Shown here piece after piece: positions 1 through 64,000 of a DNA stretch of 64,000 nucleotides. The notes under the pieces are model-generated. The model saw only the letters and a list, made by a program, of their open reading frames with translations. It did no database searches and was not told where the DNA came from. Origin of the DNA: Sulfitobacter indolifex (GTDB lineage: Bacteria > Pseudomonadota > Alphaproteobacteria > Rhodobacterales > Rhodobacteraceae); the NCBI RefSeq assembly GCF_022788655.1, contig NZ_CP084951.1, positions 1,612,001 through 1,676,000 of the forward strand, in the 5' to 3' direction. The translations under genes and the position numbers were made by a program. Within the stretch, counting starts at the first letter, position 1, and each line of letters starts with the position of its first letter.

Positions 1-1
1 G

Positions 2-367
2 GGTGGTCTTGAACGGGCCTGCGCAGAAATGGGCGTGCAGATGGTCGCCGGACCGCATTGCTATAGCTTTTTCCAAGGCAACGACAGTTTCGCCATAACC
101 TCAGAAGATGAGATCACCACCTTCTACCTCACCGATTTTCTGGTGCGGCAGTTTGAGGCGTTCATTATCAAACCTATGGGTCTCGACCGGCATCCTGAAC
201 TGCGCGATATGTACTTTGGTAACTACGAAAAACTCGTCTATCAGGCGCAGACCAACAATCCGGCACTCACTGAAAAGGCGCGCGAATGCGCTGACCGTTT
301 GGGTCTCGCCTTCGAACGGCGATTTACCGGCTATGGGGATCTAGAGACTGCGCTGCGCGGTCTCTAG
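2..367 (+). CDS. DUF1638 domain protein, C-terminal part
   Basis: This is the 3' end of a gene that begins before the window; the frame is open from base 2. The visible 121 residues match the C-terminal part of DUF1638 as I know the family, with the motifs TTFYLTDFLV, GLDRHPELRDMYFGNY and FTGYGDLE. Members are small cytosolic proteins, often found beside corrinoid-dependent methyltransferase genes in Rhodobacterales, but no reaction is established. If the upstream neighbour is such a methyltransferase, this gene would belong to methylated-amine C1 metabolism; that lies outside the window. It ends 3 bp from the convergent sufE gene, with no room for a separate terminator. The family call is good; the function is unknown. 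Confidence 0.8.
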   Translation, partial: GGLERACAEMGVQMVAGPHCYSFFQGNDSFAITSEDEITTFYLTDFLVRQFEAFIIKPMGLDRHPELRDMYFGNYEKLVYQAQTNNPALTEKARECADRLGLAFERRFTGYGDLETALRGL

Positions 368-370
368 CAT

Positions 371-781
371 TTACGCTTCTTGCGCAGCCGTTTCGCGGAT
401 GCGTTCAATCATCGCCCGCAGACCGTTGGAACGTTGCGCCGAGAGGTGGTCGTTCAACCCCAACCGCCCCAACTCCGCTTTCGCGTCGACTTTGCCAACT
501 TCAGCAGGCGCCAAACCGTTGAACAGCCTACGCAATACCGCGATCAGACCCGACACGATCATCGCATCGCTTGCCCCGTCGAAATGCAGTTTCCCACCGT
601 CGAACTGCGCATGCAGCCAGACTTGAGAGGCGCAGCCATCAACCTTGGTCGCGGGCACGCGCAGGGGCTCAGCCAGCGGGTCCATCGCTTTGCCAAGGTC
701 GATCACATGGCGATAGCGGTCTTCCCAGTCTTCCAAAAACTCGAAATCTTCGACCAGTTCTTCAAAGGCGGGCGTGGCCAT
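371..781 (-). CDS. sufE: SufE family cysteine desulfuration protein
   Basis: SufE accepts persulfide sulfur from the cysteine desulfurase SufS and passes it to the SufBCD scaffold in iron-sulfur cluster assembly in the cytosol. The 136-residue product has the family motif VDGCASQVW, with the acceptor cysteine at about residue 50, and the usual length for SufE. The frame is open upstream to a TTG at 880, but the ATG at 781 starts the family-typical N-terminus (MATPAFEELVEDF) and has a purine-rich AAAGAGAG stretch just upstream. It is not beside suf genes here, so it acts in trans. It converges with the DUF1638 gene. Confidence 0.93.
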   Translation of the reverse strand: MATPAFEELVEDFEFLEDWEDRYRHVIDLGKAMDPLAEPLRVPATKVDGCASQVWLHAQFDGGKLHFDGASDAMIVSGLIAVLRRLFNGLAPAEVGKVDAKAELGRLGLNDHLSAQRSNGLRAMIERIRETAAQEA

Positions 782-906
782 TGGTGCACTCTCTTTGGTG
801 AATTTCACTGCCTGACAGGTAGGATGCCGATGCGCAAAGGTCCACCCCCTTCCCATGGCTGGCGTGATGCGGTAGCACAAGACAAGTTAACTTAACGGCG
901 GATCCC

Positions 907-1425
907 ATGCGCAAGACACTCCTCGCTCTTTTGGCCTCGACCCTTTTGGTATCCGCCTGCGGCACGGTGCGTGACAGCCGCATCAATCCGATGAATTGGT
1001 TCGGCCCCTCGCGTTCGGTCCCAGCGGCCTCTGAGGAAAACGCTAATCCGTTGATTCCACAGCGCAGCGGGCTGTTTGCCAAACGCGCGGTTGAAGTCGA
1101 CACCTATGCGGGCCGCCCCTTTGAGCAGATCACCGACCTGACCATTGAGCCGGTGCCGGGCGGTGCGATCTTGCGGGCCACCGGGCTGGCCGCGAGGCAA
1201 GGCATTTATGCGGTACGTCTGACCCCTGCGACGCTTGACGAACAGCCCGTTGATGGGGTGCTGACCTACCGTTTGGAAGGGGTCCGCCCCGACAAAGCAA
1301 CCTCGCAAGGCAGCAACCCCACCCGCGAAGTGATCGCAGCGCGCCGTCTGACCAATCAGACGCTGAGCGGTGTGCGGGAGATTCGCGTTGAAGGGCAGTT
1401 GAACACGCTGGTGTCGCGCCGCTGA
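907..1425 (+). CDS. putative outer-membrane lipoprotein, unknown function
   Basis: A 172-residue protein with a clear lipoprotein signal: a short basic start (MRK), a hydrophobic run, and the lipobox LVSAC with the lipidated cysteine at residue 18. Residue 19 is glycine rather than aspartate, so an outer-membrane destination is likely. The mature part has no motif I recognise. It is divergent from sufE and followed by a perfect bidirectional terminator shared with rnd, so it is probably monocistronic. The start ATG follows a GGCGGA stretch. I infer an envelope protein restricted to Rhodobacterales; no function can be assigned. Confidence 0.8.
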   Translation: MRKTLLALLASTLLVSACGTVRDSRINPMNWFGPSRSVPAASEENANPLIPQRSGLFAKRAVEVDTYAGRPFEQITDLTIEPVPGGAILRATGLAARQGIYAVRLTPATLDEQPVDGVLTYRLEGVRPDKATSQGSNPTREVIAARRLTNQTLSGVREIRVEGQLNTLVSRR

Positions 1426-1443
1426 GGCTACACCGCGTAGTGC

Positions 1444-1478
1444 CGAAAAGAGCCGCCCCAATCGGGCGGCTCTTTTCG
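1444..1478. terminator. bidirectional Rho-independent terminator
   Basis: A perfect 15-bp inverted repeat (1444-1458 with 1464-1478) with a 5-nt loop. The arms begin CGAAAAG and end CTTTTCG, giving a T-rich 3' end on both strands. It lies between the stop codons of the convergent lipoprotein gene and rnd and can terminate both. Confidence 0.88.
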
Positions 1479-1480
1479 TA

Positions 1481-2638
1481 TCAGACCTTAACGGTCTTCA
1501 CGTCATTGCCGTCTGCCGCCAAGGCGATCTTGCCTTCGCAAAGCAGCAGCGCATCGGCGCCAAAGACTTCGTGCCGCCAGCCGCGCAGCGCTTGCACGTC
1601 ACGCTCGCCCGCCGAAAGCATGTCCAGATCACTGGCCGAAGCAATCAGCTTGGCTGCGACCCCTGCACTTTCGGTCTTGGCCTTGAGCAGCACACGCAAA
1701 AGATCGGACAGCGCCGGGTTCACTTGTAGCTTATCGCGCTTGCGGTCAGGCTGAGGGGTATCGCCCGGTTTGCACGCCACGCCTGCGGCGACGGCTTTCA
1801 GAATGCCTTCGGCAATCTCACCCTTGCGGGCCTCGCGCAGCAGCAGACGTGCGCGGTTCAACTCTTCGCCATTCGTGGGCTTGAGGCTCGCCAATTCGAC
1901 CAGCGCGTCATCTTTGAAAACGCGGTTGCGCGGGATGTTGCGGGTGCGGGCGTAATCCTCTCGGAAAGCCGCCAGTTCCTGCACAATGGCGAGGAACTTG
2001 GGCGAATTGGTCCGGGTCTTAACGCGTTTCCATGCATCCTGCGGCTGGGTCACATAGGTGTCGGGGCTGAGCAGTGTCTCAAGCTCTTCCGCCACCCAAC
2101 GCGCGCGGCCGGTTTCTTCAAGTTTGCGGGCCAGAAATTCGTAAATCTGGCGCAGATGGGTTACATCCGCCAGCGCATAGGTCTTTTGCGCATCGGTGAG
2201 CGGACGACGCGACCAGTCAGTAAAGCGTGAGGTCTTGTCCAGCGCCTGATGTGCAATCTTGCGCACCAGAGTTTCGTAGCCCACCTGTTCGCCAAAGCCG
2301 CAGACCATCGCGGCGACTTGCGTGTCAAAAAGCGGCTCGGGGAAGACTTCGGCATCGACAAAGAAGATTTCAAGATCCTGTCGCGCCGCGTGGAAAACCT
2401 TTACCACTGACGTATCGCGGAAGAGCGTGTAGAGCGGCTCAAGCGAGATGCCCTCGGCCAGCGGATCGACCAGAACGGCGTTGCTGTCATCCGTGCCGGG
2501 CATGGCCAACTGCACGAGGCAGAGCTTGGAATAGTAGGTCCGTTCGCGCAGAAATTCGGTGTCGACGGTCACATAATCATAGCGGGCCGCCTCTTCACAG
2601 AATTGCGCGAGGTCGGCTGTCGTGGTGATGGTTTTCAT
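1481..2638 (-). CDS. rnd: ribonuclease D
   Basis: RNase D is a 3'-5' exoribonuclease that trims tRNA precursors and other stable RNAs. The 385-residue product has the DEDD exonuclease domain in its first 200 residues: DTEF (Asp26, Glu28), the motif II region around HAARQDLEIF, and YALADVTHL for motif III. HRDC-like helical domains follow, with RNRVFKDDALVELA near residue 240. Length fits the family. The frame is open upstream to 2875, but the ATG at 2638 begins the conserved N-terminus directly before the first beta strand. It lies downstream of purM-purN on the same strand, 79 bp from the purN stop. Confidence 0.95.
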   Translation of the reverse strand: MKTITTTADLAQFCEEAARYDYVTVDTEFLRERTYYSKLCLVQLAMPGTDDSNAVLVDPLAEGISLEPLYTLFRDTSVVKVFHAARQDLEIFFVDAEVFPEPLFDTQVAAMVCGFGEQVGYETLVRKIAHQALDKTSRFTDWSRRPLTDAQKTYALADVTHLRQIYEFLARKLEETGRARWVAEELETLLSPDTYVTQPQDAWKRVKTRTNSPKFLAIVQELAAFREDYARTRNIPRNRVFKDDALVELASLKPTNGEELNRARLLLREARKGEIAEGILKAVAAGVACKPGDTPQPDRKRDKLQVNPALSDLLRVLLKAKTESAGVAAKLIASASDLDMLSAGERDVQALRGWRHEVFGADALLLCEGKIALAADGNDVKTVKV

Positions 2639-2717
2639 AAATGCTCTTTGACAAGTTGCTCGCCCGGTCATCGGGCTTTGCTCAAGAGGTACATCACGCG
2701 GAAAGCTTTGACCAGCG

Positions 2718-3314
2718 TCAGCCCGTGAGCATGACCGGCTGGCGTTCACCGGCGGCGAAACGGCGCAGCACGGCGGGGTAAAGGCGGTGTTCTTGTACCA
2801 GCACCCGCTGGGCCAATGTCTCAGCCGTGTCGCCGGGCAGAACCGGAATGCGCGCTTGGCCAAGGATCGGACCATCGTCCAAAGCGGCAGTTACCTCATG
2901 CACGGTGCAGCCATGTTCGGTATCGCCCGCTTCCAACGCGCGGGCATGGGTGTGCAGCCCGCGGTATTTCGGCAGCAGCGACGGATGGATGTTGATCATC
3001 CGCCCGGCCCAAGCGTCGGTAAAACCTTCGGTCAGCTTGCGCATGAAACCGGCAAGGCAAATGATGTCAGGGGCATGGGCCTCAAGCGCTGTGCCCAAGG
3101 CCGCTTCAAAGGCCGGGCGATCCTTGCCGAAGGGGCGGTGATCGACAACTTCCGTCGCGATCCCCTGCCCCTGCGCCCAGGCGATTCCGCCTGCATCCGC
3201 GTTGTTCGAGAGCACCAGACAGGGGCGGCCCGCGTGGTCGCCGGTCATATCCTCAACCAGCGCTTGCATGTTGGAGCCGCCGCCTGAGACGAAAATCGCA
3301 ACCCGCTTGGTCAA
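2718..3314 (-). CDS. purN: phosphoribosylglycinamide formyltransferase
   Basis: PurN transfers a formyl group from 10-formyl-tetrahydrofolate to GAR in step 3 of purine synthesis. The 198-residue product shows the N-terminal [10 protein letters not shown] phosphate-binding loop, the catalytic [12 protein letters not shown] segment, the HGCTVHEV segment and the DDGPIL aspartate. The start is a TTG at 3314 that overlaps the purM stop by four bases (TTGA). No better ATG exists, since the protein is already in its first conserved strand by residue 5. The pair is therefore probably translationally coupled. A short GC hairpin at 2662-2676 lies downstream but has no T run. Confidence 0.95.
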
Positions 3315-4357
3315 AGCAGCGCGCCGGAGTAGGTGACGCCATTGCCTTCGGTGATGCGGCCAATCTCAATGGCGCTATGGCCATCCTCGGCAAAGGCGGC
3401 CTTGGCAGCCTCAACCTTATCGGCAGACACCACCGCGACCATGCCAATCCCGGCGTTAAAGGTCTTAAGCATCTCGGCCTCGGCCATGCCCCCTTCGGCG
3501 GCCAGCCATTTGAACACTGGCGGCAAGTCCCATGCATTCAAATCAATTTCAGCGGCCAGCCCGACGGGCAGCACACGCGGCAGATTTTCGGTCAGACCAC
3601 CGCCGGTGATATGCGCCAGCGCCGACACCGCATCGGCACGCAGCGCGGCCACAACCCCTTTGACGTAAAGCCGTGTGGGTGTCAGCAACGCGCTGCCCAG
3701 ATCGCCCGCGCCCCATGGGCAATCATCGCCCCAGCCCAGACCACTACGCTCAACAATCTTGCGCACAAGGCTGTAGCCGTTGGAGTGCACACCGTCGCTC
3801 GGCAGACCCAAAAGCACGTCACCCTCTTTCACATCGCGCGGCAGTTCCGTCCCCCGCTCCATCGCGCCGACAGAAAAACCGGCGAGGTCAAAATCGCCCG
3901 CGTGGTACATGCCCGGCATCTCAGCGGTCTCGCCACCGATCAGAGCACAACCTGAATCGGCGCAACCCTTGGCGATGCCCTCAATGATCCGCGCGGCACT
4001 GTCGAGCTCCAGCTTACCTGTCGCGAAGTAGTCGAGGAAGAAAAGCGGCTCCGCCCCTTGGCAGACCAGATCGTTGACGCACATGGCGACCAGATCAATG
4101 CCGATGCTGTCGACATTGCCGGTGTCGATGGCGATGCGCAGCTTGGTGCCCACGCCGTCTGTCGCCGCAACCAGCACCGGATCGGTAAAGCCTGCGCCTT
4201 TGAGGTCGAACAGCGCGCCAAAGCCGCCAAGGCCAGACATAACGCCCGGGCGCGCGGTGGATTTCGCCGCCGGCTTGATCCGCTCTACAAGCGCATTGCC
4301 TGCGTCAATATCCACGCCTGCTTCGGCATAGGTGATTCCGTTGTCGGATTTTGTCAT
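3311..4357 (-). CDS. purM: phosphoribosylformylglycinamidine cyclo-ligase
   Basis: PurM closes the imidazole ring of AIR (FGAM + ATP) in step 5 of purine synthesis. The 348-residue product carries the AIR synthase N- and C-domains, with [33 protein letters not shown] and the C-terminal [13 protein letters not shown]. Two in-frame ATGs lie six bases apart (4363 and 4357). The GGGGG Shine-Dalgarno-like run sits 8 nt from the second and only 2 nt from the first, so 4357 is preferred. It forms an operon with purN by a 4-bp overlap. Its upstream region also carries a divergent tRNA gene. Confidence 0.96.
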
Positions 4358-4484
4358 GGTCATGGCCCCCGGCGCGCATTTTCCCTTGCGCGCGGAGTTA
4401 GAGTATTGCGCCGCCGACTGCAATCATTTGGTGCAGCTAATGTCTTGACGCTGGGGCTGCGGCATCATACCCAAACGCCATGGC

Positions 4485-4561
4485 GGGCCTGTAGCTCAAT
4501 TGGTTAGAGCAGAGCGCTCATAACGCTTTGGTTGCGGGTTCAAGTCCTGCCGGGCCTACCA
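4485..4561 (+). tRNA. tRNA with CAU anticodon (tRNA-Ile2 or elongator tRNA-Met)
   Basis: A complete 77-nt cloverleaf with encoded CCA. The acceptor stem GGGCCTG pairs with CGGGCCT using two G-U pairs. The D-loop is GCTCAATTGGTTAGAGC. The anticodon loop is CTCATAA in a GAGCG/CGCTT stem. The T-arm is GCGGG TTCAAGT CCTGC. The acceptor starts with a G-U pair, so it is not initiator tRNA by the usual 1:72 mismatch with GGG/CCC anticodon-stem signature. The TGGTT variable loop resembles that of minor isoleucine tRNA (lysidine at C34, read as AUA) more than elongator Met, but I cannot settle this by eye. It sits between purM (divergent) and the sulfonate cluster (convergent). Confidence 0.93.
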
Positions 4562-4679
4562 TGTTTTCAAAGACTTGTCTGGAACCGCCACAAGCTGACT
4601 GGGGTCAGTGCGGCCCTTCTGCTGACTGTAACCGTGCAGAATCGCATCACATTTTTAGCAGCATCAGTTACACCGCCGT

Positions 4680-5666
4680 CTAAATCCCAATCATCAGAAC
4701 AAAGACAAGCGCTGCACAGAGCAGGAACAACGTCTCAACAATCAAAATAATACTATAGCTGGGTTTCACCTTCACAATCCGTGCCAGACTGGTTTTTACC
4801 CCCAAGGCCGCAATCGCGATGACCAAGCACCAACGCGATACCTCGTTCAGCAATGCGAGCACGGGCGCGGGCACCACCCCCAGATTTGCCAGAACCGCAC
4901 AGCCTGCGAACATCACCAGAAACCACGGAACGCCGACCGACTGCTGCTGCGCGCCTCTGAAGCTGAACATCACGACCAGCATCACCACCGGAAGCAGCGC
5001 GACACGCAAGATTTTGACGTAGGTGGCAAAAACGCCTGCTTCTTCACTGATCGAGTACCCAGCCCCTACCACCTGCGCGACATCGTGAATCGTCGCGCCG
5101 ACCAGAAAACCACTTTCGATATTGCTCAGGCCCAGCGATTGGAAAAGAATGGGATAGACGATCATCGCGATCGTCGACAACGCAGTGACGCCGATCACCA
5201 CAAAAAGCGTGTCTTGCTCGCGGTCCTTATGCGGCGGCAATACCGAAGTGATCGCGAGGGCCGCCGATGCACCGCAGATCGCGACTGACCCGCCTGCCAG
5301 CATGCCAAAGGCCGTGCGGCGGCCAAAGAGGCGAGACATCACCACCCCGCAGCCAAATGTTGCCAGAACGAAACCGATGATGGCAATGACAGGCGTAAGC
5401 CCAAGGCTCATGACCTCTGCCAACCCCAACCGCAGCCCCAGCAGCCCGACCCCGAAGCGCAGCAGCGCCTTCGCGGCAAAGTCGATTCCCACGGCGCAGG
5501 CGCCATCTTCCGACAGGAAATGAAATGCCATGCCGAGCAGCAACGCAAACAGCATGACCGGCGCACCATAGTGGTCAGACAGGAAGGTGGCGGCCACCGC
5601 GATCACACTCGCAAGCAGCAACCCCCCGGCATAGGGGGAGATGCGGGATTTGGCAGTCAGTAGCAT
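4680..5666 (-). CDS. YeiH/UPF0324 family putative sulfate or sulfite exporter
   Basis: A 328-residue polytopic inner-membrane protein with about ten hydrophobic segments and the conserved family stretches LRFGVGLLGLRL, GGSVAICGASAALAI, GATIHDVAQVVGAG and ALGVKTSL. The UPF0324/YeiH family has been proposed to export sulfate or sulfite, largely from gene context in bacteria that break down organosulfonates. Here it is the last gene of a minus-strand cluster, 25 bp after the HpsN-like gene and downstream of a cysteate sulfo-lyase. That position supports export of sulfite or sulfate released by C-S cleavage. The substrate is inference. It ends against the convergent tRNA gene. Confidence 0.88.
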   Translation of the reverse strand: MLLTAKSRISPYAGGLLLASVIAVAATFLSDHYGAPVMLFALLLGMAFHFLSEDGACAVGIDFAAKALLRFGVGLLGLRLGLAEVMSLGLTPVIAIIGFVLATFGCGVVMSRLFGRRTAFGMLAGGSVAICGASAALAITSVLPPHKDREQDTLFVVIGVTALSTIAMIVYPILFQSLGLSNIESGFLVGATIHDVAQVVGAGYSISEEAGVFATYVKILRVALLPVVMLVVMFSFRGAQQQSVGVPWFLVMFAGCAVLANLGVVPAPVLALLNEVSRWCLVIAIAALGVKTSLARIVKVKPSYSIILIVETLFLLCAALVFVLMIGI

Positions 5667-5691
5667 TATTTTTCCTAAGCGCGGCTTGGGG

Positions 5692-6969
5692 TCAGGCCGG
5701 TTGGTGTTTCAGCCGAAGTTCGGCAGAACGGGCATGGCCTTCCATCCCCTCCATCCGGCTGATGCGCGCGGTGCGCAGGGCCAGTTCATGCGAGGCATCC
5801 GCGTTACAGCGTTGCCACGTTACGGTCTTGGTAAATTTATGGACGGAGAGGCCACCGGTATAGCGCGCCGCCCCACTAGTGGGCAGCACATGGTTCGGGC
5901 CAGAGGTCTTGTCGCCGAAGGCAACGGTTGTCTCTTGCCCCAGAAACAATGATCCATACGCCGAGAGGCGGTTGAGCCACCAATCAAGGTCTTCGGCCTG
6001 AACCTGAAGATGTTCTGGTGCGTAGCGGTCGGCCACTTGGGCCGCCTCTTCGCGGGTGTCGCACAAGACCACCTCGGCGCGCTCTGTCCAAGCCACGCGC
6101 GCGGCACTGGCGTTTGGTTCCGGCAGGCTGCCGATCATTTCGGGCGCCCGCTGCAAAACGGCTTGTGCCAGTTTCCGGTCGGTTGTGACCAGCCAAACCG
6201 GGCTGTCGGCCCCGTGCTCCGCCTGACTGACCAAGTCCCATGTCACCGTTTCAGGGTCTGCGCTGTGGTCCGCGACCACGAGTGAATCGGTCGGACCTGC
6301 AAACATGTCGATCCCCACGGCACCGAACAGCATGCGCTTGGCCTCTGCCACATAGCTGTTGCCGGGGCCGACGAGGATATCGGCAGGCGTCCCGCCAAAC
6401 AGCCCCATCGACATGGCCGCCACCCCCTGCACCCCGCCGAGATTGAGGATCAGGTCTGCCCCGCACAGGTCCATCGCAAAGACAATCGGGTCGGGAATAC
6501 CAATGCCGGGACGCGTGGGCGAGCACGCGGTAATATGTGGCACGCCCGCGACCTTGGCGGTGGTGATCGTCATCAAAGCACTGGCGATATGGCTATAGCG
6601 TCCGCCGGGCACATAGCAGCCCGCGCTGGATATGGGGATTTGTTTCTGCCCCGCAATCAGCCCCGGCATGACCTCGATTTCGCAATCGGCCATCGTCGCT
6701 TTCTGCGCTTCGGCAAATCGACGGATATTGGCATGGGCGAAACGGATATCGTCCTTCAGGTTTTGCGGCACCCGCGCACAGGCGGCGGCCCGTTCCGCTT
6801 CAGACATCGCGATATCCCCGGTCCAGCCATCAAGGTCGCGCGCGTAGTCCCGAACGGCTGCTTCGCCGCCCTCTTCGATCTTGGCAAGCATCTGTGCAAC
6901 AACGCCGCGGATGTCGTTGCCCTCAACCGCAGGGCGCGTCTCGACTTGCTTCAGATACGTGATCGCCAT
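5692..6969 (-). CDS. HpsN-like dehydrogenase (histidinol dehydrogenase family), sulfonate substrate likely
   Basis: A 425-residue NAD-dependent, zinc-dependent alcohol dehydrogenase of the HisD family that takes a primary alcohol to a carboxylate in two steps. The HisD zinc ligands and catalytic residues map to Gln249, His252, Asp353, His412 and to Glu319-His320 in YAPEH. Sequence around the substrate site is HpsN-like, not HisD-like: GDK at 352-354 where HisD has GDY, and LSVHKFTKTVTWQ at 374-386 where HisD has LSVDDF. HpsN oxidises 2,3-dihydroxypropane-1-sulfonate to sulfolactate. The start ATG is 4 bp after the racemase stop. No his genes are nearby. Inferred substrates are DHPS or the amino analogue cysteinolate. 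Confidence 0.85.
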   Translation of the reverse strand: MAITYLKQVETRPAVEGNDIRGVVAQMLAKIEEGGEAAVRDYARDLDGWTGDIAMSEAERAAACARVPQNLKDDIRFAHANIRRFAEAQKATMADCEIEVMPGLIAGQKQIPISSAGCYVPGGRYSHIASALMTITTAKVAGVPHITACSPTRPGIGIPDPIVFAMDLCGADLILNLGGVQGVAAMSMGLFGGTPADILVGPGNSYVAEAKRMLFGAVGIDMFAGPTDSLVVADHSADPETVTWDLVSQAEHGADSPVWLVTTDRKLAQAVLQRAPEMIGSLPEPNASAARVAWTERAEVVLCDTREEAAQVADRYAPEHLQVQAEDLDWWLNRLSAYGSLFLGQETTVAFGDKTSGPNHVLPTSGAARYTGGLSVHKFTKTVTWQRCNADASHELALRTARISRMEGMEGHARSAELRLKHQPA

Positions 6970-6973
6970 GGGC

Positions 6974-7675
6974 TTACCTCGGTTCGGTTTGGGAGTGCTG
7001 ATGGATCGCCTCGGCCAGTACGTCGATCGTGTCGAGGATAGGCACGGGGGCTGACAATGCTGGGGCCAGCAGCGAGAACTCCGAGCAGGCAATGAGCAGA
7101 AGTTCGGCCCCCTGTTCTGTTAATTCATCCGCCGCCTCTGAGAGCGTCTGCTGCGCCTGCGGGGTGATGCCCTGCGCCTTGATCAACCGGATTGCGGCCA
7201 ACATGCGATCGGCATCGGCGGGCCAAAGGGATTTCAGCCCTGCGCGGTCGAGGGCTGCGTCAAACACCCCGGCCATACGCACGGCGGGAGAGGCAAGAAT
7301 GCCGACGGAAGCGCCCGAGCGAAGTTGCCCCGCCGCGCGGTCGACCGATAGGGTCACCATGTTCAAGAATGGGATTGAAACCGCCGCCTCAATCGCTGGC
7401 GCGTAGTGATGCGCGGTGTTGCAGGGCATGGCGAGGGCCGTGGCCCCTGCCCGTTCCAGCCGCTGTGCCATCGCAGCTAGCGTGGCGGTGGGGTCTTCCC
7501 CGGTCCCGTCGATCAGATGCGCGATGCGCGACGGCACCTGAGGGTTCATGTCGATCAAAAGTGGCAGGTGATCGGCGTCGTCTTGGGCATCGACTGTCGC
7601 AAGCACACGCTGTTGCAACAGGATCGTCGCTTCCGGTCCCATGCCCCCCAATACGCCGACAACTGGGCGGCTCAT
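6974..7675 (-). CDS. aspartate/glutamate racemase family protein
   Basis: A 233-residue cofactor-independent racemase of the Asp/Glu family. It starts VGVLGGMGPEAT, the usual N-terminus, and has both catalytic cysteines: Cys85 in MPCNTAHH and Cys197 in IACSEFSL. The intact pair argues for a real racemase rather than a one-cysteine decarboxylase relative. The ORF runs open to 7870, but the ATG at 7675 overlaps the stop of the aminotransferase gene by four bases (ATGA), fixing the start by coupling and by the family N-terminus. In this cluster it could interconvert D- and L-cysteate, a structural analogue of aspartate; that assignment is inference. Confidence 0.87.
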   Translation of the reverse strand: MSRPVVGVLGGMGPEATILLQQRVLATVDAQDDADHLPLLIDMNPQVPSRIAHLIDGTGEDPTATLAAMAQRLERAGATALAMPCNTAHHYAPAIEAAVSIPFLNMVTLSVDRAAGQLRSGASVGILASPAVRMAGVFDAALDRAGLKSLWPADADRMLAAIRLIKAQGITPQAQQTLSEAADELTEQGAELLLIACSEFSLLAPALSAPVPILDTIDVLAEAIHQHSQTEPR

Positions 7676-8874
7676 GATGCCACCTCGCCCACGGCTTCGC
7701 AGATCAACTCGGCGATCAGCGCGCAGTCGTCTTCCGAAAAACTCAGCGGCAGGCGCATGTCGAAAAGCGTCGCCATGATGCGGTCTGTCGCGGGCATGTT
7801 TTGCGCTGGAACATAGCGCCAAGACGGATGCGCCGAGGTGAAGCCTGCCGGCTCTTTCGCGCCGAACCATTTAAGCTCCACGCCCCGCGCGGCAGCAGCC
7901 TCCAGCACGGCGCGGCACTGCCCGGCGGTAAAGCCCGGCAGGCGGAACTGGATGGAGGACCCGACGTGTGCTTCGGCGGAGGGTAGCTTGATTGTCGCCA
8001 CGCCGTCCTGTGCTTCCAGCCTATTTTCCACCAGCGCATAGCGCGCATTCCAGCGGGCGATGTTGGTGTCGAGGGCTGCAAGCTGCGGACGCAGGATCGC
8101 CGCGCGCAATGCGTCCATCCGGGCCGAGCAATTGGGCATGTCATAGCGCGCATCGGCATAGGCCTCAGGCTCCGGCCCGGCACCGTGGCGCTCATACAGC
8201 ATGTAACTGCCTGACAGGATCGTGGCGCGGGCGGCGATTGCGGCGGCGTCGGTGGTCAGAAACCCGCCTTCGCCGGAATTCATGTGTTTGTAGGTCTGGG
8301 TCGAGAAACAGGCCACCTTGCCAAAATTACCCGACCGACGACCTTTCCACCGCGCGCCCATCGTATGGGCGCAATCCTCGATCACGGTCACCTGCGCCGC
8401 ATCGCAGATCGCCATCAGCCGCTCCATATCGCAAAGATGCCCGCGCATATGCGAAAGCAAAAGCACCCGCGCCCCGGAACTGGCGATTTTGGCGTCTAGG
8501 TCATCAAGGTCGAGCCTTAGGTTTTCGTCGATCTCGACCAGCACCGCCTCAGCGCCCACCGCCCGGATCGCGCCGGGCACCGGGGCCAGCGTATAGGCAT
8601 TGGTCAGCACCTTGTCGCCCGGCGCCACATCGCAGGCGCGCAGGGCTATTTGCAACGCCTGCCCGCCCGAGGTGACGGCAAGGCAGAATTTGCTGCCCTG
8701 CCAATCACGGTATTCAGCCTCAAGCTGGGCCACCTCCCCAACCTCACCCGGTGCGAGGTTATACCGGTGCAAACGCCCCGATTGCAGGACCGCAACCGCG
8801 GCTGCGATTGCGTCTGCGGAAAGACCCTCTTGCTGGGTGAAATTGCCGGTAAACTTGCGCGCCACGGAAGCCAT
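7672..8874 (-). CDS. DegT/DnrJ/EryC1/StrS family PLP-dependent aminotransferase
   Basis: A 400-residue PLP enzyme with the DegT fold. The PLP-binding Asp167 is in IEDCAH and the Schiff-base lysine is Lys196 in TQTYKHMNSGEGG. The N-terminal part has SGGQALQIALRA and GDKVLTNAYT. Most members aminate keto-sugars, but some act on small oxo acids or aldehydes. No sugar or polysaccharide genes are nearby; it sits 6 bp after the cysteate sulfo-lyase gene and overlaps the racemase gene. It may interconvert sulfopyruvate and cysteate, or remove the amine from an aminosulfonate. Family call firm, substrate unknown. Confidence 0.87.
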   Translation of the reverse strand: MASVARKFTGNFTQQEGLSADAIAAAVAVLQSGRLHRYNLAPGEVGEVAQLEAEYRDWQGSKFCLAVTSGGQALQIALRACDVAPGDKVLTNAYTLAPVPGAIRAVGAEAVLVEIDENLRLDLDDLDAKIASSGARVLLLSHMRGHLCDMERLMAICDAAQVTVIEDCAHTMGARWKGRRSGNFGKVACFSTQTYKHMNSGEGGFLTTDAAAIAARATILSGSYMLYERHGAGPEPEAYADARYDMPNCSARMDALRAAILRPQLAALDTNIARWNARYALVENRLEAQDGVATIKLPSAEAHVGSSIQFRLPGFTAGQCRAVLEAAAARGVELKWFGAKEPAGFTSAHPSWRYVPAQNMPATDRIMATLFDMRLPLSFSEDDCALIAELICEAVGEVAS

Positions 8875-8880
8875 CCTCTC

Positions 8881-9894
8881 TTATAGGTTGACCCAGCGAT
8901 TAGCGGTGTCAAAGGCGAAGTCATAGCCGCCAAGCGCCGCCGCCCCGCCGGTGTGCAAAAAGACCACCCGCTCGTCCTTGAACTTGCCTTTGCGGGCAAG
9001 ATCAATCAGACCAGCAGCCCCCTTGGCGGAATAGCAAGGATCAAGCAGGATGCCTTCAAGCTCGGCAAACATCTGGATCGCCTCGATACCACTGTCGGTG
9101 GGGATGCCATAGCCGTCACCCACATAATCAGTGTTGGCCATCACATCTTCGCGTTTGACCACGCCCGCGCAGCCCAGCTTCTCGGCGGTTTTGCAGGCAA
9201 GGTCATAGACCATCTGTTCCTGTTTGGGCTGTGGCGCACGGGTGCCGATGCCGAGAATGGGGATCTGGGCGTTCATCGCACACATGCCCGTGACAAGCCC
9301 TGCCTGCGTGCCCGAAGACCCGGTGCCGTGGACCAGCCGGTCGATCTTCATGCCCGACGTGTTCACTTGGTTCAGCAGCTCAAACGCACAGTTCACATAG
9401 CCCAAAGCACCCGTGGGGTTGGAGCCGCCGCCGGGGATGACATAGACCTTATGTCCTTCAGCCCGTTTCTGCTCTGCAGCCTTTTCCATCTCACCGGGCA
9501 TGTCGTGGCCGCCGGGGAATTTTTCGGTCGTGGCACCGTGGAGATGGTCCAGCAGCACATTGCCATTGGTGTTGTAGTTGGCGTCGTCATATCCGGTGCG
9601 GTCTTCCAACAGGATGTGGCAGGCAAGCCCTAGCTTGGCCGCCGCAGCAGCTGTCTGGCGGCCGTGGTTGGTTTGGGTGGCGCCTTGGGTCATCACCATG
9701 TCAGCGCCCTGCTCAATGGCCTCGGCCATCAGGAATTCCAACTTGCGGGTCTTGTTGCCGCCGGTCGAAAGGCCGGTGCAATCGTCCCGCTTGATCCAAA
9801 TTTCAGTGCCAAGCTCTTTTGACAGGCGCTTCATATGCTCAAGCGGGGTTGGCAGATGGGCAAGGTGGACGCGGGGAAAACGGGAGAGGTGCAT
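8881..9894 (-). CDS. cuyA: L-cysteate sulfo-lyase-like PLP enzyme (CuyA type)
   Basis: A 337-residue fold-type II PLP enzyme of the ACC deaminase/D-cysteine desulfhydrase family. The PLP lysine is Lys48 in [11 protein letters not shown]. The segment [20 protein letters not shown], with QTNHGR where E. coli D-cysteine desulfhydrase has QSNHVR, is the form I associate with CuyA, which splits L-cysteate to pyruvate, sulfite and ammonium. IPGGGSN and [10 protein letters not shown] are family motifs. The start ATG follows AAGGAT at good spacing. It is the first of five packed genes ending in a putative sulfate/sulfite exporter, which favours cysteate over D-cysteine. D-cysteine desulfhydrase remains the main alternative. 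Confidence 0.85.
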
Positions 9895-9999
9895 GGGTGA
9901 TCCTTGTCGTAGATATTGGGTGTGCAGCGGAACACATTGTCGCTGGATGACCTTGGTGCGGGACGGGGGCCAGCTTTGGACCGGCCCCTGCCCATCATG

Positions 10000-12438
10000 T
10001 TATCCGCGCATTAGCGCATAGGAAGGATCATATGGCGAGGGGTCGATCACCTCGGTGCCGACCATTTCCCCATAGAGATCAAGCGGGATTTGCGTGCCGG
10101 GCGTGGCCAGCGCGGGGTCGACGAAGGCATAGGCAAGGTTCATGCCCACCCTGTGCCCCCAATCCCCCGAAGTCACGGTACCGACAACCTTGCCGTCTTG
10201 CATCAGGGAGGCACCGCCATGGGCCGGAGCGTGGGTGGCATCGACCTTAAGCGTCACCAGTTTCTTGCGCGGCCCTTCGGCCATGCGTTTGTGCAGCGCC
10301 GCTTTGCCGATGAAATTTGAGGGCTTTTCGGGTTTTACGAAACGGTCCAGCGCGGTTTCGAAGGGGTCAAATTCGGTCAGCAGTTCCGCTTTCCAGTGCA
10401 TGAAACCTTTTTCCAGTCGCATCGCGTCAACCGCCCGGGCACCGAACAGCTTCATCCCATGTGCCTCCCCAGCCTCTCGCAGGGCCAGATAGGCGGCATA
10501 GAGCGCATTGTTTGGTACGTGGATTTCATAGGCCAACTCGCCCGAAAAGCTCACGCTCAGCACCGTGGCGGGCGCAAAGCCGATGAAACATTCGCGCAGG
10601 CTGAGCCATGGGAAGGCCTCTTTCGACCAATCGCCGCGAGAACAGGCGCTGAGCACGTCGCGCGCTTTGGGTCCGGCGAGCACGAGGATCGTTTGGTCAT
10701 TGGTCAGGCTGCGGATCTGCACGTCTTCATCTTCGCGCAGATGCATCTGCAACCAGTCCATGTCATGATATTCGCTGGCGGCTGCCGAGCCGTACCAGAT
10801 ACGCTGCGGACCGCGATCTGAGTCGGGCAAATTGGCCACCGTGGCCTCGCCCTTGACCATCCCGTGGTGGTTCAGCAGGTAGCCCAATCCGACACGTCCA
10901 TCGCGCTTGGTCACGGCGCCGCAGAACATTCGATCGAGGAAACTGTGCCGGTCGCTGCCGGTGATTTCAAAGCGGTTGAAGCCGTTGACTTCGCACAGGC
11001 CGACATTCTCGGCCACGTTCTTCACCTCCGCCGCGACCACGTCAAAGGCTTCGTCGAAGTTGAAGCTTAGTGTCGGGTGGAAGTTCGGCGACGGCTTGAT
11101 GTAGTCGACCCGCTCCCAGCCGTTGACGACGGTGAATTCAGCCCCTTCGGCAGCCATCACCGGGGTCAGCGGCGTGGTCTTGGCGGGCCGCGCCGCGGGG
11201 CGATGCTCATGCGGGAAATGGAAGCGGAATTCGTTCTGGTAATCTTCGATGGCCTTGAGCGCTGTGAGTTCAACATTCGCATGGCCGGTGAAGCGGCGCG
11301 GGTCGATGACCCAGGTGTCATACTGCGCCTCGCCATGGACGATCTGCTGGGCCAGCAGCCAACCGTGCCCCCCGCCCTCGCCCAGACCTGCGCGCAGGCC
11401 AATGATACAAAAGGCGTTGCGCTTGCCGGGGATTGGGCCAACCAGCGGCGCGCCGTCGATGGTATAGGTGATGGGGCCGTTGACGATGGATCGGATGCCG
11501 GTCTCGGCCAGCGCGGGCATACGCTCAAAGGCACCTTCCAGCACGTCCATGACCCGCTCCAGATCGTCCGGGCAAAGGGCGTTGACGAAATTCGGGTCGA
11601 TCCCGTCCATCCCCCAAGTTTTGCAGTTCTGCTCATAAAAGCCGACCAGCAGACCGTTCTTTTCCTGTCGGCTGTAGTAGTCGGAAATAGGACAGCGTAG
11701 CAGTGGCATACGGTGACCGGCCTCAACAATCGCGGGAATGTCTTCGGTCAGAAAATACTGGTGCTCCATCGAGGCGACGGGGTGATGCACACCCATCATA
11801 CTGCCGACCTCATTCACCCGGTAGCCACAGGCGTTGACCACAATATCGCAGTCGATGTCGCCGTGTTTGGTGTGGACCGTCCATGTGTCGTCTTTGTGCT
11901 GCGTCAGAGCGGTGACCGGCGTATTGCGGTAGACCTCGGCCCCGGCTGTGCGCGCGTGATAGGCCAAAGCCTGACAAAGCTGCGCCGGGTCGATGTCCCC
12001 GTCGAGCGGATCCCAAAGCCCGCCCAGCAGGTTCTCGGTCGAGATCAGTGGGTGACGTCGGGCGCATTCCTCGGCGTCGATGACTTCCAGATCCACATCC
12101 ATGCCGCGCGCCATTGAGGCAAAATGGCGATAGCCCTGCATCTGCGCATCGGTGTTGGCGAGCCGGATTCCACCATCGGCGTGATGGTAGTTGATGGGAT
12201 ACTCAGGGTCTTCGGAAAGGCGTTTGTAAAGGTTGATCGAATGGGTCTTCAGCCCCACCATCGTCTGATTGGCCCCAAAATTCGTAACCTGCGCGGCGGA
12301 GTGCCACGTGGTGCCCGAGGTCAGCTCGTCCCGCTCAACAAGCACGACGTCGCTCCATCCTTCTTGAGTGAGGTGATAAAGTGTCGAGCAACCGGCAATG
12401 CCGCCGCCGATCACGACGACTTTGGTCCGAGATTTCAT
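10000..12438 (-). CDS. dimethylglycine/sarcosine dehydrogenase-like flavoprotein with GcvT domain
   Basis: An 812-residue fusion of an FAD-dependent DAO oxidoreductase (about residues 1-390, Rossmann VVIGGGIAGCSTLYHL) with a GcvT-type aminomethyltransferase half (about 440-810). His46 in SGTTWHSAA matches the histidine that binds FAD covalently in mammalian dimethylglycine dehydrogenase. The family demethylates N-methyl amines such as dimethylglycine and passes the methyl carbon to tetrahydrofolate as 5,10-methylene-THF. The start at 12438 (MKSRTK) precedes the FAD loop; the frame runs open to 12495. A LysR gene is just upstream on the same strand and purU, which recycles 10-formyl-THF, is close by. 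The exact substrate (dimethylglycine or sarcosine) is not decidable from sequence. Confidence 0.88.
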   Translation of the reverse strand: MKSRTKVVVIGGGIAGCSTLYHLTQEGWSDVVLVERDELTSGTTWHSAAQVTNFGANQTMVGLKTHSINLYKRLSEDPEYPINYHHADGGIRLANTDAQMQGYRHFASMARGMDVDLEVIDAEECARRHPLISTENLLGGLWDPLDGDIDPAQLCQALAYHARTAGAEVYRNTPVTALTQHKDDTWTVHTKHGDIDCDIVVNACGYRVNEVGSMMGVHHPVASMEHQYFLTEDIPAIVEAGHRMPLLRCPISDYYSRQEKNGLLVGFYEQNCKTWGMDGIDPNFVNALCPDDLERVMDVLEGAFERMPALAETGIRSIVNGPITYTIDGAPLVGPIPGKRNAFCIIGLRAGLGEGGGHGWLLAQQIVHGEAQYDTWVIDPRRFTGHANVELTALKAIEDYQNEFRFHFPHEHRPAARPAKTTPLTPVMAAEGAEFTVVNGWERVDYIKPSPNFHPTLSFNFDEAFDVVAAEVKNVAENVGLCEVNGFNRFEITGSDRHSFLDRMFCGAVTKRDGRVGLGYLLNHHGMVKGEATVANLPDSDRGPQRIWYGSAAASEYHDMDWLQMHLREDEDVQIRSLTNDQTILVLAGPKARDVLSACSRGDWSKEAFPWLSLRECFIGFAPATVLSVSFSGELAYEIHVPNNALYAAYLALREAGEAHGMKLFGARAVDAMRLEKGFMHWKAELLTEFDPFETALDRFVKPEKPSNFIGKAALHKRMAEGPRKKLVTLKVDATHAPAHGGASLMQDGKVVGTVTSGDWGHRVGMNLAYAFVDPALATPGTQIPLDLYGEMVGTEVIDPSPYDPSYALMRG

Positions 12439-12580
12439 GGTGGTGCCTCCGAAATATTCCGGGTTCAGAGGGGCAGACAGCGCTCGCAACAGCAAACGCT
12501 CAATCCAATATTCGAAAAAATCTTAAGATAGTTCCGATAGTTTGATCGCACTTAATGATACGGCGGTAGAAACCGAATTT

Positions 12581-13594
12581 CTACGCCAGGCCGATGGTCT
12601 CTCCAGCTTCGTTTTCCGAGGGCTCAAGCAGTCCAAAGCTATCGGCCAACCAAGGCTCGCTGGCATGCAGAGGTTCAATCGCGTGTTGCAGGATCAACGC
12701 GCGCACTTTGCTGTCGACCAGTTCGATGACAGAGCGCGAACAGTCGGGCGTTGTCATCAACGCGAGCCTGCGCGCAAAAGATTTCCCCGGGAAGCGGTGC
12801 ATCCGCAGATCGTTGTGGAACCGCTTGGCCCGGGAAAAAAGCAGCGGTGTGGTGATCGTCCAGCCCGCGTTTGCCGCGACCATTGCCATGAGCGTCTGGT
12901 TGTTGCTGCATTCAAACCGATGCGGTGACGACACCCCCAGCCGCCGCAATTGCGCATCGATCTGACGTGCAATCATCAGATTGCTGCAGAACCGTAGGAA
13001 GGGCAGTTTAGTCGTCCCCTCCATAATATCCGACAGCGACTGGGGCGCGAGCCGCGGCAGAACAACGATAAAGGGATCACGCAAAAGAGGGCGCTCTTGA
13101 AGATCGCTCATCGTTTCGCCCGGCGCGGTACATATGCCGAGGTCCAGTTGCCTGTTTCGCAGCATATTGATCAGATCGTGACTGACCCCTGTGTGATACA
13201 CAAAATCGCAATTCGGCATCACGCCTGAGAGGGAGACGGCGAGATGCGGCACGATATCGCTAACAAAATCCTCGATTGCGCCAATTCTTAGAAAACTGGC
13301 ATCGGCAACACTGCCTGCGGATGCTTCGGCCTTCGCCTTGCGGATCGTCCGCAGCGCCTCCTCAATCTGGCGGGAGAAGACTTGGCCTTTCGGCGTTAAA
13401 ACCATCGGGCGCCGCGCATGGTTGAACAGTTCAACGCCCAGGTGGTCTTCCAGACTGCGCAGATGGTGCGACACGGTGCTGACCGTCAGACCGGCCTCTC
13501 GCGCTGCAGCTTGAAGCGAACCTTCCTTGGCGCAGACCTGAAACAACTCGAGCGATTTCAGGCTGATATCTCTGGCGGATTTCGTGCGAGACAT
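12581..13594 (-). CDS. LysR family transcriptional regulator
   Basis: A 337-residue LysR-type regulator. The N-terminal winged helix-turn-helix (about residues 12-75) contains FQVCAKEGSLQAAAREAGLTVSTVSHH and a standard second half (LRSLEDHLGVELF). A substrate-binding-protein-like effector domain follows from about residue 95. It lies 142 bp upstream of the flavoprotein gene on the same strand and faces purU across a 604-bp gap. It is the only regulator in the 4.7-15 kb accessory region, so it may control the flavoprotein gene, the sulfonate cluster behind it, or both. The effector is unknown; a methylated amine or a sulfonate are both plausible. Confidence 0.92.
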   Translation of the reverse strand: MSRTKSARDISLKSLELFQVCAKEGSLQAAAREAGLTVSTVSHHLRSLEDHLGVELFNHARRPMVLTPKGQVFSRQIEEALRTIRKAKAEASAGSVADASFLRIGAIEDFVSDIVPHLAVSLSGVMPNCDFVYHTGVSHDLINMLRNRQLDLGICTAPGETMSDLQERPLLRDPFIVVLPRLAPQSLSDIMEGTTKLPFLRFCSNLMIARQIDAQLRRLGVSSPHRFECSNNQTLMAMVAANAGWTITTPLLFSRAKRFHNDLRMHRFPGKSFARRLALMTTPDCSRSVIELVDSKVRALILQHAIEPLHASEPWLADSFGLLEPSENEAGETIGLA

Positions 13595-14198
13595 GGCGGC
13601 CTCCTCAATTCAGCTGACACTGAGCTTACTAATCGCATCTAATCAAAGTATAAATATCAATTCTTCTGAGACGTCGTTTCCTCTTCTGTGGTTCACGCGG
13701 AAAGGTCTAAACCTCAATGCCAGATAAAAGCCAAATATGACACCAACGGGAGACTGCATGAGACATCTACGTTTGGCCTCCGCCAGCGGAATGGGTTTCG
13801 CGGGCACCGCCTATCCCGAAGACTGCAGTAAGGTCGGCATTAGACAGAGAGACTGAGCACTGCATCGATTAACGGACCTCGTTGAAGATAACTGCGGAAA
13901 ATGCGCGAGGATGACCAATGTCGGGGAAAGGTGATCCTAGCGTGTCGCGGGTTACCGGGCTGCTGGCTGCGATGCACGCGTTTGCAAGTGCCGCGCATGA
14001 TCAATCGACGTGTCACCACGGAGTATAATCAAGCCAAGGCGGCAAGGGCCGCTCAAGAATTGTCCGGCATCAAGTTCAAGATGATTGCTTGTCTCACGAA
14101 TGCATGTCTATTGCCCTACGCAGCCTGAGGTGCCCATACAGCCGGGTCAGACAACGTGGCTGTCGCGGCTGCACAACCCAATTTTCAAGGACCATCCG
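13595..14198. other. 604-bp intergenic region between LysR gene and purU
   Basis: No full-length gene is supported here. The first 110 bases are AT-rich and probably hold the LysR promoter and its operator. A 32-codon reading frame with a secretion-like start lies at 13758-13856. A near-perfect 9-bp inverted repeat (13908-13916 with 13930-13938) with a 13-nt loop lies further on. An open frame at 13901-14128 has no credible Shine-Dalgarno sequence and resembles nothing I know. I looked for a glycine riboswitch before purU and did not find its conserved cores. The stretch looks like partly decayed sequence. Confidence 0.6.
13758..13856 (+). pseudogene. possible 5' remnant of a secreted (solute-binding) protein gene
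   Basis: A 32-codon frame with GGGAG seven bases before the ATG. The start MRHLRLASASGMGFAGTAYPEDC looks like a signal peptide running into a mature N-terminus with a cysteine, as in glycine betaine ABC-transporter binding proteins, whose start often reads like KRLTLA...ALADC. It then stops, and no in-frame or shifted continuation is visible. Context with a dimethylglycine-dehydrogenase-like gene and purU suits a lost betaine-type transporter, but the match is only a short, low-information segment. It could equally be a leader peptide or chance. Confidence 0.3.
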
Positions 14199-15083
14199 AT
14201 GACCAAGTTTTGCCTGACCGTTACCTGTCCCTCTCGACGCGGGATCGTTGCCGCAATCGCAAAATATATCGCTGAGAACGGCTGCAATATTACCGACAGC
14301 GCGCAGTTTGATGATGCCGACAACGGTCAGTTTTTCATGCGGGTGAGCGCGGAGGCTGAGACAGGCAATACGCTTGAAGATCTGCGTGCAGGGTTCGCCG
14401 AAATCGCTGAGCCCTTTGGCATGGACTATAAGTTCCACGACACGGACAGCACGATGAAGGTCGTGGTTATGGTGTCGCGCTTCGGCCATTGCCTGAACGA
14501 TCTTCTCTACCGCGTGCGCATTGGCGCGCTTCCGATCGAGATCGTGGCTGTGATCTCTAATCACATGGATTATCAGAAGGTTGTGGTGAACCATGACATC
14601 CCCTTTCACCACATCAAGGTGACTAAGGAGAACAAATCCGAGGCAGAAGCACGGATCATGGAGGTGGTCGAGGATGCTGGCGCTGAACTGATCGTACTGG
14701 CCCGCTATATGCAGATCCTATCTGATGCGATGTGCCAAAAGATGAGCGGTCGGATCATCAATATTCACCATTCCTTTCTTCCGTCGTTCAAAGGCGCGAA
14801 CCCGTATAAGCAGGCGTATGAGCGCGGCGTAAAGCTGATCGGCGCGACCTCTCATTATGTAACTGCCGATCTCGACGAAGGACCGATCATTGAGCAAGAC
14901 ATCGTTCGCATTACCCACGCGCAAAGCGCCTCGGACTACGTGTCTCTTGGCCGGGATGTTGAATCGGGCGTACTGTCACGGGCGATCCATGCCCATGCGC
15001 ATCACCGGGTCTTTTTGAACGGCAATAAGACAGTCGTGTTCCCCGCATCACCCGGCAGCTATAGCTCAAAGCGCATGGGGTAA
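14199..15083 (+). CDS. purU: formyltetrahydrofolate deformylase
   Basis: PurU hydrolyses 10-formyl-THF to formate and THF. The 294-residue product has an N-terminal ACT domain (about residues 5-85, starting LTVTCPSRRGIVAAIAKYI) and a C-terminal formyltransferase-like hydrolase domain with VSRFGHCLNDLLYR, NIHHSFLPSFKGA and the catalytic DLDEGPIIEQD. The frame is open back to 14085, but the ATG at 14199 has AAGGA eight bases upstream and gives the family N-terminus. Beside a dimethylglycine-dehydrogenase-like gene it most likely frees THF during methyl-group oxidation, a recurring arrangement in Rhodobacterales, rather than feeding formate to purine synthesis. Confidence 0.95.
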   Translation: MTKFCLTVTCPSRRGIVAAIAKYIAENGCNITDSAQFDDADNGQFFMRVSAEAETGNTLEDLRAGFAEIAEPFGMDYKFHDTDSTMKVVVMVSRFGHCLNDLLYRVRIGALPIEIVAVISNHMDYQKVVVNHDIPFHHIKVTKENKSEAEARIMEVVEDAGAELIVLARYMQILSDAMCQKMSGRIINIHHSFLPSFKGANPYKQAYERGVKLIGATSHYVTADLDEGPIIEQDIVRITHAQSASDYVSLGRDVESGVLSRAIHAHAHHRVFLNGNKTVVFPASPGSYSSKRMG

Positions 15084-15279
15084 CGGGGATCTCAAAAGGG
15101 GTGGTCTGGGCCTAGTCTTCCGAATGACTGATCGCGGGTAGCCGTGAATGACTTGCTTAGACCGACACAGAACATCAGCTGTGAAGGGCGCCTGCCGCGG
15201 TTGTCGCTGTTCAGGCGCCCACCTGCTGACTGAACTGGGCTGCCGGCCATAGAAAAACCAGTGTCCCACCTGCTCCCCT

Positions 15280-15729
15280 TTAGCGTTTTGCGCTGACGTG
15301 CCAGTTCATCATCATCTCAACCACCGTCTCGCCCGCCTCGTTGCGGATGTCGACAGTTACGTCAAAGGCGACCTTACCGTCCTCTTGCAGGGCCGATAGC
15401 AGTTCAGCGCCGGGGCGTGAGGTTTTGGCGTGGGCGGTCAGCGTGCCCTCTGCGATCTTTTTGAACGCGATCTGCCCCATGGCTGCAACGGGCCGCATGT
15501 CCATGATGACCGGCGCGATGGCCCCGGCCATGGCCGCCCCTGACGCCGCCTCGCCCAATGTAAACATCGCGCCTGCATGCTGGGTGCCGATGTGGTTGGA
15601 GGTTTCATGCCGCTGCACCAATTCAGCGCTGGCTGTCCCGTCGCCAAGCTCTAGCAGTTTCACCCCAACATGACCCGCAAAGGGCACGGCTGAATCGAGA
15701 TGGGCTTTGATCATGTCATAGGGGGTCAT
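15280..15729 (-). CDS. hotdog-fold thioesterase-like protein (PaaI/DUF4442 type)
   Basis: A 149-residue single hotdog domain. Conserved features include HIGTQHAGAMFTLGEAASGAAM around the long hotdog helix and the C-terminal strands ending NWHVSAKR. Such proteins hydrolyse acyl-CoA or related thioesters in the cytosol, usually as tetramers; the substrate is unknown. The start ATG at 15729 begins the family-like N-terminus (MTPYDMIKAHLDSAVPFAGHVG). It follows the sensor kinase gene on the same strand by about 70 bp, but no functional link is evident. The 196 bp between this gene and purU hold nothing I can identify. Confidence 0.82.
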   Translation of the reverse strand: MTPYDMIKAHLDSAVPFAGHVGVKLLELGDGTASAELVQRHETSNHIGTQHAGAMFTLGEAASGAAMAGAIAPVIMDMRPVAAMGQIAFKKIAEGTLTAHAKTSRPGAELLSALQEDGKVAFDVTVDIRNEAGETVVEMMMNWHVSAKR

Positions 15730-15798
15730 GGACGCGCTCCGCTTTAGGTTTCGACTACCTTGGCAAAGGACAGCGTGCCATACAATCCTGCCGCCGGG

Positions 15799-17121
15799 TC
15801 ACCGTGCAATAACGATATCCGCGCGCAATCCGCCCAGCCGTTGCGCTTCTCCCAGACGCAGCACCCCGCCATGAGCACGGGCGATGTCGGTGGCAATGGC
15901 AAGGCCAAGTCCCACGCCGCCGCCCTTGTCTTGATTGCGGGCCGGATCAAGCCGCGAAAACGGGCGCGTCGCTTCATCGCGACGCTCTTGTGGGATGCCG
16001 GGGCCGTTGTCTTCGACGCGAATGCGCAGGGTGCGGTCGCTTAGCATGACCGAGACTTCGGCCTGCGTGCCATAGCGCACCGCGTTAGAGATCAGGTTAT
16101 CGACCGCCCGGCGCATGGCCACCTTGCGCAGCTTCACCCTGCCCTCGCCGCTGCCCTCAGGCGGAAGCAGTGTCACATTGCGGCCGCCGCGTTGCGCGTC
16201 GTCGACGATGGTCTGCACGAATTTATGGGGATCCACCTTCTCCGGCTCCCCTTCGGCGGCACCCTTGGCAAAGTTCAAGAACTCATCCAGCATCCGCTGC
16301 ATATCATCGACATCGGCCAACAGCGGCGCTGCGTCTTCTTCGTCGATCATCGACAGGCCTAGCCGCATCCGCGTGAGCGGTGTGCGCAGGTCATGGCTTA
16401 CCCCCGACAGCATCAGTGTACGCTGCTCAATCTGCCGCTCAATCCGCGCGCGCATGTCGACAAAGGCATTGCCTGCCGCGCGCACTTCGACCGCGCCCGT
16501 GGGGGTATAGGGCTCATGCCGCCCCCGGCCAAAAGCTTCGGCAGCGCGGGCCAAGCGCTTGATCGGGCGCAATTGGTTGCGCAGGTAGATTGATGCGATG
16601 ACGCTAAGCAATACGCCAAAGAAAACCGTATAGACGAAAAGCTGATGCGGGTTGGAGGCTGAGATGCGCCGCCGCTCAAACTGAATACGCAGCGGGCCGT
16701 GAACGGTTTCCACATAAAGCACGACAAAATCATCATCGCGGAGGTCCACCGCCTCAATCCCGTCCATCTCGCTTCTAAGCCGTGGGATCAGCACCCGGCC
16801 CGAGTAATCGTACCACAGCAACTTGTCGATTTCTGGAAGTGGCCGGTTGGCTGGGGTCACCACGAAATCAAGCGGCCCGGCGCGCGCCTCAACCGCCATT
16901 GGGGCCGATTGCAGATCTGGTGCGGTGCCAACGGCCAGCATCACCAGTTCCAGCTCACGCAGGACGGTGTCGGTCATCTGGTTGGTAACGCCTTCGAAAT
17001 GTCGCTGGGCAAAAATCACCACAACGACCAACTGCAAAACCACCACCGGCAGCAGCAGGATCAGCGCGGCGCGTCCGTAGATGCCGCGCGGCACATATCG
17101 TTTGAGCCAAGCAAAATTCAT
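15799..17121 (-). CDS. sensor histidine kinase (EnvZ-like)
   Basis: A 440-residue membrane kinase. Transmembrane segments lie at about 19-37 and 161-180, flanking a periplasmic sensor region of about 120 residues. A HAMP linker follows, then HisKA with His243 in SGVSHDLRTPLTRMR, and HATPase_c with the N box (DNLISNAVRYG), G1 (DNGPGIP) and G2 (GGVGLGLAIA) boxes intact, so it should be active. It resembles EnvZ-type kinases paired with OmpR-type regulators, but no response regulator is adjacent, so the partner is elsewhere. The stimulus is unknown. It is divergent from the metallo-hydrolase gene. Confidence 0.9.
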   Translation of the reverse strand: MNFAWLKRYVPRGIYGRAALILLLPVVVLQLVVVVIFAQRHFEGVTNQMTDTVLRELELVMLAVGTAPDLQSAPMAVEARAGPLDFVVTPANRPLPEIDKLLWYDYSGRVLIPRLRSEMDGIEAVDLRDDDFVVLYVETVHGPLRIQFERRRISASNPHQLFVYTVFFGVLLSVIASIYLRNQLRPIKRLARAAEAFGRGRHEPYTPTGAVEVRAAGNAFVDMRARIERQIEQRTLMLSGVSHDLRTPLTRMRLGLSMIDEEDAAPLLADVDDMQRMLDEFLNFAKGAAEGEPEKVDPHKFVQTIVDDAQRGGRNVTLLPPEGSGEGRVKLRKVAMRRAVDNLISNAVRYGTQAEVSVMLSDRTLRIRVEDNGPGIPQERRDEATRPFSRLDPARNQDKGGGVGLGLAIATDIARAHGGVLRLGEAQRLGGLRADIVIAR

Positions 17122-17165
17122 GGCTAGACCTTAGCCAGCCCCCTGCCCCTGCGAAAGGTGAAACC

Positions 17166-18080
17166 ATGCTGCCACCCGATGACTTTGCCCCCGAGATCGG
17201 AGTTGCCGAGATTTTAGAGCCCGGTCTGCGCCGGATTGTCGCGCCAAACCCTTCACCGATGACCTATCGCGGCACCAATACCTACCTGCTGGGCGACAGT
17301 GATATCGCTGTGATTGACCCCGGCCCCGATCATCCCGCACATCTTGAGGCGATCCTGAGCGCGCTGGAACCCGGCCAACGGGTCAGCCATATCATCGTGA
17401 CCCATACGCATCTCGATCATTCACCACTGGCCCACCCCTTGGCCAAGCACACGGAGGCCGAGGTCTGGGCCTTTGGTGATGGCACATCCGGGCGTTCACC
17501 GATCATGCAAGATTTGGCGCAAGCGGGGCTGATGGGCGGCGGTGAGGGTGTCGATCACGACTTTTCGCCTGATCACACTTTGGTCGATGGCGATGTACTG
17601 CGGGGCGATGGCTGGGCGCTAGAGGCGCTTCACACGCCGGGCCATATTGGCAATCACCTCTGTTTGGCTTGGGGGGACGCCTGTCTGACCGCAGATCACG
17701 TTATGGGCTGGGCGACCTCTCTGGTTTCTCCCCCCGATGGTGATCTGACGGACTTCATGGCGTCCTGTGAAAAACTGGCCGCGCGGGAATGGCGGGTGTT
17801 CTACCCCGGCCACGGCGCGCCGGTTTCTGATCCCAATGCGCGCCTCAATTGGCTGGTCGACCATCGCCGCGCGCGCGAAGCCTCGATCCTTCAAGCGCTT
17901 CACGACGGCCCCGCCACAGCCGAGGACCTGGCCCGCGTAATATATACCGAAACGCCGCCCGCTTTGCTGGGCGCTGCCACGCGAAATGTGTTGGCCCATT
18001 TGGTCGATTTGACAGGCCGAGGGCGCGTCGCACCTCAAAGTGCGTTGCAGGCAGATGCGCTTTTTGGCCTCAACCCATAG
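17166..18080 (+). CDS. MBL-fold metallo-hydrolase (LACTB2-like)
   Basis: A 304-residue metallo-beta-lactamase-fold hydrolase. The zinc motif THTHLDHS places His80, His82, Asp84 and His85; later ligands are His in HTPGHIGN and in ADHVMGWATS and YPGHG. A C-terminal winged-helix-like region of about 80 residues follows, as in LACTB2-type proteins, some of which are ribonucleases and some thioesterases. The start ATG follows GAAAGG at good spacing. The N-terminal stretch NPSPMTYRGTNTYLLG is a typical family start. Function beyond hydrolysis is not decidable. It is divergent from the kinase gene with 44 bp between. Confidence 0.88.
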   Translation: MLPPDDFAPEIGVAEILEPGLRRIVAPNPSPMTYRGTNTYLLGDSDIAVIDPGPDHPAHLEAILSALEPGQRVSHIIVTHTHLDHSPLAHPLAKHTEAEVWAFGDGTSGRSPIMQDLAQAGLMGGGEGVDHDFSPDHTLVDGDVLRGDGWALEALHTPGHIGNHLCLAWGDACLTADHVMGWATSLVSPPDGDLTDFMASCEKLAAREWRVFYPGHGAPVSDPNARLNWLVDHRRAREASILQALHDGPATAEDLARVIYTETPPALLGAATRNVLAHLVDLTGRGRVAPQSALQADALFGLNP

Positions 18081-18225
18081 GCGAAAACAGCGGATTCCGT
18101 CGCAAAATCGCAACAAATGCCCCATTTTGGGCGCAATCCGGCCCCCTTATGGACCTGAACCGCGCCCAAGTTGGTTGCAGGGGTAAGAGACATCGAACCC
18201 CAGCGAGCAGCAAAGGAGCTACCCG

Positions 18226-18348
18226 ATGGCCCGACTAGACAGAACGCCGCAACCGCAAAAACCCAAGCCTGAGCAGACGCCGAAAGGCACCTCAGCCCAA
18301 CCGCCGCAGCGGCCCACGCCTCTGATCACGGATTACGCCAGCCTCTGA
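18226..18348 (+). CDS. small proline/glutamine-rich protein, 40 residues
   Basis: A 41-codon frame with an excellent Shine-Dalgarno AAAGGAG eight bases before the ATG, in a 365-bp gap that would otherwise be empty. The product is basic at its N-terminus (MARLDRTPQ), rich in Pro, Gln and Lys, and ends LITDYASL. It has no membrane segment and looks disordered. The combination of ribosome site, codon use like its neighbours and a clean stop makes it a credible small protein. I recognise no family. It lies between the MBL-fold gene and the DUF4112 gene on the same strand. Confidence 0.6.
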   Translation: MARLDRTPQPQKPKPEQTPKGTSAQPPQRPTPLITDYASL

Positions 18349-18445
18349 GCTGGCCTAGCAGAACACCGGACGGGGACGGTACTTTGGGGAACTTTGAGCC
18401 CTGGCACGGCGTTTGCGCTCTATAGCAGGACACGCAAGGACGCCC

Positions 18446-18868
18446 ATGGAACCGCATACCCCCTCTCACGAAGCCGACCTCGCCCGCCTCCGCCGTTTGG
18501 CGGTGAGCATGGACAGCGCGTTCAAACTGCCGGTCGTTGGCGTGCGTATGGGGTGGGATTCGATTTTGGGCTTTGTGCCCGTTGTCGGTGATACGTTAGC
18601 GCTGTTGCCAGCCGCTTATATCCTAAAGGAATCGCACCGCATGGGCGCACCCAAGGGTGTTTTGGCCAAGATGCTGGTAAACACGGGCATCGATTATGTG
18701 ATCGGCTCGGTCCCGCTCGTGGGTGATTTGTTCGATATCGGATGGAAATCCAAACTGCGTAATGTCGATCTGCTAGAGCGCCATCTGAAAGACCAAGCTG
18801 CCAAAGCGCCACCGACGGGCGACGTCGAAGGGCGCATGTCCTCGCATCATCCGACACTTAACAACTAA
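18446..18868 (+). CDS. DUF4112 domain protein
   Basis: A 140-residue protein matching DUF4112, with two similar segments: FVPVVGDTLALLPAAYIL and SVPLVGDLFDIGWKSKLRN. The hydrophobic stretches suggest membrane association, but the function of the family is unknown. The frame is open to 18413; the ATG at 18446 has AAGGA five bases upstream and is chosen. The C-terminal 25 residues are polar and probably flexible. It is followed by an imperfect hairpin shared with the convergent ndk gene. Confidence 0.85.
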   Translation: MEPHTPSHEADLARLRRLAVSMDSAFKLPVVGVRMGWDSILGFVPVVGDTLALLPAAYILKESHRMGAPKGVLAKMLVNTGIDYVIGSVPLVGDLFDIGWKSKLRNVDLLERHLKDQAAKAPPTGDVEGRMSSHHPTLNN

Positions 18869-18879
18869 TCTAAACGCAA

Positions 18880-18904
18880 AAGGGCCGCCCGAAGGCGACC
18901 CCTT
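18880..18904. terminator. probable terminator between DUF4112 gene and ndk
   Basis: An imperfect inverted repeat: AAGGGCCGCC (18880-18889), loop CGAA, then GGCGACCCCTT (18894-18904). A short T-rich stretch (TTATTTG) follows on the plus strand and a run of A on the other side. It lies between convergent stop codons. Confidence 0.55.
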
Positions 18905-18925
18905 ATTTGTCCGGAGAACGGTGGC

Positions 18926-19348
18926 TTAGCCGACCAGTTCCAGACCGGAGAAGAAGTACGCGATCTCAACCGCTGCGGTTTCCGGTGCGTCGGAACCGTG
19001 AACGGAGTTTTCGCCAACGCTTTCAGCGAATTCTGCGCGGATAGTGCCTGCTTCGGCATCGGCGGGGTTGGTCGCGCCCATGACTTCGCGGTTTTTCGCG
19101 ATGGCGTTTTCACCTTCGAGAACCTGAGCAACGATCGGCGCGGAGGCCATGAATTCGCACAGTTCGTCATAGAAAGGACGCTCGGCGTGTACCTTGTAGA
19201 ACTCGCCCGCCTGCGCTTTGGTCAGGTGAATGCGCTTTTGTGCGACAACGCGCAGACCAGCGTCTTCGAATTTCTTAACGATGGCACCGGTCAGGTTGCG
19301 GCGGGTTGCGTCGGGCTTGATGATCGAGAAAGTGCGTTCGAGGGCCAT
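18926..19348 (-). CDS. ndk: nucleoside diphosphate kinase
   Basis: Ndk moves phosphate from ATP to nucleoside diphosphates through a phosphohistidine, balancing cytosolic NTP pools. The 140-residue product has the usual length, the N-terminal [14 protein letters not shown], and the catalytic His117 in ENSVHGSDA. The frame is open to 19477, but the ATG at 19348 is the family start. It converges with the DUF4112 gene and diverges from an ABC-F gene with 106 bp between. Confidence 0.98.
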
Positions 19349-19454
19349 TGGCTGTACTCCATAGCGGGTGTTGATTTGCGCGCTCCCTAGCATGGGGTCT
19401 TGCACATGAAAAGCCGCGATTGACCTTCTGCTCAGGTTGCTCCAAACGGCATCC

Positions 19455-21320
19455 ATGTTACGCATTTCAGAAATCAACTACTCCGTCGAAGGTCGCCCTC
19501 TGTTTGAGGAAGCCTCCGCCGTGATCCCCGAGGGCCACAAGGTGGGCATCGTCGGGCGCAATGGCGCGGGCAAGACCACGCTGTTCAAGATCATCCGTGG
19601 CGAACTGTCGCTCGATAGCGGCGAGTTCTCTCTGCCGTCCCGCGCCAAGATCGGCGGCGTGGCGCAGGAGGTGCCGTCTTCCGAGACCACGCTGATCGAC
19701 ACGGTGCTGGCCGCCGATGTCGAGCGCGCCCGGCTGATGCTAGAGGCCGAGACCGCCGAAGACCCGACCCGCATCGCTGACATCCAGACCCGTCTGGCTG
19801 ATATCGACGCTTGGTCCGCCGAAGGCCGCGCCGCGTCGATCCTCAAAGGTCTGGGCTTTGACGACGAAGAACAGCAGATGCCCTGCTCTGCCTTCTCGGG
19901 TGGCTGGCGGATGCGTGTGGCGCTGGCGGCGGTGCTTTTTGCCCAGCCTGACCTGCTGCTCTTGGATGAGCCGACCAACTACCTCGACCTCGAAGGGGCG
20001 CTCTGGCTGGAAAGCTATTTGGCGAAATACCCGCATACAGTGCTGATCATCAGCCACGACCGCGGCCTGCTAAACCGGGCCGTCGGCGGTATCTTGCACC
20101 TCGAAGACCGCAAGCTGACCTACTACCAAGGCCCCTACGACCAGTTCGCCCGCCAGCGCGCCGAGAAACGCGCGTTGCAAGCGGCAATGGCCAAGAAACA
20201 GCAAGCCCGTCGCGATCACATGCAAAGCTTCGTGGACCGCTTTAAGGCCAAGGCATCAAAGGCGAAACAGGCGCAATCACGTCTGAAGATGATCGAGAAG
20301 ATGGACATGATCACCGCGCCCGAGGATGTGGCGCGTAAGGTCTTCACCTTCCCCGAGCCCGAAGAACTGTCGCCGCCGATTATCAACATCGAGAACGGCT
20401 CGGTCGGCTATACCGAGGACAACCCGGTGCTGACGCGCCTGAACCTGCGCATTGACCAAGACGACCGCATCGCTCTGTTGGGCAAGAACGGTCAGGGTAA
20501 ATCGACGCTGGCCAAGCTGCTGTCAGACCGGCTGCCGCTGATGGCGGGCAAGCAGATCAACTCCAGCAAACTACGTGTGGGCTTCTTTGCGCAGCACCAA
20601 GTGGATGAGTTGATCGTCGAAGAGACGCCGCTGCAGCATATGATCGCCGCCCGCCCCGGGGTGATGCAGTCAAAACTGCGCGCGCAATTGGCGGGCTTTG
20701 GCCTTGGCCCCGAACAGGCCGAGACCGAAGTGGGCCGCCTATCGGGCGGGCAAAAGGCACGTCTTTCGCTGCTCTTGGCGACGCTCCACGCGCCGCATCT
20801 GCTGATCCTCGACGAGCCGACCAACCACCTTGATATCGAATCCCGCGAAGCGCTGGTTGAGGCGCTGACGCGCTACTCAGGTGCCGTGATTCTTGTGAGC
20901 CACGACATGCACTTGCTGTCGCTCGTGGCGGATCGGCTTTGGTTGGTGTCGAATGGCACGGTCAAACCCTATGAGGATGATCTCGAAGCCTACCGGAAGA
21001 TGCTGCTGACGCCGGAAAAGCCGGTCAGCAAGAACCCGTCGAAACAACCCAAGGAAGCGCCCAAGCCCAAACGCGCCAGCCGTGACGAGGTGCTGGCGCT
21101 CCGCAGCGAGGTTCGCAAGGCCGAAGCGCGGATGGAAAAGATCAACGAGATGCGCGACAAATTGGCCAAGAAGCTGGCCGATCCCGCACTCTATGAGGAC
21201 GTTAAAACCGGCGAGCTTGAGGTCTGGAACAAGAAATACGCAGAAGTGATGGACGCGCTGCACCGCGCCGAAGCACTTTGGATGGGCGCTCAGGAAAAGC
21301 TGGAAAAGGCCAACGCCTGA
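19455..21320 (+). CDS. ABC-F family ATPase (YheS-like)
   Basis: A 621-residue soluble ABC-F protein with two ATPase domains and no membrane segments. Domain 1 has [22 protein letters not shown] and [12 protein letters not shown]. Domain 2 has [21 protein letters not shown] and [13 protein letters not shown] charged linker (about residues 225-295) and a C-terminal coiled-coil region (about 545-621) follow the YheS/ABCF pattern. Such proteins bind the ribosome and act on stalled or special translation states. The ATG at 19455 starts the conserved first strand; an in-frame start at 19437 is less likely. A second, Uup-type ABC-F protein is encoded at 55.7-57.5 kb. Confidence 0.92.
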
Positions 21321-21411
21321 TCCGATACCGTTCAAATTATCAAGTTGCGGGGGTCGCCTAGAGGGCGGCCCTCGTGCATTCTGGCAAAACGCGAACCGCC
21401 AAGGAAGACCA

Positions 21412-22050
21412 ATGACATTCGATACCGCCTATATGATCACCGCCCTCGTCACGATGTTCGTGGTGATCGACCCCATCGCCATCGCGCCAGTCTTCCTCGC
21501 GTTGACCCGCGGGATGAGCAACGCGCAAAGGCGCAAAATCGCTTGGCGCGCGGTGGGTGTGGCTGGATTGATCTTGCTGATCTTCGCCGCCTTTGGCGAG
21601 GCAGTGCTTGGCTTTATCGGGATTTCGATGCCCGCTTTCCGCGTCGCGGGTGGGATTTTGCTCTTTATCACCGCCCTCGACATGCTGTTCGATCGCCGCA
21701 CCAAACGGCGCGAGGACCGTGCGGATGAGGATGACCACGACGATCCGTCGGTATTTCCCATGGCCATTCCCCTGATCGCTGGCCCGGGCTCCATTGCCTC
21801 GGTCATCCTGCTGACGGGGGAGAAACCGGGCGGCGAAGGGCTGCTGACCATCATCGTGATCACCGCGCTGACACTGGTGGTTATGGCGCTGACCATGCAA
21901 GTAAGCGGCGCACTTGAGCGCGCGATGGGCAAGACTGGCATCAATATCATCACCCGTCTGCTCGGCATGCTGTTGGCGGCCCTTTCGGTTCAATTCGTGC
22001 TCGATGGCCTTGCGGCCTTCGGCTTTGGCCCCGGCCCGATGCCCGGCTGA
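21412..22050 (+). CDS. MarC family integral membrane protein
   Basis: A 212-residue protein with six predicted transmembrane segments and MarC-family stretches VVIDPIAIAPVFL, FRVAGGILLF and MAIPLIAGPGSIASVI. A charged Asp-rich loop (RREDRADEDDHDD, about residues 98-112) separates the two halves. MarC proteins are inner-membrane proteins of unknown substrate; the older link to multiple-antibiotic resistance is not supported. The ATG follows CCAAGGAAGACCA. It is downstream of the ABC-F gene by 91 bp with a GC-rich hairpin (about 21351-21372) between them, so it is probably a separate unit. Confidence 0.9.
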   Translation: MTFDTAYMITALVTMFVVIDPIAIAPVFLALTRGMSNAQRRKIAWRAVGVAGLILLIFAAFGEAVLGFIGISMPAFRVAGGILLFITALDMLFDRRTKRREDRADEDDHDDPSVFPMAIPLIAGPGSIASVILLTGEKPGGEGLLTIIVITALTLVVMALTMQVSGALERAMGKTGINIITRLLGMLLAALSVQFVLDGLAAFGFGPGPMPG

Positions 22051-22095
22051 CATTTGCGCTCTGCGTTCCTATATCTCTGATAAGGGGGCGCATTC

Positions 22096-22677
22096 ATGGC
22101 CGACATCGACACAGCACGTCTGATCTATCTCATTGTCTTGCTGACCATGTTGGCGGGCTGGTTCTTCCTTCAGAACCGCCTTAACATCAACAAGACTCTG
22201 CAACAGGCGGCCGTCTGGGGGCTGATCTTTGTCGGTGCCGCTGCGGGCGTGGGGCTGTGGCAGGACATCACCCGCGACAGCGCGCGCCAGCAACTCAGCA
22301 TCAACAATGCGGGCGAGATCATCCTGCCGCGCGGGCGCGATGGTCATTACTACCTCACGGCAGAAATCAACGGCGCACCGGTGCGTTTTGTCGTCGACAC
22401 CGGCGCGTCCGATATCGTTCTGACCAAATCGGATGCTGCGCGGATTGGCATTGACCCTGATGAGCTTGACTACCTTGGCCGGGCAGGCACCGCCAATGGC
22501 GAGACGCGCACCGCATTCGTTCGGTTAGATCAGGTGGTGGTTGGCCATGCAGTTGATCGCAATGTGCCAGCGGTTGTGAATGACGGCGTGATGTCCCAGT
22601 CCCTACTTGGCATGGGCTATCTGCAACGCTGGGGCCGCATTGAAATCAGCGGCGGCGAGCTGCGACTAAGCCGCTGA
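22096..22677 (+). CDS. membrane-anchored retropepsin-like aspartic protease (TIGR02281 family)
   Basis: A 193-residue protein with two transmembrane segments at about 8-25 and 38-55, followed by a single clan-AA aspartic protease domain. The catalytic aspartate is Asp101 in FVVDTGASDIVLT. The C-terminal half contains SLLGMGYLQRW, like the psi loop of retropepsins. As a one-domain protease it must act as a dimer. This family is widespread in Alphaproteobacteria, and its substrate is unknown to me. It lies 45 bp after the MarC gene, possibly co-transcribed. Confidence 0.88.
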   Translation: MADIDTARLIYLIVLLTMLAGWFFLQNRLNINKTLQQAAVWGLIFVGAAAGVGLWQDITRDSARQQLSINNAGEIILPRGRDGHYYLTAEINGAPVRFVVDTGASDIVLTKSDAARIGIDPDELDYLGRAGTANGETRTAFVRLDQVVVGHAVDRNVPAVVNDGVMSQSLLGMGYLQRWGRIEISGGELRLSR

Positions 22678-22826
22678 ATCGAGGTCTGGCCAGACCCAGA
22701 GTGTGAAGAAAGAATGTAATTCGCCGCAAAATGACGCCGCATTTGCCGTGAATTGGACAGGTTTTCGCCCTTTTGCTCAGATATCTGCAGGGCATAACTG
22801 TATCTAATTTTGGAGAACATGTTGCT

Positions 22827-23273
22827 ATGCTGTCAGGTATTTTAGGGGGGTCTTCCTCCTACCAACAAAGCAAACCCCCGGCATCTGAGCCTGCTCAGGC
22901 CCCCGAGGAAAACCAAAACGACGCCCAGCAGGCTGAAACAAAGCCTGCCGGCGAACCCAAGGCCACGCAAAACAGCGCTGCCGCGCAAGAGACGACCAAG
23001 TCTCAATCGCTACAGGCCACCGCTCAGGCAAAACCGGCAGAGGCGGCCCCTAAAGCTTCGGACGCTGAGAACGAAGCCTTCGCCCGCGCAGCGGCACAGC
23101 GTAACGTCGACAGTGTACGCACCCGTGCCCTGCTCGACACCATCGCGCCGGTGAACAACAGCGCCGTCGAGTCAGCCAAGTCCTACGTTAGCAAGGTTGA
23201 GCCGGAAGCGCAGAATGCCAAGGCGAGCAATGCCGCCTCCGTCGCGAAACCTGCGCTGGACAAAGCGGCCTAA
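22827..23273 (+). CDS. Ala/Gln/Lys-rich protein of unknown function
   Basis: A 148-residue, low-complexity protein rich in Ala, Gln, Lys, Pro and Glu, with no signal peptide or membrane segment. The first eight residues (MLSGILGG) are hydrophobic and the rest is probably disordered, apart from a helix-prone region around residues 77-105 (ENEAFARAAAQRNVDSVRTR). The start ATG at 22827 has GGAGAA about 11 bases upstream; the ATG at 22819 is in another frame and closes quickly. The bases just upstream are more AT-rich than the surroundings and likely hold its promoter. I do not recognise the family. Confidence 0.65.
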   Translation: MLSGILGGSSSYQQSKPPASEPAQAPEENQNDAQQAETKPAGEPKATQNSAAAQETTKSQSLQATAQAKPAEAAPKASDAENEAFARAAAQRNVDSVRTRALLDTIAPVNNSAVESAKSYVSKVEPEAQNAKASNAASVAKPALDKAA

Positions 23274-23325
23274 ACCGCAATTTGGGGCGGGGGTCGTTTG
23301 GCCCCTGCCCCTGCTTCGCTGGTAT

Positions 23326-23784
23326 TCAAGTTTCGGCCTTCTTTTCCCAGCGACCGCTTTCTTCCGACCAATACTGCGCCGAGGCTCCTTCGGATTTCAA
23401 CCGTTTCCACAGACCCCGCGCCTGATCCAACGCCATTGGGTCATGACCGTCAAACAGCACGCAGACCCGTTGCAGCGCCGCGATCTCTTGCGCCGTGACA
23501 TGCGCACCGTGAACCGCCATCAGGCAATCTGCACGGTTCGGCGCACCATCCTCAAGTGTAAGCAATACCGGCTGGTCTGCATCCCGGTCGCCGCCTGCGA
23601 TTGCGTGCGGTAGGAAACTGTCTTCGGAAAACGTCCAAAGCGCTCGGTCAAGCGCTTGCAACCCTTCAGGGTCGGTCCCGCGCAGAGCCACACGCCAGCC
23701 GTTGGCGAGCGACTTTTCCAGCAGCATCGTCAGCGTCTCGACCAGAGGTCGCTGGGTCAGGTGGTAGAAATAAGCCGCCCCCAT
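23326..23784 (-). CDS. holC: DNA polymerase III chi subunit
   Basis: HolC (chi) joins the clamp-loader complex to single-strand-binding protein at the replication fork. The 152-residue product starts MGAAYFYHLTQRPL and has GWRVALRG, the DxxLWTFSEDSFLPH region and LFDGHD, all typical of alphaproteobacterial chi. The first ATG is at 23784; the upstream TTG at 23790 is less likely. The start is 7 bp after the pepA stop, and pepA-holC is a common pairing, so the two are likely co-transcribed. Confidence 0.92.
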   Translation of the reverse strand: MGAAYFYHLTQRPLVETLTMLLEKSLANGWRVALRGTDPEGLQALDRALWTFSEDSFLPHAIAGGDRDADQPVLLTLEDGAPNRADCLMAVHGAHVTAQEIAALQRVCVLFDGHDPMALDQARGLWKRLKSEGASAQYWSEESGRWEKKAET

Positions 23785-23791
23785 CTCCAAC

Positions 23792-25264
23792 TCAGCCCTT
23801 CTCGAAACGGTCGGCGACTAGACGGTTCAGCGCCGCCACGCCCCAGCCTGTCGCGCCTGCAGGTGCCAGCGTGGTTTCGGACTTCATGGAGGCGACGCCG
23901 GCGATGTCCAGGTGAATCCATGGTGTCTCGTCTTTCACGAAACGCTTGAGGAACTGTGCCGCGGTGATGGAACCCGCGGGACGGCCGCCAATGTTTTTCA
24001 TATCGGCAACGCGGCTCTTCAACTGATCGTCATAGCCTTGGCCCAAAGGCATCCGCCATGCGCCTTCGCCTTCGTTCTCGGCTGCTTTTAGGAACGCGTT
24101 GCACAGCTCATCGTCGTTTGAGAAGACGCCCGCGTTTTCATGACCCAGCCCGATAATCACCGCACCGGTCAGCGTGGCCAGATCGATCATCGCCGCAGGT
24201 TTAAAGCGGTCCTGCGCGTACCACATCACATCGCACAGCACCAAACGCCCCTCAGCGTCGGTGTTGATGACCTCAACCGTGTCGCCCTTCATAGTGGTAA
24301 TCACGTCGCCCGGACGGGTCGCATTGCCCGAGGGCATGTTTTCGACGATGCCCACCAGCCCCACAACGTTCGCTTTGGCCTTTCGCAGCGCCAGCGTGCG
24401 CATCACGCCAGAGACAACGCCCGCACCGCCCATGTCCATGGTCATGTCTTCCATGCCCGCGCCGGGTTTGAGGCTGATACCGCCAGTGTCAAAGACCACG
24501 CCCTTGCCAACCAGCGCCAGCGGAGCGTTGCCCTCCGCGCCGCCGTCCCACCGCATCACGACAACTTTGGAGGGGCTATCGGAGCCTTGACCGACCGACA
24601 AAAGCGTTCGCATTCCGAGGCTTGCAAGTTCATCCTCATCCAGCACTTCAACTTTCAGCCCTAGGCTTTCCATCTCGGCCAGGCGCTCCGCAAAGTTGGT
24701 GGTGGTCAGGATGTTGGCGGGCGCGTTCGTCAAATCGCGCGTCATAAAAGCGCCTTCGGCAACCGCCATCAGCGGTGCTGCCTCCTCACGCGCGTCATCA
24801 GGCTTGGAGCACATCACCTCAACGCTGCCCTTGCGCGGCTTCGGGGCGGATTTGTGATCTTCAAACCCATAGTCCCGCATTGCCAGACCGAAAGCCACAT
24901 CAGCCACCCGGCGCGTGCCTGCAGCGACCATTAACAGGTCGCTGTCGCCGCGGTATTTGGCCAAAGCGGCACCTGCCTTGCGCGCGGTCATCACCTCGGC
25001 GCGGCGCGGCATATGCACCACATCGACCGCCTCTGCCGCCATGCCAGCGGGGAACCCCATGCTGAGCGCATCACCGGGTTTAAGTTTGGCAAAACGATCG
25101 CTTTCCACCAGCCGTTGCAACGCTCCCTTGGTCAATCGATTCACCCGCCGCGCCCCGGCATCAAGCCGCCCCTCTGGCTCAAGAAACACCGCGATCCGCC
25201 CGGTATGCCCCGCGATACGGTCGATGTCAGTCTCAGCAAAAGTGATGGGGGTCAGATCGGTCAT
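23792..25264 (-). CDS. pepA: leucyl aminopeptidase (M17)
   Basis: PepA is a hexameric, two-metal cytosolic aminopeptidase that removes N-terminal residues and helps recycle peptides. The 490-residue product has the M17 catalytic region: LVGKGVVFDTGGISLKP, DMGGAGVV, and the signature NTDAEGRLVL, followed by DLATLTGA. The non-catalytic N-terminal domain (about residues 1-170) is present. The start at 25264 (MTDLTP) is preferred to an upstream site at 25276. In some gammaproteobacteria PepA also binds DNA; nothing here bears on that. It lies upstream of holC and diverges from lptF. Confidence 0.95.
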   Translation of the reverse strand: MTDLTPITFAETDIDRIAGHTGRIAVFLEPEGRLDAGARRVNRLTKGALQRLVESDRFAKLKPGDALSMGFPAGMAAEAVDVVHMPRRAEVMTARKAGAALAKYRGDSDLLMVAAGTRRVADVAFGLAMRDYGFEDHKSAPKPRKGSVEVMCSKPDDAREEAAPLMAVAEGAFMTRDLTNAPANILTTTNFAERLAEMESLGLKVEVLDEDELASLGMRTLLSVGQGSDSPSKVVVMRWDGGAEGNAPLALVGKGVVFDTGGISLKPGAGMEDMTMDMGGAGVVSGVMRTLALRKAKANVVGLVGIVENMPSGNATRPGDVITTMKGDTVEVINTDAEGRLVLCDVMWYAQDRFKPAAMIDLATLTGAVIIGLGHENAGVFSNDDELCNAFLKAAENEGEGAWRMPLGQGYDDQLKSRVADMKNIGGRPAGSITAAQFLKRFVKDETPWIHLDIAGVASMKSETTLAPAGATGWGVAALNRLVADRFEKG

Positions 25265-25394
25265 GGCATGCCTCATGTTTGATTTTGCCCAGACCTAGCG
25301 CGCCGCGCCGCGCATGGCCAGATAGCAGTTTTCCCGCCCCACGAATTGCTTTAAGATCTCTCCAAACGCCGTCAGAGCACCTTGGGGGATCAGA

Positions 25395-26528
25395 GTGGCA
25401 CGAATTGACCGCTACATTCTGTCGCAACTTCTGGTGATGTTCGGCTTTTTCGCGCTGGTGCTGGTGGCGCTGTTTTGGATCAACCGCGCGGTGGTTCTGT
25501 TTGACAGGCTGATCGGCGATGGCCAGTCTGCACTGGTGTTTTTGGAGTTCACGGCCCTTGGCCTGCCCAAGCTCATCGTCACCGTCCTGCCAATCGCGAC
25601 CTTTGCTGCCTCGGTCTATGTCACCAACCGCATGTCGGGCGAATCTGAATTGACCGTGCTTCAGGCCGCAGGCTCTGGGCCGTGGCGGTTGGCGCGGCCA
25701 GTGTTTGTTTTCGGGCTTTGCGTGGGGTTGATGATGACGGCGCTAAGCCATTTTCTGGTTCCCATGGCACAGGGTCAGCTAAAACAACGCGAGGCCGAAA
25801 TCTCGCGCAACCTCACAGCCCAGTTGTTGACCGAGGGAACCTTTCTGCATCCCTCTGACGAGGTTACCTTCTATACCCGCGCCATCGACAACGACGGTGT
25901 GCTGCGCGATGTTTTCCTGTCGGATCGCCGCAAGGCCGATGAGGGGGTGATCTATACCGCCGCCGAAGCCTATCTGGCGCGCAATGGTGACAATACCACG
26001 CTGATTATGCTCAATGGCATGGCGCAGCGGCTCGATACCGAGCAGAACCGGCTGGCCACGGCCAAGTTCCGCGACTTTTCTTTTGATATTTCCCCTTTGG
26101 TCAGCACTGACGATGCAACTGATCAGTCGGTCAGTTCAATGGTGACCCCTGACCTACTGTGGGACTGGGCCGGGCTTGCTGCTCAGCTTGACACCGCGCC
26201 GGGGATCATCGCCGAAGAACTGCACAGTCGCCTCGCCCAACCGCTCTTTTGTATCGTCGCCGCGATGATTGGCTTTGCCACGTTGATCCTTGGCGGCTTC
26301 TCGCGCTTTGGCGTATGGCGGGAAGCGGTGATCGCCTTCGGTCTGCTCATCGCGATTGACGGGCTGCGGGGGACTTTGGTGGTGCAGATACGTGAGACCG
26401 CAGCGCTTTGGCCGCTGGCCTATTTGCCCTCCCTTATTGGGGCCGTCTTGACGCTGGCAATGCTTTGGCAAGCGGCGCACCCGCGCTGGATCAGGCGCCG
26501 TCTGGGTGGCAAGGGGGCGACCGCATGA
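25395..26528 (+). CDS. lptF: LPS export permease LptF
   Basis: LptF is one of two inner-membrane permeases of the LptB2FGC ABC transporter that extracts lipopolysaccharide from the inner membrane. The 377-residue product has the LptF/LptG layout: two or three N-terminal membrane segments (about 10-120), a periplasmic beta-jellyroll (about 125-260), and C-terminal membrane segments. The start is a GTG at 25395, with GGGGGA seven bases upstream. It overlaps lptG by four bases (ATGA). The order lptF-lptG-lptD-surA-pdxA-rsmA is standard for Rhodobacterales. Confidence 0.95.
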   Translation: MARIDRYILSQLLVMFGFFALVLVALFWINRAVVLFDRLIGDGQSALVFLEFTALGLPKLIVTVLPIATFAASVYVTNRMSGESELTVLQAAGSGPWRLARPVFVFGLCVGLMMTALSHFLVPMAQGQLKQREAEISRNLTAQLLTEGTFLHPSDEVTFYTRAIDNDGVLRDVFLSDRRKADEGVIYTAAEAYLARNGDNTTLIMLNGMAQRLDTEQNRLATAKFRDFSFDISPLVSTDDATDQSVSSMVTPDLLWDWAGLAAQLDTAPGIIAEELHSRLAQPLFCIVAAMIGFATLILGGFSRFGVWREAVIAFGLLIAIDGLRGTLVVQIRETAALWPLAYLPSLIGAVLTLAMLWQAAHPRWIRRRLGGKGATA

Positions 26529-27622
26529 TCCTGCATTTCTACTTCGCACGACGCTTTTTCACGAGCTTTATGGTGATCACGGCAGTGCTTGCCGCCTTGG
26601 TGATGCTGGTCGATGGCGTGGATCAGGCGCGGCGTTTTGCTGACGACGATGTCGGCTGGGATCAGGTGCTGGGCATGACACTGCTGAATATGCCGCAGAC
26701 GATCAATATGATCCTGCCGCTGATCATGATCCTCGCCACAGTGGCGCTGTTTATCGGGCTGGCGCGGTCCTCGGAAATGGTGGTGACCCGCGCGGCGGGC
26801 CGCTCTGCCCTGCGGGCGCTGGTGGCGCCGGTAGTGGTGGCGCTGATCATTGGGACGCTGGCGGTGGCCGTGCTTAACCCCATTGTGGCGGCCACCAGCG
26901 AACGGTCCGAGCAGCTGACACAGAAATACCGCTCGAACGGCAGCTCGGCTCTCTCGGTAAGCGACGAAGGGTTGTGGTTGCGCCAAGGGACGGAGGAAGG
27001 TCAGTCGGTTATTCGCGCGTGGCGCACCAACAGCGATGCATCCGTCCTCTATAACGTGACGATCATCAGCTACGATGCCGAGAAAGGCCCGATCCGCCGG
27101 ATTGAGGCCGAGAGCGCGCAACTTAGCGGGGGCGACTGGCAGTTGACCGGGGCAAAAATCTGGCCGCTGGAGGCCGGAGTCAACGCCGAAGGTGCTGCGG
27201 AAGAGCATGAGACACTGACCATCCCCTCATCCCTCACCGTAGAGCGGATCCGCGAGAGCATCGCCCGGGTGGCCGCCGTTTCCATTTATGAGCTGCCCGA
27301 ATTCATTCGCCAGTTGGAACAGGCGGGGTTCAGCACGCGCCAGCATGAGGTCTGGCTGCAGGCCGAATTGGCGCGGCCCTTCTTTCTGGTCGCCATGGTT
27401 CTGGTTGCGAGCGCATTCACCATGCGCCATACCCGCTTTGGGGGGACAGGCGTTGCTGTGCTGGCCTCAATTTTGCTGGGGTTCGGTTTGTATTTCATTC
27501 GCAGTTTCGCACAGATCCTTGGTGAGAACGGCCAGATCCCCGTGACCCTCGCCGCTTGGGCACCGCCCGTGGCTGCGATCTTTCTGGCATTAGGCCTGCT
27601 TTTGCACGCGGAGGATGGCTGA
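26525..27622 (+). CDS. lptG: LPS export permease LptG
   Basis: LptG is the partner permease of LptF. The 365-residue product has the same fold: N-terminal membrane helices (RRFFTSFMVITAVLAALVMLVD), the helix with NMPQTINMILPLIMI that contacts LptB, a periplasmic jellyroll, and C-terminal helices. The frame is open well upstream, but the ATG at 26525 overlaps the lptF stop as ATGA and gives the family N-terminus. The end approaches lptD, whose likely ATG lies one base after the lptG stop, so the three genes are coupled. Confidence 0.95.
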   Translation: MILHFYFARRFFTSFMVITAVLAALVMLVDGVDQARRFADDDVGWDQVLGMTLLNMPQTINMILPLIMILATVALFIGLARSSEMVVTRAAGRSALRALVAPVVVALIIGTLAVAVLNPIVAATSERSEQLTQKYRSNGSSALSVSDEGLWLRQGTEEGQSVIRAWRTNSDASVLYNVTIISYDAEKGPIRRIEAESAQLSGGDWQLTGAKIWPLEAGVNAEGAAEEHETLTIPSSLTVERIRESIARVAAVSIYELPEFIRQLEQAGFSTRQHEVWLQAELARPFFLVAMVLVASAFTMRHTRFGGTGVAVLASILLGFGLYFIRSFAQILGENGQIPVTLAAWAPPVAAIFLALGLLLHAEDG

Positions 27623-27623
27623 C

Positions 27624-29774
27624 ATGCGCGCGGCTCTGGTTGGACTTGCGCTTTGTGTGGCGCCCCTTTCCCTAAATGGGCAAACGGCTCCCGCCGCGGA
27701 CCGGCCCGCCGTTCTTGTGGCCGATCAGGTGTTCATCACCCGCGATAAGGTCTTGGTCGCGCAGGGAAATGTCGAAGCTTTTCAGGGCGAAACGCGGCTG
27801 CGCGCCACGGCAATTCGCTATAATCAGACCACCGGCGCGCTGAGCATTGAAGGGCCGATTGTCCTGTCAGAGGGTGAGAACACAACGATCCTCGCTGATG
27901 CAGCGTCGCTTGATGCGGGGCTGCAATCGGGGTTGCTGCGCGGTGCGCGGATGATCCTTGAGCAGCAATTGCAGCTTGCCGCTGTGCAGATCAATCGGGT
28001 CGAAGGACGCTATAGTCAGCTTTACAAAGCCGCCGTAACATCCTGTAAAGTTTGCGAAGATGGCGAAACGCCGCTTTGGCAGATCCGCGCCAAACGGGTG
28101 GTGCATGACCAGCTGGCGCAGCAGCTTTACTTTGACGAAGCGCAATTCCGCATCAAGAATATCCCGATCTTCTACCTGCCCCGGCTGCGCCTGCCTGATC
28201 CCACATTGGACCGCGCCACAGGCTTTCTGACACCCTCCATCCGCTCTTCGTCGCAGTTGGATGTTGGGCTAAAACTGCCCTATTTCATCAAGATAGGTGA
28301 GCACCGCGACCTCACGCTCACGCCTTATCTGTCATCAGCGACGCGCACGATGGAATTTCGGTATCGACAGGCGTTTGTTGCGGGGCGGATTGAGTTTAAC
28401 GGCGCAATTACACGTGATGATCTGCAACCAGATAAGACGCGCGGCTATCTGTTTGGCACCGGCACCTTTGATCTGCGACGCGACTACAAGCTGTATTTCG
28501 ACATCGAAACCACCAGCGATACGGCCTATCTCAGCGATTATGGCTACTCAGACAAAGACCGTTTGACCAGTGAGTTGACCGTCAGCCGCGCGCGGCGGGA
28601 CCAGTATGTCAGGGCGAGCTTGCTGAATTATCAATCGCTACGAGATGGCGAGGACAATGATTTGCTGCCCAACCTTGTTTTGGATGGCGAATATCAACGA
28701 CGATATTTCCCGACATCGATTGGCGGCGAAGTTCAGCTGTCTCTGGAGGCCCATAGCCACCGTCGGACTTCCGACCTAAGCACCGACGGCGATGGCGATG
28801 GCGAAGCTGATGGGCGCGATGTTTCGCGGATCAACGTCGAGGCCGATTGGCTGCGGCGCTTTACCTTTAACAACGGACTGGTAACCGATTTGCAGGCAGG
28901 GGCGAGCCTTGGTCTGTTCAACATCGCCCAAGACGCCATTTACACCGAACGGCACTATGACCTCGTACCGCACACCTCTGTATCGATGCGCTACCCCATG
29001 CAGCGCCGCGAAGTGAGTGGCGTCGTGCAACAGCTTGAACCTATTGTTCAATTGGGCTGGACTGGTGGCGATCGATTGAACATACCCAACGAAGAAAGCA
29101 CGCTGGTCGAATATGACGAAGGCAATCTCTTGTCGCTCAGCCGCTTTCCCCGGCCCGACCGACGCGAACGGGGCGCGGTCGCGGCCTTTGGTCTGAACTG
29201 GGCACGTCTCAACCCTACCGGGCTCGATGCTGATTTCTCTTTCGGCCATGTGATCCGGGCCAATGCAGATGACGCTTTCACCTTTAGCTCGGGTTTGCAG
29301 GGCACCCGTTCAGATTTCCTGCTGGCTGGCCAATTGCGCAGCGATAACGGCTTGGCGATCATTGGTCGCGGATTGGTGGATGATGATTTTGAGGTCGCAA
29401 AAGCCGAAATGCGCGGTGTCTGGGATTTTAAACGCGGCCAAATCGCAGGCAGCTATGTTTGGCTGCAAGAAGACGCAGCTGAAGACCGCGACGAGAACGT
29501 GTCAGAGATCACCTTTGACGGCAGTTTTTCGATCAATAACCAATGGCAGGCCTCAGCCGACTGGCGCTTTGACCTTGCCGATGAACGCGCGGCGACGGCG
29601 GGACTTGGCCTGAGCTATAACAATGAATGCGTGCAGGTCGACCTTTCCGTCAGCCGCAGTTATTCATCCTCAACAAGTGTTGAGCCCTCAACGGATATCG
29701 GTTTTAACATCGGCCTTAGGGGCTTTGCCGCCAACACCGGAACAGAAAGATACGTACGCTCATGTGGGAAGTAA
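27624..29774 (+). CDS. lptD: LPS assembly outer-membrane protein LptD
   Basis: LptD is the outer-membrane beta-barrel that, with LptE, inserts LPS into the outer leaflet. The 716-residue product has a signal peptide (MRAALVGLALCVAPLSLNGQ), an N-terminal OstA/LptA-like jellyroll (about 30-150) and a long barrel. Cysteines in SCKVCEDGETP and near the end (NNECVQ, RSCGK) could form the plug-barrel disulfides known in E. coli LptD. Two ATGs are possible; GGAGG abuts the one at 27615 but is nine bases from 27624, which also gives the cleaner signal peptide. It overlaps surA by 13 bp. Confidence 0.94.
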   Translation: MRAALVGLALCVAPLSLNGQTAPAADRPAVLVADQVFITRDKVLVAQGNVEAFQGETRLRATAIRYNQTTGALSIEGPIVLSEGENTTILADAASLDAGLQSGLLRGARMILEQQLQLAAVQINRVEGRYSQLYKAAVTSCKVCEDGETPLWQIRAKRVVHDQLAQQLYFDEAQFRIKNIPIFYLPRLRLPDPTLDRATGFLTPSIRSSSQLDVGLKLPYFIKIGEHRDLTLTPYLSSATRTMEFRYRQAFVAGRIEFNGAITRDDLQPDKTRGYLFGTGTFDLRRDYKLYFDIETTSDTAYLSDYGYSDKDRLTSELTVSRARRDQYVRASLLNYQSLRDGEDNDLLPNLVLDGEYQRRYFPTSIGGEVQLSLEAHSHRRTSDLSTDGDGDGEADGRDVSRINVEADWLRRFTFNNGLVTDLQAGASLGLFNIAQDAIYTERHYDLVPHTSVSMRYPMQRREVSGVVQQLEPIVQLGWTGGDRLNIPNEESTLVEYDEGNLLSLSRFPRPDRRERGAVAAFGLNWARLNPTGLDADFSFGHVIRANADDAFTFSSGLQGTRSDFLLAGQLRSDNGLAIIGRGLVDDDFEVAKAEMRGVWDFKRGQIAGSYVWLQEDAAEDRDENVSEITFDGSFSINNQWQASADWRFDLADERAATAGLGLSYNNECVQVDLSVSRSYSSSTSVEPSTDIGFNIGLRGFAANTGTERYVRSCGK

Positions 29775-31000
29775 CGAAACAGACAGTCCGTGCTGGGATG
29801 CGTGGGACTGCCGCGCTCGCCCTTGCCTTGGTTATCGGGCAATCCGCAGCGGCGCAGAACCTCTTTGCGCCAGTGGCCCGTGTGAATGACGAGGCGATTA
29901 CGGGCTACGAAGTTCAGCAGCGCCAGCGCTTTATGCAGCTGATCGGCGCGCCGGGGACGGATTCCAACAGCGTGATCGACAGTCTGATCGAAGACCGGCT
30001 GCGTGGGCAGATCCTTGAGCAAGCAGGCCTTGAAGTGACCCCTGATGGCATACGGGCAGGCATGACTGAATTTGCTGGCCGCGCGGACTTGTCTACCGAA
30101 GAGTTTCTGAAGGTGCTTGGTCAAGCGCAGATCTCCGAAGAGACTTTCCGCGATTTTATCGTCATCAGCGCTGCATGGCGCGACCTGATCCGCGCGCGCT
30201 ATAATGGCCGGGTGAACATCACCGACGAAGAGGTCGAGCGCGCCCTTGGCAGCAGCCGGGGCAACAATGGTTTGCGGGTCCTTTTGTCAGAGATCATCAT
30301 CCCTGCCCCCCCGCAGAATGCCGATCAGGTAAACGCCCTGGCCGAGCGGATCGCGCAGAGCAGTTCCGAGGCTGAGTTTTCCTCCTATGCGAGCCAGTAT
30401 TCCGCCACCGCCTCACGCGAACGCGGCGGCAAAATGCCTTGGACACCGCTTGAGAACCTCCCAGTCAGCCTGCGGCCCATCCTTCTGGCGCTCGCGCCGG
30501 GTGAGGTGACAGCGCCCCTGCCGATCCCGAACGCCGTGGCCCTATTCCAGTTGCGTGGCATCGAAGAGACCGGCAAGCCGAGCGTTGAGTATTCGCAAAT
30601 CGACTATGCCGCCTATTACATCCCCGGTGGCCGCTCTGAGGCGGCTTTGACCCGCGCGGCGCAACTGCGGGGTCAGGTCGACCAATGCGATGATCTATAC
30701 GGAGTTGCCAAGGGTCAGCCCGCGAATGTGCTCGACCGTGGCACCAAGGCGCCGGGTGAGATTCCACAGGATGTGGCCATTGAACTGGCAAAGCTTGATC
30801 CCGGCGAAGTCTCGACCGCGCTGACCCGCGCCAATGGGCAAACGCTGGTGTTCCTGATGCTCTGCAATCGCACGACGGCGGCCAATGCGGACGTGGATCG
30901 CGACGCAGTGGTCAGCTCGATCCGGCAGCGCAAGCTTGAGGGTTTTGCGACGCAACTGCTAGAGCAAGCCCGCGCCGAAGCCCGCATCACCCGCCAATGA
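29762..31000 (+). CDS. surA: periplasmic SurA-type peptidyl-prolyl isomerase/chaperone
   Basis: SurA escorts unfolded outer-membrane proteins across the periplasm to the BAM machine. The 412-residue product has a signal peptide ending near SAAAQ (about residue 31), a SurA N-terminal chaperone domain (VARVNDEAITGYEV...) and at least one parvulin domain (about 170-270), then a degenerate region. The parvulin domain is less well conserved than in E. coli SurA, so chaperone activity may dominate; this is inference. The ATG at 29762 lies inside the lptD end. LptD is a known SurA client, consistent with the shared operon. Confidence 0.9.
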   Translation: MWEVTKQTVRAGMRGTAALALALVIGQSAAAQNLFAPVARVNDEAITGYEVQQRQRFMQLIGAPGTDSNSVIDSLIEDRLRGQILEQAGLEVTPDGIRAGMTEFAGRADLSTEEFLKVLGQAQISEETFRDFIVISAAWRDLIRARYNGRVNITDEEVERALGSSRGNNGLRVLLSEIIIPAPPQNADQVNALAERIAQSSSEAEFSSYASQYSATASRERGGKMPWTPLENLPVSLRPILLALAPGEVTAPLPIPNAVALFQLRGIEETGKPSVEYSQIDYAAYYIPGGRSEAALTRAAQLRGQVDQCDDLYGVAKGQPANVLDRGTKAPGEIPQDVAIELAKLDPGEVSTALTRANGQTLVFLMLCNRTTAANADVDRDAVVSSIRQRKLEGFATQLLEQARAEARITRQ

Positions 31001-31971
31001 GCCGCCCGTCCCGGCCGGTGGCCATCACCTGCGGTGAACCCGCCGGGATCGGCCCCGAAATCGCCGCCCGTGCTTGGGCGGCGCTTTCGGCTGACATCCC
31101 GATGTTCTGGATTGGCGACCCGCGTCACTTGCCCGAGGATGTGCCGCACCGCTTGATCGACAGCCCTGACGACGTTTGCGCGCCAAACGCCGATGCGCTG
31201 CCTGTGCTGTCTCATGCTTTTGACAGTGCCGCCCTCGCCGGTGTGCCGCAACCCGGGCACGCACAGGGGGTGATTGACGTGATCGCCCGCGCGGTCGATC
31301 TGGTGCAGACCGGGGCCGCTTGCGCCATCTGCACCGCACCGATCCACAAGAAAGCCCTGCAAGACGGCGCGAATTTCGCCTATCCCGGCCATACTGAATA
31401 CCTTGCCGCGCTGGCAGGCGTTGAAGATGTTGTGATGATGCTGGCGTCCGACCAGCTGCGCGTCGTGCCTGCCACCATTCACATCGCGCTGGATCAAGTG
31501 CCGCAGGCACTAACCTCCGCGGGCCTGCGCCGCACGATTGAGATCACCGTGCAGGAATTACAGAGCCGCTTTGGCATAGAACGTCCCCGCATTGCCGTCG
31601 CTGGCCTGAACCCCCATGCGGGCGAAGGCGGCAGCATGGGGCGGCAGGAGATCGACTGGATCGCGCCGCTGATTGCAGAGATGCAGAGCGAAGGCTATGC
31701 GCTGATCGGGCCGCTCCCCGCCGATACGATGTTCCACGCCCGCGCCCGCGAAGGCTATGATGCGGCGGTGGCGATGTATCACGACCAAGCGCTGATCCCG
31801 ATCAAGACGCTCGACTTCGACCGGGGCGTGAACGTGACGCTGGGACTGCCCTTCGTGCGCACCTCACCCGATCACGGAACAGCGTTCGACATCGCGGGCC
31901 AAGGGCGCGCCAATCCGACCAGCATGATCGAAGCGATCAAACTGGCATGGCAGATGGGCCAGAAAACATGA
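30997..31971 (+). CDS. pdxA: 4-hydroxythreonine-4-phosphate dehydrogenase
   Basis: PdxA oxidises 4-phosphohydroxy-L-threonine in the DXP-dependent route to pyridoxal phosphate. The 324-residue product has [18 protein letters not shown] at the N-terminus, [21 protein letters not shown], the metal-binding [10 protein letters not shown], and the C-terminal [15 protein letters not shown]. The ATG overlaps the surA stop as ATGA, and its own stop overlaps rsmA the same way. The surA-pdxA-rsmA order is conserved across Proteobacteria, although the three products act in different processes. Confidence 0.97.
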
Positions 31972-32810
31972 GTACAATCGACAACCTTCCGCCGTTGCGT
32001 GAGGTGATCAACACCCACGAGCTGGCCGCGCGAAAATCGCTGGGCCAAAACTTCCTTTTGGACCTGAACCTCACGGCCAAGATCGCGCGGCAGGCCGGTG
32101 ACATGGCCGATTGCGACGTGCTGGAAATTGGCCCCGGCCCCGGTGGCCTGACCCGTGGTCTGCTGGCCGAAGGCGCGCGTCATGTGCTGGCGATTGAAAA
32201 AGACCGCCGGTGTCTGCCCGCGTTGGCCGAAGTGGCGGAACACTACCCTGGCCGTCTGACGGTGATCGAAGGCGATGCGCTGGAGATCGACCCGCTGAGC
32301 CATCTGACCCCGCCGATCCGCGTGGCTGCCAACTTGCCCTATAATGTCGGGACCGAGTTGTTGGTGCGCTGGCTCACCCCGCCGCAATGGCCGCCCTTCT
32401 GGCAGAGCCTTACGTTGATGTTCCAACGCGAAGTGGCCGAACGGATCGTGGCGACGCCCGGCTCCAAAGCCTATGGGCGACTGGCCGTGCTGGCACAGTG
32501 GCGCAGCGATGCGCGGATCGTCATGCAGCTGCCGCCCGGGGCTTTCACGCCGCCGCCCAAAGTATCGTCAAGCGTGGTGCATCTGACCGCCCTGCCCGAG
32601 CCGCGCTATCCGGCTGATCCTGCCGTGCTCAGCCGTGTGGTGGCCATGGCGTTTAATCAACGTCGCAAGATGCTGCGCTCGGCCCTCAAAGGGGCCGCGC
32701 CCGATATCGAAGACCGGCTGATCGCTGCCGGGCTGAAACCTACTGACCGGGCCGAGCAGGTGCCGCTGGAGGGCTTTTGCGCCCTTGCCCGGGAAATTGC
32801 CAAAGGATGA
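31968..32810 (+). CDS. rsmA: 16S rRNA (A1518/A1519) dimethyltransferase
   Basis: RsmA (KsgA) uses SAM to dimethylate two adenines in helix 45 of 16S rRNA late in 30S assembly. The 280-residue product has [10 protein letters not shown], the SAM-binding [15 protein letters not shown], the acidic AIEKD, EGDAL, and the catalytic NLPYNVGT. The C-terminal helical domain includes [12 protein letters not shown]. The ATG at 31968 overlaps the pdxA stop (ATGA); the frame is open slightly upstream. Loss of this gene gives kasugamycin resistance in E. coli. Confidence 0.97.
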
Positions 32811-32812
32811 AA

Positions 32813-33391
32813 ATGTTCTACCGTCTATTGCTCGTCTGCGCACTGCTGATGGGGCTTTCCGCCTGTGTCCTGCCCCGCAACGGCCCGCCGCCGCCGGGAA
32901 CGGAGGCCGATATCGCGGCGCTGACCCGTGCCATTAGCGGGCTCTCTCCCAACGTGGACCCGGCAGAGGCTGCCCGTGCAGCGCAGATCACCTACCGTCA
33001 TACGCATGAACTGGCGATTGCCTATCAGATCACCGATCCGCCGCTGATCCATAACGTGAAGGTCAACAACGGCAGCAAGCCCCGCGGCCTGTGTTGGCAT
33101 TGGGCAGAGGATCTGGAGAAACGGCTGCTGGCCGAAGGATTTGCCACGCTCGACATGCACCGCGCCATTGCCAATGGCGACACGCGGCTGCTGATTGACC
33201 ATTCCACTGCCATCATCTCGGCCGCGGGGGCGCCGATGCAGGCGGGGATCGTGCTTGATCCATGGCGGCAGAGTGGCGTGCTGTTCTGGTCCCCGGTCAT
33301 GAGCGATCCGCGCTATGATTGGGAGCCGCGCGAAGAAGTGCTGCGGCGCAATGGGCGGGTTAGATATGTGCAGGCAGGGATGGAAGGTTAA
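32813..33391 (+). CDS. lipoprotein of unknown function
   Basis: A 192-residue lipoprotein: hydrophobic start MFYRLLLVCALLMG, then lipobox LSAC with the lipidated cysteine near residue 18. The mature part contains GLCWHWAEDLEKRLL and a later DHSTAIISAAG, a Cys/His pattern that recalls papain-like or transglutaminase-like folds, but I cannot place it in a family. Two ATGs are available. The one at 32807 overlaps the rsmA stop; AAAGGA is better spaced for 32813, which is chosen. It is the last gene of the lpt-surA-pdxA-rsmA run and is followed by a strong terminator. Confidence 0.8.
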   Translation: MFYRLLLVCALLMGLSACVLPRNGPPPPGTEADIAALTRAISGLSPNVDPAEAARAAQITYRHTHELAIAYQITDPPLIHNVKVNNGSKPRGLCWHWAEDLEKRLLAEGFATLDMHRAIANGDTRLLIDHSTAIISAAGAPMQAGIVLDPWRQSGVLFWSPVMSDPRYDWEPREEVLRRNGRVRYVQAGMEG

Positions 33392-33417
33392 GACATCCCG
33401 GCCCGTCCCCCACAAAG

Positions 33418-33449
33418 AAAAAGCCCCGCAATTTGCGGGGCTTTTTTTT
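33418..33449. terminator. strong bidirectional Rho-independent terminator
   Basis: A perfect stem AAAAAGCCCCGCA (33418-33430) with TGCGGGGCTTTTT (33434-33446), a 3-nt loop and eight T in a row on the plus strand. On the minus strand the A run gives the U tract for the DUF4167 gene, whose stop codon overlaps the end of the element. Confidence 0.93.
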
Positions 33450-34065
33450 ATTCTGCGACCTTGGCAGTGTCGCCGTTGCCGTCGCTGCCATTGTCCTGCG
33501 GCTGCGCCTCTGCCGCTTTCGGCTTGGGCTTGCGGCGCGGGGCGCGTTTCGGCTTGGGCTTGCTCTCAGGCGTCTCAACCAGCGTGCTCTCATCGCTGTT
33601 TGTCTCTGCCTCAGTTGGCTGCTGCTGTGGTTGCTGCTGCTCGGGCGCGTTGCCGTGGGCAGGCTGCTGTTCCGCTTGCGGCTCATCGCCCTGCGGCTGG
33701 CCGCCCTGCTGTGCTTCGCGTTCCTGACGCTCGGCACGCTCGCGGTCGCGCTCGGCCTGACGCTCACGGTTCTGGCGTTCCTGCTCCTCGCGGCGCTGGT
33801 CAACCTCGCGCTGTGCTTCGCTCAGCAGACGTAAGTAATGCTCGGCGTGCTGTTGAAAGTTCTCAGCCGCCACGCGGTCATTGCTAAGCTGCGCGTCGCG
33901 GGCCAGCTGGTTGTATTTCTCGATAACCTGCTGCGGCGTGCCGCGCACCTTACCCTCAGGACCGGAGCTGTCGAACACCCGATTGACGACATTGCCGCCG
34001 CCGCCACCATGTGGGGAGCGTTTGCGATTGTTCTTCGACCGGGAGCGTGATCTGGGAGAATTCAT
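33448..34065 (-). CDS. DUF4167 domain protein
   Basis: A 205-residue protein with the DUF4167 core in the first 80 residues: a basic start (RSRSKNNRKRSPHGGGGGNVVNRVFDSSG), then KVRGTPQQVIEKYNQLARDA. A long Arg/Glu/Gln-rich coiled stretch (about 85-125), a Pro/Gln-rich linker and a Lys/Pro-rich tail follow. The composition suggests an RNA- or nucleic-acid-associated, largely disordered protein, but function is unknown. The prfA-prmC-DUF4167 order is frequent in Alphaproteobacteria, which hints at a translation-linked role. About 208 bp separate it from prmC with no gene visible. Confidence 0.9.
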   Translation of the reverse strand: MNSPRSRSRSKNNRKRSPHGGGGGNVVNRVFDSSGPEGKVRGTPQQVIEKYNQLARDAQLSNDRVAAENFQQHAEHYLRLLSEAQREVDQRREEQERQNRERQAERDRERAERQEREAQQGGQPQGDEPQAEQQPAHGNAPEQQQPQQQPTEAETNSDESTLVETPESKPKPKRAPRRKPKPKAAEAQPQDNGSDGNGDTAKVAE

Positions 34066-34273
34066 GGAATGATGTCAGCCTTGTGTGCTGTGTGTCGTTT
34101 ACCGGGGGTGCAAAGCACGTCATCGTCCCGGCTTAAGCGATATGTTGGGCATAATGCCGCGCGGGACCGCCAAAAGCATCCACCGCTGCAACACCTCTGA
34201 CTAACCATGCCAGACAGCCTTGAGCAAGAAGAAATTGCGATCCGACCTGCTAAAGACCCGAATTTTCGCGATT

Positions 34274-35116
34274 TCACGCCGGTTTATCTGCACAAACCAC
34301 ACGTGGGCGGCCATCCAGATCATGCGCCAGCGTCACCCTGCCCCAGCCCGCTTTGGTAAAGATATCTTGTACCGCCTCACCCTGTTGCCAGCCGATTTCG
34401 ACCATGACGCGCCCTTCGGGTGTTAGATAGCCCTGCGCCTCAGTGGCGATGATGCGGTAAATGCTCAGCCCGTCTTGCCCATCGGTCAGCGCCATTTCCG
34501 GCTCATGCTGGCGCAATTCGGGCGAGACATCGGCCATTTCCTCGGCGGCAAGATATGGCGGGTTCGATAGAATCAAATCAAACCGCCCCTCGACCGCGCT
34601 GAACCAATCCGACTGACGAATTTCAGCACGTTCAGCCACGCCGTGCTGCACCGCATTGGCGCTGGCCTGTAGGCAGGCGGCTTCCGATAGGTCCACGCCC
34701 AGCCCCGTGGCCTGTGCCCGTTCGGCCAACAGGGTCACGAGGATACAGCCCGATCCAGTGCCAAGGTCTAAGATACGGTCGAAATGGCTGCCGAGCGCAA
34801 GATCAACAAGCGTCTCTGTTTCTGGCCGTGGATCAAGTACATCGCGGCTGATGCTGAAATCGCGCCCGTAAAACGCACGCCGCCCGATCAATTGCGAAAC
34901 AGGCACCCGAACCGCGCGCAACGCGATCAGTTGCTCAAACCGCTCGGCCACGTCAGGCGCGATCTCTTCGGGCGCAATCAGTGTCACCCGCGCGGCGTCC
35001 ACCGCGGCGGCGTGGGCCAGCAAAAGCCGCGCATCCCGCGCCGGATCAGGCACCCCTGCCGCGCGCAGCCGTCCAGCGGCAGCGGCCATGGCTTGGGCGG
35101 CGGTTTGCGGGCTCAC
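34274..35116 (-). CDS. prmC: release factor glutamine methyltransferase
   Basis: PrmC methylates the glutamine of the GGQ motif in release factors 1 and 2, which raises termination efficiency. The 280-residue product has an N-terminal helical domain, the SAM-binding [16 protein letters not shown], and the catalytic NPPYLAAEE. The start is a GTG at 35116 that overlaps the prfA stop by four bases (GTGA). Coupling with prfA, which encodes its substrate, is the usual arrangement. Confidence 0.96.
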
Positions 35117-36168
35117 CCCTCCATCTCCGACAGTTGGCGTGCTTGGGCGTCGGCGGTCAGCGCGTCGATGATCTCATCCAAATCGCCCTGCATCACGGCT
35201 TCAAGCCGGTAAAGTGTGAGATTGATCCGGTGGTCGGTCATCCGCCCTTGGGGGAAGTTATAGGTGCGAATCCGCTCGGACCTGTCACCCGATCCCACCT
35301 GTGCCGCGCGGTCTGCCGAACGTTCACTGTCGATCCGGCCCCGCTCCATGTCATAGAGCCGCGCCTTGAGCACCTGCATCGCCTTGTCGCGGTTGCGGTG
35401 CTGCGATTTCTCAGACGAAGTCACCACGATTCCGGTCGGGATATGCGTGATACGCACGGCAGAATCGGTGGTGTTCACGTGCTGCCCGCCTGCGCCCGAA
35501 GAGCGCATCGTGTCGATCCGCAGGTCGTTGGCGTTGATCTCGATGTCCACGTCCTCGGCCTCGGGCAGGACCGCCACGGTGGCCGCCGAGGTGTGGATAC
35601 GCCCGCCGCTCTCGGTTGAAGGTACGCGCTGCACGCGATGTACGCCGCTTTCAAATTTCAGGCGGGCGAAAACGTTTTGGCCAGTGATATGAGCCACGAC
35701 TTCTTTGACGCCGCCCAACTCGGTCATCTGGCTTTCGATCAGGTCAAACCCCCAACCGCGCGCCTCGGCATAGCGCTGATACATGCGCAGCAAGTCGCCC
35801 GCGAACAGGGCAGCTTCATCGCCGCCGGTGCCGGGCCGGATCTCAAGCATCGCGGGTTTCGCATCGGCCGCGTCGCGCGGCAGCAGCGCCAATTGCAGCG
35901 CGCCTTCAACCTCGGGCAGTCGGGCGCGCAGACGCGGCAATTCCTCGCGCGCAAGTTCGGCCATCTCGGGGTCTTTCAGCATCTCTTGTGCTTCTTCAAG
36001 GTCACGCTGAAGCTGCTGGTAAAGGTCGATTTGATCCACCACGGGCTTCAAATCACTGTATTCTTTGGCGAGAGCAGCAAAATCGGCCCCATCGGAGCCC
36101 GCAGACATGCTGGCTTCCAGAAACTGGAAACGTTGCGAGATTTGCGCGAGGCGGTGCATCGGGATCAT
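35113..36168 (-). CDS. prfA: peptide chain release factor 1
   Basis: RF1 reads UAA and UAG and triggers peptide release. The 351-residue product has the GGQ loop in [17 protein letters not shown], the PCRF domain in the first half ([22 protein letters not shown]) and the C-terminal [12 protein letters not shown] and [14 protein letters not shown]. The ATG at 36168 has AGGAA upstream; a second ATG three codons later is possible but gives a shorter N-terminus. It is the first gene of prfA-prmC and diverges from a small secreted-protein gene. Confidence 0.97.
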
Positions 36169-36213
36169 GGGGTTCCTGTCGCTTATGCAAATGCTTTGGT
36201 CAAGAGGCGGCTT

Positions 36214-36528
36214 ATGCTATCATGGGCTATGAAACACATCTTTCCGCTCACCTGCCTGCTGGCCCTGACGGCCCTGCACCCTGTCCTTGCGGATGTCAAA
36301 GCGCCGGGCGGCAAGACGATTGATTGCTATTGCACCAACAGCACCGGCGACCGTGTGGAATTGGGCGAAACCATTTGCCTACAGGTCGGCGGGCGCATGT
36401 TCATGGCCCAATGCCAGATGTCGCTCAACGTGCCGATGTGGCGCGAGGTGCAGCAAGGCTGCCTGTCATCGCGCCTCAATCTGAGCGAGCCAACCGTTGA
36501 CCCGTTTGGCGTTGACGCCCAGATCTGA
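36214..36528 (+). CDS. small secreted cysteine-containing protein
   Basis: A 104-residue protein with a signal peptide (hydrophobic [17 protein letters not shown], cleavage likely before DVKAPGG). The mature part has five cysteines, in DCYC, ETICLQ, MAQCQM and QGCLSS, and could form two disulfides in the periplasm. AAGAGG lies six to eight bases before the ATG at 36214, so this start is preferred to the one at 36229; the frame is open much further upstream, but that overlaps prfA and is rejected. The last 63 bases overlap the 3' end of the convergent DUF1499 gene. I recognise no family. Confidence 0.75.
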
Positions 36529-36891
36529 CCGCCCAAACCGCGAGCGGCCATAGACCTCAACATAGCGCGGATCTGCGCCATAGACGCCGATGGTGGTGAA
36601 GTCGGGATAGCCCATCAGTTTGGTCCGGGTCACGTAAGTGACTTGGCCCTCGGCCAGTGAGCCTGCGACGACTTCGGTACGCGGGGTCTGCATGATTGTA
36701 CGGTCAAGCTTAGCCAATGTTTCAGCCCCGTCATCTTCGACCGGGTCGCGCCAGATGTAGCTATTGGCCGCTTGGGTCTTGCCCATCTTTTGCCCCTCGG
36801 CCTGCACATGCCAACGCGCGGGTTCGAGAGGGGCAAGCCGGACATAGGCCACCAGAGCGACGAGGGCGATCACAATGATCCAGAACAGCAT
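36466..36891 (-). CDS. DUF1499 domain protein, membrane-anchored
   Basis: A 141-residue protein with one N-terminal membrane segment (LFWIIVIALVALVAYV) and a DUF1499 domain behind it, including MQTPRTEVVAG, VTYVTRTKLMGYPDF and [17 protein letters not shown]1499 proteins are common in Proteobacteria and plastids and have no known activity. The frame opens with a GTG at 36900, but AAAGG is eight bases from the ATG at 36891, which is chosen. Its final 63 bp overlap the end of the small secreted-protein gene on the other strand. Confidence 0.85.
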   Translation of the reverse strand: MLFWIIVIALVALVAYVRLAPLEPARWHVQAEGQKMGKTQAANSYIWRDPVEDDGAETLAKLDRTIMQTPRTEVVAGSLAEGQVTYVTRTKLMGYPDFTTIGVYGADPRYVEVYGRSRFGRSDLGVNAKRVNGWLAQIEAR

Positions 36892-36996
36892 TTTAAGCAC
36901 CTTTCGAAGGTCGACAGGATGGCGCGACGGAAGGTGTCGCGGTGTGGTTGGCGGCCCTCATTTCTGAGAACCGCCTGATCAATGTACGGCTGACGC

Positions 36997-37962
36997 TCAC
37001 GCCATTCTCATACGGTGGCCCAGCAGCGACAGTATCTCGGTCGCGACATGCGCACCTGCGATCGCCGTCGCCCCCGTGGTGTCGAAGGGCGGAGAGACCT
37101 CAACCACATCGCCGCCCATAATGTTAATCCCCGCCAGATCGCGCAGCATGATCGAGGTCTGCGCCGAGGTCAGCCCGCCCCAAACCGGCGTGCCAGTTCC
37201 GGGGGCAAAGGCCGGGTCCAGCGCGTCAATGTCGAACGTCAGATAGCATGGCCGATCGCCAAGGATCTCCTTGATCTTGGCCACGGTGGCCTGCGGCCCC
37301 TTCTCATGCACCTCACGCGCGTCAATGATATTGACGCCCATCGTGTCTTCGTTGGTGGTGCGGATGCCGACCTGCACACTGGTCGCGGGATCGACGATAC
37401 CGGATTTCACCGCCTTGTAGAACATCGTGCCGTGATCGATCCGATCCATGTCGTCGTCAGCCCATGTATCCGTGTGAGCATCGAACTGTAACAGGCTGAT
37501 CGGCCCATATTTTTCGGCATAGGCCTTAAGGATCGGGAACGAGATATAGTGATCTCCGCCCAGCACAACCGAGGCCGCGCCGGCATCCAGAATGGTCTTG
37601 ATATGCGCGGTCAGGGCTGCCGGAAATTGGCTGACATGACCATAATCAAACGCCAGATCGCCATAGTCCGCGATGGCGAATTCGCTCAGCACATCGAAAT
37701 CCCAGCCATAGGGCGCGTCGGGCGCTTGGAGAGTGCTCGCCTCGCGGATGGCACGGGGGCCGAGGCGGGTGCCGGGGCGATTGGTCACCGCTTGGTCAAA
37801 GGGCACGCCGGTTACGGCGATATCGACGCCGGTCAGATCCTTGGTATATTTGCGGCGCAAGAAGGACGTCGCCCCGCCGAAGGTCAACTCATAGCTTGGC
37901 CCTTTAAGGTCCTCGCGGGTAAAGGCCATATCCATCTGTTTGGCCGCGTCTTCCAGTGCCAT
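36997..37962 (-). CDS. speB: agmatinase/ureohydrolase family
   Basis: A 321-residue ureohydrolase with the dimanganese site: GGDHYISFP, QFDAHTDTWADD and TFDIDALDPAFAPGTGTP, with the conserved His and Asp ligands all present. The family hydrolyses guanidino groups to urea; agmatine to putrescine is the most common reaction, but guanidinobutyrate or similar compounds are possible. The ATG overlaps the stop of the M20 gene by one base (TAATG), so the two are coupled. The pairing suggests breakdown of an N-acylated guanidino compound, which is inference. Confidence 0.9.
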   Translation of the reverse strand: MALEDAAKQMDMAFTREDLKGPSYELTFGGATSFLRRKYTKDLTGVDIAVTGVPFDQAVTNRPGTRLGPRAIREASTLQAPDAPYGWDFDVLSEFAIADYGDLAFDYGHVSQFPAALTAHIKTILDAGAASVVLGGDHYISFPILKAYAEKYGPISLLQFDAHTDTWADDDMDRIDHGTMFYKAVKSGIVDPATSVQVGIRTTNEDTMGVNIIDAREVHEKGPQATVAKIKEILGDRPCYLTFDIDALDPAFAPGTGTPVWGGLTSAQTSIMLRDLAGINIMGGDVVEVSPPFDTTGATAIAGAHVATEILSLLGHRMRMA

Positions 37963-39131
37963 TACTTGCCTCCTGCTGGCTGTGCCCGCTCAACGATGCG
38001 GGCGAAAAAGGATGCGCCAATGGGCGCGATCTCGTCGTTGAAGTCATATTCCGCGTGGTGCAGCCCCGCGCCCTCACCAGCGCCGAGGAACAGATAGGCT
38101 CCGGGGCGCTTTTCGAGCATAAAGCTGAAATCTTCCGCGCCCATCTCAGGACCACAATCGCCGTGCACTCGGGCCTCGCCCACCACTTCGCCTGCGGCCG
38201 CGATGGCGGTATCTGTCTTTGCCGGATCATTGACCGTGGCGGGGTAGCCCACCTCATAGACCAGTTCGGCAGAGACGTCATAGCTTGCCGCCTGCCCGTC
38301 AACGATTTGCTGCATCCGGCGGATCACCATGGCCTGCACTTCGCGGTCAAAGGTGCGCACGGTACCATTGATATAGGCGGTCTCGGGGATGATGTTATCG
38401 GCGCTGCCAGTGTGGATCTGCGTGACCGAGACCACCAAGTCCTGCGTGGCGAGATGATTGCGGCTGACGATGGTTTGGATCGCCGTCGCGATGCCGCAGG
38501 CCGCGACGACCGGGTCGCGGGTATCATGGGGCATCGCGCCATGGCCGCCCTTGCCCGTTATGTGAACGTGAAACTCATCCACCGCTGCCATGAACGGCCC
38601 CGGCGTGGTGAAAAACGCGCCCTTTTCCAAACCTGGCATGTTATGGATGCCGTAGACCTGCGCGATGTCGAACCGCTCCATGATGCCTTCTTCGACCATG
38701 ATACCAGCGCCACCGCTGGCCTCTTCAGCGGGTTGAAAGATCAGCGCCACGCGGCCCGAGAAATTGCGCGTCTCTGCCAGATAACGCGCGGCCCCCAGCA
38801 GCATCGTCGTATGCCCGTCATGCCCGCAGGCATGCATCTTGCCGATGCGCGTGCTGGCGTAGTCCTTGCCCGTCGCTTCATGAATGGGCAGTGCATCCAT
38901 ATCGGCGCGAAGCCCAATTGTCGGCCCTTCGCTCTGCCCGTTGATGATTGCAACCAGACCGGTCGTCGCGATCCCTTCGTGTATTTCATCAGCGCCGAAT
39001 TCCCGCAGCCGTTCCGCCACAAAAGCCGCTGTTTCATGGCATTCCAAGTCCAGTTCAGGGATCGTGTGCAAATGACGCCGCCATGCAGTCATATCCTCCG
39101 CAAAGGCATTGATGCGGTTAACCACGGGCAT
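37962..39131 (-). CDS. M20 family amidohydrolase (hippurate hydrolase-like)
   Basis: A 389-residue M20D metallopeptidase that removes acyl groups from N-acyl amino acids or related amides. Metal-binding motifs are HACGHDGHTTMLLG and PAEEASGGAGIMVEEG; a dimerisation domain lies in the middle (about 185-300). It is the first gene of a pair with the agmatinase-like gene and diverges from mazG with 64 bp between. Roseobacters carry several such enzymes and the natural substrate cannot be read from sequence. Confidence 0.9.
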   Translation of the reverse strand: MPVVNRINAFAEDMTAWRRHLHTIPELDLECHETAAFVAERLREFGADEIHEGIATTGLVAIINGQSEGPTIGLRADMDALPIHEATGKDYASTRIGKMHACGHDGHTTMLLGAARYLAETRNFSGRVALIFQPAEEASGGAGIMVEEGIMERFDIAQVYGIHNMPGLEKGAFFTTPGPFMAAVDEFHVHITGKGGHGAMPHDTRDPVVAACGIATAIQTIVSRNHLATQDLVVSVTQIHTGSADNIIPETAYINGTVRTFDREVQAMVIRRMQQIVDGQAASYDVSAELVYEVGYPATVNDPAKTDTAIAAAGEVVGEARVHGDCGPEMGAEDFSFMLEKRPGAYLFLGAGEGAGLHHAEYDFNDEIAPIGASFFARIVERAQPAGGK

Positions 39132-39195
39132 GGGCTGGACTCCTTGGGGTTGGTTTGGTCAGGGTGCATCTGACACCAGACATACGGGGCCTGCA

Positions 39196-40020
39196 ATGCC
39201 GGACGATACAAAAGCCGATCTCATTCACGATTCCGATGCGGGGATCGAACGACTGCTGGAAATCATGCGCCGCCTGCGCGATCCTGAAACCGGTTGTCCG
39301 TGGGACATCGAACAGGATTTCGACAGCATCGCCCCCTATACCATTGAAGAGGCTTATGAAGTCGCCGATGCCATTGCCCGGCGCGATTGGGTGGATCTGG
39401 AGGGCGAACTGGGCGATCTGCTGCTGCAATCGGTCTATCACACGGCAATGGGCGAAGAAGCGGGGCATTTCACCTTTCAATCGGTGGTGCGTAATATCAG
39501 CGACAAGATGGTAGCCCGTCACCCTCATGTTTTTGGCGACGAATCTCGCGACAAAAGCGCCGAACAGCAGACTGTGGATTGGGAAAAAATCAAAGCCGCT
39601 GAGCGGGCGGGTAAAGCGCAGGGCGGCACGTTGGATGGGGTGGCGATTGGCCTGCCCGCGCTCCTGCGGGCGATGAAACTGCAAAAACGCGCTGCGCGTG
39701 TGGGGTTTGATTGGCCTGAGACGACACAAGTGTTGGATAAGATCACCGAAGAGGCCGCCGAATTGGTCGAGGCGAAGGACGAGCTTTCGCAGACGGAAGT
39801 CGAAGAGGAATACGGTGATCTGCTCTTCGTCATGGCCAATCTCGGCCGCCACCTTGGGCTTGACCCCGAAGCCGCCCTACGCGCCGCAAATGCCAAATTC
39901 ACCCGCCGGTTTGAAGGGATTGAAGCGCGGCTCGCGGCCATGGGCAAGTCTCCACATGATAGTGATCTGGCCGAGATGGATGCGCTTTGGGATGCGGTGA
40001 AACTGGCGGAACGCAGCTAA
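39196..40020 (+). CDS. mazG: nucleoside triphosphate pyrophosphohydrolase
   Basis: MazG hydrolyses NTPs and dNTPs to monophosphates and pyrophosphate, and in E. coli affects ppGpp levels. The 274-residue product has two MazG domains. The first contains CPWDIEQ and EEAYEVADAI with GELGDLLLQ; the second has EEAAELVEAKD and EEEYGDLLFVMANLGRHL. Both carry the metal-binding Glu/Asp set. The frame is open upstream to 39109, but the ATG at 39196 gives the family start. It diverges from the M20 gene. A gap of 77 bp separates it from the nucleoside hydrolase gene. Confidence 0.95.
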   Translation: MPDDTKADLIHDSDAGIERLLEIMRRLRDPETGCPWDIEQDFDSIAPYTIEEAYEVADAIARRDWVDLEGELGDLLLQSVYHTAMGEEAGHFTFQSVVRNISDKMVARHPHVFGDESRDKSAEQQTVDWEKIKAAERAGKAQGGTLDGVAIGLPALLRAMKLQKRAARVGFDWPETTQVLDKITEEAAELVEAKDELSQTEVEEEYGDLLFVMANLGRHLGLDPEAALRAANAKFTRRFEGIEARLAAMGKSPHDSDLAEMDALWDAVKLAERS

Positions 40021-40097
40021 TCGCCGGGTCTGCGGCTGGACAAAGACATGAGCCTCCGGCAAGGCTCGGCCCCAAGCAATTTGACGAAAGTAAGCCC

Positions 40098-41039
40098 ATG
40101 ACTCCGCGCAAAGCAATCATCGACACCGACCCCGGACAAGACGACGCCGTCGCGATCCTCCTCGCGCTGGCCAGCCCCGAAGAGATCGACGTTCTGGGCA
40201 TCACCTGTGTCGCGGGCAACGTGCCGCTTGATCTGACCTCGAAAAACGCGCGCATCGTGTGCGAATTGGCGGGGCGGCGGGATGTGAAGGTGTTTGCCGG
40301 ATGCGACCGCCCGCTGGGGCGTGCGTTGGTAACGGCGGAACATGTGCATGGTAAAACTGGTCTTGATGGCCCAGACCTGCCCGATCCCACCATGCCGCTG
40401 GCCGAGGGGCATGGCGTGGATTTCATCATCGAGCAGGTCCGCGCCCATCCCGCAGGCAGCGTGACCCTCTGCCCCTTGGGGCCGCTCACCAATATCGCGA
40501 CAGCCCTGCAAAAAGCGCCTGATATCGCCGAAAAGGTGCAAGAGATTGTACTGATGGGGGGCGGCTATTTTGAGGGCGGGAACATCACCCCCACGGCTGA
40601 ATTCAACATTTATGTCGACCCGCAGGCCGCTGATATCGTGTTTAAATCCGGTATCCCTATTGTGGTGATGCCGCTTGATGTGACCCACAAAGCGCTGGTC
40701 ACGAAACCACGCAACGATGCCTTCCGCGCCATTGGCACGCCCGTGGGCATCGCCGTGGCCGAGATGACCGATTTCTTTGAGCGGTTCGACAAAGAGAAAT
40801 ACGGCTCAGAAGGTGCACCGCTGCATGATCCCTGCGTGACCGCCTATTTGATCAATCCCGACCTGTTCAAAGGCCGCCACATCAACGTTGAGATTGAGAC
40901 CCAGTCCGAATTGACCATGGGCATGACCGTCGCCGACTGGTGGGGCGTGACCGACCGCGCGCCCAACGCGCTTTTTGTGGGAGACCTCGACGCTGATGGT
41001 TTCTTTGCCCTGCTCACCGAAAGGCTGGCCCGTCTATGA
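40098..41039 (+). CDS. nucleoside hydrolase
   Basis: A 313-residue ribonucleoside N-glycosidase of the inosine-uridine-preferring family. The calcium-binding signature IIDTDPGQDDAVA is at the N-terminus, with LTNIATAL, LMGGGYFEGGNITPTAEFNIYVDP and the active-site HDPC near residue 240. It splits nucleosides to base and ribose in salvage. The base preference is not visible. The ATG at 40098 begins the family N-terminus; the open frame upstream is not used. It overlaps the GNAT gene by four bases (ATGA). Confidence 0.93.
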   Translation: MTPRKAIIDTDPGQDDAVAILLALASPEEIDVLGITCVAGNVPLDLTSKNARIVCELAGRRDVKVFAGCDRPLGRALVTAEHVHGKTGLDGPDLPDPTMPLAEGHGVDFIIEQVRAHPAGSVTLCPLGPLTNIATALQKAPDIAEKVQEIVLMGGGYFEGGNITPTAEFNIYVDPQAADIVFKSGIPIVVMPLDVTHKALVTKPRNDAFRAIGTPVGIAVAEMTDFFERFDKEKYGSEGAPLHDPCVTAYLINPDLFKGRHINVEIETQSELTMGMTVADWWGVTDRAPNALFVGDLDADGFFALLTERLARL

Positions 41040-41485
41040 GCGCACATCTTACCCTTGGCATCCCTGAACATCTCGACAAGCTGGTTGGGCTGGTGACAGC
41101 ATTCCACGCCGAAGCCGGCATTGAGATGAGTGATGACCAACGCAGGACCGGTCTTGCGCCGTTGCTAGAGGGGATCCCTCACGGGGCGGCCTATCTGATC
41201 GGCCCGCCCCGAGCGCCCATTGGCTATGTGGTGATCTGTTTCGGCTGGTCAGTTGAATTTGGCGGGCTGGATGCCATCATTGATGAAATCTATGTCCGTC
41301 CCGGCGTGCGGGGACGCGGGATCGCTTCGGAGACGCTGATCGCTCTGCCACGCGCGCTGGCTGCGGGCGGGTTAAAGGCCATACATCTCGAAGTTGACCG
41401 CACCAATAAGGCGGCGCTCAAAGTCTACACCCGTGCTGGTTTCCGCCCCCGCGAGGATCATATGCTTATGTCTCGGAAACTGTGA
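41036..41485 (+). CDS. GNAT family N-acetyltransferase
   Basis: A 149-residue GNAT protein with the acetyl-CoA pyrophosphate loop RPGVRGRGIASETL and the following helix, then EVDRTNKAALKVYTRAGF as motif B. The fold is complete. The substrate is unknown. It is coupled to the nucleoside hydrolase gene upstream by ATGA and to selO downstream by TGATG, so the three form one transcription unit. Confidence 0.87.
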   Translation: MSAHLTLGIPEHLDKLVGLVTAFHAEAGIEMSDDQRRTGLAPLLEGIPHGAAYLIGPPRAPIGYVVICFGWSVEFGGLDAIIDEIYVRPGVRGRGIASETLIALPRALAAGGLKAIHLEVDRTNKAALKVYTRAGFRPREDHMLMSRKL

Positions 41486-42894
41486 TGCGTATTCCCTTTG
41501 ATAACAGCTATGCCGCCTTGCCTGAGGGGTTCTTCTCCCGGCTGAACCCGACGCCGGTGAAAGAACCTAAGGTATTGGCGTGGAATGCTGAATTGGCGGC
41601 AGAACTGGGGATCAAGGGCGACGACGCACAGGTGCAGGCGCAGGTTTTCGGGGGCAACGAAGTGCCCGAAGGCGCGACCCCTCTGGCACAGCTTTATGCC
41701 GGGCATCAGTTCGGAAATTTCAACCCTCAGCTCGGCGATGGCCGCGCGATTTTGCTGGGTGAAGTCATCAGCAGCGATGGCACGCGCCGGGATATTCAAC
41801 TCAAAGGCGCGGGCCCGACGCCCTATTCACGCAGAGGAGATGGCCGCGCGTGGATGGGGCCGGTGCTGCGTGAATATCTGGTCAGCGAGGCGATGCATGC
41901 GCTCGGCGTGCCGACCACCCGCGCTCTGGCCGCTGTCGCCACAGGCGAGCCGATCTTGCGCGAAACGGGCCACCTCCCCGGTGCGATTGTCACCCGCGTT
42001 GCCGCCAGCCATCTGCGTGTCGGCACCTTTCAGGTCTTTGCCCATCGCGGCGAGGTTGAGGCGCTCAAGACCCTGACGGACTATGCCATCGCGCGGCATT
42101 ACCCCGACGCGGATGGCCCACTTGGCCTCTTGCGCGCGGTCTGTGCCGCACAGGCGGAACTGGTGGCGCAGTGGATGTCCTTCGGTTTCATCCACGGCGT
42201 GATGAACACCGACAATTGCAGCATTTCGGGCGAGACGATCGATTATGGCCCCTGCGCCTTTATGGACGCGTTTCATCAGGGCCGTGTGTTCAGTTCCATC
42301 GACCGACAGGGCCGCTATGCCTACGGCAACCAACCTCAGATCGTGGTGTGGAACATGGCGCAATTGGCGACCTCGCTCTTGCAGCAGATGGACGACAAAG
42401 AGACCGCCGTCGAGGAAGCTACCGAAATCGTACACGAAATGCCTGAATTGATCGAAGCCGCATGGCTTCGCCGTTTCGCGGCCAAGGTCGGCATCTCTAA
42501 CCCTCGGCCCGAGGATGTCGATCTGATCAATGAACTGCTGAGCCTGATGCAGACGGACGGCGCGGATTTTACCAACACGTTCCGTGCTCTGGGAACCGAT
42601 CAAGCACGTGATCAGTTCACCAACCGCGATGCCTTTGATACATGGGCGGAAGGCTGGCGCGCTCGGATCAAGGATCAGCCGGACCCGAAGGCGGTCATGC
42701 AAGCGGCAAACCCCGCCGTGATCCCGCGCAACCACCGGATCGAGCAGATGATCGTAGCCGCCGTTGCGGGCGACATGACCCCGTTCGAGCGACTGATGAC
42801 CGCGCTGTCGACGCCCTTCGACGAGACCGCCCCAGAGTTGCAGCGCCCCCCGACAGAAGATGAGATCGTCCCGGCGACCTTTTGCGGCACCTGA
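41485..42894 (+). CDS. selO: SelO-type protein adenylyltransferase
   Basis: SelO (YdiU) is a pseudokinase-fold enzyme that transfers AMP from ATP to Ser, Thr or Tyr of target proteins and is linked to redox homeostasis. The 469-residue product has AGHQFGNFNPQLGDGRA, the catalytic-loop HGVMNTDN and the metal-binding DYGPCAFMD. It ends TFCGT, with a cysteine where many eukaryotic SelO proteins carry selenocysteine. The ATG overlaps the GNAT stop (TGATG). Length is slightly below the E. coli protein, 478 residues. Confidence 0.93.
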   Translation: MRIPFDNSYAALPEGFFSRLNPTPVKEPKVLAWNAELAAELGIKGDDAQVQAQVFGGNEVPEGATPLAQLYAGHQFGNFNPQLGDGRAILLGEVISSDGTRRDIQLKGAGPTPYSRRGDGRAWMGPVLREYLVSEAMHALGVPTTRALAAVATGEPILRETGHLPGAIVTRVAASHLRVGTFQVFAHRGEVEALKTLTDYAIARHYPDADGPLGLLRAVCAAQAELVAQWMSFGFIHGVMNTDNCSISGETIDYGPCAFMDAFHQGRVFSSIDRQGRYAYGNQPQIVVWNMAQLATSLLQQMDDKETAVEEATEIVHEMPELIEAAWLRRFAAKVGISNPRPEDVDLINELLSLMQTDGADFTNTFRALGTDQARDQFTNRDAFDTWAEGWRARIKDQPDPKAVMQAANPAVIPRNHRIEQMIVAAVAGDMTPFERLMTALSTPFDETAPELQRPPTEDEIVPATFCGT

Positions 42895-42897
42895 AGC

Positions 42898-43785
42898 CTA
42901 GCGCGCTCGGGGTTTGCGGTTGATCAGGTAGATCCCTACCGCGACCAGCAGCAGGGCGAGCCAAACGGTAAGCCCGATCTCTTCTGACAGGATCAGCCAG
43001 CCCAAAAGCACCGCAAAGACGGGCGAGAGAAAGCTAAAAGACGCCACCGAGGCCGCCGGATAGACCGTCAGCAGCCAGAACCACGCCAAAAAGCCAAAGC
43101 TGGCAACGGCCACGATCTGATAGGCCAATCCTGCCAAATGCACCGGTTCAACGCCGCGCAATAAGGGGCCAAAGAGCGGCGCGAGCAGCAAAAGCACCGG
43201 CGCTGAGATAATCAGTTGCATCATCAACTGCTGCGCGGGTGGTACTTTTGAAAGGGGCGTGATCCGAACGCAAAGTGCAATCCCAGCCCAGCAAAAGGCC
43301 GCAAGCAGCGCCAGCAAATCGCCCAGCCAGTTTGCCCCATCAACCCCGCCATCGCTCAGCGCCAGTGCGACACCGCCCATGGCCAGCCCCATGCCCAACA
43401 GACGCGCCCCGCTCAGGCGCTCGCCGGGCAGCCAGAGATGCGCGGCGATACCGAGCCAGACCGGCATGGAATAAAGCAAAATCGACGCACGGCTAACCGT
43501 GGTCAGATCCAGCGCGAGAAAGAGGCAGACAAACTCAAGCGTGAAGAATGCCCCCGCTGCCAGCCCGCCCATCAGCGCAGAGCGCGGCAGCGACAGGCTC
43601 ACACCCCGAAGCCGCATCCAGATCAGCAGTAAAAACACAGCGCCGAGAGACCGCAATCCGGCCAGAAAGACAGGATTGAACCCGCCGGTGCTGACCTTGA
43701 TGACGACTTGGTTAAACCCAAGGTTCACCGCGAAAAGCACCAATGCCACCGCGCCGAACGTATCGATATGAGATTTGCGTTCCAT
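42898..43785 (-). CDS. EamA-type (DMT superfamily) transporter
   Basis: A 295-residue inner-membrane protein with ten predicted transmembrane helices in two EamA repeats (about residues 8-140 and 150-290). Typical segments include LRSLGAVFLLLIWMRL and LSFLSPVFAVLLGWLILSEE. DMT carriers export or import small metabolites; the substrate cannot be inferred. Its stop codon is next to that of selO, which faces it, and about 90 bp separate its start from the DEAD-box gene. Confidence 0.88.
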   Translation of the reverse strand: MERKSHIDTFGAVALVLFAVNLGFNQVVIKVSTGGFNPVFLAGLRSLGAVFLLLIWMRLRGVSLSLPRSALMGGLAAGAFFTLEFVCLFLALDLTTVSRASILLYSMPVWLGIAAHLWLPGERLSGARLLGMGLAMGGVALALSDGGVDGANWLGDLLALLAAFCWAGIALCVRITPLSKVPPAQQLMMQLIISAPVLLLLAPLFGPLLRGVEPVHLAGLAYQIVAVASFGFLAWFWLLTVYPAASVASFSFLSPVFAVLLGWLILSEEIGLTVWLALLLVAVGIYLINRKPRAR

Positions 43786-43817
43786 CCCGCCAAGAGCGCC
43801 GCCCGGTCTGGATAAGT

Positions 43818-43852
43818 CAATGGCGCGCCGTGGTTTTCACAGCGCGCCATTG
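43818..43852. terminator. hairpin downstream of the DEAD-box gene
   Basis: A perfect 11-bp inverted repeat (CAATGGCGCGC at 43818-43828 with GCGCGCCATTG at 43842-43852), extended inside the loop by GTG/CAC. It lies just past the minus-strand helicase stop. The T run after it is weak (TTGACTTAT), so termination is likely but not certain. Confidence 0.55.
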
Positions 43853-43877
43853 GATCGTTTAATTGCTAAGTGTCGGC

Positions 43878-45194
43878 TTAGGCTGCCTGCTGGCCGCCCG
43901 GCTTGCCACCGCCACCACTGCGCCGCCGACGGCGACCGCCGCTTGGCTTGCCAGCAGCTTCGCCACCGCCACCGCCTCCGCCACCGGGACGACCACCGCC
44001 GCCACCAGGACGGCCACCGCGCCCACGGCCACGGCCTTTGGGTTTGGACGGCTCATCAATCACTTCCCAAGGACGGCCCGAGGCGACAGGGATCGAAATC
44101 CCCATAGTCTTCTGGATCGCCTTCAACTCGCCCATTTCATCCGGTGCGCAGAAAGCCACTGCAGCGCCGTCTTTGCCCGCCCGCGCGGTCCGGCCAATCC
44201 GGTGCACATAGTTGTCGGGCACGTTGGGCAGCTCGAAGTTATAGACGTGCTTCACATCCGGGATATCCAGACCACGGGCCGCCACATCAGTGGCCACAAG
44301 CACGGTAATGTCACCGCCCTTAAAGCCCGCAATCGCCCGGTCACGCTGACCTTGGCTTTTGTTGCCATGGATCGAAGCGGCGTCAAACCCGGCTTTCACC
44401 AGCGTCTTCATCAGCTTTTCCGAGCCATGTTTGGTGCGCCCAAAGACCAGCGCCCGCTCGCCCTTGTGCTTAGCCAGCAGTTCCTTCAGCAGCTCTGTCT
44501 TCTCGGCCTTGGCGATGAAGTGCACCTCTTGGGTCACCTTGTCCGCCGCCTTGCCCGGAGGCGAGACTTCGATGCGGATCGGGCTGTTGAGATAGCTGTT
44601 GGCGATCTCATTCATCAGCTTGGGCATGGTCGCCGAAAACAGCATCGTCTGACGCTCTTTCGGGATCAGGTTCGAGATTTTGCGCAGGTCATGGATAAAG
44701 CCCATGTCGAGCATCTGGTCGGCCTCATCGAGCACGAGGAAGGTCGTCGTGTCGAGTTTGACCGCACGGCGATCCAGAAGGTCGAGCAGACGGCCCGGTG
44801 TGGCGATCAATAGATCGACACCGCGTTCCAGACGCTTGATCTGCGTGTTGATCGACTGGCCGCCGACGACCATCGCCACTTTAATCTGCGTGCCTTCAGC
44901 ATAGCCGCGCAGGTTCACGGCGATCTGCTGCGCCAATTCGCGGGTTGGGGCAAGTACCAGACCACGCACCGAACGCGGCTCGGGGCGGCCTTCAAGCTCC
45001 ATCATCTGCGCCAGAAGCGGCACACCAAAAGCCGCCGTTTTACCGGTGCCGGTCTGGGCAAGGCCCATCACGTCACGGCCATTCATGGCTTGGGGGATCG
45101 CTTGGCGTTGGATCGGGGTTGGATCTTTCAGACCCATTTCATTCAACCGGGCAACCAGTTTCTTTGGCAGGCCCATCATGTCAAAATCGCTCAT
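43878..45194 (-). CDS. DEAD-box ATP-dependent RNA helicase (RhlE-like)
   Basis: A 438-residue helicase with the complete motif set: Q motif PTPIQRQAIP, motif I AQTGTGKTAAFG, Ia PTRELAQQ, II VLDEADQMLDMG, III SATMP, and VI HRIGRTARAG. The C-terminal 60 residues form a Gly/Arg/Lys-rich tail for RNA binding. This matches RhlE-type helicases that act in ribosome assembly and RNA decay. The ATG at 45194 gives the usual N-terminus; an upstream in-frame start at 45212 is less likely. It diverges from fur across 346 bp. Confidence 0.93.
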   Translation of the reverse strand: MSDFDMMGLPKKLVARLNEMGLKDPTPIQRQAIPQAMNGRDVMGLAQTGTGKTAAFGVPLLAQMMELEGRPEPRSVRGLVLAPTRELAQQIAVNLRGYAEGTQIKVAMVVGGQSINTQIKRLERGVDLLIATPGRLLDLLDRRAVKLDTTTFLVLDEADQMLDMGFIHDLRKISNLIPKERQTMLFSATMPKLMNEIANSYLNSPIRIEVSPPGKAADKVTQEVHFIAKAEKTELLKELLAKHKGERALVFGRTKHGSEKLMKTLVKAGFDAASIHGNKSQGQRDRAIAGFKGGDITVLVATDVAARGLDIPDVKHVYNFELPNVPDNYVHRIGRTARAGKDGAAVAFCAPDEMGELKAIQKTMGISIPVASGRPWEVIDEPSKPKGRGRGRGGRPGGGGGRPGGGGGGGGEAAGKPSGGRRRRRSGGGGKPGGQQAA

Positions 45195-45540
45195 TCGTTC
45201 ACTTTCCGGCACGCAAGGCGCGCGCCATCCTTAGTCGCCGCGCCCATCTCAGGCGCCACGGGGTCGCGCAAGCCAGATCGCGGGCGTTGGCCACATGCCA
45301 CACACCCGTCTGTTGCGCTTGGCCCCACGCGTGATTTTGGGAACATCGGCGGGCCTTGTCGTCAGCATCCAGTGGCCCCTTGTGGGACTTGGCGCTGATA
45401 CTGCTCACGCGGCAGAAGGCTTCGCTTGACCCCCACATGGGCTGTCCGCAAGCAAAAGTCAACCGTCGCGGTTCAATTGCGGTGGCGTCCGGTCGCGCTA
45501 GAATGCTAGGAACGGGGTCCGACGGACGAAGGGCGAAACG
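45195..45540. other. 346-bp intergenic region between helicase and fur
   Basis: No gene is supported in this stretch; the open frames in it have no ribosome site and no similarity I can recognise. It must hold the promoters of the divergent helicase and fur genes. A candidate fur promoter lies at 45477-45504. I saw no clear Fur or Mur inverted-repeat operator by eye. The length leaves room for a small RNA or a long helicase leader, but nothing directly shows one. Confidence 0.6.
45477..45504 (+). promoter_or_regulatory. candidate sigma-70 promoter for fur
   Basis: TTGCGG (-35, 45477-45482), a 16-bp spacer, and TAGAAT (-10, 45499-45504). The ATG of fur is at 45541. The -10 box is close to consensus and sits at a suitable distance. 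Found by eye only. Confidence 0.45.
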
Positions 45541-45960
45541 ATGCGCAACCCGATCATCAAACGGTGCGAGGCCATGGGCCTGCGCATGACAGGTCAACGC
45601 CGGGTCATCGCACAGGTGATTCACGACAGCGACGACCACCCAGATGCCGAAGAACTGCTGGCCCGTGCCACTGTGATCGACAGCGGCATCTCGATCGCCA
45701 CGGTCTACCGCACGGTCAAGCTGTTCGAAGAGGCAGGCATCCTCGACAAATTGGAATTTGGCGATGGCCGTGCGCGCTATGAGGATGCGCAGCGCGAACA
45801 TCACGACCATCTGATTGACGTGAACTCTGGCGAGGTGATCGAATTCGTCGATGCAGAAATCGAAGAGCTTCAGGAACGTATCGCGCGCAAGCTGGGTTAC
45901 AGATTGCAAGGCCACCGGATGGAACTTTATGGTGTGCCGATCAAAAAGGAGGACCCATGA
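45541..45960 (+). CDS. Fur family regulator (Fur/Mur type)
   Basis: A 139-residue Fur-family repressor: winged helix in the first 80 residues (LRMTGQRRVIAQVI, SIATVYRTVKLFEEAGIL), then the metal-sensing dimerisation half with REHHDHLIDVNSGEVIEF. The two CxxC zinc motifs of E. coli Fur are missing; the only cysteine is at residue 9. Alphaproteobacterial Fur/Mur proteins lack them too, and in Rhizobiales and Rhodobacterales they often sense manganese, so Mur is as likely as Fur. Irr is less likely because no heme regulatory motif is seen. It overlaps the NYN gene by four bases (ATGA). Confidence 0.92.
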   Translation: MRNPIIKRCEAMGLRMTGQRRVIAQVIHDSDDHPDAEELLARATVIDSGISIATVYRTVKLFEEAGILDKLEFGDGRARYEDAQREHHDHLIDVNSGEVIEFVDAEIEELQERIARKLGYRLQGHRMELYGVPIKKEDP

Positions 45961-46655
45961 CCGAACGTGACCGCCCCCTGCTGGCCGTGTTGATCGACGC
46001 TGACAATGTCCCGGCCAAACATGCCGGCGCCATCATGCGGGAGGTCACAACGATTGGCGAGCCTGCCCTGCGCCGCGTCTATGGCGATTGGTCGAACGAC
46101 CACCTTAAGGGCTGGAAAGCCCCGATCCGCGAACTGGGTTTGGTCGCCCATCAGGAAACCGCGAACACCAAGGGCAAGAACGCCAGCGACATCGGTCTGG
46201 TCATTCAGGCGATGGACATCCTGCACAGCCGTCGGTTCGATATCATCGTGATCGTCTCGTCCGACAGTGACTTCACTGCGCTGGTGAACCGCCTGCGCGA
46301 AGATGGGGTGACCGTCATCGGCATCGGCGAAAAGAAGACCCACGATTCGCTGCGCAACGTCTACAACCGCTTCATCTTGATCGAAAACCTCGATGGAGCT
46401 GAGCCGGACACAACGTCACGCGCCAGCGCCAAGGTGGCCGACGCCCTGCCCCTGTTCAAAGCGGCGATGGACAAGATCGACACCGAGGATGATTGGTACA
46501 ACCTCGGCCAGATCGGTCAGACGATTCAGGCCGCGCATCCGGATTTTGACAGCCGGACATACGGCCATGGCAAGCTGAGCGCCTTGGCAGCGGATCTGAA
46601 AGCATTGGAGACGCGCAAGACCGGCAACCGGTTGATGGTGCGGTTGAAACCTTAA
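45957..46655 (+). CDS. NYN-domain predicted ribonuclease with LOTUS-like C-terminus
   Basis: A 232-residue protein with a LabA-like NYN (PIN-fold) domain in the first 140 residues. The acidic metal site includes the first Asp of LIDADNVP, the Asp in NASDIGLV and the last Asp of SSDSDFTAL. The C-terminal 70 residues (from about 155) look like an OST-HTH/LOTUS winged helix (LFKAAMDKIDTEDDWYNLGQ, YGHGKLSALAADL). This combination suggests RNA cleavage or processing, but no target is known. The ribosome site AAAAGGAGG is excellent. Coupling with fur may tie RNA turnover to metal status; that is inference. Confidence 0.85.
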   Translation: MTERDRPLLAVLIDADNVPAKHAGAIMREVTTIGEPALRRVYGDWSNDHLKGWKAPIRELGLVAHQETANTKGKNASDIGLVIQAMDILHSRRFDIIVIVSSDSDFTALVNRLREDGVTVIGIGEKKTHDSLRNVYNRFILIENLDGAEPDTTSRASAKVADALPLFKAAMDKIDTEDDWYNLGQIGQTIQAAHPDFDSRTYGHGKLSALAADLKALETRKTGNRLMVRLKP

Positions 46656-46665
46656 AGCCTGCGTA

Positions 46666-47727
46666 TCACTCGGCGGGGCGCTTCTCACGTCGGGACACGC
46701 GGGCGAGCATGGCAGGTAAAAGAACGCTCAGCACGACCAGTCGCATGATGTGGCATGCGGCAACAAACCCCGGCACTACAGCCAAGACCGCGCCGAGCGC
46801 GATCATCGTCTCAAGGCCTCCAGGCGCGAAAGCCACCAGCACATGGCCCAGCGGCATGCCGAGCGCCCAAGCCACCGGCACCGCACCCAACCCCGCGAGC
46901 CCGACCGCGACGCCGGTAATTGCCAGGCCCGCACCAAGTCCGCTGACAAACCGCGCGGGCGTGATACCCGAAAACCGCGTGCCGATCAGACTGCCCAAGA
47001 CCAGGTAGGCGATGAGGGTCAGCCAGCCGGGCAAGACCCCGGTCTCCAACTTGGTAAGATGCGCGATGGCAGAGACAACCATCGCCCCCATCAGAAGCGG
47101 TGCAGGCACTGAAAGCCGGGCAAAAATTAGCCCCACAACCACGGCCGCAAAGATCATCACAACGATTGAGGTCACCCCCATCCCCGCACCTACTGGGGCG
47201 ATATTGCCGGTCATATCAACGCCCATGAGCAGGGCGGCAAAAGGTACAACGATGGTGAGCGCCAGCAGCCGTACGGATTGCGTGATCGAAATCCGCGCCA
47301 CGTCAGAGCCGCCGTCGCTGGCAATTGCCATCACAAAACTCAGATGCCCCGGGGCCGAGGCCAAAAGCGCTGAACGCGCGTCAAAGCCGAAATACCGCGC
47401 CAGCATCCAGCGACAGGCGGCCATAATCCCCCAGATCACCAAGGTCATAAAGACGAAGGCCAGCGGCCAGCGCACCATGGCGTTGACCGCATCTTGGTTA
47501 AAGCCTGCACCTACGGCGATGCCCAAGACCACAAAACAGGCGTCCCGCAGGCGCGGATCGACCGCCGTGCGGACACCGACGAGCCCTAGACCACTCACCG
47601 CGATCACCGGCCCCAGCAGCATATAGACGGGCGCATCAAGCCACCAAAACAACACCGCGCCGAGCGTGCCAGCCCCGAGGGTCAGCACGGTGTCACGCGG
47701 GGCAAAGGAAAGGGAGGGCCATCTCAT
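46666..47727 (-). CDS. AbrB-family integral membrane protein
   Basis: A 353-residue membrane protein with about ten helices and the internal duplication of the bacterial AbrB/ammonia monooxygenase-related family (Pfam PF05145). The motif APGHLSFVMAIASDGGSD and its second copy LVAFAPGGLETMIALGAVL mark the two repeats. It is unrelated to the AbrB DNA-binding regulator. Function is unknown; transport is presumed from the topology. It converges with the NYN gene with 10 bp between stop codons. Confidence 0.88.
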   Translation of the reverse strand: MRWPSLSFAPRDTVLTLGAGTLGAVLFWWLDAPVYMLLGPVIAVSGLGLVGVRTAVDPRLRDACFVVLGIAVGAGFNQDAVNAMVRWPLAFVFMTLVIWGIMAACRWMLARYFGFDARSALLASAPGHLSFVMAIASDGGSDVARISITQSVRLLALTIVVPFAALLMGVDMTGNIAPVGAGMGVTSIVVMIFAAVVVGLIFARLSVPAPLLMGAMVVSAIAHLTKLETGVLPGWLTLIAYLVLGSLIGTRFSGITPARFVSGLGAGLAITGVAVGLAGLGAVPVAWALGMPLGHVLVAFAPGGLETMIALGAVLAVVPGFVAACHIMRLVVLSVLLPAMLARVSRREKRPAE

Positions 47728-47856
47728 GCCATAGGGCTAGCACCCCGCTGCAACCTGCGCCAGAGCCACACGCATGACGCGTATCGCGCGCCCTTGCCCT
47801 TTCTTCGCAAAAGGTTCATGGGCGGCTGGCAATACTACGGGCGAAGGGGCGTTATC

Positions 47857-48759
47857 ATGGACAATCTGCGCGGTGCGATGCTGATGGTGCTGGCTATGGC
47901 CGGTTTCGCCATCGAAGACATGTTCGTCAAACTGACGAGCGATGCGCTCCCCGTGGGGCAGATCATCGCGCTTTTAGGCGCGGGCGGCGGGGCAATCTTT
48001 GCCGTTATCTTGCGCATTCAGGGGCGGCGTTTGTTCTCTGCAGATATGCTCTCCGGACCGATCTTGCTGCGCGCCGTGGGCGAGGTGCTGGGCACGCTCT
48101 GTTTCGTGACCGCCATCGTGCTGACCCCGCTCTCCTCGGCTTCTGCGATCCTGCAGGCCACACCGCTTGCCGTGACCTTAGGCGCTGCGCTGTTTCTGGG
48201 CGAGCCTGTCGGCTGGCGCCGTTGGAGCGCGATTGTCGTTGGTTTCCTTGGTGTTCTGCTCATCGTGCGCCCCGGGTTGGAAGGGTTCAACGCCCTGTCG
48301 CTCTTTGCCGTTGCCAGTGTCATCGGCCTAGCCTTGCGTGACCTTGCCACGCGCCAGGTGCCCCGCAGCATCAGTTCCATGCAGCTCAGCTTTCTGGCCT
48401 TCATCGTTCTGGTACCGGCGGGCCTGATCCTGATGCTTGCCGCCGGCACCCCCGCCGCTATGCCGGGCGGGGCCGAGGTGGTCTATCTTGGTGCGGCGAT
48501 GGTGATCGGTGTGCTGGCCTATTACGCCATCGTGGCCGCGATGCGCGTGGGCGAAGTCAGCTTTGTCACACCGTTTCGCTACATGCGGATGCTCTTCGCG
48601 CTGGTCGTGGGGATCATGGTCTTTGACGAATCCCCCGACACGCTGACGCTGGTGGGCGCCGCGATCATCATCGCCTCGGGGGTCTATACCCTCTGGCGCG
48701 AACGCAAAATCACCCCCCGGCCCCGCCGCGGTCTTTCCAAGCCGGGTCTGCCGGGGTAA
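47857..48759 (+). CDS. EamA-type (DMT superfamily) transporter
   Basis: A 300-residue inner-membrane carrier with two EamA repeats and about ten helices. Segments include LSSASAILQATPLAVTLGAALFLGEPVGWRRW and YYAIVAAMRVGEVSFVTPFRYMRMLFALVVGIMVFDE, which resemble the RhtA/S-adenosylmethionine-transporter branch rather than the carrier at 42.9 kb. The frame is open to 47794; the ATG at 47857 follows GAAGGGG and begins at the first helix. A 33-bp gap separates it from enolase. Substrate unknown. Confidence 0.87.
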   Translation: MDNLRGAMLMVLAMAGFAIEDMFVKLTSDALPVGQIIALLGAGGGAIFAVILRIQGRRLFSADMLSGPILLRAVGEVLGTLCFVTAIVLTPLSSASAILQATPLAVTLGAALFLGEPVGWRRWSAIVVGFLGVLLIVRPGLEGFNALSLFAVASVIGLALRDLATRQVPRSISSMQLSFLAFIVLVPAGLILMLAAGTPAAMPGGAEVVYLGAAMVIGVLAYYAIVAAMRVGEVSFVTPFRYMRMLFALVVGIMVFDESPDTLTLVGAAIIIASGVYTLWRERKITPRPRRGLSKPGLPG

Positions 48760-50069
<1,310 letters not shown>

Positions 50070-50070
<1 letters not shown>

Positions 50071-50606
50071 TGTCTGAGATCGCCATTCGCCCTGTCACCA
50101 CCGCTGCGGACCTCGCGGCGGTGGTTGATCTTTGCTGGGCCTACCGCGACTTCCTCTACAGTTTTGGCCCCACAGAGCGGCGTATCGTCGAGACGTTTTA
50201 CCCTCAGGAAAAATACAGCGCGTTGATGGGCCGTTTGGCCGAGGAACACGCCCGCCCACGCGGGATCATCCTGCTGGCCGAGCGCGATGGCGAACCTTTG
50301 GGCTGCGGTATGTCGCACGCGCTGAGCGATACAGAGAGCGAGATCAAGCGTGTCTTTGTTCCCGACGCGGCACGCGGCACCGGGGCGGGTCGTGCGATCT
50401 GTAAAAGGTTGATTGATCAGGCGCGGGAAGATGGGTTCGAAAAAGTCTATCTCGACACCTCCATCGCCTTCGCGCCCGCCCGCGCGCTCTATCGCTCACT
50501 TGGGTTTATCGAACGCGGACCCTATCAGCCGATGCCCGATTTCGCGCGCGAAGCGATCTGTTTTTATGAATTGCCGCTGACCCGCGCATCTCTTGACGCA
50601 GGCTGA
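50070..50606 (+). CDS. GNAT family N-acetyltransferase
   Basis: A 178-residue GNAT protein with the acetyl-CoA loop VPDAARGTGAGRAICKRLI and the C-terminal IAFAPARALYRSLGF. It is coupled to eno through TGATG and followed by a clear terminator, so eno and this gene form one unit. The target is unknown. Nothing in the sequence links it to glycolysis; the coupling may be only for expression. Confidence 0.87.
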
Positions 50607-50616
50607 ACACAAGTAA

Positions 50617-50640
50617 AGGGGCGGCATGCACGCCGCCCCT
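50617..50640. terminator. Rho-independent terminator after the eno-GNAT unit
   Basis: A perfect 9-bp stem AGGGGCGGC (50617-50625) with GCCGCCCCT (50632-50640) and a 6-nt loop. On the plus strand TCAATCCCTTTTG follows. It lies between the stop codons of convergent genes and may serve both. Confidence 0.75.
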
Positions 50641-50659
50641 CAATCCCTTTTGCCTGAGC

Positions 50660-51472
50660 TTAGCCCGAAAAGAGCTCAAGAAGCTGACGTTTGGAATAGC
50701 CCAGCAGCAACGCACCCTTGTCAGTAAGCCTTGGGAGCACCCGCATCTGCACGGTTTGCATTTTAGTGGGAAGCGCCGCGTTGAGCCGCACCACCGCATC
50801 GACCTTGCCTGCCGGTCCGGGCGTGACCCTTTCGACCATGCCAATAAGCGAGCGGTCCTTGCTCCAAACGGGCGCGCCCACAATGGCAGCAAGGTTCACA
50901 CTGCTTCTCTTGGCTGCATCGTTGCCTCCGCCGAGGCTCACTCCGGCCGATACACCAGCCGTCGTCCCGTTCGTTCCGCCAGCCGCGGTTCCGCCGTTGC
51001 CACCGCTGTTAGAGGACCCGCCCGAGCCGCCGCTGCCACTACCGCCAGAGGAACCGCCGCTGCCGCTACCGCCAGAGGAGCCGCCATTGCCGCTACCGCC
51101 TGAGGAGCCGCCGGTACCACTGCCCGAGCCGGAGCCCCCGACCCCAACGCCCACGCCGACACCGCCGCCAGAGCCACCACTTCCGGTGGAACCACCGCTT
51201 CCGCCGGAATCACCGCTTCCGCCGGAACCACTCGATCCGCCGGAACTACCATGGCCTCCACCGACGCTTACATCGGCACCCACGCCTACTCCGCCATGGC
51301 CGCCGACACTGGCCCCAACCCCGGCGTCAATGCCGCCGCGGTCCCCGTGGCCACCAACGCTGGCACCGACGCCAACGCCGATTTCTGCCTGGGCCGTCGG
51401 GACGATCAAAATTGCCGCCGCGGTCGCGGCTAACATAGTCCTAAAAGTAGTAGTATGGTTACTAATGGTCAT
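50660..51472 (-). CDS. secreted Gly/Ser-rich protein with PRC-barrel-like C-terminus
   Basis: A 270-residue protein. A signal peptide (MLAATAAAILIVPTAQA, cleavage near residue 29) leads into about 150 residues of Gly/Ser repeats, with early GVGASVGGHG-type repeats and then SSGGSGSGG-type repeats. The last 75 residues are folded-looking: AAIVGAPVWSKDRSLIGMVERV, a pattern seen in PRC-barrel domains (gap-V-x-D-x-x-IG-x-V). The ATG has a strong AAGGAG upstream. The low-complexity linker may act as a spacer on the cell surface or in the periplasm. No homologous family is recognised for the whole protein. It has a 260-bp AT-rich upstream region. Confidence 0.8.
   Translation of the reverse strand: MTISNHTTTFRTMLAATAAAILIVPTAQAEIGVGVGASVGGHGDRGGIDAGVGASVGGHGGVGVGADVSVGGGHGSSGGSSGSGGSGDSGGSGGSTGSGGSGGGVGVGVGVGGSGSGSGTGGSSGGSGNGGSSGGSGSGGSSGGSGSGGSGGSSNSGGNGGTAAGGTNGTTAGVSAGVSLGGGNDAAKRSSVNLAAIVGAPVWSKDRSLIGMVERVTPGPAGKVDAVVRLNAALPTKMQTVQMRVLPRLTDKGALLLGYSKRQLLELFSG
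51027..51107. repeat. three 27-bp tandem repeats in the Gly/Ser-rich gene
   Basis: Three consecutive 27-bp units (51027-51053, 51054-51080, 51081-51107) that differ at a few positions and encode a nine-residue Gly/Ser unit on the minus strand. Degenerate copies flank them. Such in-frame repeats can expand or contract without a frameshift. Confidence 0.75.
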
Positions 51473-51732
51473 CTTTAGTCTCCTTCAAAATGAGCCGTCG
51501 CCTTGCAGTATGATTTGACCGCCGCGGCATTGGCTGTTGCCCCACACCAAAAACACGCATGAGGCCGCCAAATTGTTTCATAAAATTTCAAAAAGAGTAT
51601 ATTTTGCGCAACTTTGTTAAAAATATGCCGAGTTTGCCAAAGTTTCCGCACAGGCTTTGCGACGTGTCGTCCCAAGACCACGGCTTCGGCAAATTCTCGA
51701 CATCGTTTTAAAATGAGTAGCTTGGCTTTGCC

Positions 51733-52860
51733 CTAGGTGTGGCTGACGGTGCCACCGCCTACGGCTGCGCGCACGCCGGTCGTGCCGGGGCAGGACGTCG
51801 GCAATTTGCGCGCCACGCGGACGGCGAGATAGGCAAAGGCCTGCGCCTCTAGCATGTCGCCATCAAGACCGATCTCTTCGACTGCCGCCACTGGGCAATC
51901 AAGACTGACATCCAACATGCGCATCAGAACCGGGTTATGCCGCCCGCCCCCGGTGACATAGACCCGCTCGGGCGGGGCCGGGCAATGCTGCATCGCCTCG
52001 GCGACGCCTGCGGCGCACATGGCGGTGAGGGTGGCACAGGCATCGGCGTCAGAGAGTTCGCCGACCAGCGCCACCATCTCAGCGAAATCATTCCGGTCGA
52101 GCGATTTGGGCGGCATGCGTGCGAAGTAAGGCTCAGCGAGGAACAGTTCTAACGCGCCATGCTCCACCCTGCCCCGTGCCGCCAGCTTGCCGCCTTCGTC
52201 GAAGTCTTGGCCAAGCCGGGCCTGCATCAAATCATTGATTGGGGCATTTGCAGGACCGGTATCAAAGGCCAAGAGCGCGCCCTCTTGCTCGGGCCGCGCA
52301 ATACGCGGGTCAACCCATGTCAGGTTGCCGACGCCGCCGAGGTTCAGGAAGGCCACCGGTGCGGTCTTTCCTGCATAGCGCGCACAGGCATGGTGAAAGA
52401 ACGGTGCCAAGGGCGCGCCTTCGCCACCCAATTCCACATCGGCGCTGCGGAAATCCCAGACCACGGGCAGGCCAATCTCGCGCGCCAGCAAAGCGCCGTC
52501 GCCGACTTGCAAAGTTCCTTGCATCCGCGGCGCATGGGCAAGGGTTTGGCCGTGAAAGCCAACAAGCTCGACGGGTGTGTCGTCATTCAGAAGGTCGCGC
52601 AACAGCGTCAGATGCGCAGTCTCTACCGCTTGCGCTGCGGCCTCAACCTCCGCTCCGTGCCATTTGCCGAATCCGGCGGCGATGATCCGGCGATCCTCGG
52701 CCGAATAGCTGCGGTAGGCGCTTTTGCCAAAGCTGGTGATGTCATGCCCGTCGGTGCGCAAGATAGCCGCGTCCACCCCATCTAACGAGGTGCCCGACAT
52801 CATTCCCAACGCTGTCACCACACCGGTTCCGACATGTTGCCTGTGCAGGACCCTATTCAT
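51733..52860 (-). CDS. anmK: anhydro-N-acetylmuramic acid kinase
   Basis: AnmK phosphorylates and opens 1,6-anhydro-MurNAc released by peptidoglycan turnover, giving MurNAc-6-phosphate. The 375-residue product has the start [56 protein letters not shown] and [15 protein letters not shown], all family motifs of the sugar-kinase/Hsp70 fold. The frame runs open to 53088, but the ATG at 52860 is the right N-terminus and avoids overlap with tyrS. It diverges from tyrS with 66 bp between. Confidence 0.95.
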
Positions 52861-52926
52861 GGCCTTTTCCTTTGCCGCTCGTGCGCATATAGATTGCCGC
52901 GCAACACAGTTTTGAGGCAAGTCACC

Positions 52927-54177
52927 ATGACATACCATCCCAAATCGGAGTTCATCCACACGATGATGCAGCGCGGCTTTCTGGCCGATTGCACCGATTA
53001 TCAAGGGTTGGACGAAGCCCTCATGAAAGGCGCGGCGCCGGCCTATGTAGGCTATGACGCCACGGCCAAATCCCTGCACGTGGGCCATCTGGTCAATATC
53101 ATGATGCTGCGCTGGCTCCAGAAATTCGGTGGCAAGCCGATCACCCTGATGGGGGGCGGCACGACCAAAGTAGGCGACCCGTCGTTCCGCTCGGACGAAC
53201 GCCCCTTGCTGACGCCCGAGGCGATTGACGACAACATCGAAGGCATCCGGCAGGTCTTTGCCCGCTACCTTGATTACGGTGACAGGCCGAGCGATGCTCT
53301 GATGCTCAACAACGCTGAATGGCTAGATAACCTAAATTACCTCGATTTCCTGCGTGACATTGGGCGGCATTTCTCGATCAACCGAATGCTGAGCTTCGAG
53401 AGTGTGAAATCGCGTCTAGACCGAGAGCAGTCGCTGTCTTTCCTTGAGTTCAACTACATGATTCTGCAGGCCTATGACTTCATGGAACTGCACCGCCGCT
53501 ATGGCTGCGTCCTTCAGATGGGCGGCTCGGATCAGTGGGGGAACATCGTCAACGGGATCGACCTGACGCGCCGCGTGATTGACGGGGAGGTTTACGGCCT
53601 CACCTCGCCGCTCTTGACCACCAGCGACGGCAAGAAGATGGGCAAGTCGGCGGGCGGTGCTGTTTGGTTGAATGGCGACATGCTGAGCCCGTATGAGTTC
53701 TGGCAGTTCTGGCGCAATTGCACCGATGCCGATGTGGGCCGTTTCCTCAAGCTCTACACCGAGCTGCCGGTCGACGAATGCGACCGTCTGGGCGCGCTCG
53801 CCGGGTCTGAGATCAACGAAGCAAAAGTACGTCTGGCAAATGAAGTCACCGGGCTGCTGCATGGCGAAGAAGCTGCGCGCAATGCCGAAGCCACGGCGCG
53901 CGAAGTCTTTGAGAAAGGCGGCGTGGGCGATGACCTGCCCACCCTGACCCTCTCGGCGGCGGATGTGGGCGATGGGGTTTCTATCGTTCAATTGCTGGTG
54001 AAATCTGGCCTTGCTGGCTCCGGCAAAGAGGCCAAGCGCCTGATTGCCGAAAATGGCGCGCGGATTGATGATCAGCCGCTGACGGATGCGGGCATGATGC
54101 TTGATGCGGGCGCGCTGTCGTCTCCGATCAAGCTGAGCGCTGGCAAGAAGCGCCATGCGCTGGTGCAGATCGGCTAA
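52927..54177 (+). CDS. tyrS: tyrosyl-tRNA synthetase
   Basis: TyrS charges tRNA-Tyr with tyrosine. The 416-residue class I enzyme has the HIGH variant HVGHLVN, the tyrosine-binding [11 protein letters not shown] and the KMSKS variant KKMGKS. The C-terminal S4 RNA-binding domain spans about 350-416. The ATG at 52927 follows the pattern of the family; the upstream frame overlaps anmK and is rejected. anmK-tyrS divergence is common in Alphaproteobacteria. It is followed by a terminator hairpin. Confidence 0.97.
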
Positions 54178-54185
54178 AGGTTAAC

Positions 54186-54206
54186 GGGGGCCGCCTTACG
54201 GCCCCC
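54186..54206 (+). terminator. Rho-independent-like terminator after tyrS
   Basis: A perfect 8-bp stem GGGGGCCG (54186-54193) with CGGCCCCC (54199-54206) and a 5-nt loop, nine bases past the tyrS stop. The tail is C-rich with only scattered T, so its strength is uncertain. Confidence 0.6.
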
Positions 54207-54304
54207 AGCCCCCTCCTTCTCAACACCTGTCCCAGCAAGCATGGCTTGCATGGGGCGAGACTTCGTGTTGAACTGAACAAGCGTTCATATCGGGGGGATC
54301 CACC

Positions 54305-55060
54305 ATGAAACTAGACAGCACAGCCGCCATCATCACCGGGGGCGCCTCGGGGCTCGGTGAAGCCACGGCGCGGTATTTTGCGTCGCAAGGCGCGCAGGTC
54401 ACCTTGCTGGATCGTGACGCGGCCCGAGGCGAATCCGTCGCGAAAGAGATCGGCGGCCATTTCGTTCTGACCGACGTGACGGATGAAAGCTCCGTTCAGG
54501 CGGCGGTGGATTATGCCCAAGACAAGATGGGCTGGATCACGGCAGCGGTGAACTGCGCCGGGATCGCCCTTGGGATCAAGACCACGGGCCGCGATGGGCC
54601 GCACCCATTAGACGCGTTCCAACGCACTATAGACATCAATCTTGTCGGTAGTTTCAACGTGGCGCGGCTTGCGGCTGTGGCTATGGCCAAGAACAACCCC
54701 GAAGACGATGGCGCGCGCGGGGTCATCATTAACACCGCTTCCATCGCCGCTTTCGATGGGCAAAAGGGCCAAGCCGCCTATGCCGCTTCCAAAGGCGGGA
54801 TTGTGGGCATGACCCTGCCCATGGCGCGCGATCTGGCGAAGGACGGCATTCGTGTGATGACGATCGCGCCGGGCATTTTTAAAACGCCGATGTTGGCGGG
54901 CCTTCCCGAAGAGGTTCAGGCCGACCTTGCCAAGGATGTGCCCAACCCTGCCCGCCTCGGCGATCCGTCGGAGTACGGTCGGCTGGCCGGGTTCATCGTT
55001 GAGATGGGATATCTTAACGGGGAAGTAATCCGCCTCGACGGGGCGCTCAGAATGCGCTGA
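54305..55060 (+). CDS. SDR family oxidoreductase (3-hydroxyacyl-CoA dehydrogenase type)
   Basis: A 251-residue short-chain dehydrogenase. The NAD-binding TGGASGLGEATA, NCAG, the catalytic Ser in NTASIAAFDGQ and the YAASKGG Tyr/Lys pair are present. The overall pattern (GPHPLDAFQRTIDINLVGSFN, RMTIAPGIFKTPML-like) resembles HSD17B10-type 3-hydroxyacyl-CoA dehydrogenases of fatty-acid and branched amino-acid oxidation. The ATG follows GGGGGGA at good spacing. It is coupled to the next gene by TGATG. The substrate is inference. Confidence 0.88.
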   Translation: MKLDSTAAIITGGASGLGEATARYFASQGAQVTLLDRDAARGESVAKEIGGHFVLTDVTDESSVQAAVDYAQDKMGWITAAVNCAGIALGIKTTGRDGPHPLDAFQRTIDINLVGSFNVARLAAVAMAKNNPEDDGARGVIINTASIAAFDGQKGQAAYAASKGGIVGMTLPMARDLAKDGIRVMTIAPGIFKTPMLAGLPEEVQADLAKDVPNPARLGDPSEYGRLAGFIVEMGYLNGEVIRLDGALRMR

Positions 55061-55671
55061 TGCCGCTGCAGAACCGCGTCCAGCCTACTGGCGAGATCAA
55101 CGCCCATCCCGCACGGGGTGGGTTTATGGGCAACCGCGGTATCCTGCACGATGAAGACGGTCTGCACCCCAAAAGACGCTGGGCTCATCAGAACTGGGTT
55201 TGCTGTGTGCTGAGTTTCAAAGGGCGTCGGCGACAGCTGATGGCCCCGCGCCGCTATACCGAGCTGTTCTTTCTGGATGAAGCTGTGGCCTTTGCCGTTG
55301 GGCACCGACCTTGCGCGGAATGCCGGGGCGCGGAATATCGACGGTTTCGGGGGTGCTGCGATGTGCCGGGTCCGGCTGCCGCTTTAGACTGCCAGCTGCA
55401 CGCCGAGCGCGCAGTGCCGCGTATCTTTCAGCAGCGCCGCTATGCGGATGTGGAGGCGCACGACCTCCCTGACGGGAGTTTCATCTTAGATCACGCGGGC
55501 AAGAGCGGCGTGCTCTCCGGCGATGCGTTCTACCCTTACGCGCCAGAGGGGTACCAGACGGCGCAAAAGCGCCCGCAGGGACGTGTGACCTTACTCACGC
55601 CGCCTAGTGTCGTCACCGCCTTCCGCGCTGGATACCGTCCGCAAATCGCGTTGGAGGGTGCGCAGGTCTAG
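55060..55671 (+). CDS. conserved hypothetical with Ada-like RPC-x-x-C motif
   Basis: A 203-residue basic protein of unknown function. The segment FFLDEAVAFAVGHRPCAECRGAEYRRF resembles the second half of the Ada zinc-binding domain (A-x-x-AGFRPCKRC) but without its first Cys pair nearby; other cysteines lie at VCCVL, GCCD and DCQL. It may bind zinc or nucleic acid; this is speculative. The start overlaps the SDR stop (TGATG), so it shares that transcript. It ends 4 bp inside the convergent uup gene. I recognise no named family for the whole protein. Confidence 0.7.
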   Translation: MPLQNRVQPTGEINAHPARGGFMGNRGILHDEDGLHPKRRWAHQNWVCCVLSFKGRRRQLMAPRRYTELFFLDEAVAFAVGHRPCAECRGAEYRRFRGCCDVPGPAAALDCQLHAERAVPRIFQQRRYADVEAHDLPDGSFILDHAGKSGVLSGDAFYPYAPEGYQTAQKRPQGRVTLLTPPSVVTAFRAGYRPQIALEGAQV

Positions 55672-57479
55672 CCTTGCGCCTTCTCCTCAAGCGCCATCCA
55701 CTCTTCCTCAGCATCTGAAAGTTTCTCATGCCGTTGGACAAGCGCGTCGCTGGCCTTTTGGAACTTCACAGGCTCACGGGTAAACAATTCGGCGTCGCCT
55801 AGCAGCTCTTCGAGCTTGGCGATCTCGGCTTCAAGTCGCTCAATCTCCCCCGGCAACGCTTCAAGCCGGTGCTTCTCGGTAAAGCTGATGCCCGAAGCAG
55901 ATTGCTTTTTCTCGGCCTTAGCCTCGCCTTTGCCCGGCTTGGCCTTCACGACGCTTTCCGAGAAATCGTCCTGCCCACGCTGCGCCAGATAGTCAGTCCA
56001 GCCACCGGCATAGACCGTGGCACGCCCATCGCCTTCCATGGCGATGGTAGTGGCCGCCACACGGTCGAGGAAGTCGCGGTCGTGGCTTACCAACAGCACG
56101 GTGCCGTCGTAGGTGCCCAACAGCTCCTGCATCAAGTCCAGCGTCTCGACATCCAGATCGTTGGTCGGCTCATCGAGCACCAGTAAATTCGACGACCGCG
56201 CCATGATCTTGGCCAGCAGCAGCCGCGCCTTTTCACCACCCGAAAGCGAGCGCACTGGCGCGCGGGCCTGTGCCTCATCAAAGAGGAATTCCTTAAGGTA
56301 GCCCACCACATGTTTCGGCTGGCCGCGCACCAGCACCTGATCGGCCTTGCCCGAGACGCGCATGTCCGGATCGCCGGTCAGGCTTTCCCACAACGTCATA
56401 TTGCCATCAAGCTGCGCACGCGCCTGATCGAAAAGCGCAAGTTCCAGATTGGTGCCGAGCTTGATCTCGCCCTGATCCGGATGTTCCTTGCCGATCAGCA
56501 TGTTGAGCAGCGTGGTTTTGCCCACACCATTCGGCCCCACCAATGCGATTCGGTCGCCGCGTTGCACAGTGATCGAGAAATCGCGCAGGATCTGTTTGTC
56601 GCCGAACTTCTTGGCCACACCTGTCGCCTCGATCACCTTGCGGCCCGACTTGGGGCCAGCTTCCAGCGCCATGGCAGCAGTACCCTGCCGGGTGATCTGG
56701 GACGACCGTTCTGCCCGCAGTTCTTGCAGCGCGCGAACGCGCCCTTGGTTACGCTTGCGCCGGGCCGAGATGCCCTCAACCGCCCAACGGGCCTCTGACT
56801 TGATCTTGCGGTTAAGCTTGTGGCGCTGCATGTCCTCTTCTTCCCAGATCTGATCGCGCCATGCTTCGAATCCCTCAAAACCGATCTCTTGGCGGCGCAC
56901 GGCGCCGCGGTCGATCCAAAGGGTGGCCCGGGTCAGTTCGCGCAGGAAGGCACGGTCGTGGCTGATGATGACAAAGGCCGTGCGGGTGCCCTTCAGTTCA
57001 GCTTCGAGCCAAGCGATGGCTTCGATATCTAGGTGGTTGGTCGGCTCGTCCAGCAGCATCAATTCCGGCTCTTCAGCCATCAGCCGCGCCAGCGCCGCGC
57101 GACGCCGTTCACCGCCAGAGGCCGTCGCCACAGGGCGCGCGGGGTCAAACTTCAGCCCCTCGCCTGCGCGCTCAACCTTATACATCTCGCCCGGATCAAG
57201 CCCATGTGCCGCGAAGTCGCCCAGCGTCTCGAAACCCGACAGATCCGGCTCCTGCTCCATATAGCCGACCGACACACCGGGCCCGGCAATAACCGCCCCG
57301 CTGTCCGGCTCTACCAGCCCGGCCATGACCTTCATCAGCGTGGATTTGCCCGAGCCATTGCGGCCAACCAAAGCCAGCCGGTCGCCGGTCTGAACCACCA
57401 GTGAAAGGTCTTCGAAAACAGGATCGCCGCCAAAGGTCAGCGAAATGTCGGTGAGTTGTAAAAGGGGTGCGCGTGCCAT
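55668..57479 (-). CDS. uup: ABC-F family ATPase Uup
   Basis: A 603-residue soluble ABC-F protein with two ATPase domains: [35 protein letters not shown] and then GPNGVGKTTL, LSGGEKARLLLAKI, LLVLDEPTNDLD. The DEPTNDLD second Walker B and the C-terminal coiled coil (about 530-603, EKHRLEALPGEIERLEAEIAKLEELL) mark the Uup branch. Uup acts on the ribosome and on DNA structures, and in E. coli its loss raises precise excision of transposons. The ATG at 57479 is the only sensible start. Confidence 0.93.
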   Translation of the reverse strand: MARAPLLQLTDISLTFGGDPVFEDLSLVVQTGDRLALVGRNGSGKSTLMKVMAGLVEPDSGAVIAGPGVSVGYMEQEPDLSGFETLGDFAAHGLDPGEMYKVERAGEGLKFDPARPVATASGGERRRAALARLMAEEPELMLLDEPTNHLDIEAIAWLEAELKGTRTAFVIISHDRAFLRELTRATLWIDRGAVRRQEIGFEGFEAWRDQIWEEEDMQRHKLNRKIKSEARWAVEGISARRKRNQGRVRALQELRAERSSQITRQGTAAMALEAGPKSGRKVIEATGVAKKFGDKQILRDFSITVQRGDRIALVGPNGVGKTTLLNMLIGKEHPDQGEIKLGTNLELALFDQARAQLDGNMTLWESLTGDPDMRVSGKADQVLVRGQPKHVVGYLKEFLFDEAQARAPVRSLSGGEKARLLLAKIMARSSNLLVLDEPTNDLDVETLDLMQELLGTYDGTVLLVSHDRDFLDRVAATTIAMEGDGRATVYAGGWTDYLAQRGQDDFSESVVKAKPGKGEAKAEKKQSASGISFTEKHRLEALPGEIERLEAEIAKLEELLGDAELFTREPVKFQKASDALVQRHEKLSDAEEEWMALEEKAQG

Positions 57480-57549
57480 GCCCGCCAGCTATCTCTCGGC
57501 GCAGGTAAGGTCAATGTCCCTCGGGGTTGGGGAGGCGCTTTCGCGCGCT

Positions 57550-58272
57550 TTAGGCCAAGGCCCGCAACAGCCGCGCGCGGTTCGGCGGGATCGCGGCAAT
57601 CTCAAGACCGGTAAAGACATGCAGCGTGGTCATCTGCCGGTCAATCACCGCGTGGTCACTCACCCAACCGCCCATGCTGAGGTAGCTGCGCAGCAGCGGC
57701 GGGATCTGCTGCCGCGCGCGGCGAGGATCGGCGGTATGCGTGTCGCGCGCGAAGGGGTGGATGTGCTGGGCCCTGACAGTAGGTCGCAACTTCGTGGGGG
57801 CTAGATGCTGGTCTTTCAGGTGCGCGAAGGCGTCGCGGTAGGCTGTGGGATCGGTTCCTGCAAAAGAGGAGCAGCCAAATAGTAGCGCCACTTTGTTGCG
57901 GTCCACCACTTGCGCCAACCGTCCCCACGCAAGGCGCTGAATGTCGGGGTCTTGCCAGTTTGGATGGACGCAAAAGCGGCCTAGCTCTAGCAATGCGCCT
58001 GCGATTGTTTCGAGGTTGGTGAGGTCGTAGAATTGCGCCGCGTAGCTTTGCCTAAGGGCCGCGCCGTAAAAGAGGCTCAGGCGAAAGCAGCAGACGAGAG
58101 CGCCGCTGGCGCGCTCTTCAACCAAAAAATGGCGGGCCTTGGCATCGAAAGCATCAATGTCAGGCTGAACATCCGTTTGAAAACACTGAGCGCGCAAGAT
58201 CTGCGCACGGGTGATATCGGCGGGCGATGTGGCTTCGCGCGTCAGATATCGGCCCGGAGGCGCTTGGGTCAT
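57550..58272 (-). CDS. OlsB/GlsB-like amino-acid N-acyltransferase
   Basis: A 240-residue GNAT-fold acyltransferase with the aminolipid-synthesis pattern: ILRAQCFQTD, HFLVEERASGALVCCFRL, LELGRFCVHP and LFGCSSFAGTDP. OlsB moves a 3-hydroxyacyl chain from ACP to ornithine, making lyso-ornithine lipid; GlsB does the same with glutamine in Roseobacters. Both share these motifs, and I cannot separate them by eye. No olsA-type acyltransferase is adjacent, so the second step must be encoded elsewhere. Membrane aminolipids of this type matter in phosphate-poor seawater. Confidence 0.82.
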   Translation of the reverse strand: MTQAPPGRYLTREATSPADITRAQILRAQCFQTDVQPDIDAFDAKARHFLVEERASGALVCCFRLSLFYGAALRQSYAAQFYDLTNLETIAGALLELGRFCVHPNWQDPDIQRLAWGRLAQVVDRNKVALLFGCSSFAGTDPTAYRDAFAHLKDQHLAPTKLRPTVRAQHIHPFARDTHTADPRRARQQIPPLLRSYLSMGGWVSDHAVIDRQMTTLHVFTGLEIAAIPPNRARLLRALA

Positions 58273-58342
58273 TTGCGAGGTCGCCTTCGGTTGCCTGCAG
58301 CACTGCCCGGACGATCAGCCGCCGTGACAAGCTGGGAATGAC

Positions 58343-58807
58343 TTAGCTGCCGAAGGCAGTCGGGCTAAAGCGGCCAAGGTTACCCAGCAGCTGACGCAGG
58401 AACGTGTTGTCAGCGACGGGCGATGTCGTCACGCGGCGCGACAATGGCACCACCTGCCCCCGCTCTAACCCGAACCGTTCGACATTCGAAACGACCCCCG
58501 CTTCGTTAAAGCTGACGGTAACCACTTCGCGCTCAACCTCTTTGGGCGCCAAAAAGCCAAGAGCCCGTTTGCGCATCTTAACGTAATAGTAACTATCATC
58601 GCTCAAAACACCCGAAGCGGTGGGCACACCAATCTTTTGGGCGACGCTTTCCTTGGTGTCGCTGCCGACGACGACCTGTTCTAGCTGATCTTCGGGCGGC
58701 ACATAACCGTGGTTTTGATACTGCGGGCTGCAGGCCGTCAGAAGCAGTGCAAGGCCCAACCCTGCGAGCCGGAGGCTTATCTTGCCGGTCTGTTTCGTGT
58801 TGCGCAT
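58343..58807 (-). CDS. bamE: outer-membrane assembly lipoprotein BamE
   Basis: BamE is a lipoprotein of the beta-barrel assembly machine. The 154-residue product has a signal with lipobox LLTAC (lipidated Cys near residue 25), then the SmpA/OmlA fold: VVVGSDTKESVAQKIGVPTASGV, YYYVKMRKRALGF and the strand VVTVSFNEAGVVSNVERF. The frame runs open to 58870; the ATG at 58807 gives a proper signal peptide. It diverges from the DUF177 gene with 90 bp between, a common arrangement in Rhodobacterales. Confidence 0.94.
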   Translation of the reverse strand: MRNTKQTGKISLRLAGLGLALLLTACSPQYQNHGYVPPEDQLEQVVVGSDTKESVAQKIGVPTASGVLSDDSYYYVKMRKRALGFLAPKEVEREVVTVSFNEAGVVSNVERFGLERGQVVPLSRRVTTSPVADNTFLRQLLGNLGRFSPTAFGS

Positions 58808-58897
58808 TTGGTCTGCCCTCTTGCCCTGACGGATTATGGCTTTTATTTCGCATACACTAACGCACCCCAAGTGTACAAGAAACGAAAGTCTGATCTC

Positions 58898-59449
58898 ATG
58901 TCGCGCAAATCACCTACGCCAACCGCTCTACGGGTCGCAGACCTGTCACAGACGGAGCCAAACGGCTTTGATCTGCGCCCCGAGACGGATAATTTGTCTC
59001 AGATCGCTAAGGAGCTGGAACTGTCCGCCCTTCGCAAGCTCAGCTTTGTCGGCAAGATCAAGCCACTGGGCAAGCAAGACTGGCAGCTTGACGGGAAGCT
59101 GGGTGCCACCGTGGTGCAGCCCTGCGTGGTCACGCTCGAGCCGGTGACCACACGCATTGACGTGAATATAAAACGCCGTTTCGTGCATGATTTCGAACTT
59201 CCCGATGAGGAAGAGGTTGAGATGCCCGATGACGACACCACTGAGCCTTTGGGACAGTGGATTGATCCGGCGCAGATCATGATTGAGGCGCTGGCGCTGG
59301 AAGTCCCGGAATATCCCCGCAAGGGCGAAGTTGAACTGGGTCAAATGGTCCATGCAGAGCCCGGCCAAAAGCCGATGACCGACGAAGACGCCCGACCCTT
59401 TGCGGGGCTGGGTGCATTGCGCGATGCACTAAAGAAAGACGAATCCTAA
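58898..59449 (+). CDS. DUF177 (YceD-type) protein
   Basis: A 183-residue cytosolic protein of the DUF177/YceD family, which lies upstream of rpmF in most bacteria. Family features are the central Cys region VVQPCVVTLEPVTTRIDVNIKRRFV, the acidic stretch ELPDEEEVEMPDDD, and the C-terminal IDPAQIMIEALALEVPEYPRK. Members may help 23S rRNA metabolism or assembly, as shown for the plant relative. The ATG at 58898 is the family start. rpmF follows after 201 bp. Confidence 0.92.
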   Translation: MSRKSPTPTALRVADLSQTEPNGFDLRPETDNLSQIAKELELSALRKLSFVGKIKPLGKQDWQLDGKLGATVVQPCVVTLEPVTTRIDVNIKRRFVHDFELPDEEEVEMPDDDTTEPLGQWIDPAQIMIEALALEVPEYPRKGEVELGQMVHAEPGQKPMTDEDARPFAGLGALRDALKKDES

Positions 59450-59481
59450 GAAAACGGGCGGAAAACTGCGGAAATACTGGG

Positions 59482-59509
59482 TTGCATCACGGTGCTTTCG
59501 CGTTATTTT
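59482..59509 (+). promoter_or_regulatory. candidate promoter for rpmF-plsX-fabH
   Basis: TTGCAT (59482-59487), a 16-bp spacer and TATTTT (59504-59509), about 140 bases before the rpmF ATG in the 201-bp gap after the DUF177 gene. It is a reasonable sigma-70-like pair found by eye; transcription from further upstream is also possible. Confidence 0.35.
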
Positions 59510-59650
59510 GCCGCCCTCACCCGAATTAAGGTTGGACATTGCGCGGCTGCGGCCCTAAAGCGTCGTCACGCCCGAAACGGGGTCCGAATTGAAACACGGT
59601 TGCGGCACGCTCTATGCAGGTCAGCAACCCCGAAGGCAAAGGCACCAGAC

Positions 59651-59857
59651 ATGGCTGTCCAACAGAATAAAGTATCCAAATCGCGTCGCAACAACCGTCG
59701 CGCCCACGATTCGCTCACAGCAGCGAACCCGAACGAATGTTCGAACTGTGGTGAACTGAAGCGTCCGCACCACATCTGCGCCGCTTGCGGTCACTATGAC
59801 GACGCAGAAGTTGTCGCCCTGACCGAAGAAGTAGACCTGGAAGACGACGCAGCCTAA
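59651..59857 (+). CDS. rpmF: 50S ribosomal protein L32
   Basis: L32 is a small protein of the large subunit. The 68-residue product starts [19 protein letters not shown] and has a complete zinc ribbon, [18 protein letters not shown], so this is the zinc-binding (C+) form rather than a zinc-independent paralogue. The ATG at 59651 is the family start. It lies upstream of plsX and fabH, the usual order that links ribosome and membrane-lipid synthesis. Confidence 0.97.
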
Positions 59858-59907
59858 GCTGCCGCTGTTTCCAAGGTTTTCTCTAAGGCAGTGAGGCATT
59901 CGCACTG

Positions 59908-60984
59908 ATGACGGCCCAGCCCGATCAACATAACGCGAAAGCCGGACACACCCTGATCTCGGTCGACGCGATGGGGGGTGACGAAGGCCCGGCAGCAGTT
60001 GTTGCCGGGTGCGCGCTTTCCGCAACAGCAAATCCCGACATCGGTTTTATCCTGCATGGTCCTCGTGATCAGCTGGAGCCTTTGGTCGCCAAACGTGGCG
60101 AGCTGTCGGGCCGTTGCGAGATACGTCACGCCACGGATGTCGTCACCATGAACGACAAGCCCAGTCAGGTTGTGCGTACCGGCAAAGACAGCTCCATGTG
60201 GTCTGCCATCGAATCCGTGCGCAGCGGGGAGGCAGCTGTGGCTGTTTCCTGCGGCAATACCGGCGCGCTCATGGCGATGTCGATGATACGGCTGCGTAAA
60301 TTGCCGGGCGTGAACCGCCCCGCGATTGCCGTGCTCTATCCCTCCTCCAATCCTCAGGGCTTTAACGTGATGCTCGACGTGGGCGCCGATGTGCGTGCCG
60401 ATGCCGATGATCTGTTGCGTTTTGCCTTGATGGGAACCTCTTATGCTCGCAACGGCATGGATCTTGAGCGTCCCCGCGTCGGACTGCTCAACGTCGGTAC
60501 CGAAGAGCATAAGGGCCGCACGGAACTCAAAGAAGCCTACGACCTGATTCGTGCGCAGGGTGATACGACCGGGTTCGAATTCGTCGGCTTCGTTGAAGGT
60601 GGCGATATTTCAGGCAACCGGGCCGATGTTATTGTGACTGACGGTTTCACCGGTAATGTCGCGATCAAGACTGGCGAAGGCACTGCCAACATGATTGGCA
60701 ACAGACTGCGTGAGGCGTTTAAATATTCGCCTCTGTCGCGTCTGGCATCGCTGCTGGCCTATACGTCGCTGCGCCGTCTCAGCAAAAAGATTGACCCGCG
60801 CCGTGTGAACGGGGGCGTCTTTCTGGGCCTGAACGGCACGGTGGTAAAATCGCACGGCTCTGCCGATGCAACCGGCATCTCTGCTGCGATCAAACTCGCG
60901 GCTCAGTTGTCGCAGAATAAATTCAATGACAAGCTGGCCGCCCGCGTCGCCGCGACGCTGCCTGCTGAGGAGTCCACCAAATGA
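59908..60984 (+). CDS. plsX: phosphate acyltransferase
   Basis: PlsX makes acyl-phosphate from acyl-ACP, the donor for PlsY in glycerophospholipid synthesis; it is a peripheral membrane protein. The 358-residue product has ISVDAMGGDEGPAAVVAG, SCGNTGALMAMSMIRL, GLLNVGTEEHKG and VIVTDGFTGNVAIKTGEG. It starts 50 bp after rpmF and overlaps fabH by four bases (ATGA). Confidence 0.96.
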   Translation: MTAQPDQHNAKAGHTLISVDAMGGDEGPAAVVAGCALSATANPDIGFILHGPRDQLEPLVAKRGELSGRCEIRHATDVVTMNDKPSQVVRTGKDSSMWSAIESVRSGEAAVAVSCGNTGALMAMSMIRLRKLPGVNRPAIAVLYPSSNPQGFNVMLDVGADVRADADDLLRFALMGTSYARNGMDLERPRVGLLNVGTEEHKGRTELKEAYDLIRAQGDTTGFEFVGFVEGGDISGNRADVIVTDGFTGNVAIKTGEGTANMIGNRLREAFKYSPLSRLASLLAYTSLRRLSKKIDPRRVNGGVFLGLNGTVVKSHGSADATGISAAIKLAAQLSQNKFNDKLAARVAATLPAEESTK

Positions 60985-61952
60985 GCCTGCGCGCCGTTGT
61001 CACTGGTTGTGGCCACTACCTGCCCGCCCGTGTCGTCGAGAATGCTGAATTTGAAGCAACGCTGGACACGAATGACGAATGGATCCGCTCGCGCTCGGGC
61101 ATTGAACGCCGCCATTTTGCTGCTGAAGGCGAAAACACCTCCTCCATGGCCAGCGCTGCCGCCCGCAAAGCGCTCGAAGATGCGGGCCGTGAGGCCGATG
61201 ACGTGGACGCGATTATCGTCGCGACCTCTACCCCTGACCTGACATTCCCCTCTGCCGCAACGATGGTGCAGGCCGAATTGGGTATGACCAGCGGATTCGC
61301 CTTCGATGTTCAAGCGGTATGCGCGGGCTTTGTCTATGCGCTGGCCAACGCCAATGCGCTTATCGTCTCGGGGCAAGCACGCCGCGTGCTGGTCATCGGG
61401 GCCGAGACCTTTAGCCGGATCATGGACTGGACCGATCGCTCTACTTGCGTACTCTTTGGCGACGGTGCTGGCGCACTGTTGCTTGAGGCACAAGAGAGCA
61501 ACGGCAGCCCCGAGGACCGCGGTATTCTTGCCACCGACCTCAATTCCGATGGGCGCTACCGTGAACTTTTGTACGTCGACGGCGGTGTTTCGACCGGCAC
61601 GACGGGCTATCTGCGGATGCAGGGCAACCAAGTCTTCCGTCACGCGGTAGAAAAACTCGCCGCCACTGCTAATACCGCGATGGAGCGGGCCGGTGTCAGC
61701 GCCGAGGATGTGGATTGGATCGTACCGCATCAGGCCAACATCCGCATTATCCAAGGCACCGCCAAGAAATTGAACCTGCCGATGGAGCGCGTGGTTGTGA
61801 CCGTACAGGATCACGGCAACACCTCTGCGGCCTCGATCCCGCTGGCCCTGTCTGTAGGCCGTGAGCGCGGCCAGATTAAAGAGGGTGATCTGATCGTCAC
61901 CGAAGCCATCGGCGGTGGTCTGGCTTGGGGTTCTGTTGTCCTGCGCTGGTAA
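60981..61952 (+). CDS. fabH: beta-ketoacyl-ACP synthase III
   Basis: FabH condenses acetyl-CoA with malonyl-ACP to start fatty-acid synthesis. The 323-residue product has the catalytic Cys in FDVQAVCAGFVYALA, the His in IVPHQANIRI and the Asn in QDHGNTSAASIPLAL. The N-terminal GCGHYLPARVVEN and DEWIRSRSGIERR are family-typical. It is coupled to plsX by ATGA. Confidence 0.97.
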   Translation: MSLRAVVTGCGHYLPARVVENAEFEATLDTNDEWIRSRSGIERRHFAAEGENTSSMASAAARKALEDAGREADDVDAIIVATSTPDLTFPSAATMVQAELGMTSGFAFDVQAVCAGFVYALANANALIVSGQARRVLVIGAETFSRIMDWTDRSTCVLFGDGAGALLLEAQESNGSPEDRGILATDLNSDGRYRELLYVDGGVSTGTTGYLRMQGNQVFRHAVEKLAATANTAMERAGVSAEDVDWIVPHQANIRIIQGTAKKLNLPMERVVVTVQDHGNTSAASIPLALSVGRERGQIKEGDLIVTEAIGGGLAWGSVVLRW

Positions 61953-62061
61953 GTCCCTGAGCTAACGTAGAAAATTTCCGCCGAATCGCGTTCGATCCGG
62001 GCATTGATGTTGACTCTAAAATTCTGAGCAGCATATGTTGTTGGAAAGCATGGGGGATATA

Positions 62062-62364
62062 ATGCCTAATAAGACATTGACGCGCATGGATTTAAGCGAA
62101 GCTGTATTTCGGGAAGTCGGTCTTTCACGCAATGAGAGCGCCCAATTAGTTGAAGCGGTGCTTGAGCATATGTCAGACGCTTTGGTCGAGGGTGAGCAGG
62201 TGAAAATCTCTTCCTTCGGGACCTTCTCGGTGCGGGACAAGACCGCGCGCGTAGGGCGCAATCCGAAGACTGGCGAAGAGGTTCCGATCAACCCGCGCCG
62301 CGTGCTGACGTTCCGCCCCTCGCATTTGATGAAAGACCGGGTTGCCGAAGGCAACAAGTCCTGA
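62062..62364 (+). CDS. ihfA: integration host factor alpha
   Basis: IhfA with IhfB forms IHF, which bends DNA at specific sites in replication, recombination and transcription. The 100-residue product has [60 protein letters not shown] and the beta-arm proline within the NPRRVLTF stretch. Three in-frame ATGs exist (62035, 62050, 62062). The last gives the length of alphaproteobacterial IhfA and has GGGGGA at good spacing, so it is chosen. The ihfA-merR pair after fabH is common in Rhodobacterales. Confidence 0.95.
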
Positions 62365-62367
62365 CCC

Positions 62368-63357
62368 ATGGTCAAATCGCCGGACGCTTTTCGCACCATC
62401 TCCGAAGTCGCTGACTGGCTCGGCATCCAAGCCCATGTTCTGCGGTTCTGGGAGAGCAAGTTTACGCAGGTAAAGCCCATCAAACGGGCTGGCGGACGGC
62501 GTTACTATCGTCCGGCTGACATGCTGCTGTTGGGTGGGATCAAAAAGCTGCTGCATGATGACGGGCTCACGATCAAAGGCGTACAGAAGATTTTGCGCGA
62601 AGAAGGGATGACCCATGTCTCGTCCCTCTCGGCACCGCTGGATGAATTAGATTTCCTTGAGCCTCGGCCCGCGCCCAAACCTAAGATTATTCGCCCCGAA
62701 ACTGGTGTCGTTTTGAACTTTGGCTCGAAAGCGGAACCCGCTACTGCGCCAGACATGGCCGAAGCAGAAGTGCAGGCGGAAGACGCGAATGCTCCTGAGC
62801 ATCAGTCGGAAAGTGCGGCACCTGTCGCAGGATCAGAGACCCCAGAGACCACCCCTGCCGAGCCCCCGCGCCCCGCGCCCGTGCCACCTGCGGATGATCA
62901 CCCCCGCGCCACGCCCGATCCGTTGGCCCCGTCTGACAGCACAACCCCCGACGCGCCGCATCCTGAGATGCCCCCTTCCAACGAAGAAGCTGAGGCCGTT
63001 CAGGAAGAGCGAGTCGCAGGGCCGGCTACAAATGCCAGCCTGCCCGATTTCTTGAAGCGCCCCCTCGCCACAAGTCCGAAAGTACAGGACGACGCAGGGT
63101 CTGAGAATGTGGCGGATGAAGCGCCCTCCGAGCCGGAGATCGAAGAGATAGATGACACGCCCAGACCCGCGATCATCGACCTGCCGGACTTCACCCCCGA
63201 AGCCGATTTTCCAGCCCGTCCGGGGCTGTTGAGCGTGGCCACACGTGTGCATTACCTGCCGCGCGAGGTGCAGCCACGTGTCGCCGGATTGCTTCTTGAT
63301 TTAGCTGAGATGCGCGTCCGCATGGCCGCCGAACCTGGCTTCGAAAGTAATTACTGA
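62368..63357 (+). CDS. MerR family regulator with long disordered region
   Basis: A 329-residue protein. The first 75 residues are a MerR winged helix ([46 protein letters not shown]). From about 105 to 275 it is Pro/Ala/Glu-rich and probably disordered. The last 50 residues are again structured ([33 protein letters not shown]). There are no metal-binding cysteines, so it is not a metal sensor of the MerR type. It starts 3 bp after ihfA. Function unknown; conservation of the locus suggests a core cell role. Confidence 0.87.
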
Positions 63358-63424
63358 TAGCGATGGAAAGATCGGCAATTCCCTCTTGCACCCCCTGCGA
63401 GATCGGGTATGAAGCCCACGTAGT

Positions 63425-63501
63425 CGGGCTATGGCGCAGCCTGGTAGCGCGTCCGTCTGGGGGACGGAAGGTCGCAGGTTCGAGTCCTGCTAGCCCGACC
63501 A
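63425..63501 (+). tRNA. tRNA-Pro (GGG)
   Basis: A complete 77-nt cloverleaf with encoded CCA. The acceptor stem CGGGCTA pairs with TAGCCCG. The D-arm GCGCAGCCTGGTAGCGC is typical of tRNA-Pro. The anticodon stem TCCGT/ACGGA holds the loop CTGGGGG with anticodon GGG, which reads CCC and CCU. The T-arm is GCAGG TTCGAGT CCTGC. A terminator follows 14 bp later. Confidence 0.97.
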
Positions 63502-63514
63502 ACCGACTACAACA

Positions 63515-63545
63515 AAACGCCCGCGCCGGTAACGCGCGGGCGTTT
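63515..63545 (+). terminator. Rho-independent terminator after tRNA-Pro
   Basis: A 12-bp stem AAACGCCCGCGC (63515-63526) with GCGCGGGCGTTT (63534-63545) and a 7-nt loop. The T run is short, but the stem is stable and positioned just past the tRNA. Confidence 0.82.
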
Positions 63546-63568
63546 GTCATTTAAAAAGGCCCCGCTTG

Positions 63569-64000
63569 ATGCCCATTGCGATGAACGGGGTGCTCCCCAA
63601 CCAACAGATTGCAGCGATGATCGAAAGTGGTGCCATTGCCGCTGATCCTGCCGTGACCACTGCACAAATCCAGCCTGCAAGCCTCGACCTGCGCCTCGGC
63701 ACGGTTGCGTATCGCGTGCGGGCGTCCTTCCTTGCCGGCCACGGGGCCAAAGTCGCCGATCGGTTGGAAGAGTTCGAGATGCACCGCGTGGATCTGAGCG
63801 AAGGTGCCGTGCTGGAAAAGGGCTGCGTCTATGTCGTGCCCCTGATGGAAACGCTGGCCCTGTCCGAAGGGGTCTCTGCGGTCGCCAACGCCAAGAGCTC
63901 TACCGGGCGGCTTGATCTGCTGACACGTACCATCACCGACGGCGGGACCGAGTTTGACCGGATAGCACCAGGCTACACTGGACCGCTTTATGCCGAGATT
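63569..64000 (+). CDS. dcd: 2'-deoxycytidine 5'-triphosphate deaminase, N-terminal part
   Basis: The first 144 codons of a gene cut by the window end. The product starts MPIAMNGVLPNQQIAAMIESG and has QPASLDLRLGTVAYRVRASFL and ANAKSSTGRLDLLTRTITDGG, the DCD/dUTPase-fold nucleotide site. This matches the alphaproteobacterial dCTP deaminase form (Pfam PF06559), which is longer than E. coli Dcd. It makes dUTP from dCTP for dTMP synthesis. AAAAAGG lies about ten bases before the ATG at 63569, which is preferred to the ATG at 63581. The frame is open to the last base. Confidence 0.88.
   Translation, partial: MPIAMNGVLPNQQIAAMIESGAIAADPAVTTAQIQPASLDLRLGTVAYRVRASFLAGHGAKVADRLEEFEMHRVDLSEGAVLEKGCVYVVPLMETLALSEGVSAVANAKSSTGRLDLLTRTITDGGTEFDRIAPGYTGPLYAEI

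Follow-up and report, generated by a model that had tools for sequence, protein, structure and literature searches.

The locus analyzed here lies in a 64,000-nt stretch of Sulfitobacter indolifex DNA (the window) and places an HpsN-like dehydrogenase beside genes for cysteate desulfonation, raising the question of which sulfonate is oxidized by that dehydrogenase. Cysteinolic acid is reported to be widespread in microalgae, with a cellular content that can exceed that of DMSP (PMC8703288); published bacterial genes for its breakdown were not found in our literature search. The five-gene set at this locus appears to be a movable cluster of a marine bacterium, probably for cysteinolic acid breakdown.

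Organization of the cluster

Five minus-strand genes encode CuyA D-cysteate sulfo-lyase (8881..9894), a DegT-family aminotransferase (7672..8874), CuyB cysteate racemase (6974..7675), an HpsN-like zinc/NAD dehydrogenase of the HisD family, the proposed cysteinolate dehydrogenase (5692..6969), and a YeiH-type membrane protein, the presumed sulfite exporter (4680..5666). From CuyA through the YeiH-type gene, the coordinates give spacings of 6 bp, a 4-bp overlap (ATGA, common to the DegT stop and the racemase ATG), 4 bp and 25 bp, in agreement with an earlier note on this DNA that had described gaps of at most 25 bp or 4-bp overlaps. The five-gene unit of that note was right in the placement of its genes, but LysR, FAD/GcvT and purU had been omitted and DegT is not core (see below). 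The first two lie upstream on the same strand: a fusion of an FAD oxidoreductase with a GcvT folate-binding domain (10000..12438; DAO, FAO_M, GCV_T and GCV_T_C), a possible N-demethylase, and a LysR protein (12581..13594; PF00126 and PF03466), the presumed cluster regulator.

Relative to a congener (G055), an inserted block starts just past the 3′ end of a plus-strand tRNA-Met (CAT) gene (4485..4561, located with ARAGORN), the alignment breaking after the CCAT of the tRNA. Within the block, along with the LysR and FAD/GcvT genes, lies plus-strand purU (14199..15083), whose product, formyltetrahydrofolate deformylase, exceeded the cut-offs of NF004684 and TIGR00655; no copy was present at the corresponding site of the congener. 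Comparison of the island ends for att repeats gave just a 10-base match, and no integrase was recognized among the gene translations and profile matches of the block.

CuyA and CuyB

CuyA scored 523.5 bits against the NCBIfam equivalog model for D-cysteate sulfo-lyase (NF052482, cut-off 450), and the racemase scored 284.3 bits against NF052483, "cysteate racemase" (CuyB; cut-off 190). Both catalytic cysteines of CuyB were read in the sequence (MPCNTAHH and IACSEFS). The earlier identification of a CuyA-type cysteate sulfo-lyase and an Asp/Glu racemase with both catalytic cysteines thus holds. The direction then given to the racemase, supplying CuyA with the L-form, has to be reversed, as CuyA is reported to prefer D-cysteate, made by CuyB from L-cysteate (PMC11382572; also NF052482 and NF052483). 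CuyA most likely receives its D-cysteate from CuyB. An older annotation names CuyA an L-cysteate sulfo-lyase (PMC4334477); were L-cysteate accepted too, CuyB would not be strictly required.

These two enzymes would also complete a route from DHPS, in which the HpsN-like enzyme would convert R-DHPS to R-sulfolactate, an unlinked dehydrogenase would form sulfopyruvate and DegT would form L-cysteate. It had been argued previously that such a route leaves the racemase unexplained, but the path through sulfopyruvate and L-cysteate needs a racemase equally, so that the racemase cannot discriminate between the routes. The DHPS route has been assigned to genomes with hpsNOP and cuyA in a study that describes the R. 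pomeroyi genes for aminotransferase and racemase as unknown (PMC11382572).

The HpsN-like dehydrogenase

The dehydrogenase belongs to PF00815 and is closest, among solved structures, to the HpsN chains 8wwe and 8v35; at residues 123–127 it carries GRYSH, which conforms to the G-R-Y-A/S-H sulfonate motif and stands in place of the HisD motif G-S-A-P-L. The protein keeps every residue that the papers name for zinc binding, catalysis or sulfonate binding; those for zinc and catalysis are Gln249, His252, Glu319, His320, Asp353, Lys354, His360 and His412 in window numbering. Family, motif and nearest structures therefore bear out its earlier placement as an HpsN-like member of the HisD family. The general hisD model TIGR00069, which does not separate HpsN from HisD, was also exceeded (424.3 vs. 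a cut-off of 243.8), and this would explain the "hisD" labels in public records. A second HisD-family protein of the same genome, 37% identical to the window protein, is presumably the true HisD.

HpsN matches occurred in 192 of 295 genomes, some near the threshold and probably representing more distant HisD-family proteins. The 86 HpsN rows compared were not a random draw; they comprised best hits, second copies, cuyB loci and 11 rows from 18 loci chosen from 80 of 585 confirmed loci. The tree had 85 rows, after removal of the long branches HisD, L208, L197 and L039 and addition of two reference enzymes. A roseobacter DHPS clade of 32 rows (support 100/100) contained 27 DHPS-context (hpsO/P-linked) HpsN proteins, the characterized RpHpsN and 4 others. 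None of the 38 cuy-linked rows fell within it, and the window protein lay outside too, as did one hpsO-linked protein (L137) and CpHpsN, which is active on DHPS.

Active-site residues were considered as a discriminator between DHPS and cysteinolate and dropped. The checked residues were identical in 28 DHPS-type rows and the same in 40 cuy-linked rows except for one Y125F, one S126T and one Q249K, with position 126 being S or A in both groups. Because of this match, the sequence alone is compatible with DHPS as the substrate, and the nearest solved homologues, DHPS dehydrogenases with the same active-site residues, count in favor of the DHPS route. Positions 49, 143, 166, 337 and 382 were clade-specific when the 28 DHPS rows were set against 41 selected other rows; none is a catalytic residue named in the papers. 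L-Cysteate is reported to inhibit CpHpsN (IC50 2.4 mM) and to form a crystal complex essentially identical to that with R-sulfolactate, suggesting that an amino group in place of the OH of DHPS is tolerated in the HpsN site; the same enzyme showed no activity with the non-sulfonated substrates that were tried, and the text of that paper does not mention cysteinolate (PMC11382572).

Conservation in related genomes

CuyB was encoded in 59 of the 295 family genomes. From 61 cuyB matches, 56 loci were examined (left out were G102, G281, G224, G166 and the second G047 match); for G241 (L120), with a partial cuyB, neighbors were counted across the whole 18-kb locus. An hpsN gene lay within 8 kb of cuyB at 32 of the 56 loci, 30 of which also had cuyA, and was lacking within that distance at 24. 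With a rough expectation of about 0.2, this co-clustering is not due to chance. A search for co-occurrence in other genomes, called for by the earlier note, thus gave cuyA-cuyB-hpsN as a recurrent core. Counting against the cysteinolate proposal, no cuyB match at E ≤ 1e-40 was found in G031, G200 and G073, and some hpsN genes not of the DHPS kind adjoin LysR genes without cuyA or cuyB (L136, L139, L162 and L164).

Neither hpsO nor hpsP (at least 50% identity) was found in any of the 32 cuyB-hpsN clusters. Among 28 DHPS-context hpsN loci, SuyA was present in 10, SuyB in 10, ComD in 11, ComE in 10 and SlcD in 10; each was present in none of the 40 cuy-context hpsN loci, in line with the earlier remark that the cluster lacks a sulfolactate dehydrogenase. 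Unlinked enzymes were surveyed in 26 of the 32 cuyB-hpsN genomes (all but G021, G022, G033, G078, G096 and G109), using Ldh_2 (ComC-family) proteins, a marker informative only where absent. In 11 of the 26, neither an Ldh_2 protein nor an SlcD orthologue (at least 60% identity) was found; an SlcD orthologue was present in 3. The genome of the window has one Ldh_2 protein, which speaks for the DHPS route; its best NCBIfam match, L-sulfolactate dehydrogenase, is ambiguous (155 bits vs. a cut-off of 500), so that DHPS may be converted to sulfopyruvate in this organism. HpsO, HpsP and HpsKLM are missing from the window cluster, and the best HpsP-like and HpsM-like matches in the genome were 33% identical, the former over a part only.

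DHPS-type hpsN genes are located elsewhere in G193, G286 and G141. G193 has cuyA-degT-cuyB-hpsN (L117) and, at two further sites, a plain cuyA-cuyB operon (L191) and an hps operon for DHPS (L156), as expected if each of the three serves another substrate. These separate genes, together with the lack of hpsO/hpsP, of DegT in most clusters, of SlcD, ComDE and SuyAB beside cuy-linked hpsN and of both Ldh_2 and SlcD in 11 of 26 genomes, make the DHPS route unlikely.

The DHPS operons use a TRAP transporter (this analysis; also reported in PMC4334477). By the cuyB loci, importers were of the TauABC type at 10 of 56 and of the choline/betaine type at 4 of 56, the binding protein of L014 exceeding the taurine cut-off; the window cluster contains no importer. 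TauABC-type importers in related clusters, and the restriction of CuyB to a minority of the family genomes, disagree with synthesis of cysteinolate for the sulfur-containing aminolipids of roseobacters, although these lipids are reported to carry cysteinolic acid as their head group (PMC11631085). The presence of an exporter and of a desulfonating lyase supplied by its racemase likewise points to breakdown, and a biosynthetic role is highly improbable.

DegT, the exporter and accessory genes

The aminotransferase matched PF01041 (199.3 bits, cut-off 19.8), as its earlier designation as DegT implies, and none of the NCBIfam matches listed exceeded the cut-off of its model. The lysine read in TYKHMNSGEGG is presumably the PLP lysine of the family. 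DegT was present in 10 of the 32 cuyB-hpsN clusters and absent from 22, and it was demoted from key of the pathway, one of five members in the earlier account, to accessory; in addition, 46 of 98 DegT rows formed one clade with no CuyA or CuyB match (at least 45% identity) within 8 kb. Where inspected, such DegT genes sit among genes read, in part from Pfam domains, as glmS, glmU, gph and acyl-CoA dehydrogenase.

A mixed function would give DegT a larger part: the dehydrogenase would take both R-DHPS and cysteinolate, which are near-isosteric, with the same catalytic residues, and DegT would interconvert cysteinolate and 2-oxo-3-hydroxypropanesulfonate. Hydroxyketones are usually aminated by DegT enzymes, which counts for this possibility. 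RpHpsN is reported to be weakly active on histidinol, and the keto compound has been detected in DHPS-producing algae (PMC11131964). Given that DegT is often absent and that distinct DHPS operons exist in some of the same genomes, we consider such a mixed unit rather improbable.

The exporter matched PF03601 (207.4 bits, cut-off 24.5) and remained far below the cut-off of TIGR00698 (113.9 vs. 232.6 bits); the YeiH-type assignment stands at the Pfam level and not at that of the narrower cut-off. LysR relatives adjoin many non-DHPS hpsN genes, and copies of FAD/GcvT, 85–89% identical, lie beside the clusters of L004, L118, L120 and L222.

It is conceivable, though doubtful, that the full unit serves to degrade cysteinolate in N-methylated forms, the betaine included. 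An MttB-family methyltransferase of related clusters and FAD/GcvT would move methyl groups into folate, PurU would recycle the folate, DegT would connect cysteinolate with DHPS by way of the keto form, and the new dehydrogenase lineage would make cysteate for CuyB and CuyA. MttB and FAD/GcvT pairs adjoin hpsN or cuy genes in L004, L039, L147, L201, L205 and Leisingera L222, and choline/betaine-type importers occur in L131, L039 and L147. On the other side, the sole MttB-like match in the genome of the window is 26% identical, FAD/GcvT and MttB lay within 8 kb of cuyB at only 5 and 2 of 56 loci, respectively, and the pair may be a general betaine module, since it adjoins carnitine-type genes in Ruegeria L227. 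The location of PurU inside the inserted block counts for N-methylated substrates.

Proposed pathway and significance

The cluster is probably a catabolic unit for cysteinolate (2-amino-3-hydroxypropanesulfonate), and the simplest chemistry left would run from cysteinolate to cysteate, D-cysteate, and pyruvate, ammonia and sulfite. Gene families, conserved co-clustering, the split from the roseobacter DHPS dehydrogenases and the absence of known sulfolactate genes from the clusters were computed directly, and this comparative genomics supports the core of the proposal; the substrate and the first reaction are what we infer. In that reaction, the HpsN-like Zn/NAD enzyme would oxidize the primary alcohol of cysteinolate in two steps to cysteate, by analogy to the oxidation of histidinol to histidine by HisD and of R-DHPS to R-sulfolactate by HpsN. 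The L-cysteate formed would be converted by CuyB to D-cysteate, which CuyA is predicted to cleave to pyruvate, ammonia and sulfite; the YeiH-type protein may export the sulfite, and LysR may regulate the cluster. DegT and FAD/GcvT would be accessory, most likely feeding related compounds into cysteinolate, such as the 2-keto form or other enantiomer and N-methylated forms. Direct oxidation of cysteinolate to cysteate would explain why cuyA-cuyB-hpsN recurs, usually without DegT, and with neither sulfolactate dehydrogenase nor hpsO/hpsP in the cluster. The earlier proposal of this oxidation agrees with context, tree and co-occurrence, while its substrate is one that the residues do not separate from DHPS. 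Titles cited in PMC8703288 give natural cysteinolate both as L and as D, and in a roseobacter supplied with algal extract its own cysteinolic acid did not rise, a result that says nothing clear on breakdown (PMC9695272).

If the proposal is true, hpsN beside cuyA and cuyB marks cysteinolate use. Such genes were annotated hisD in the records inspected, or have been counted as DHPS genes, and the reading of DHPS and cysteinolate fluxes from ocean hpsN transcripts would change.

Comparison with known systems

The hpsRKLMNOP operon for DHPS (e.g. Ruegeria pomeroyi SPO0590-0598) likewise has an HpsN Zn/NAD dehydrogenase that converts the alcohol of a C3 sulfonate to a carboxylate. It differs by its TRAP importer, by HpsO/HpsP and, among many relatives, by SlcD/ComDE or SuyAB, none of which is in the window cluster, and its HpsN clade does not include the window protein. 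HisD histidinol dehydrogenase belongs to the same fold family and turns an amino alcohol into an amino acid, the type of reaction proposed here, and the window protein exceeds TIGR00069; unlike HisD, it carries GRYSH, the sulfonate motif. The FAD/GcvT protein has the domain order DAO-FAO_M-GCV_T-GCV_T_C in common with FAD-GcvT proteins of the dimethylglycine/sarcosine dehydrogenase type but lies in an aminosulfonate cluster. The cuy operon for cysteate (cuyR-cuyA-cuyZ of R. pomeroyi) combines a CuyA lyase with a sulfite exporter, as does the window cluster, and CuyB is common to the latter and the plain cuyA-cuyB operons found in this analysis. To these cuy operons, the window cluster adds an HpsN-like dehydrogenase earlier in the chemistry, together with DegT and FAD/GcvT.

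Gene content and proposed pathway

Gene coordinates confirmed the five-gene cluster proposed in the earlier note. All five genes lie on the minus strand and encode CuyA (8881–9894), a DegT aminotransferase (7672–8874), CuyB (6974–7675), an HpsN-like enzyme (5692–6969) and a YeiH-type exporter (4680–5666). One adjacent pair overlaps by 4 bp, and the others are separated by 6, 4 and 25 bp. Genes for a FAD/GcvT protein and a LysR regulator lie upstream on the same strand. CuyA and CuyB both exceeded curated cut-offs; the "Asp/Glu racemase" noted earlier can therefore be named a cysteate racemase. The solved structures closest to the HisD-family protein were 8wwe (565 bits), described in PMC11131964 as the R-DHPS dehydrogenase of Ruegeria pomeroyi, and 8v35 (501 bits), HpsN of Cupriavidus; the best HisD scored 242 bits.

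The cluster is probably a cysteinolate catabolic unit. Cysteinolate is the alcohol that yields cysteate directly on oxidation, a reaction that the HpsN-like enzyme would carry out. According to PMC11382572, HpsN binds the sulfonate and 2-substituent of its substrate to zinc, and the Cupriavidus enzyme (CpHpsN) is inhibited by L-cysteate, which takes a position in the crystal like that of R-sulfolactate. By sequence comparison, the window enzyme retains the residues of this substrate site. By CIP reasoning, L-cysteate, (R)-cysteinolate and R-DHPS have the same spatial arrangement, so HpsN-like stereospecificity would yield L-cysteate from cysteinolate. CuyB would then form D-cysteate, reported as the preferred substrate of CuyA, which would give the racemase its place in the pathway. 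TauABC-type importers within related clusters fit an aminosulfonate substrate.

The usual reaction of the DegT family is the amination of hydroxyketones. Our guess is that DegT acts here on one of these, 2-oxo-3-hydroxypropanesulfonate, which has been detected in algae (PMC11131964). In marine roseobacters and their kin, a clade of 46 rows (e.g., loci L028, L049 and L074) represents a DegT paralogue that shares about 60% identity with the one in the window and often lies at a locus read as glmS-glmU-gph; the host lineages are known for cysteinolic-acid lipids, for which it is a candidate cysteinolate-forming transaminase. The association with FAD/GcvT, MttB and PurU gives thin hints of N-methylated relatives of the substrate. 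At locus L147 (genome G004), a DHPS-clade hpsN and hpsO accompany genes for a choline/betaine-type ABC transporter and an MttB/FAD-GcvT pair; no hpsP or TRAP genes were detected, and the locus may be an atypical operon for DHPS or for an N-methyl sulfonate.

Distribution and context of hpsN

Window HpsN had matches (E ≤ 1e-110) in 192 of 295 family genomes, and CuyB was present in 59. Two kinds of hpsN were seen, one in the known order hpsR, hpsKLM, hpsN, hpsO, hpsP (DHPS context) and the other together with cuyA and/or cuyB (cuy context). Of 61 CuyB matches, 56 were fetched with 8-kb neighborhoods: CuyA occurred in 49, hpsN in 32 and both in 30, while DegT occurred in 13 (10 with hpsN, 3 without). 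From these counts, cuyA-cuyB-hpsN is a recurrent core and DegT is optional; the co-occurrence check proposed earlier thus bore out the core (30/56) but not DegT, found in 10 of the 32 clusters with hpsN. Gene orders included hpsN-cuyA-cuyB, cuyA-cuyB-hpsN and cuyA-degT-cuyB-tauABC-hpsN. No hpsO or hpsP (at least 50% identity) lay within 8 kb in any of the 32 cuyB+hpsN loci. In genome G193, three separate loci hold a cuyA-degT-cuyB-hpsN cluster, a plain cuyA-cuyB operon and an operon for DHPS, which fits three substrates.

Alternatively, the cluster could serve a DHPS route, in which both R-sulfolactate oxidation and an aminotransferase are required to reach cysteate. We regard this as unlikely. 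SuyA, SuyB, ComE and SlcD were each encoded at 10 of 28 DHPS-context loci and ComD at 11, whereas each was found at 0 of 40 cuy-context loci; the SlcD, ComDE and SuyBA names are putative and derive from Pfam matches, the order of the genes and a table for R. pomeroyi in PMC4334477, the SuyA-size protein, which had no Pfam match, being named from the latter two. An Ldh_2 protein (the ComC family, as supported by a match of NF040650 to an Ldh_2 protein) was absent from 11 of 26 near-complete cuyB+hpsN genomes. SlcD orthologues (at least 60% identity) occurred in only three (G193, G141 and G105), none among those 11, and the other 23 had nothing beyond FMN-dehydrogenase matches at 46% identity or below. 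Nevertheless, a sulfolactate dehydrogenase of another kind may be present, the genome that holds the window encodes an Ldh_2 protein of ambiguous function, and active-site residues of cuy-linked and DHPS-type HpsN do not distinguish cysteinolate from DHPS. That genome encodes one HpsN and one Xsc over the cut-off; searches of it found no orthologue of SlcD (best match 42%), HpsP or HpsM.

In an 85-row tree, 27 DHPS-context copies, the R. pomeroyi enzyme (RpHpsN) and four other-context copies formed one clade (support 100/100), and all 38 cuy-context rows included in the tree lay outside it. The hpsO-linked L137 and Cupriavidus HpsN also fell outside this clade; the cuy-linked enzymes are thus apart from the DHPS clade yet not a single lineage, which weakens a claim from the tree alone.

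Other arrangements were also seen. At L136, L139, L162 and L164, a non-DHPS hpsN lies beside a divergent LysR gene without cuyA/cuyB, and genomes G031, G200 and G073 have hpsN of the LysR-linked kind yet no cuyB match. At L167 and L169, a DHPS-clade hpsN adjoins conserved 828/822-aa and 348-aa genes (clusters c84 and c85) rather than hpsO/hpsP; their genomes (G082 and G197) additionally hold a DHPS-type locus.

Inserted block and plasmid-borne clusters

The congener G055 has a purM-like (AIR-synthase) gene, tRNA-Met and a gene for a DUF4442 protein side by side, whereas in the window about 10.7 kb (about 4563–15280) separates them, comprising the YeiH-type gene, hpsN, cuyB, degT, cuyA, FAD/GcvT, lysR and purU. 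In G080, also without the block, the purM-like gene and tRNA-Met adjoin the counterpart of the window's histidine-kinase-like gene (15799). Since both genomes have flanking genes without the block, it is most simply read as a gain; no att repeat or integrase was seen there.

Similar clusters, identified by matching to window proteins, were found on plasmids of Leisingera methylohalidivorans (lysR, mttB, FAD/GcvT, a further regulator, cuyA, degT, cuyB, hpsN and exporter), Ruegeria sp. SCSIO 43209 (cuyA, cuyB and hpsN), Ancylobacter pratisalsi (cuyA, degT, cuyB, tauABC and hpsN) and Shinella sumterensis (the same genes plus an exporter). The cuyA-degT-cuyB-tauABC-hpsN operon probably moves between families, because it occurs on these last two, Hyphomicrobiales plasmids (L224 and L225), one of which also encodes type IV secretion proteins and a relaxase. 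The public plasmid records examined label these genes hisD and D-cysteine desulfhydrase, which hides the pathway.

Comparison with known systems

In the literature searched, available in part, no cysteinolate-degrading enzyme or gene was found, though a prior proposal is possible. CuyA is listed among hpsN neighbors (n = 34) in PMC11382572, where genomes with hpsNOP and cuyA are assigned to DHPS breakdown.
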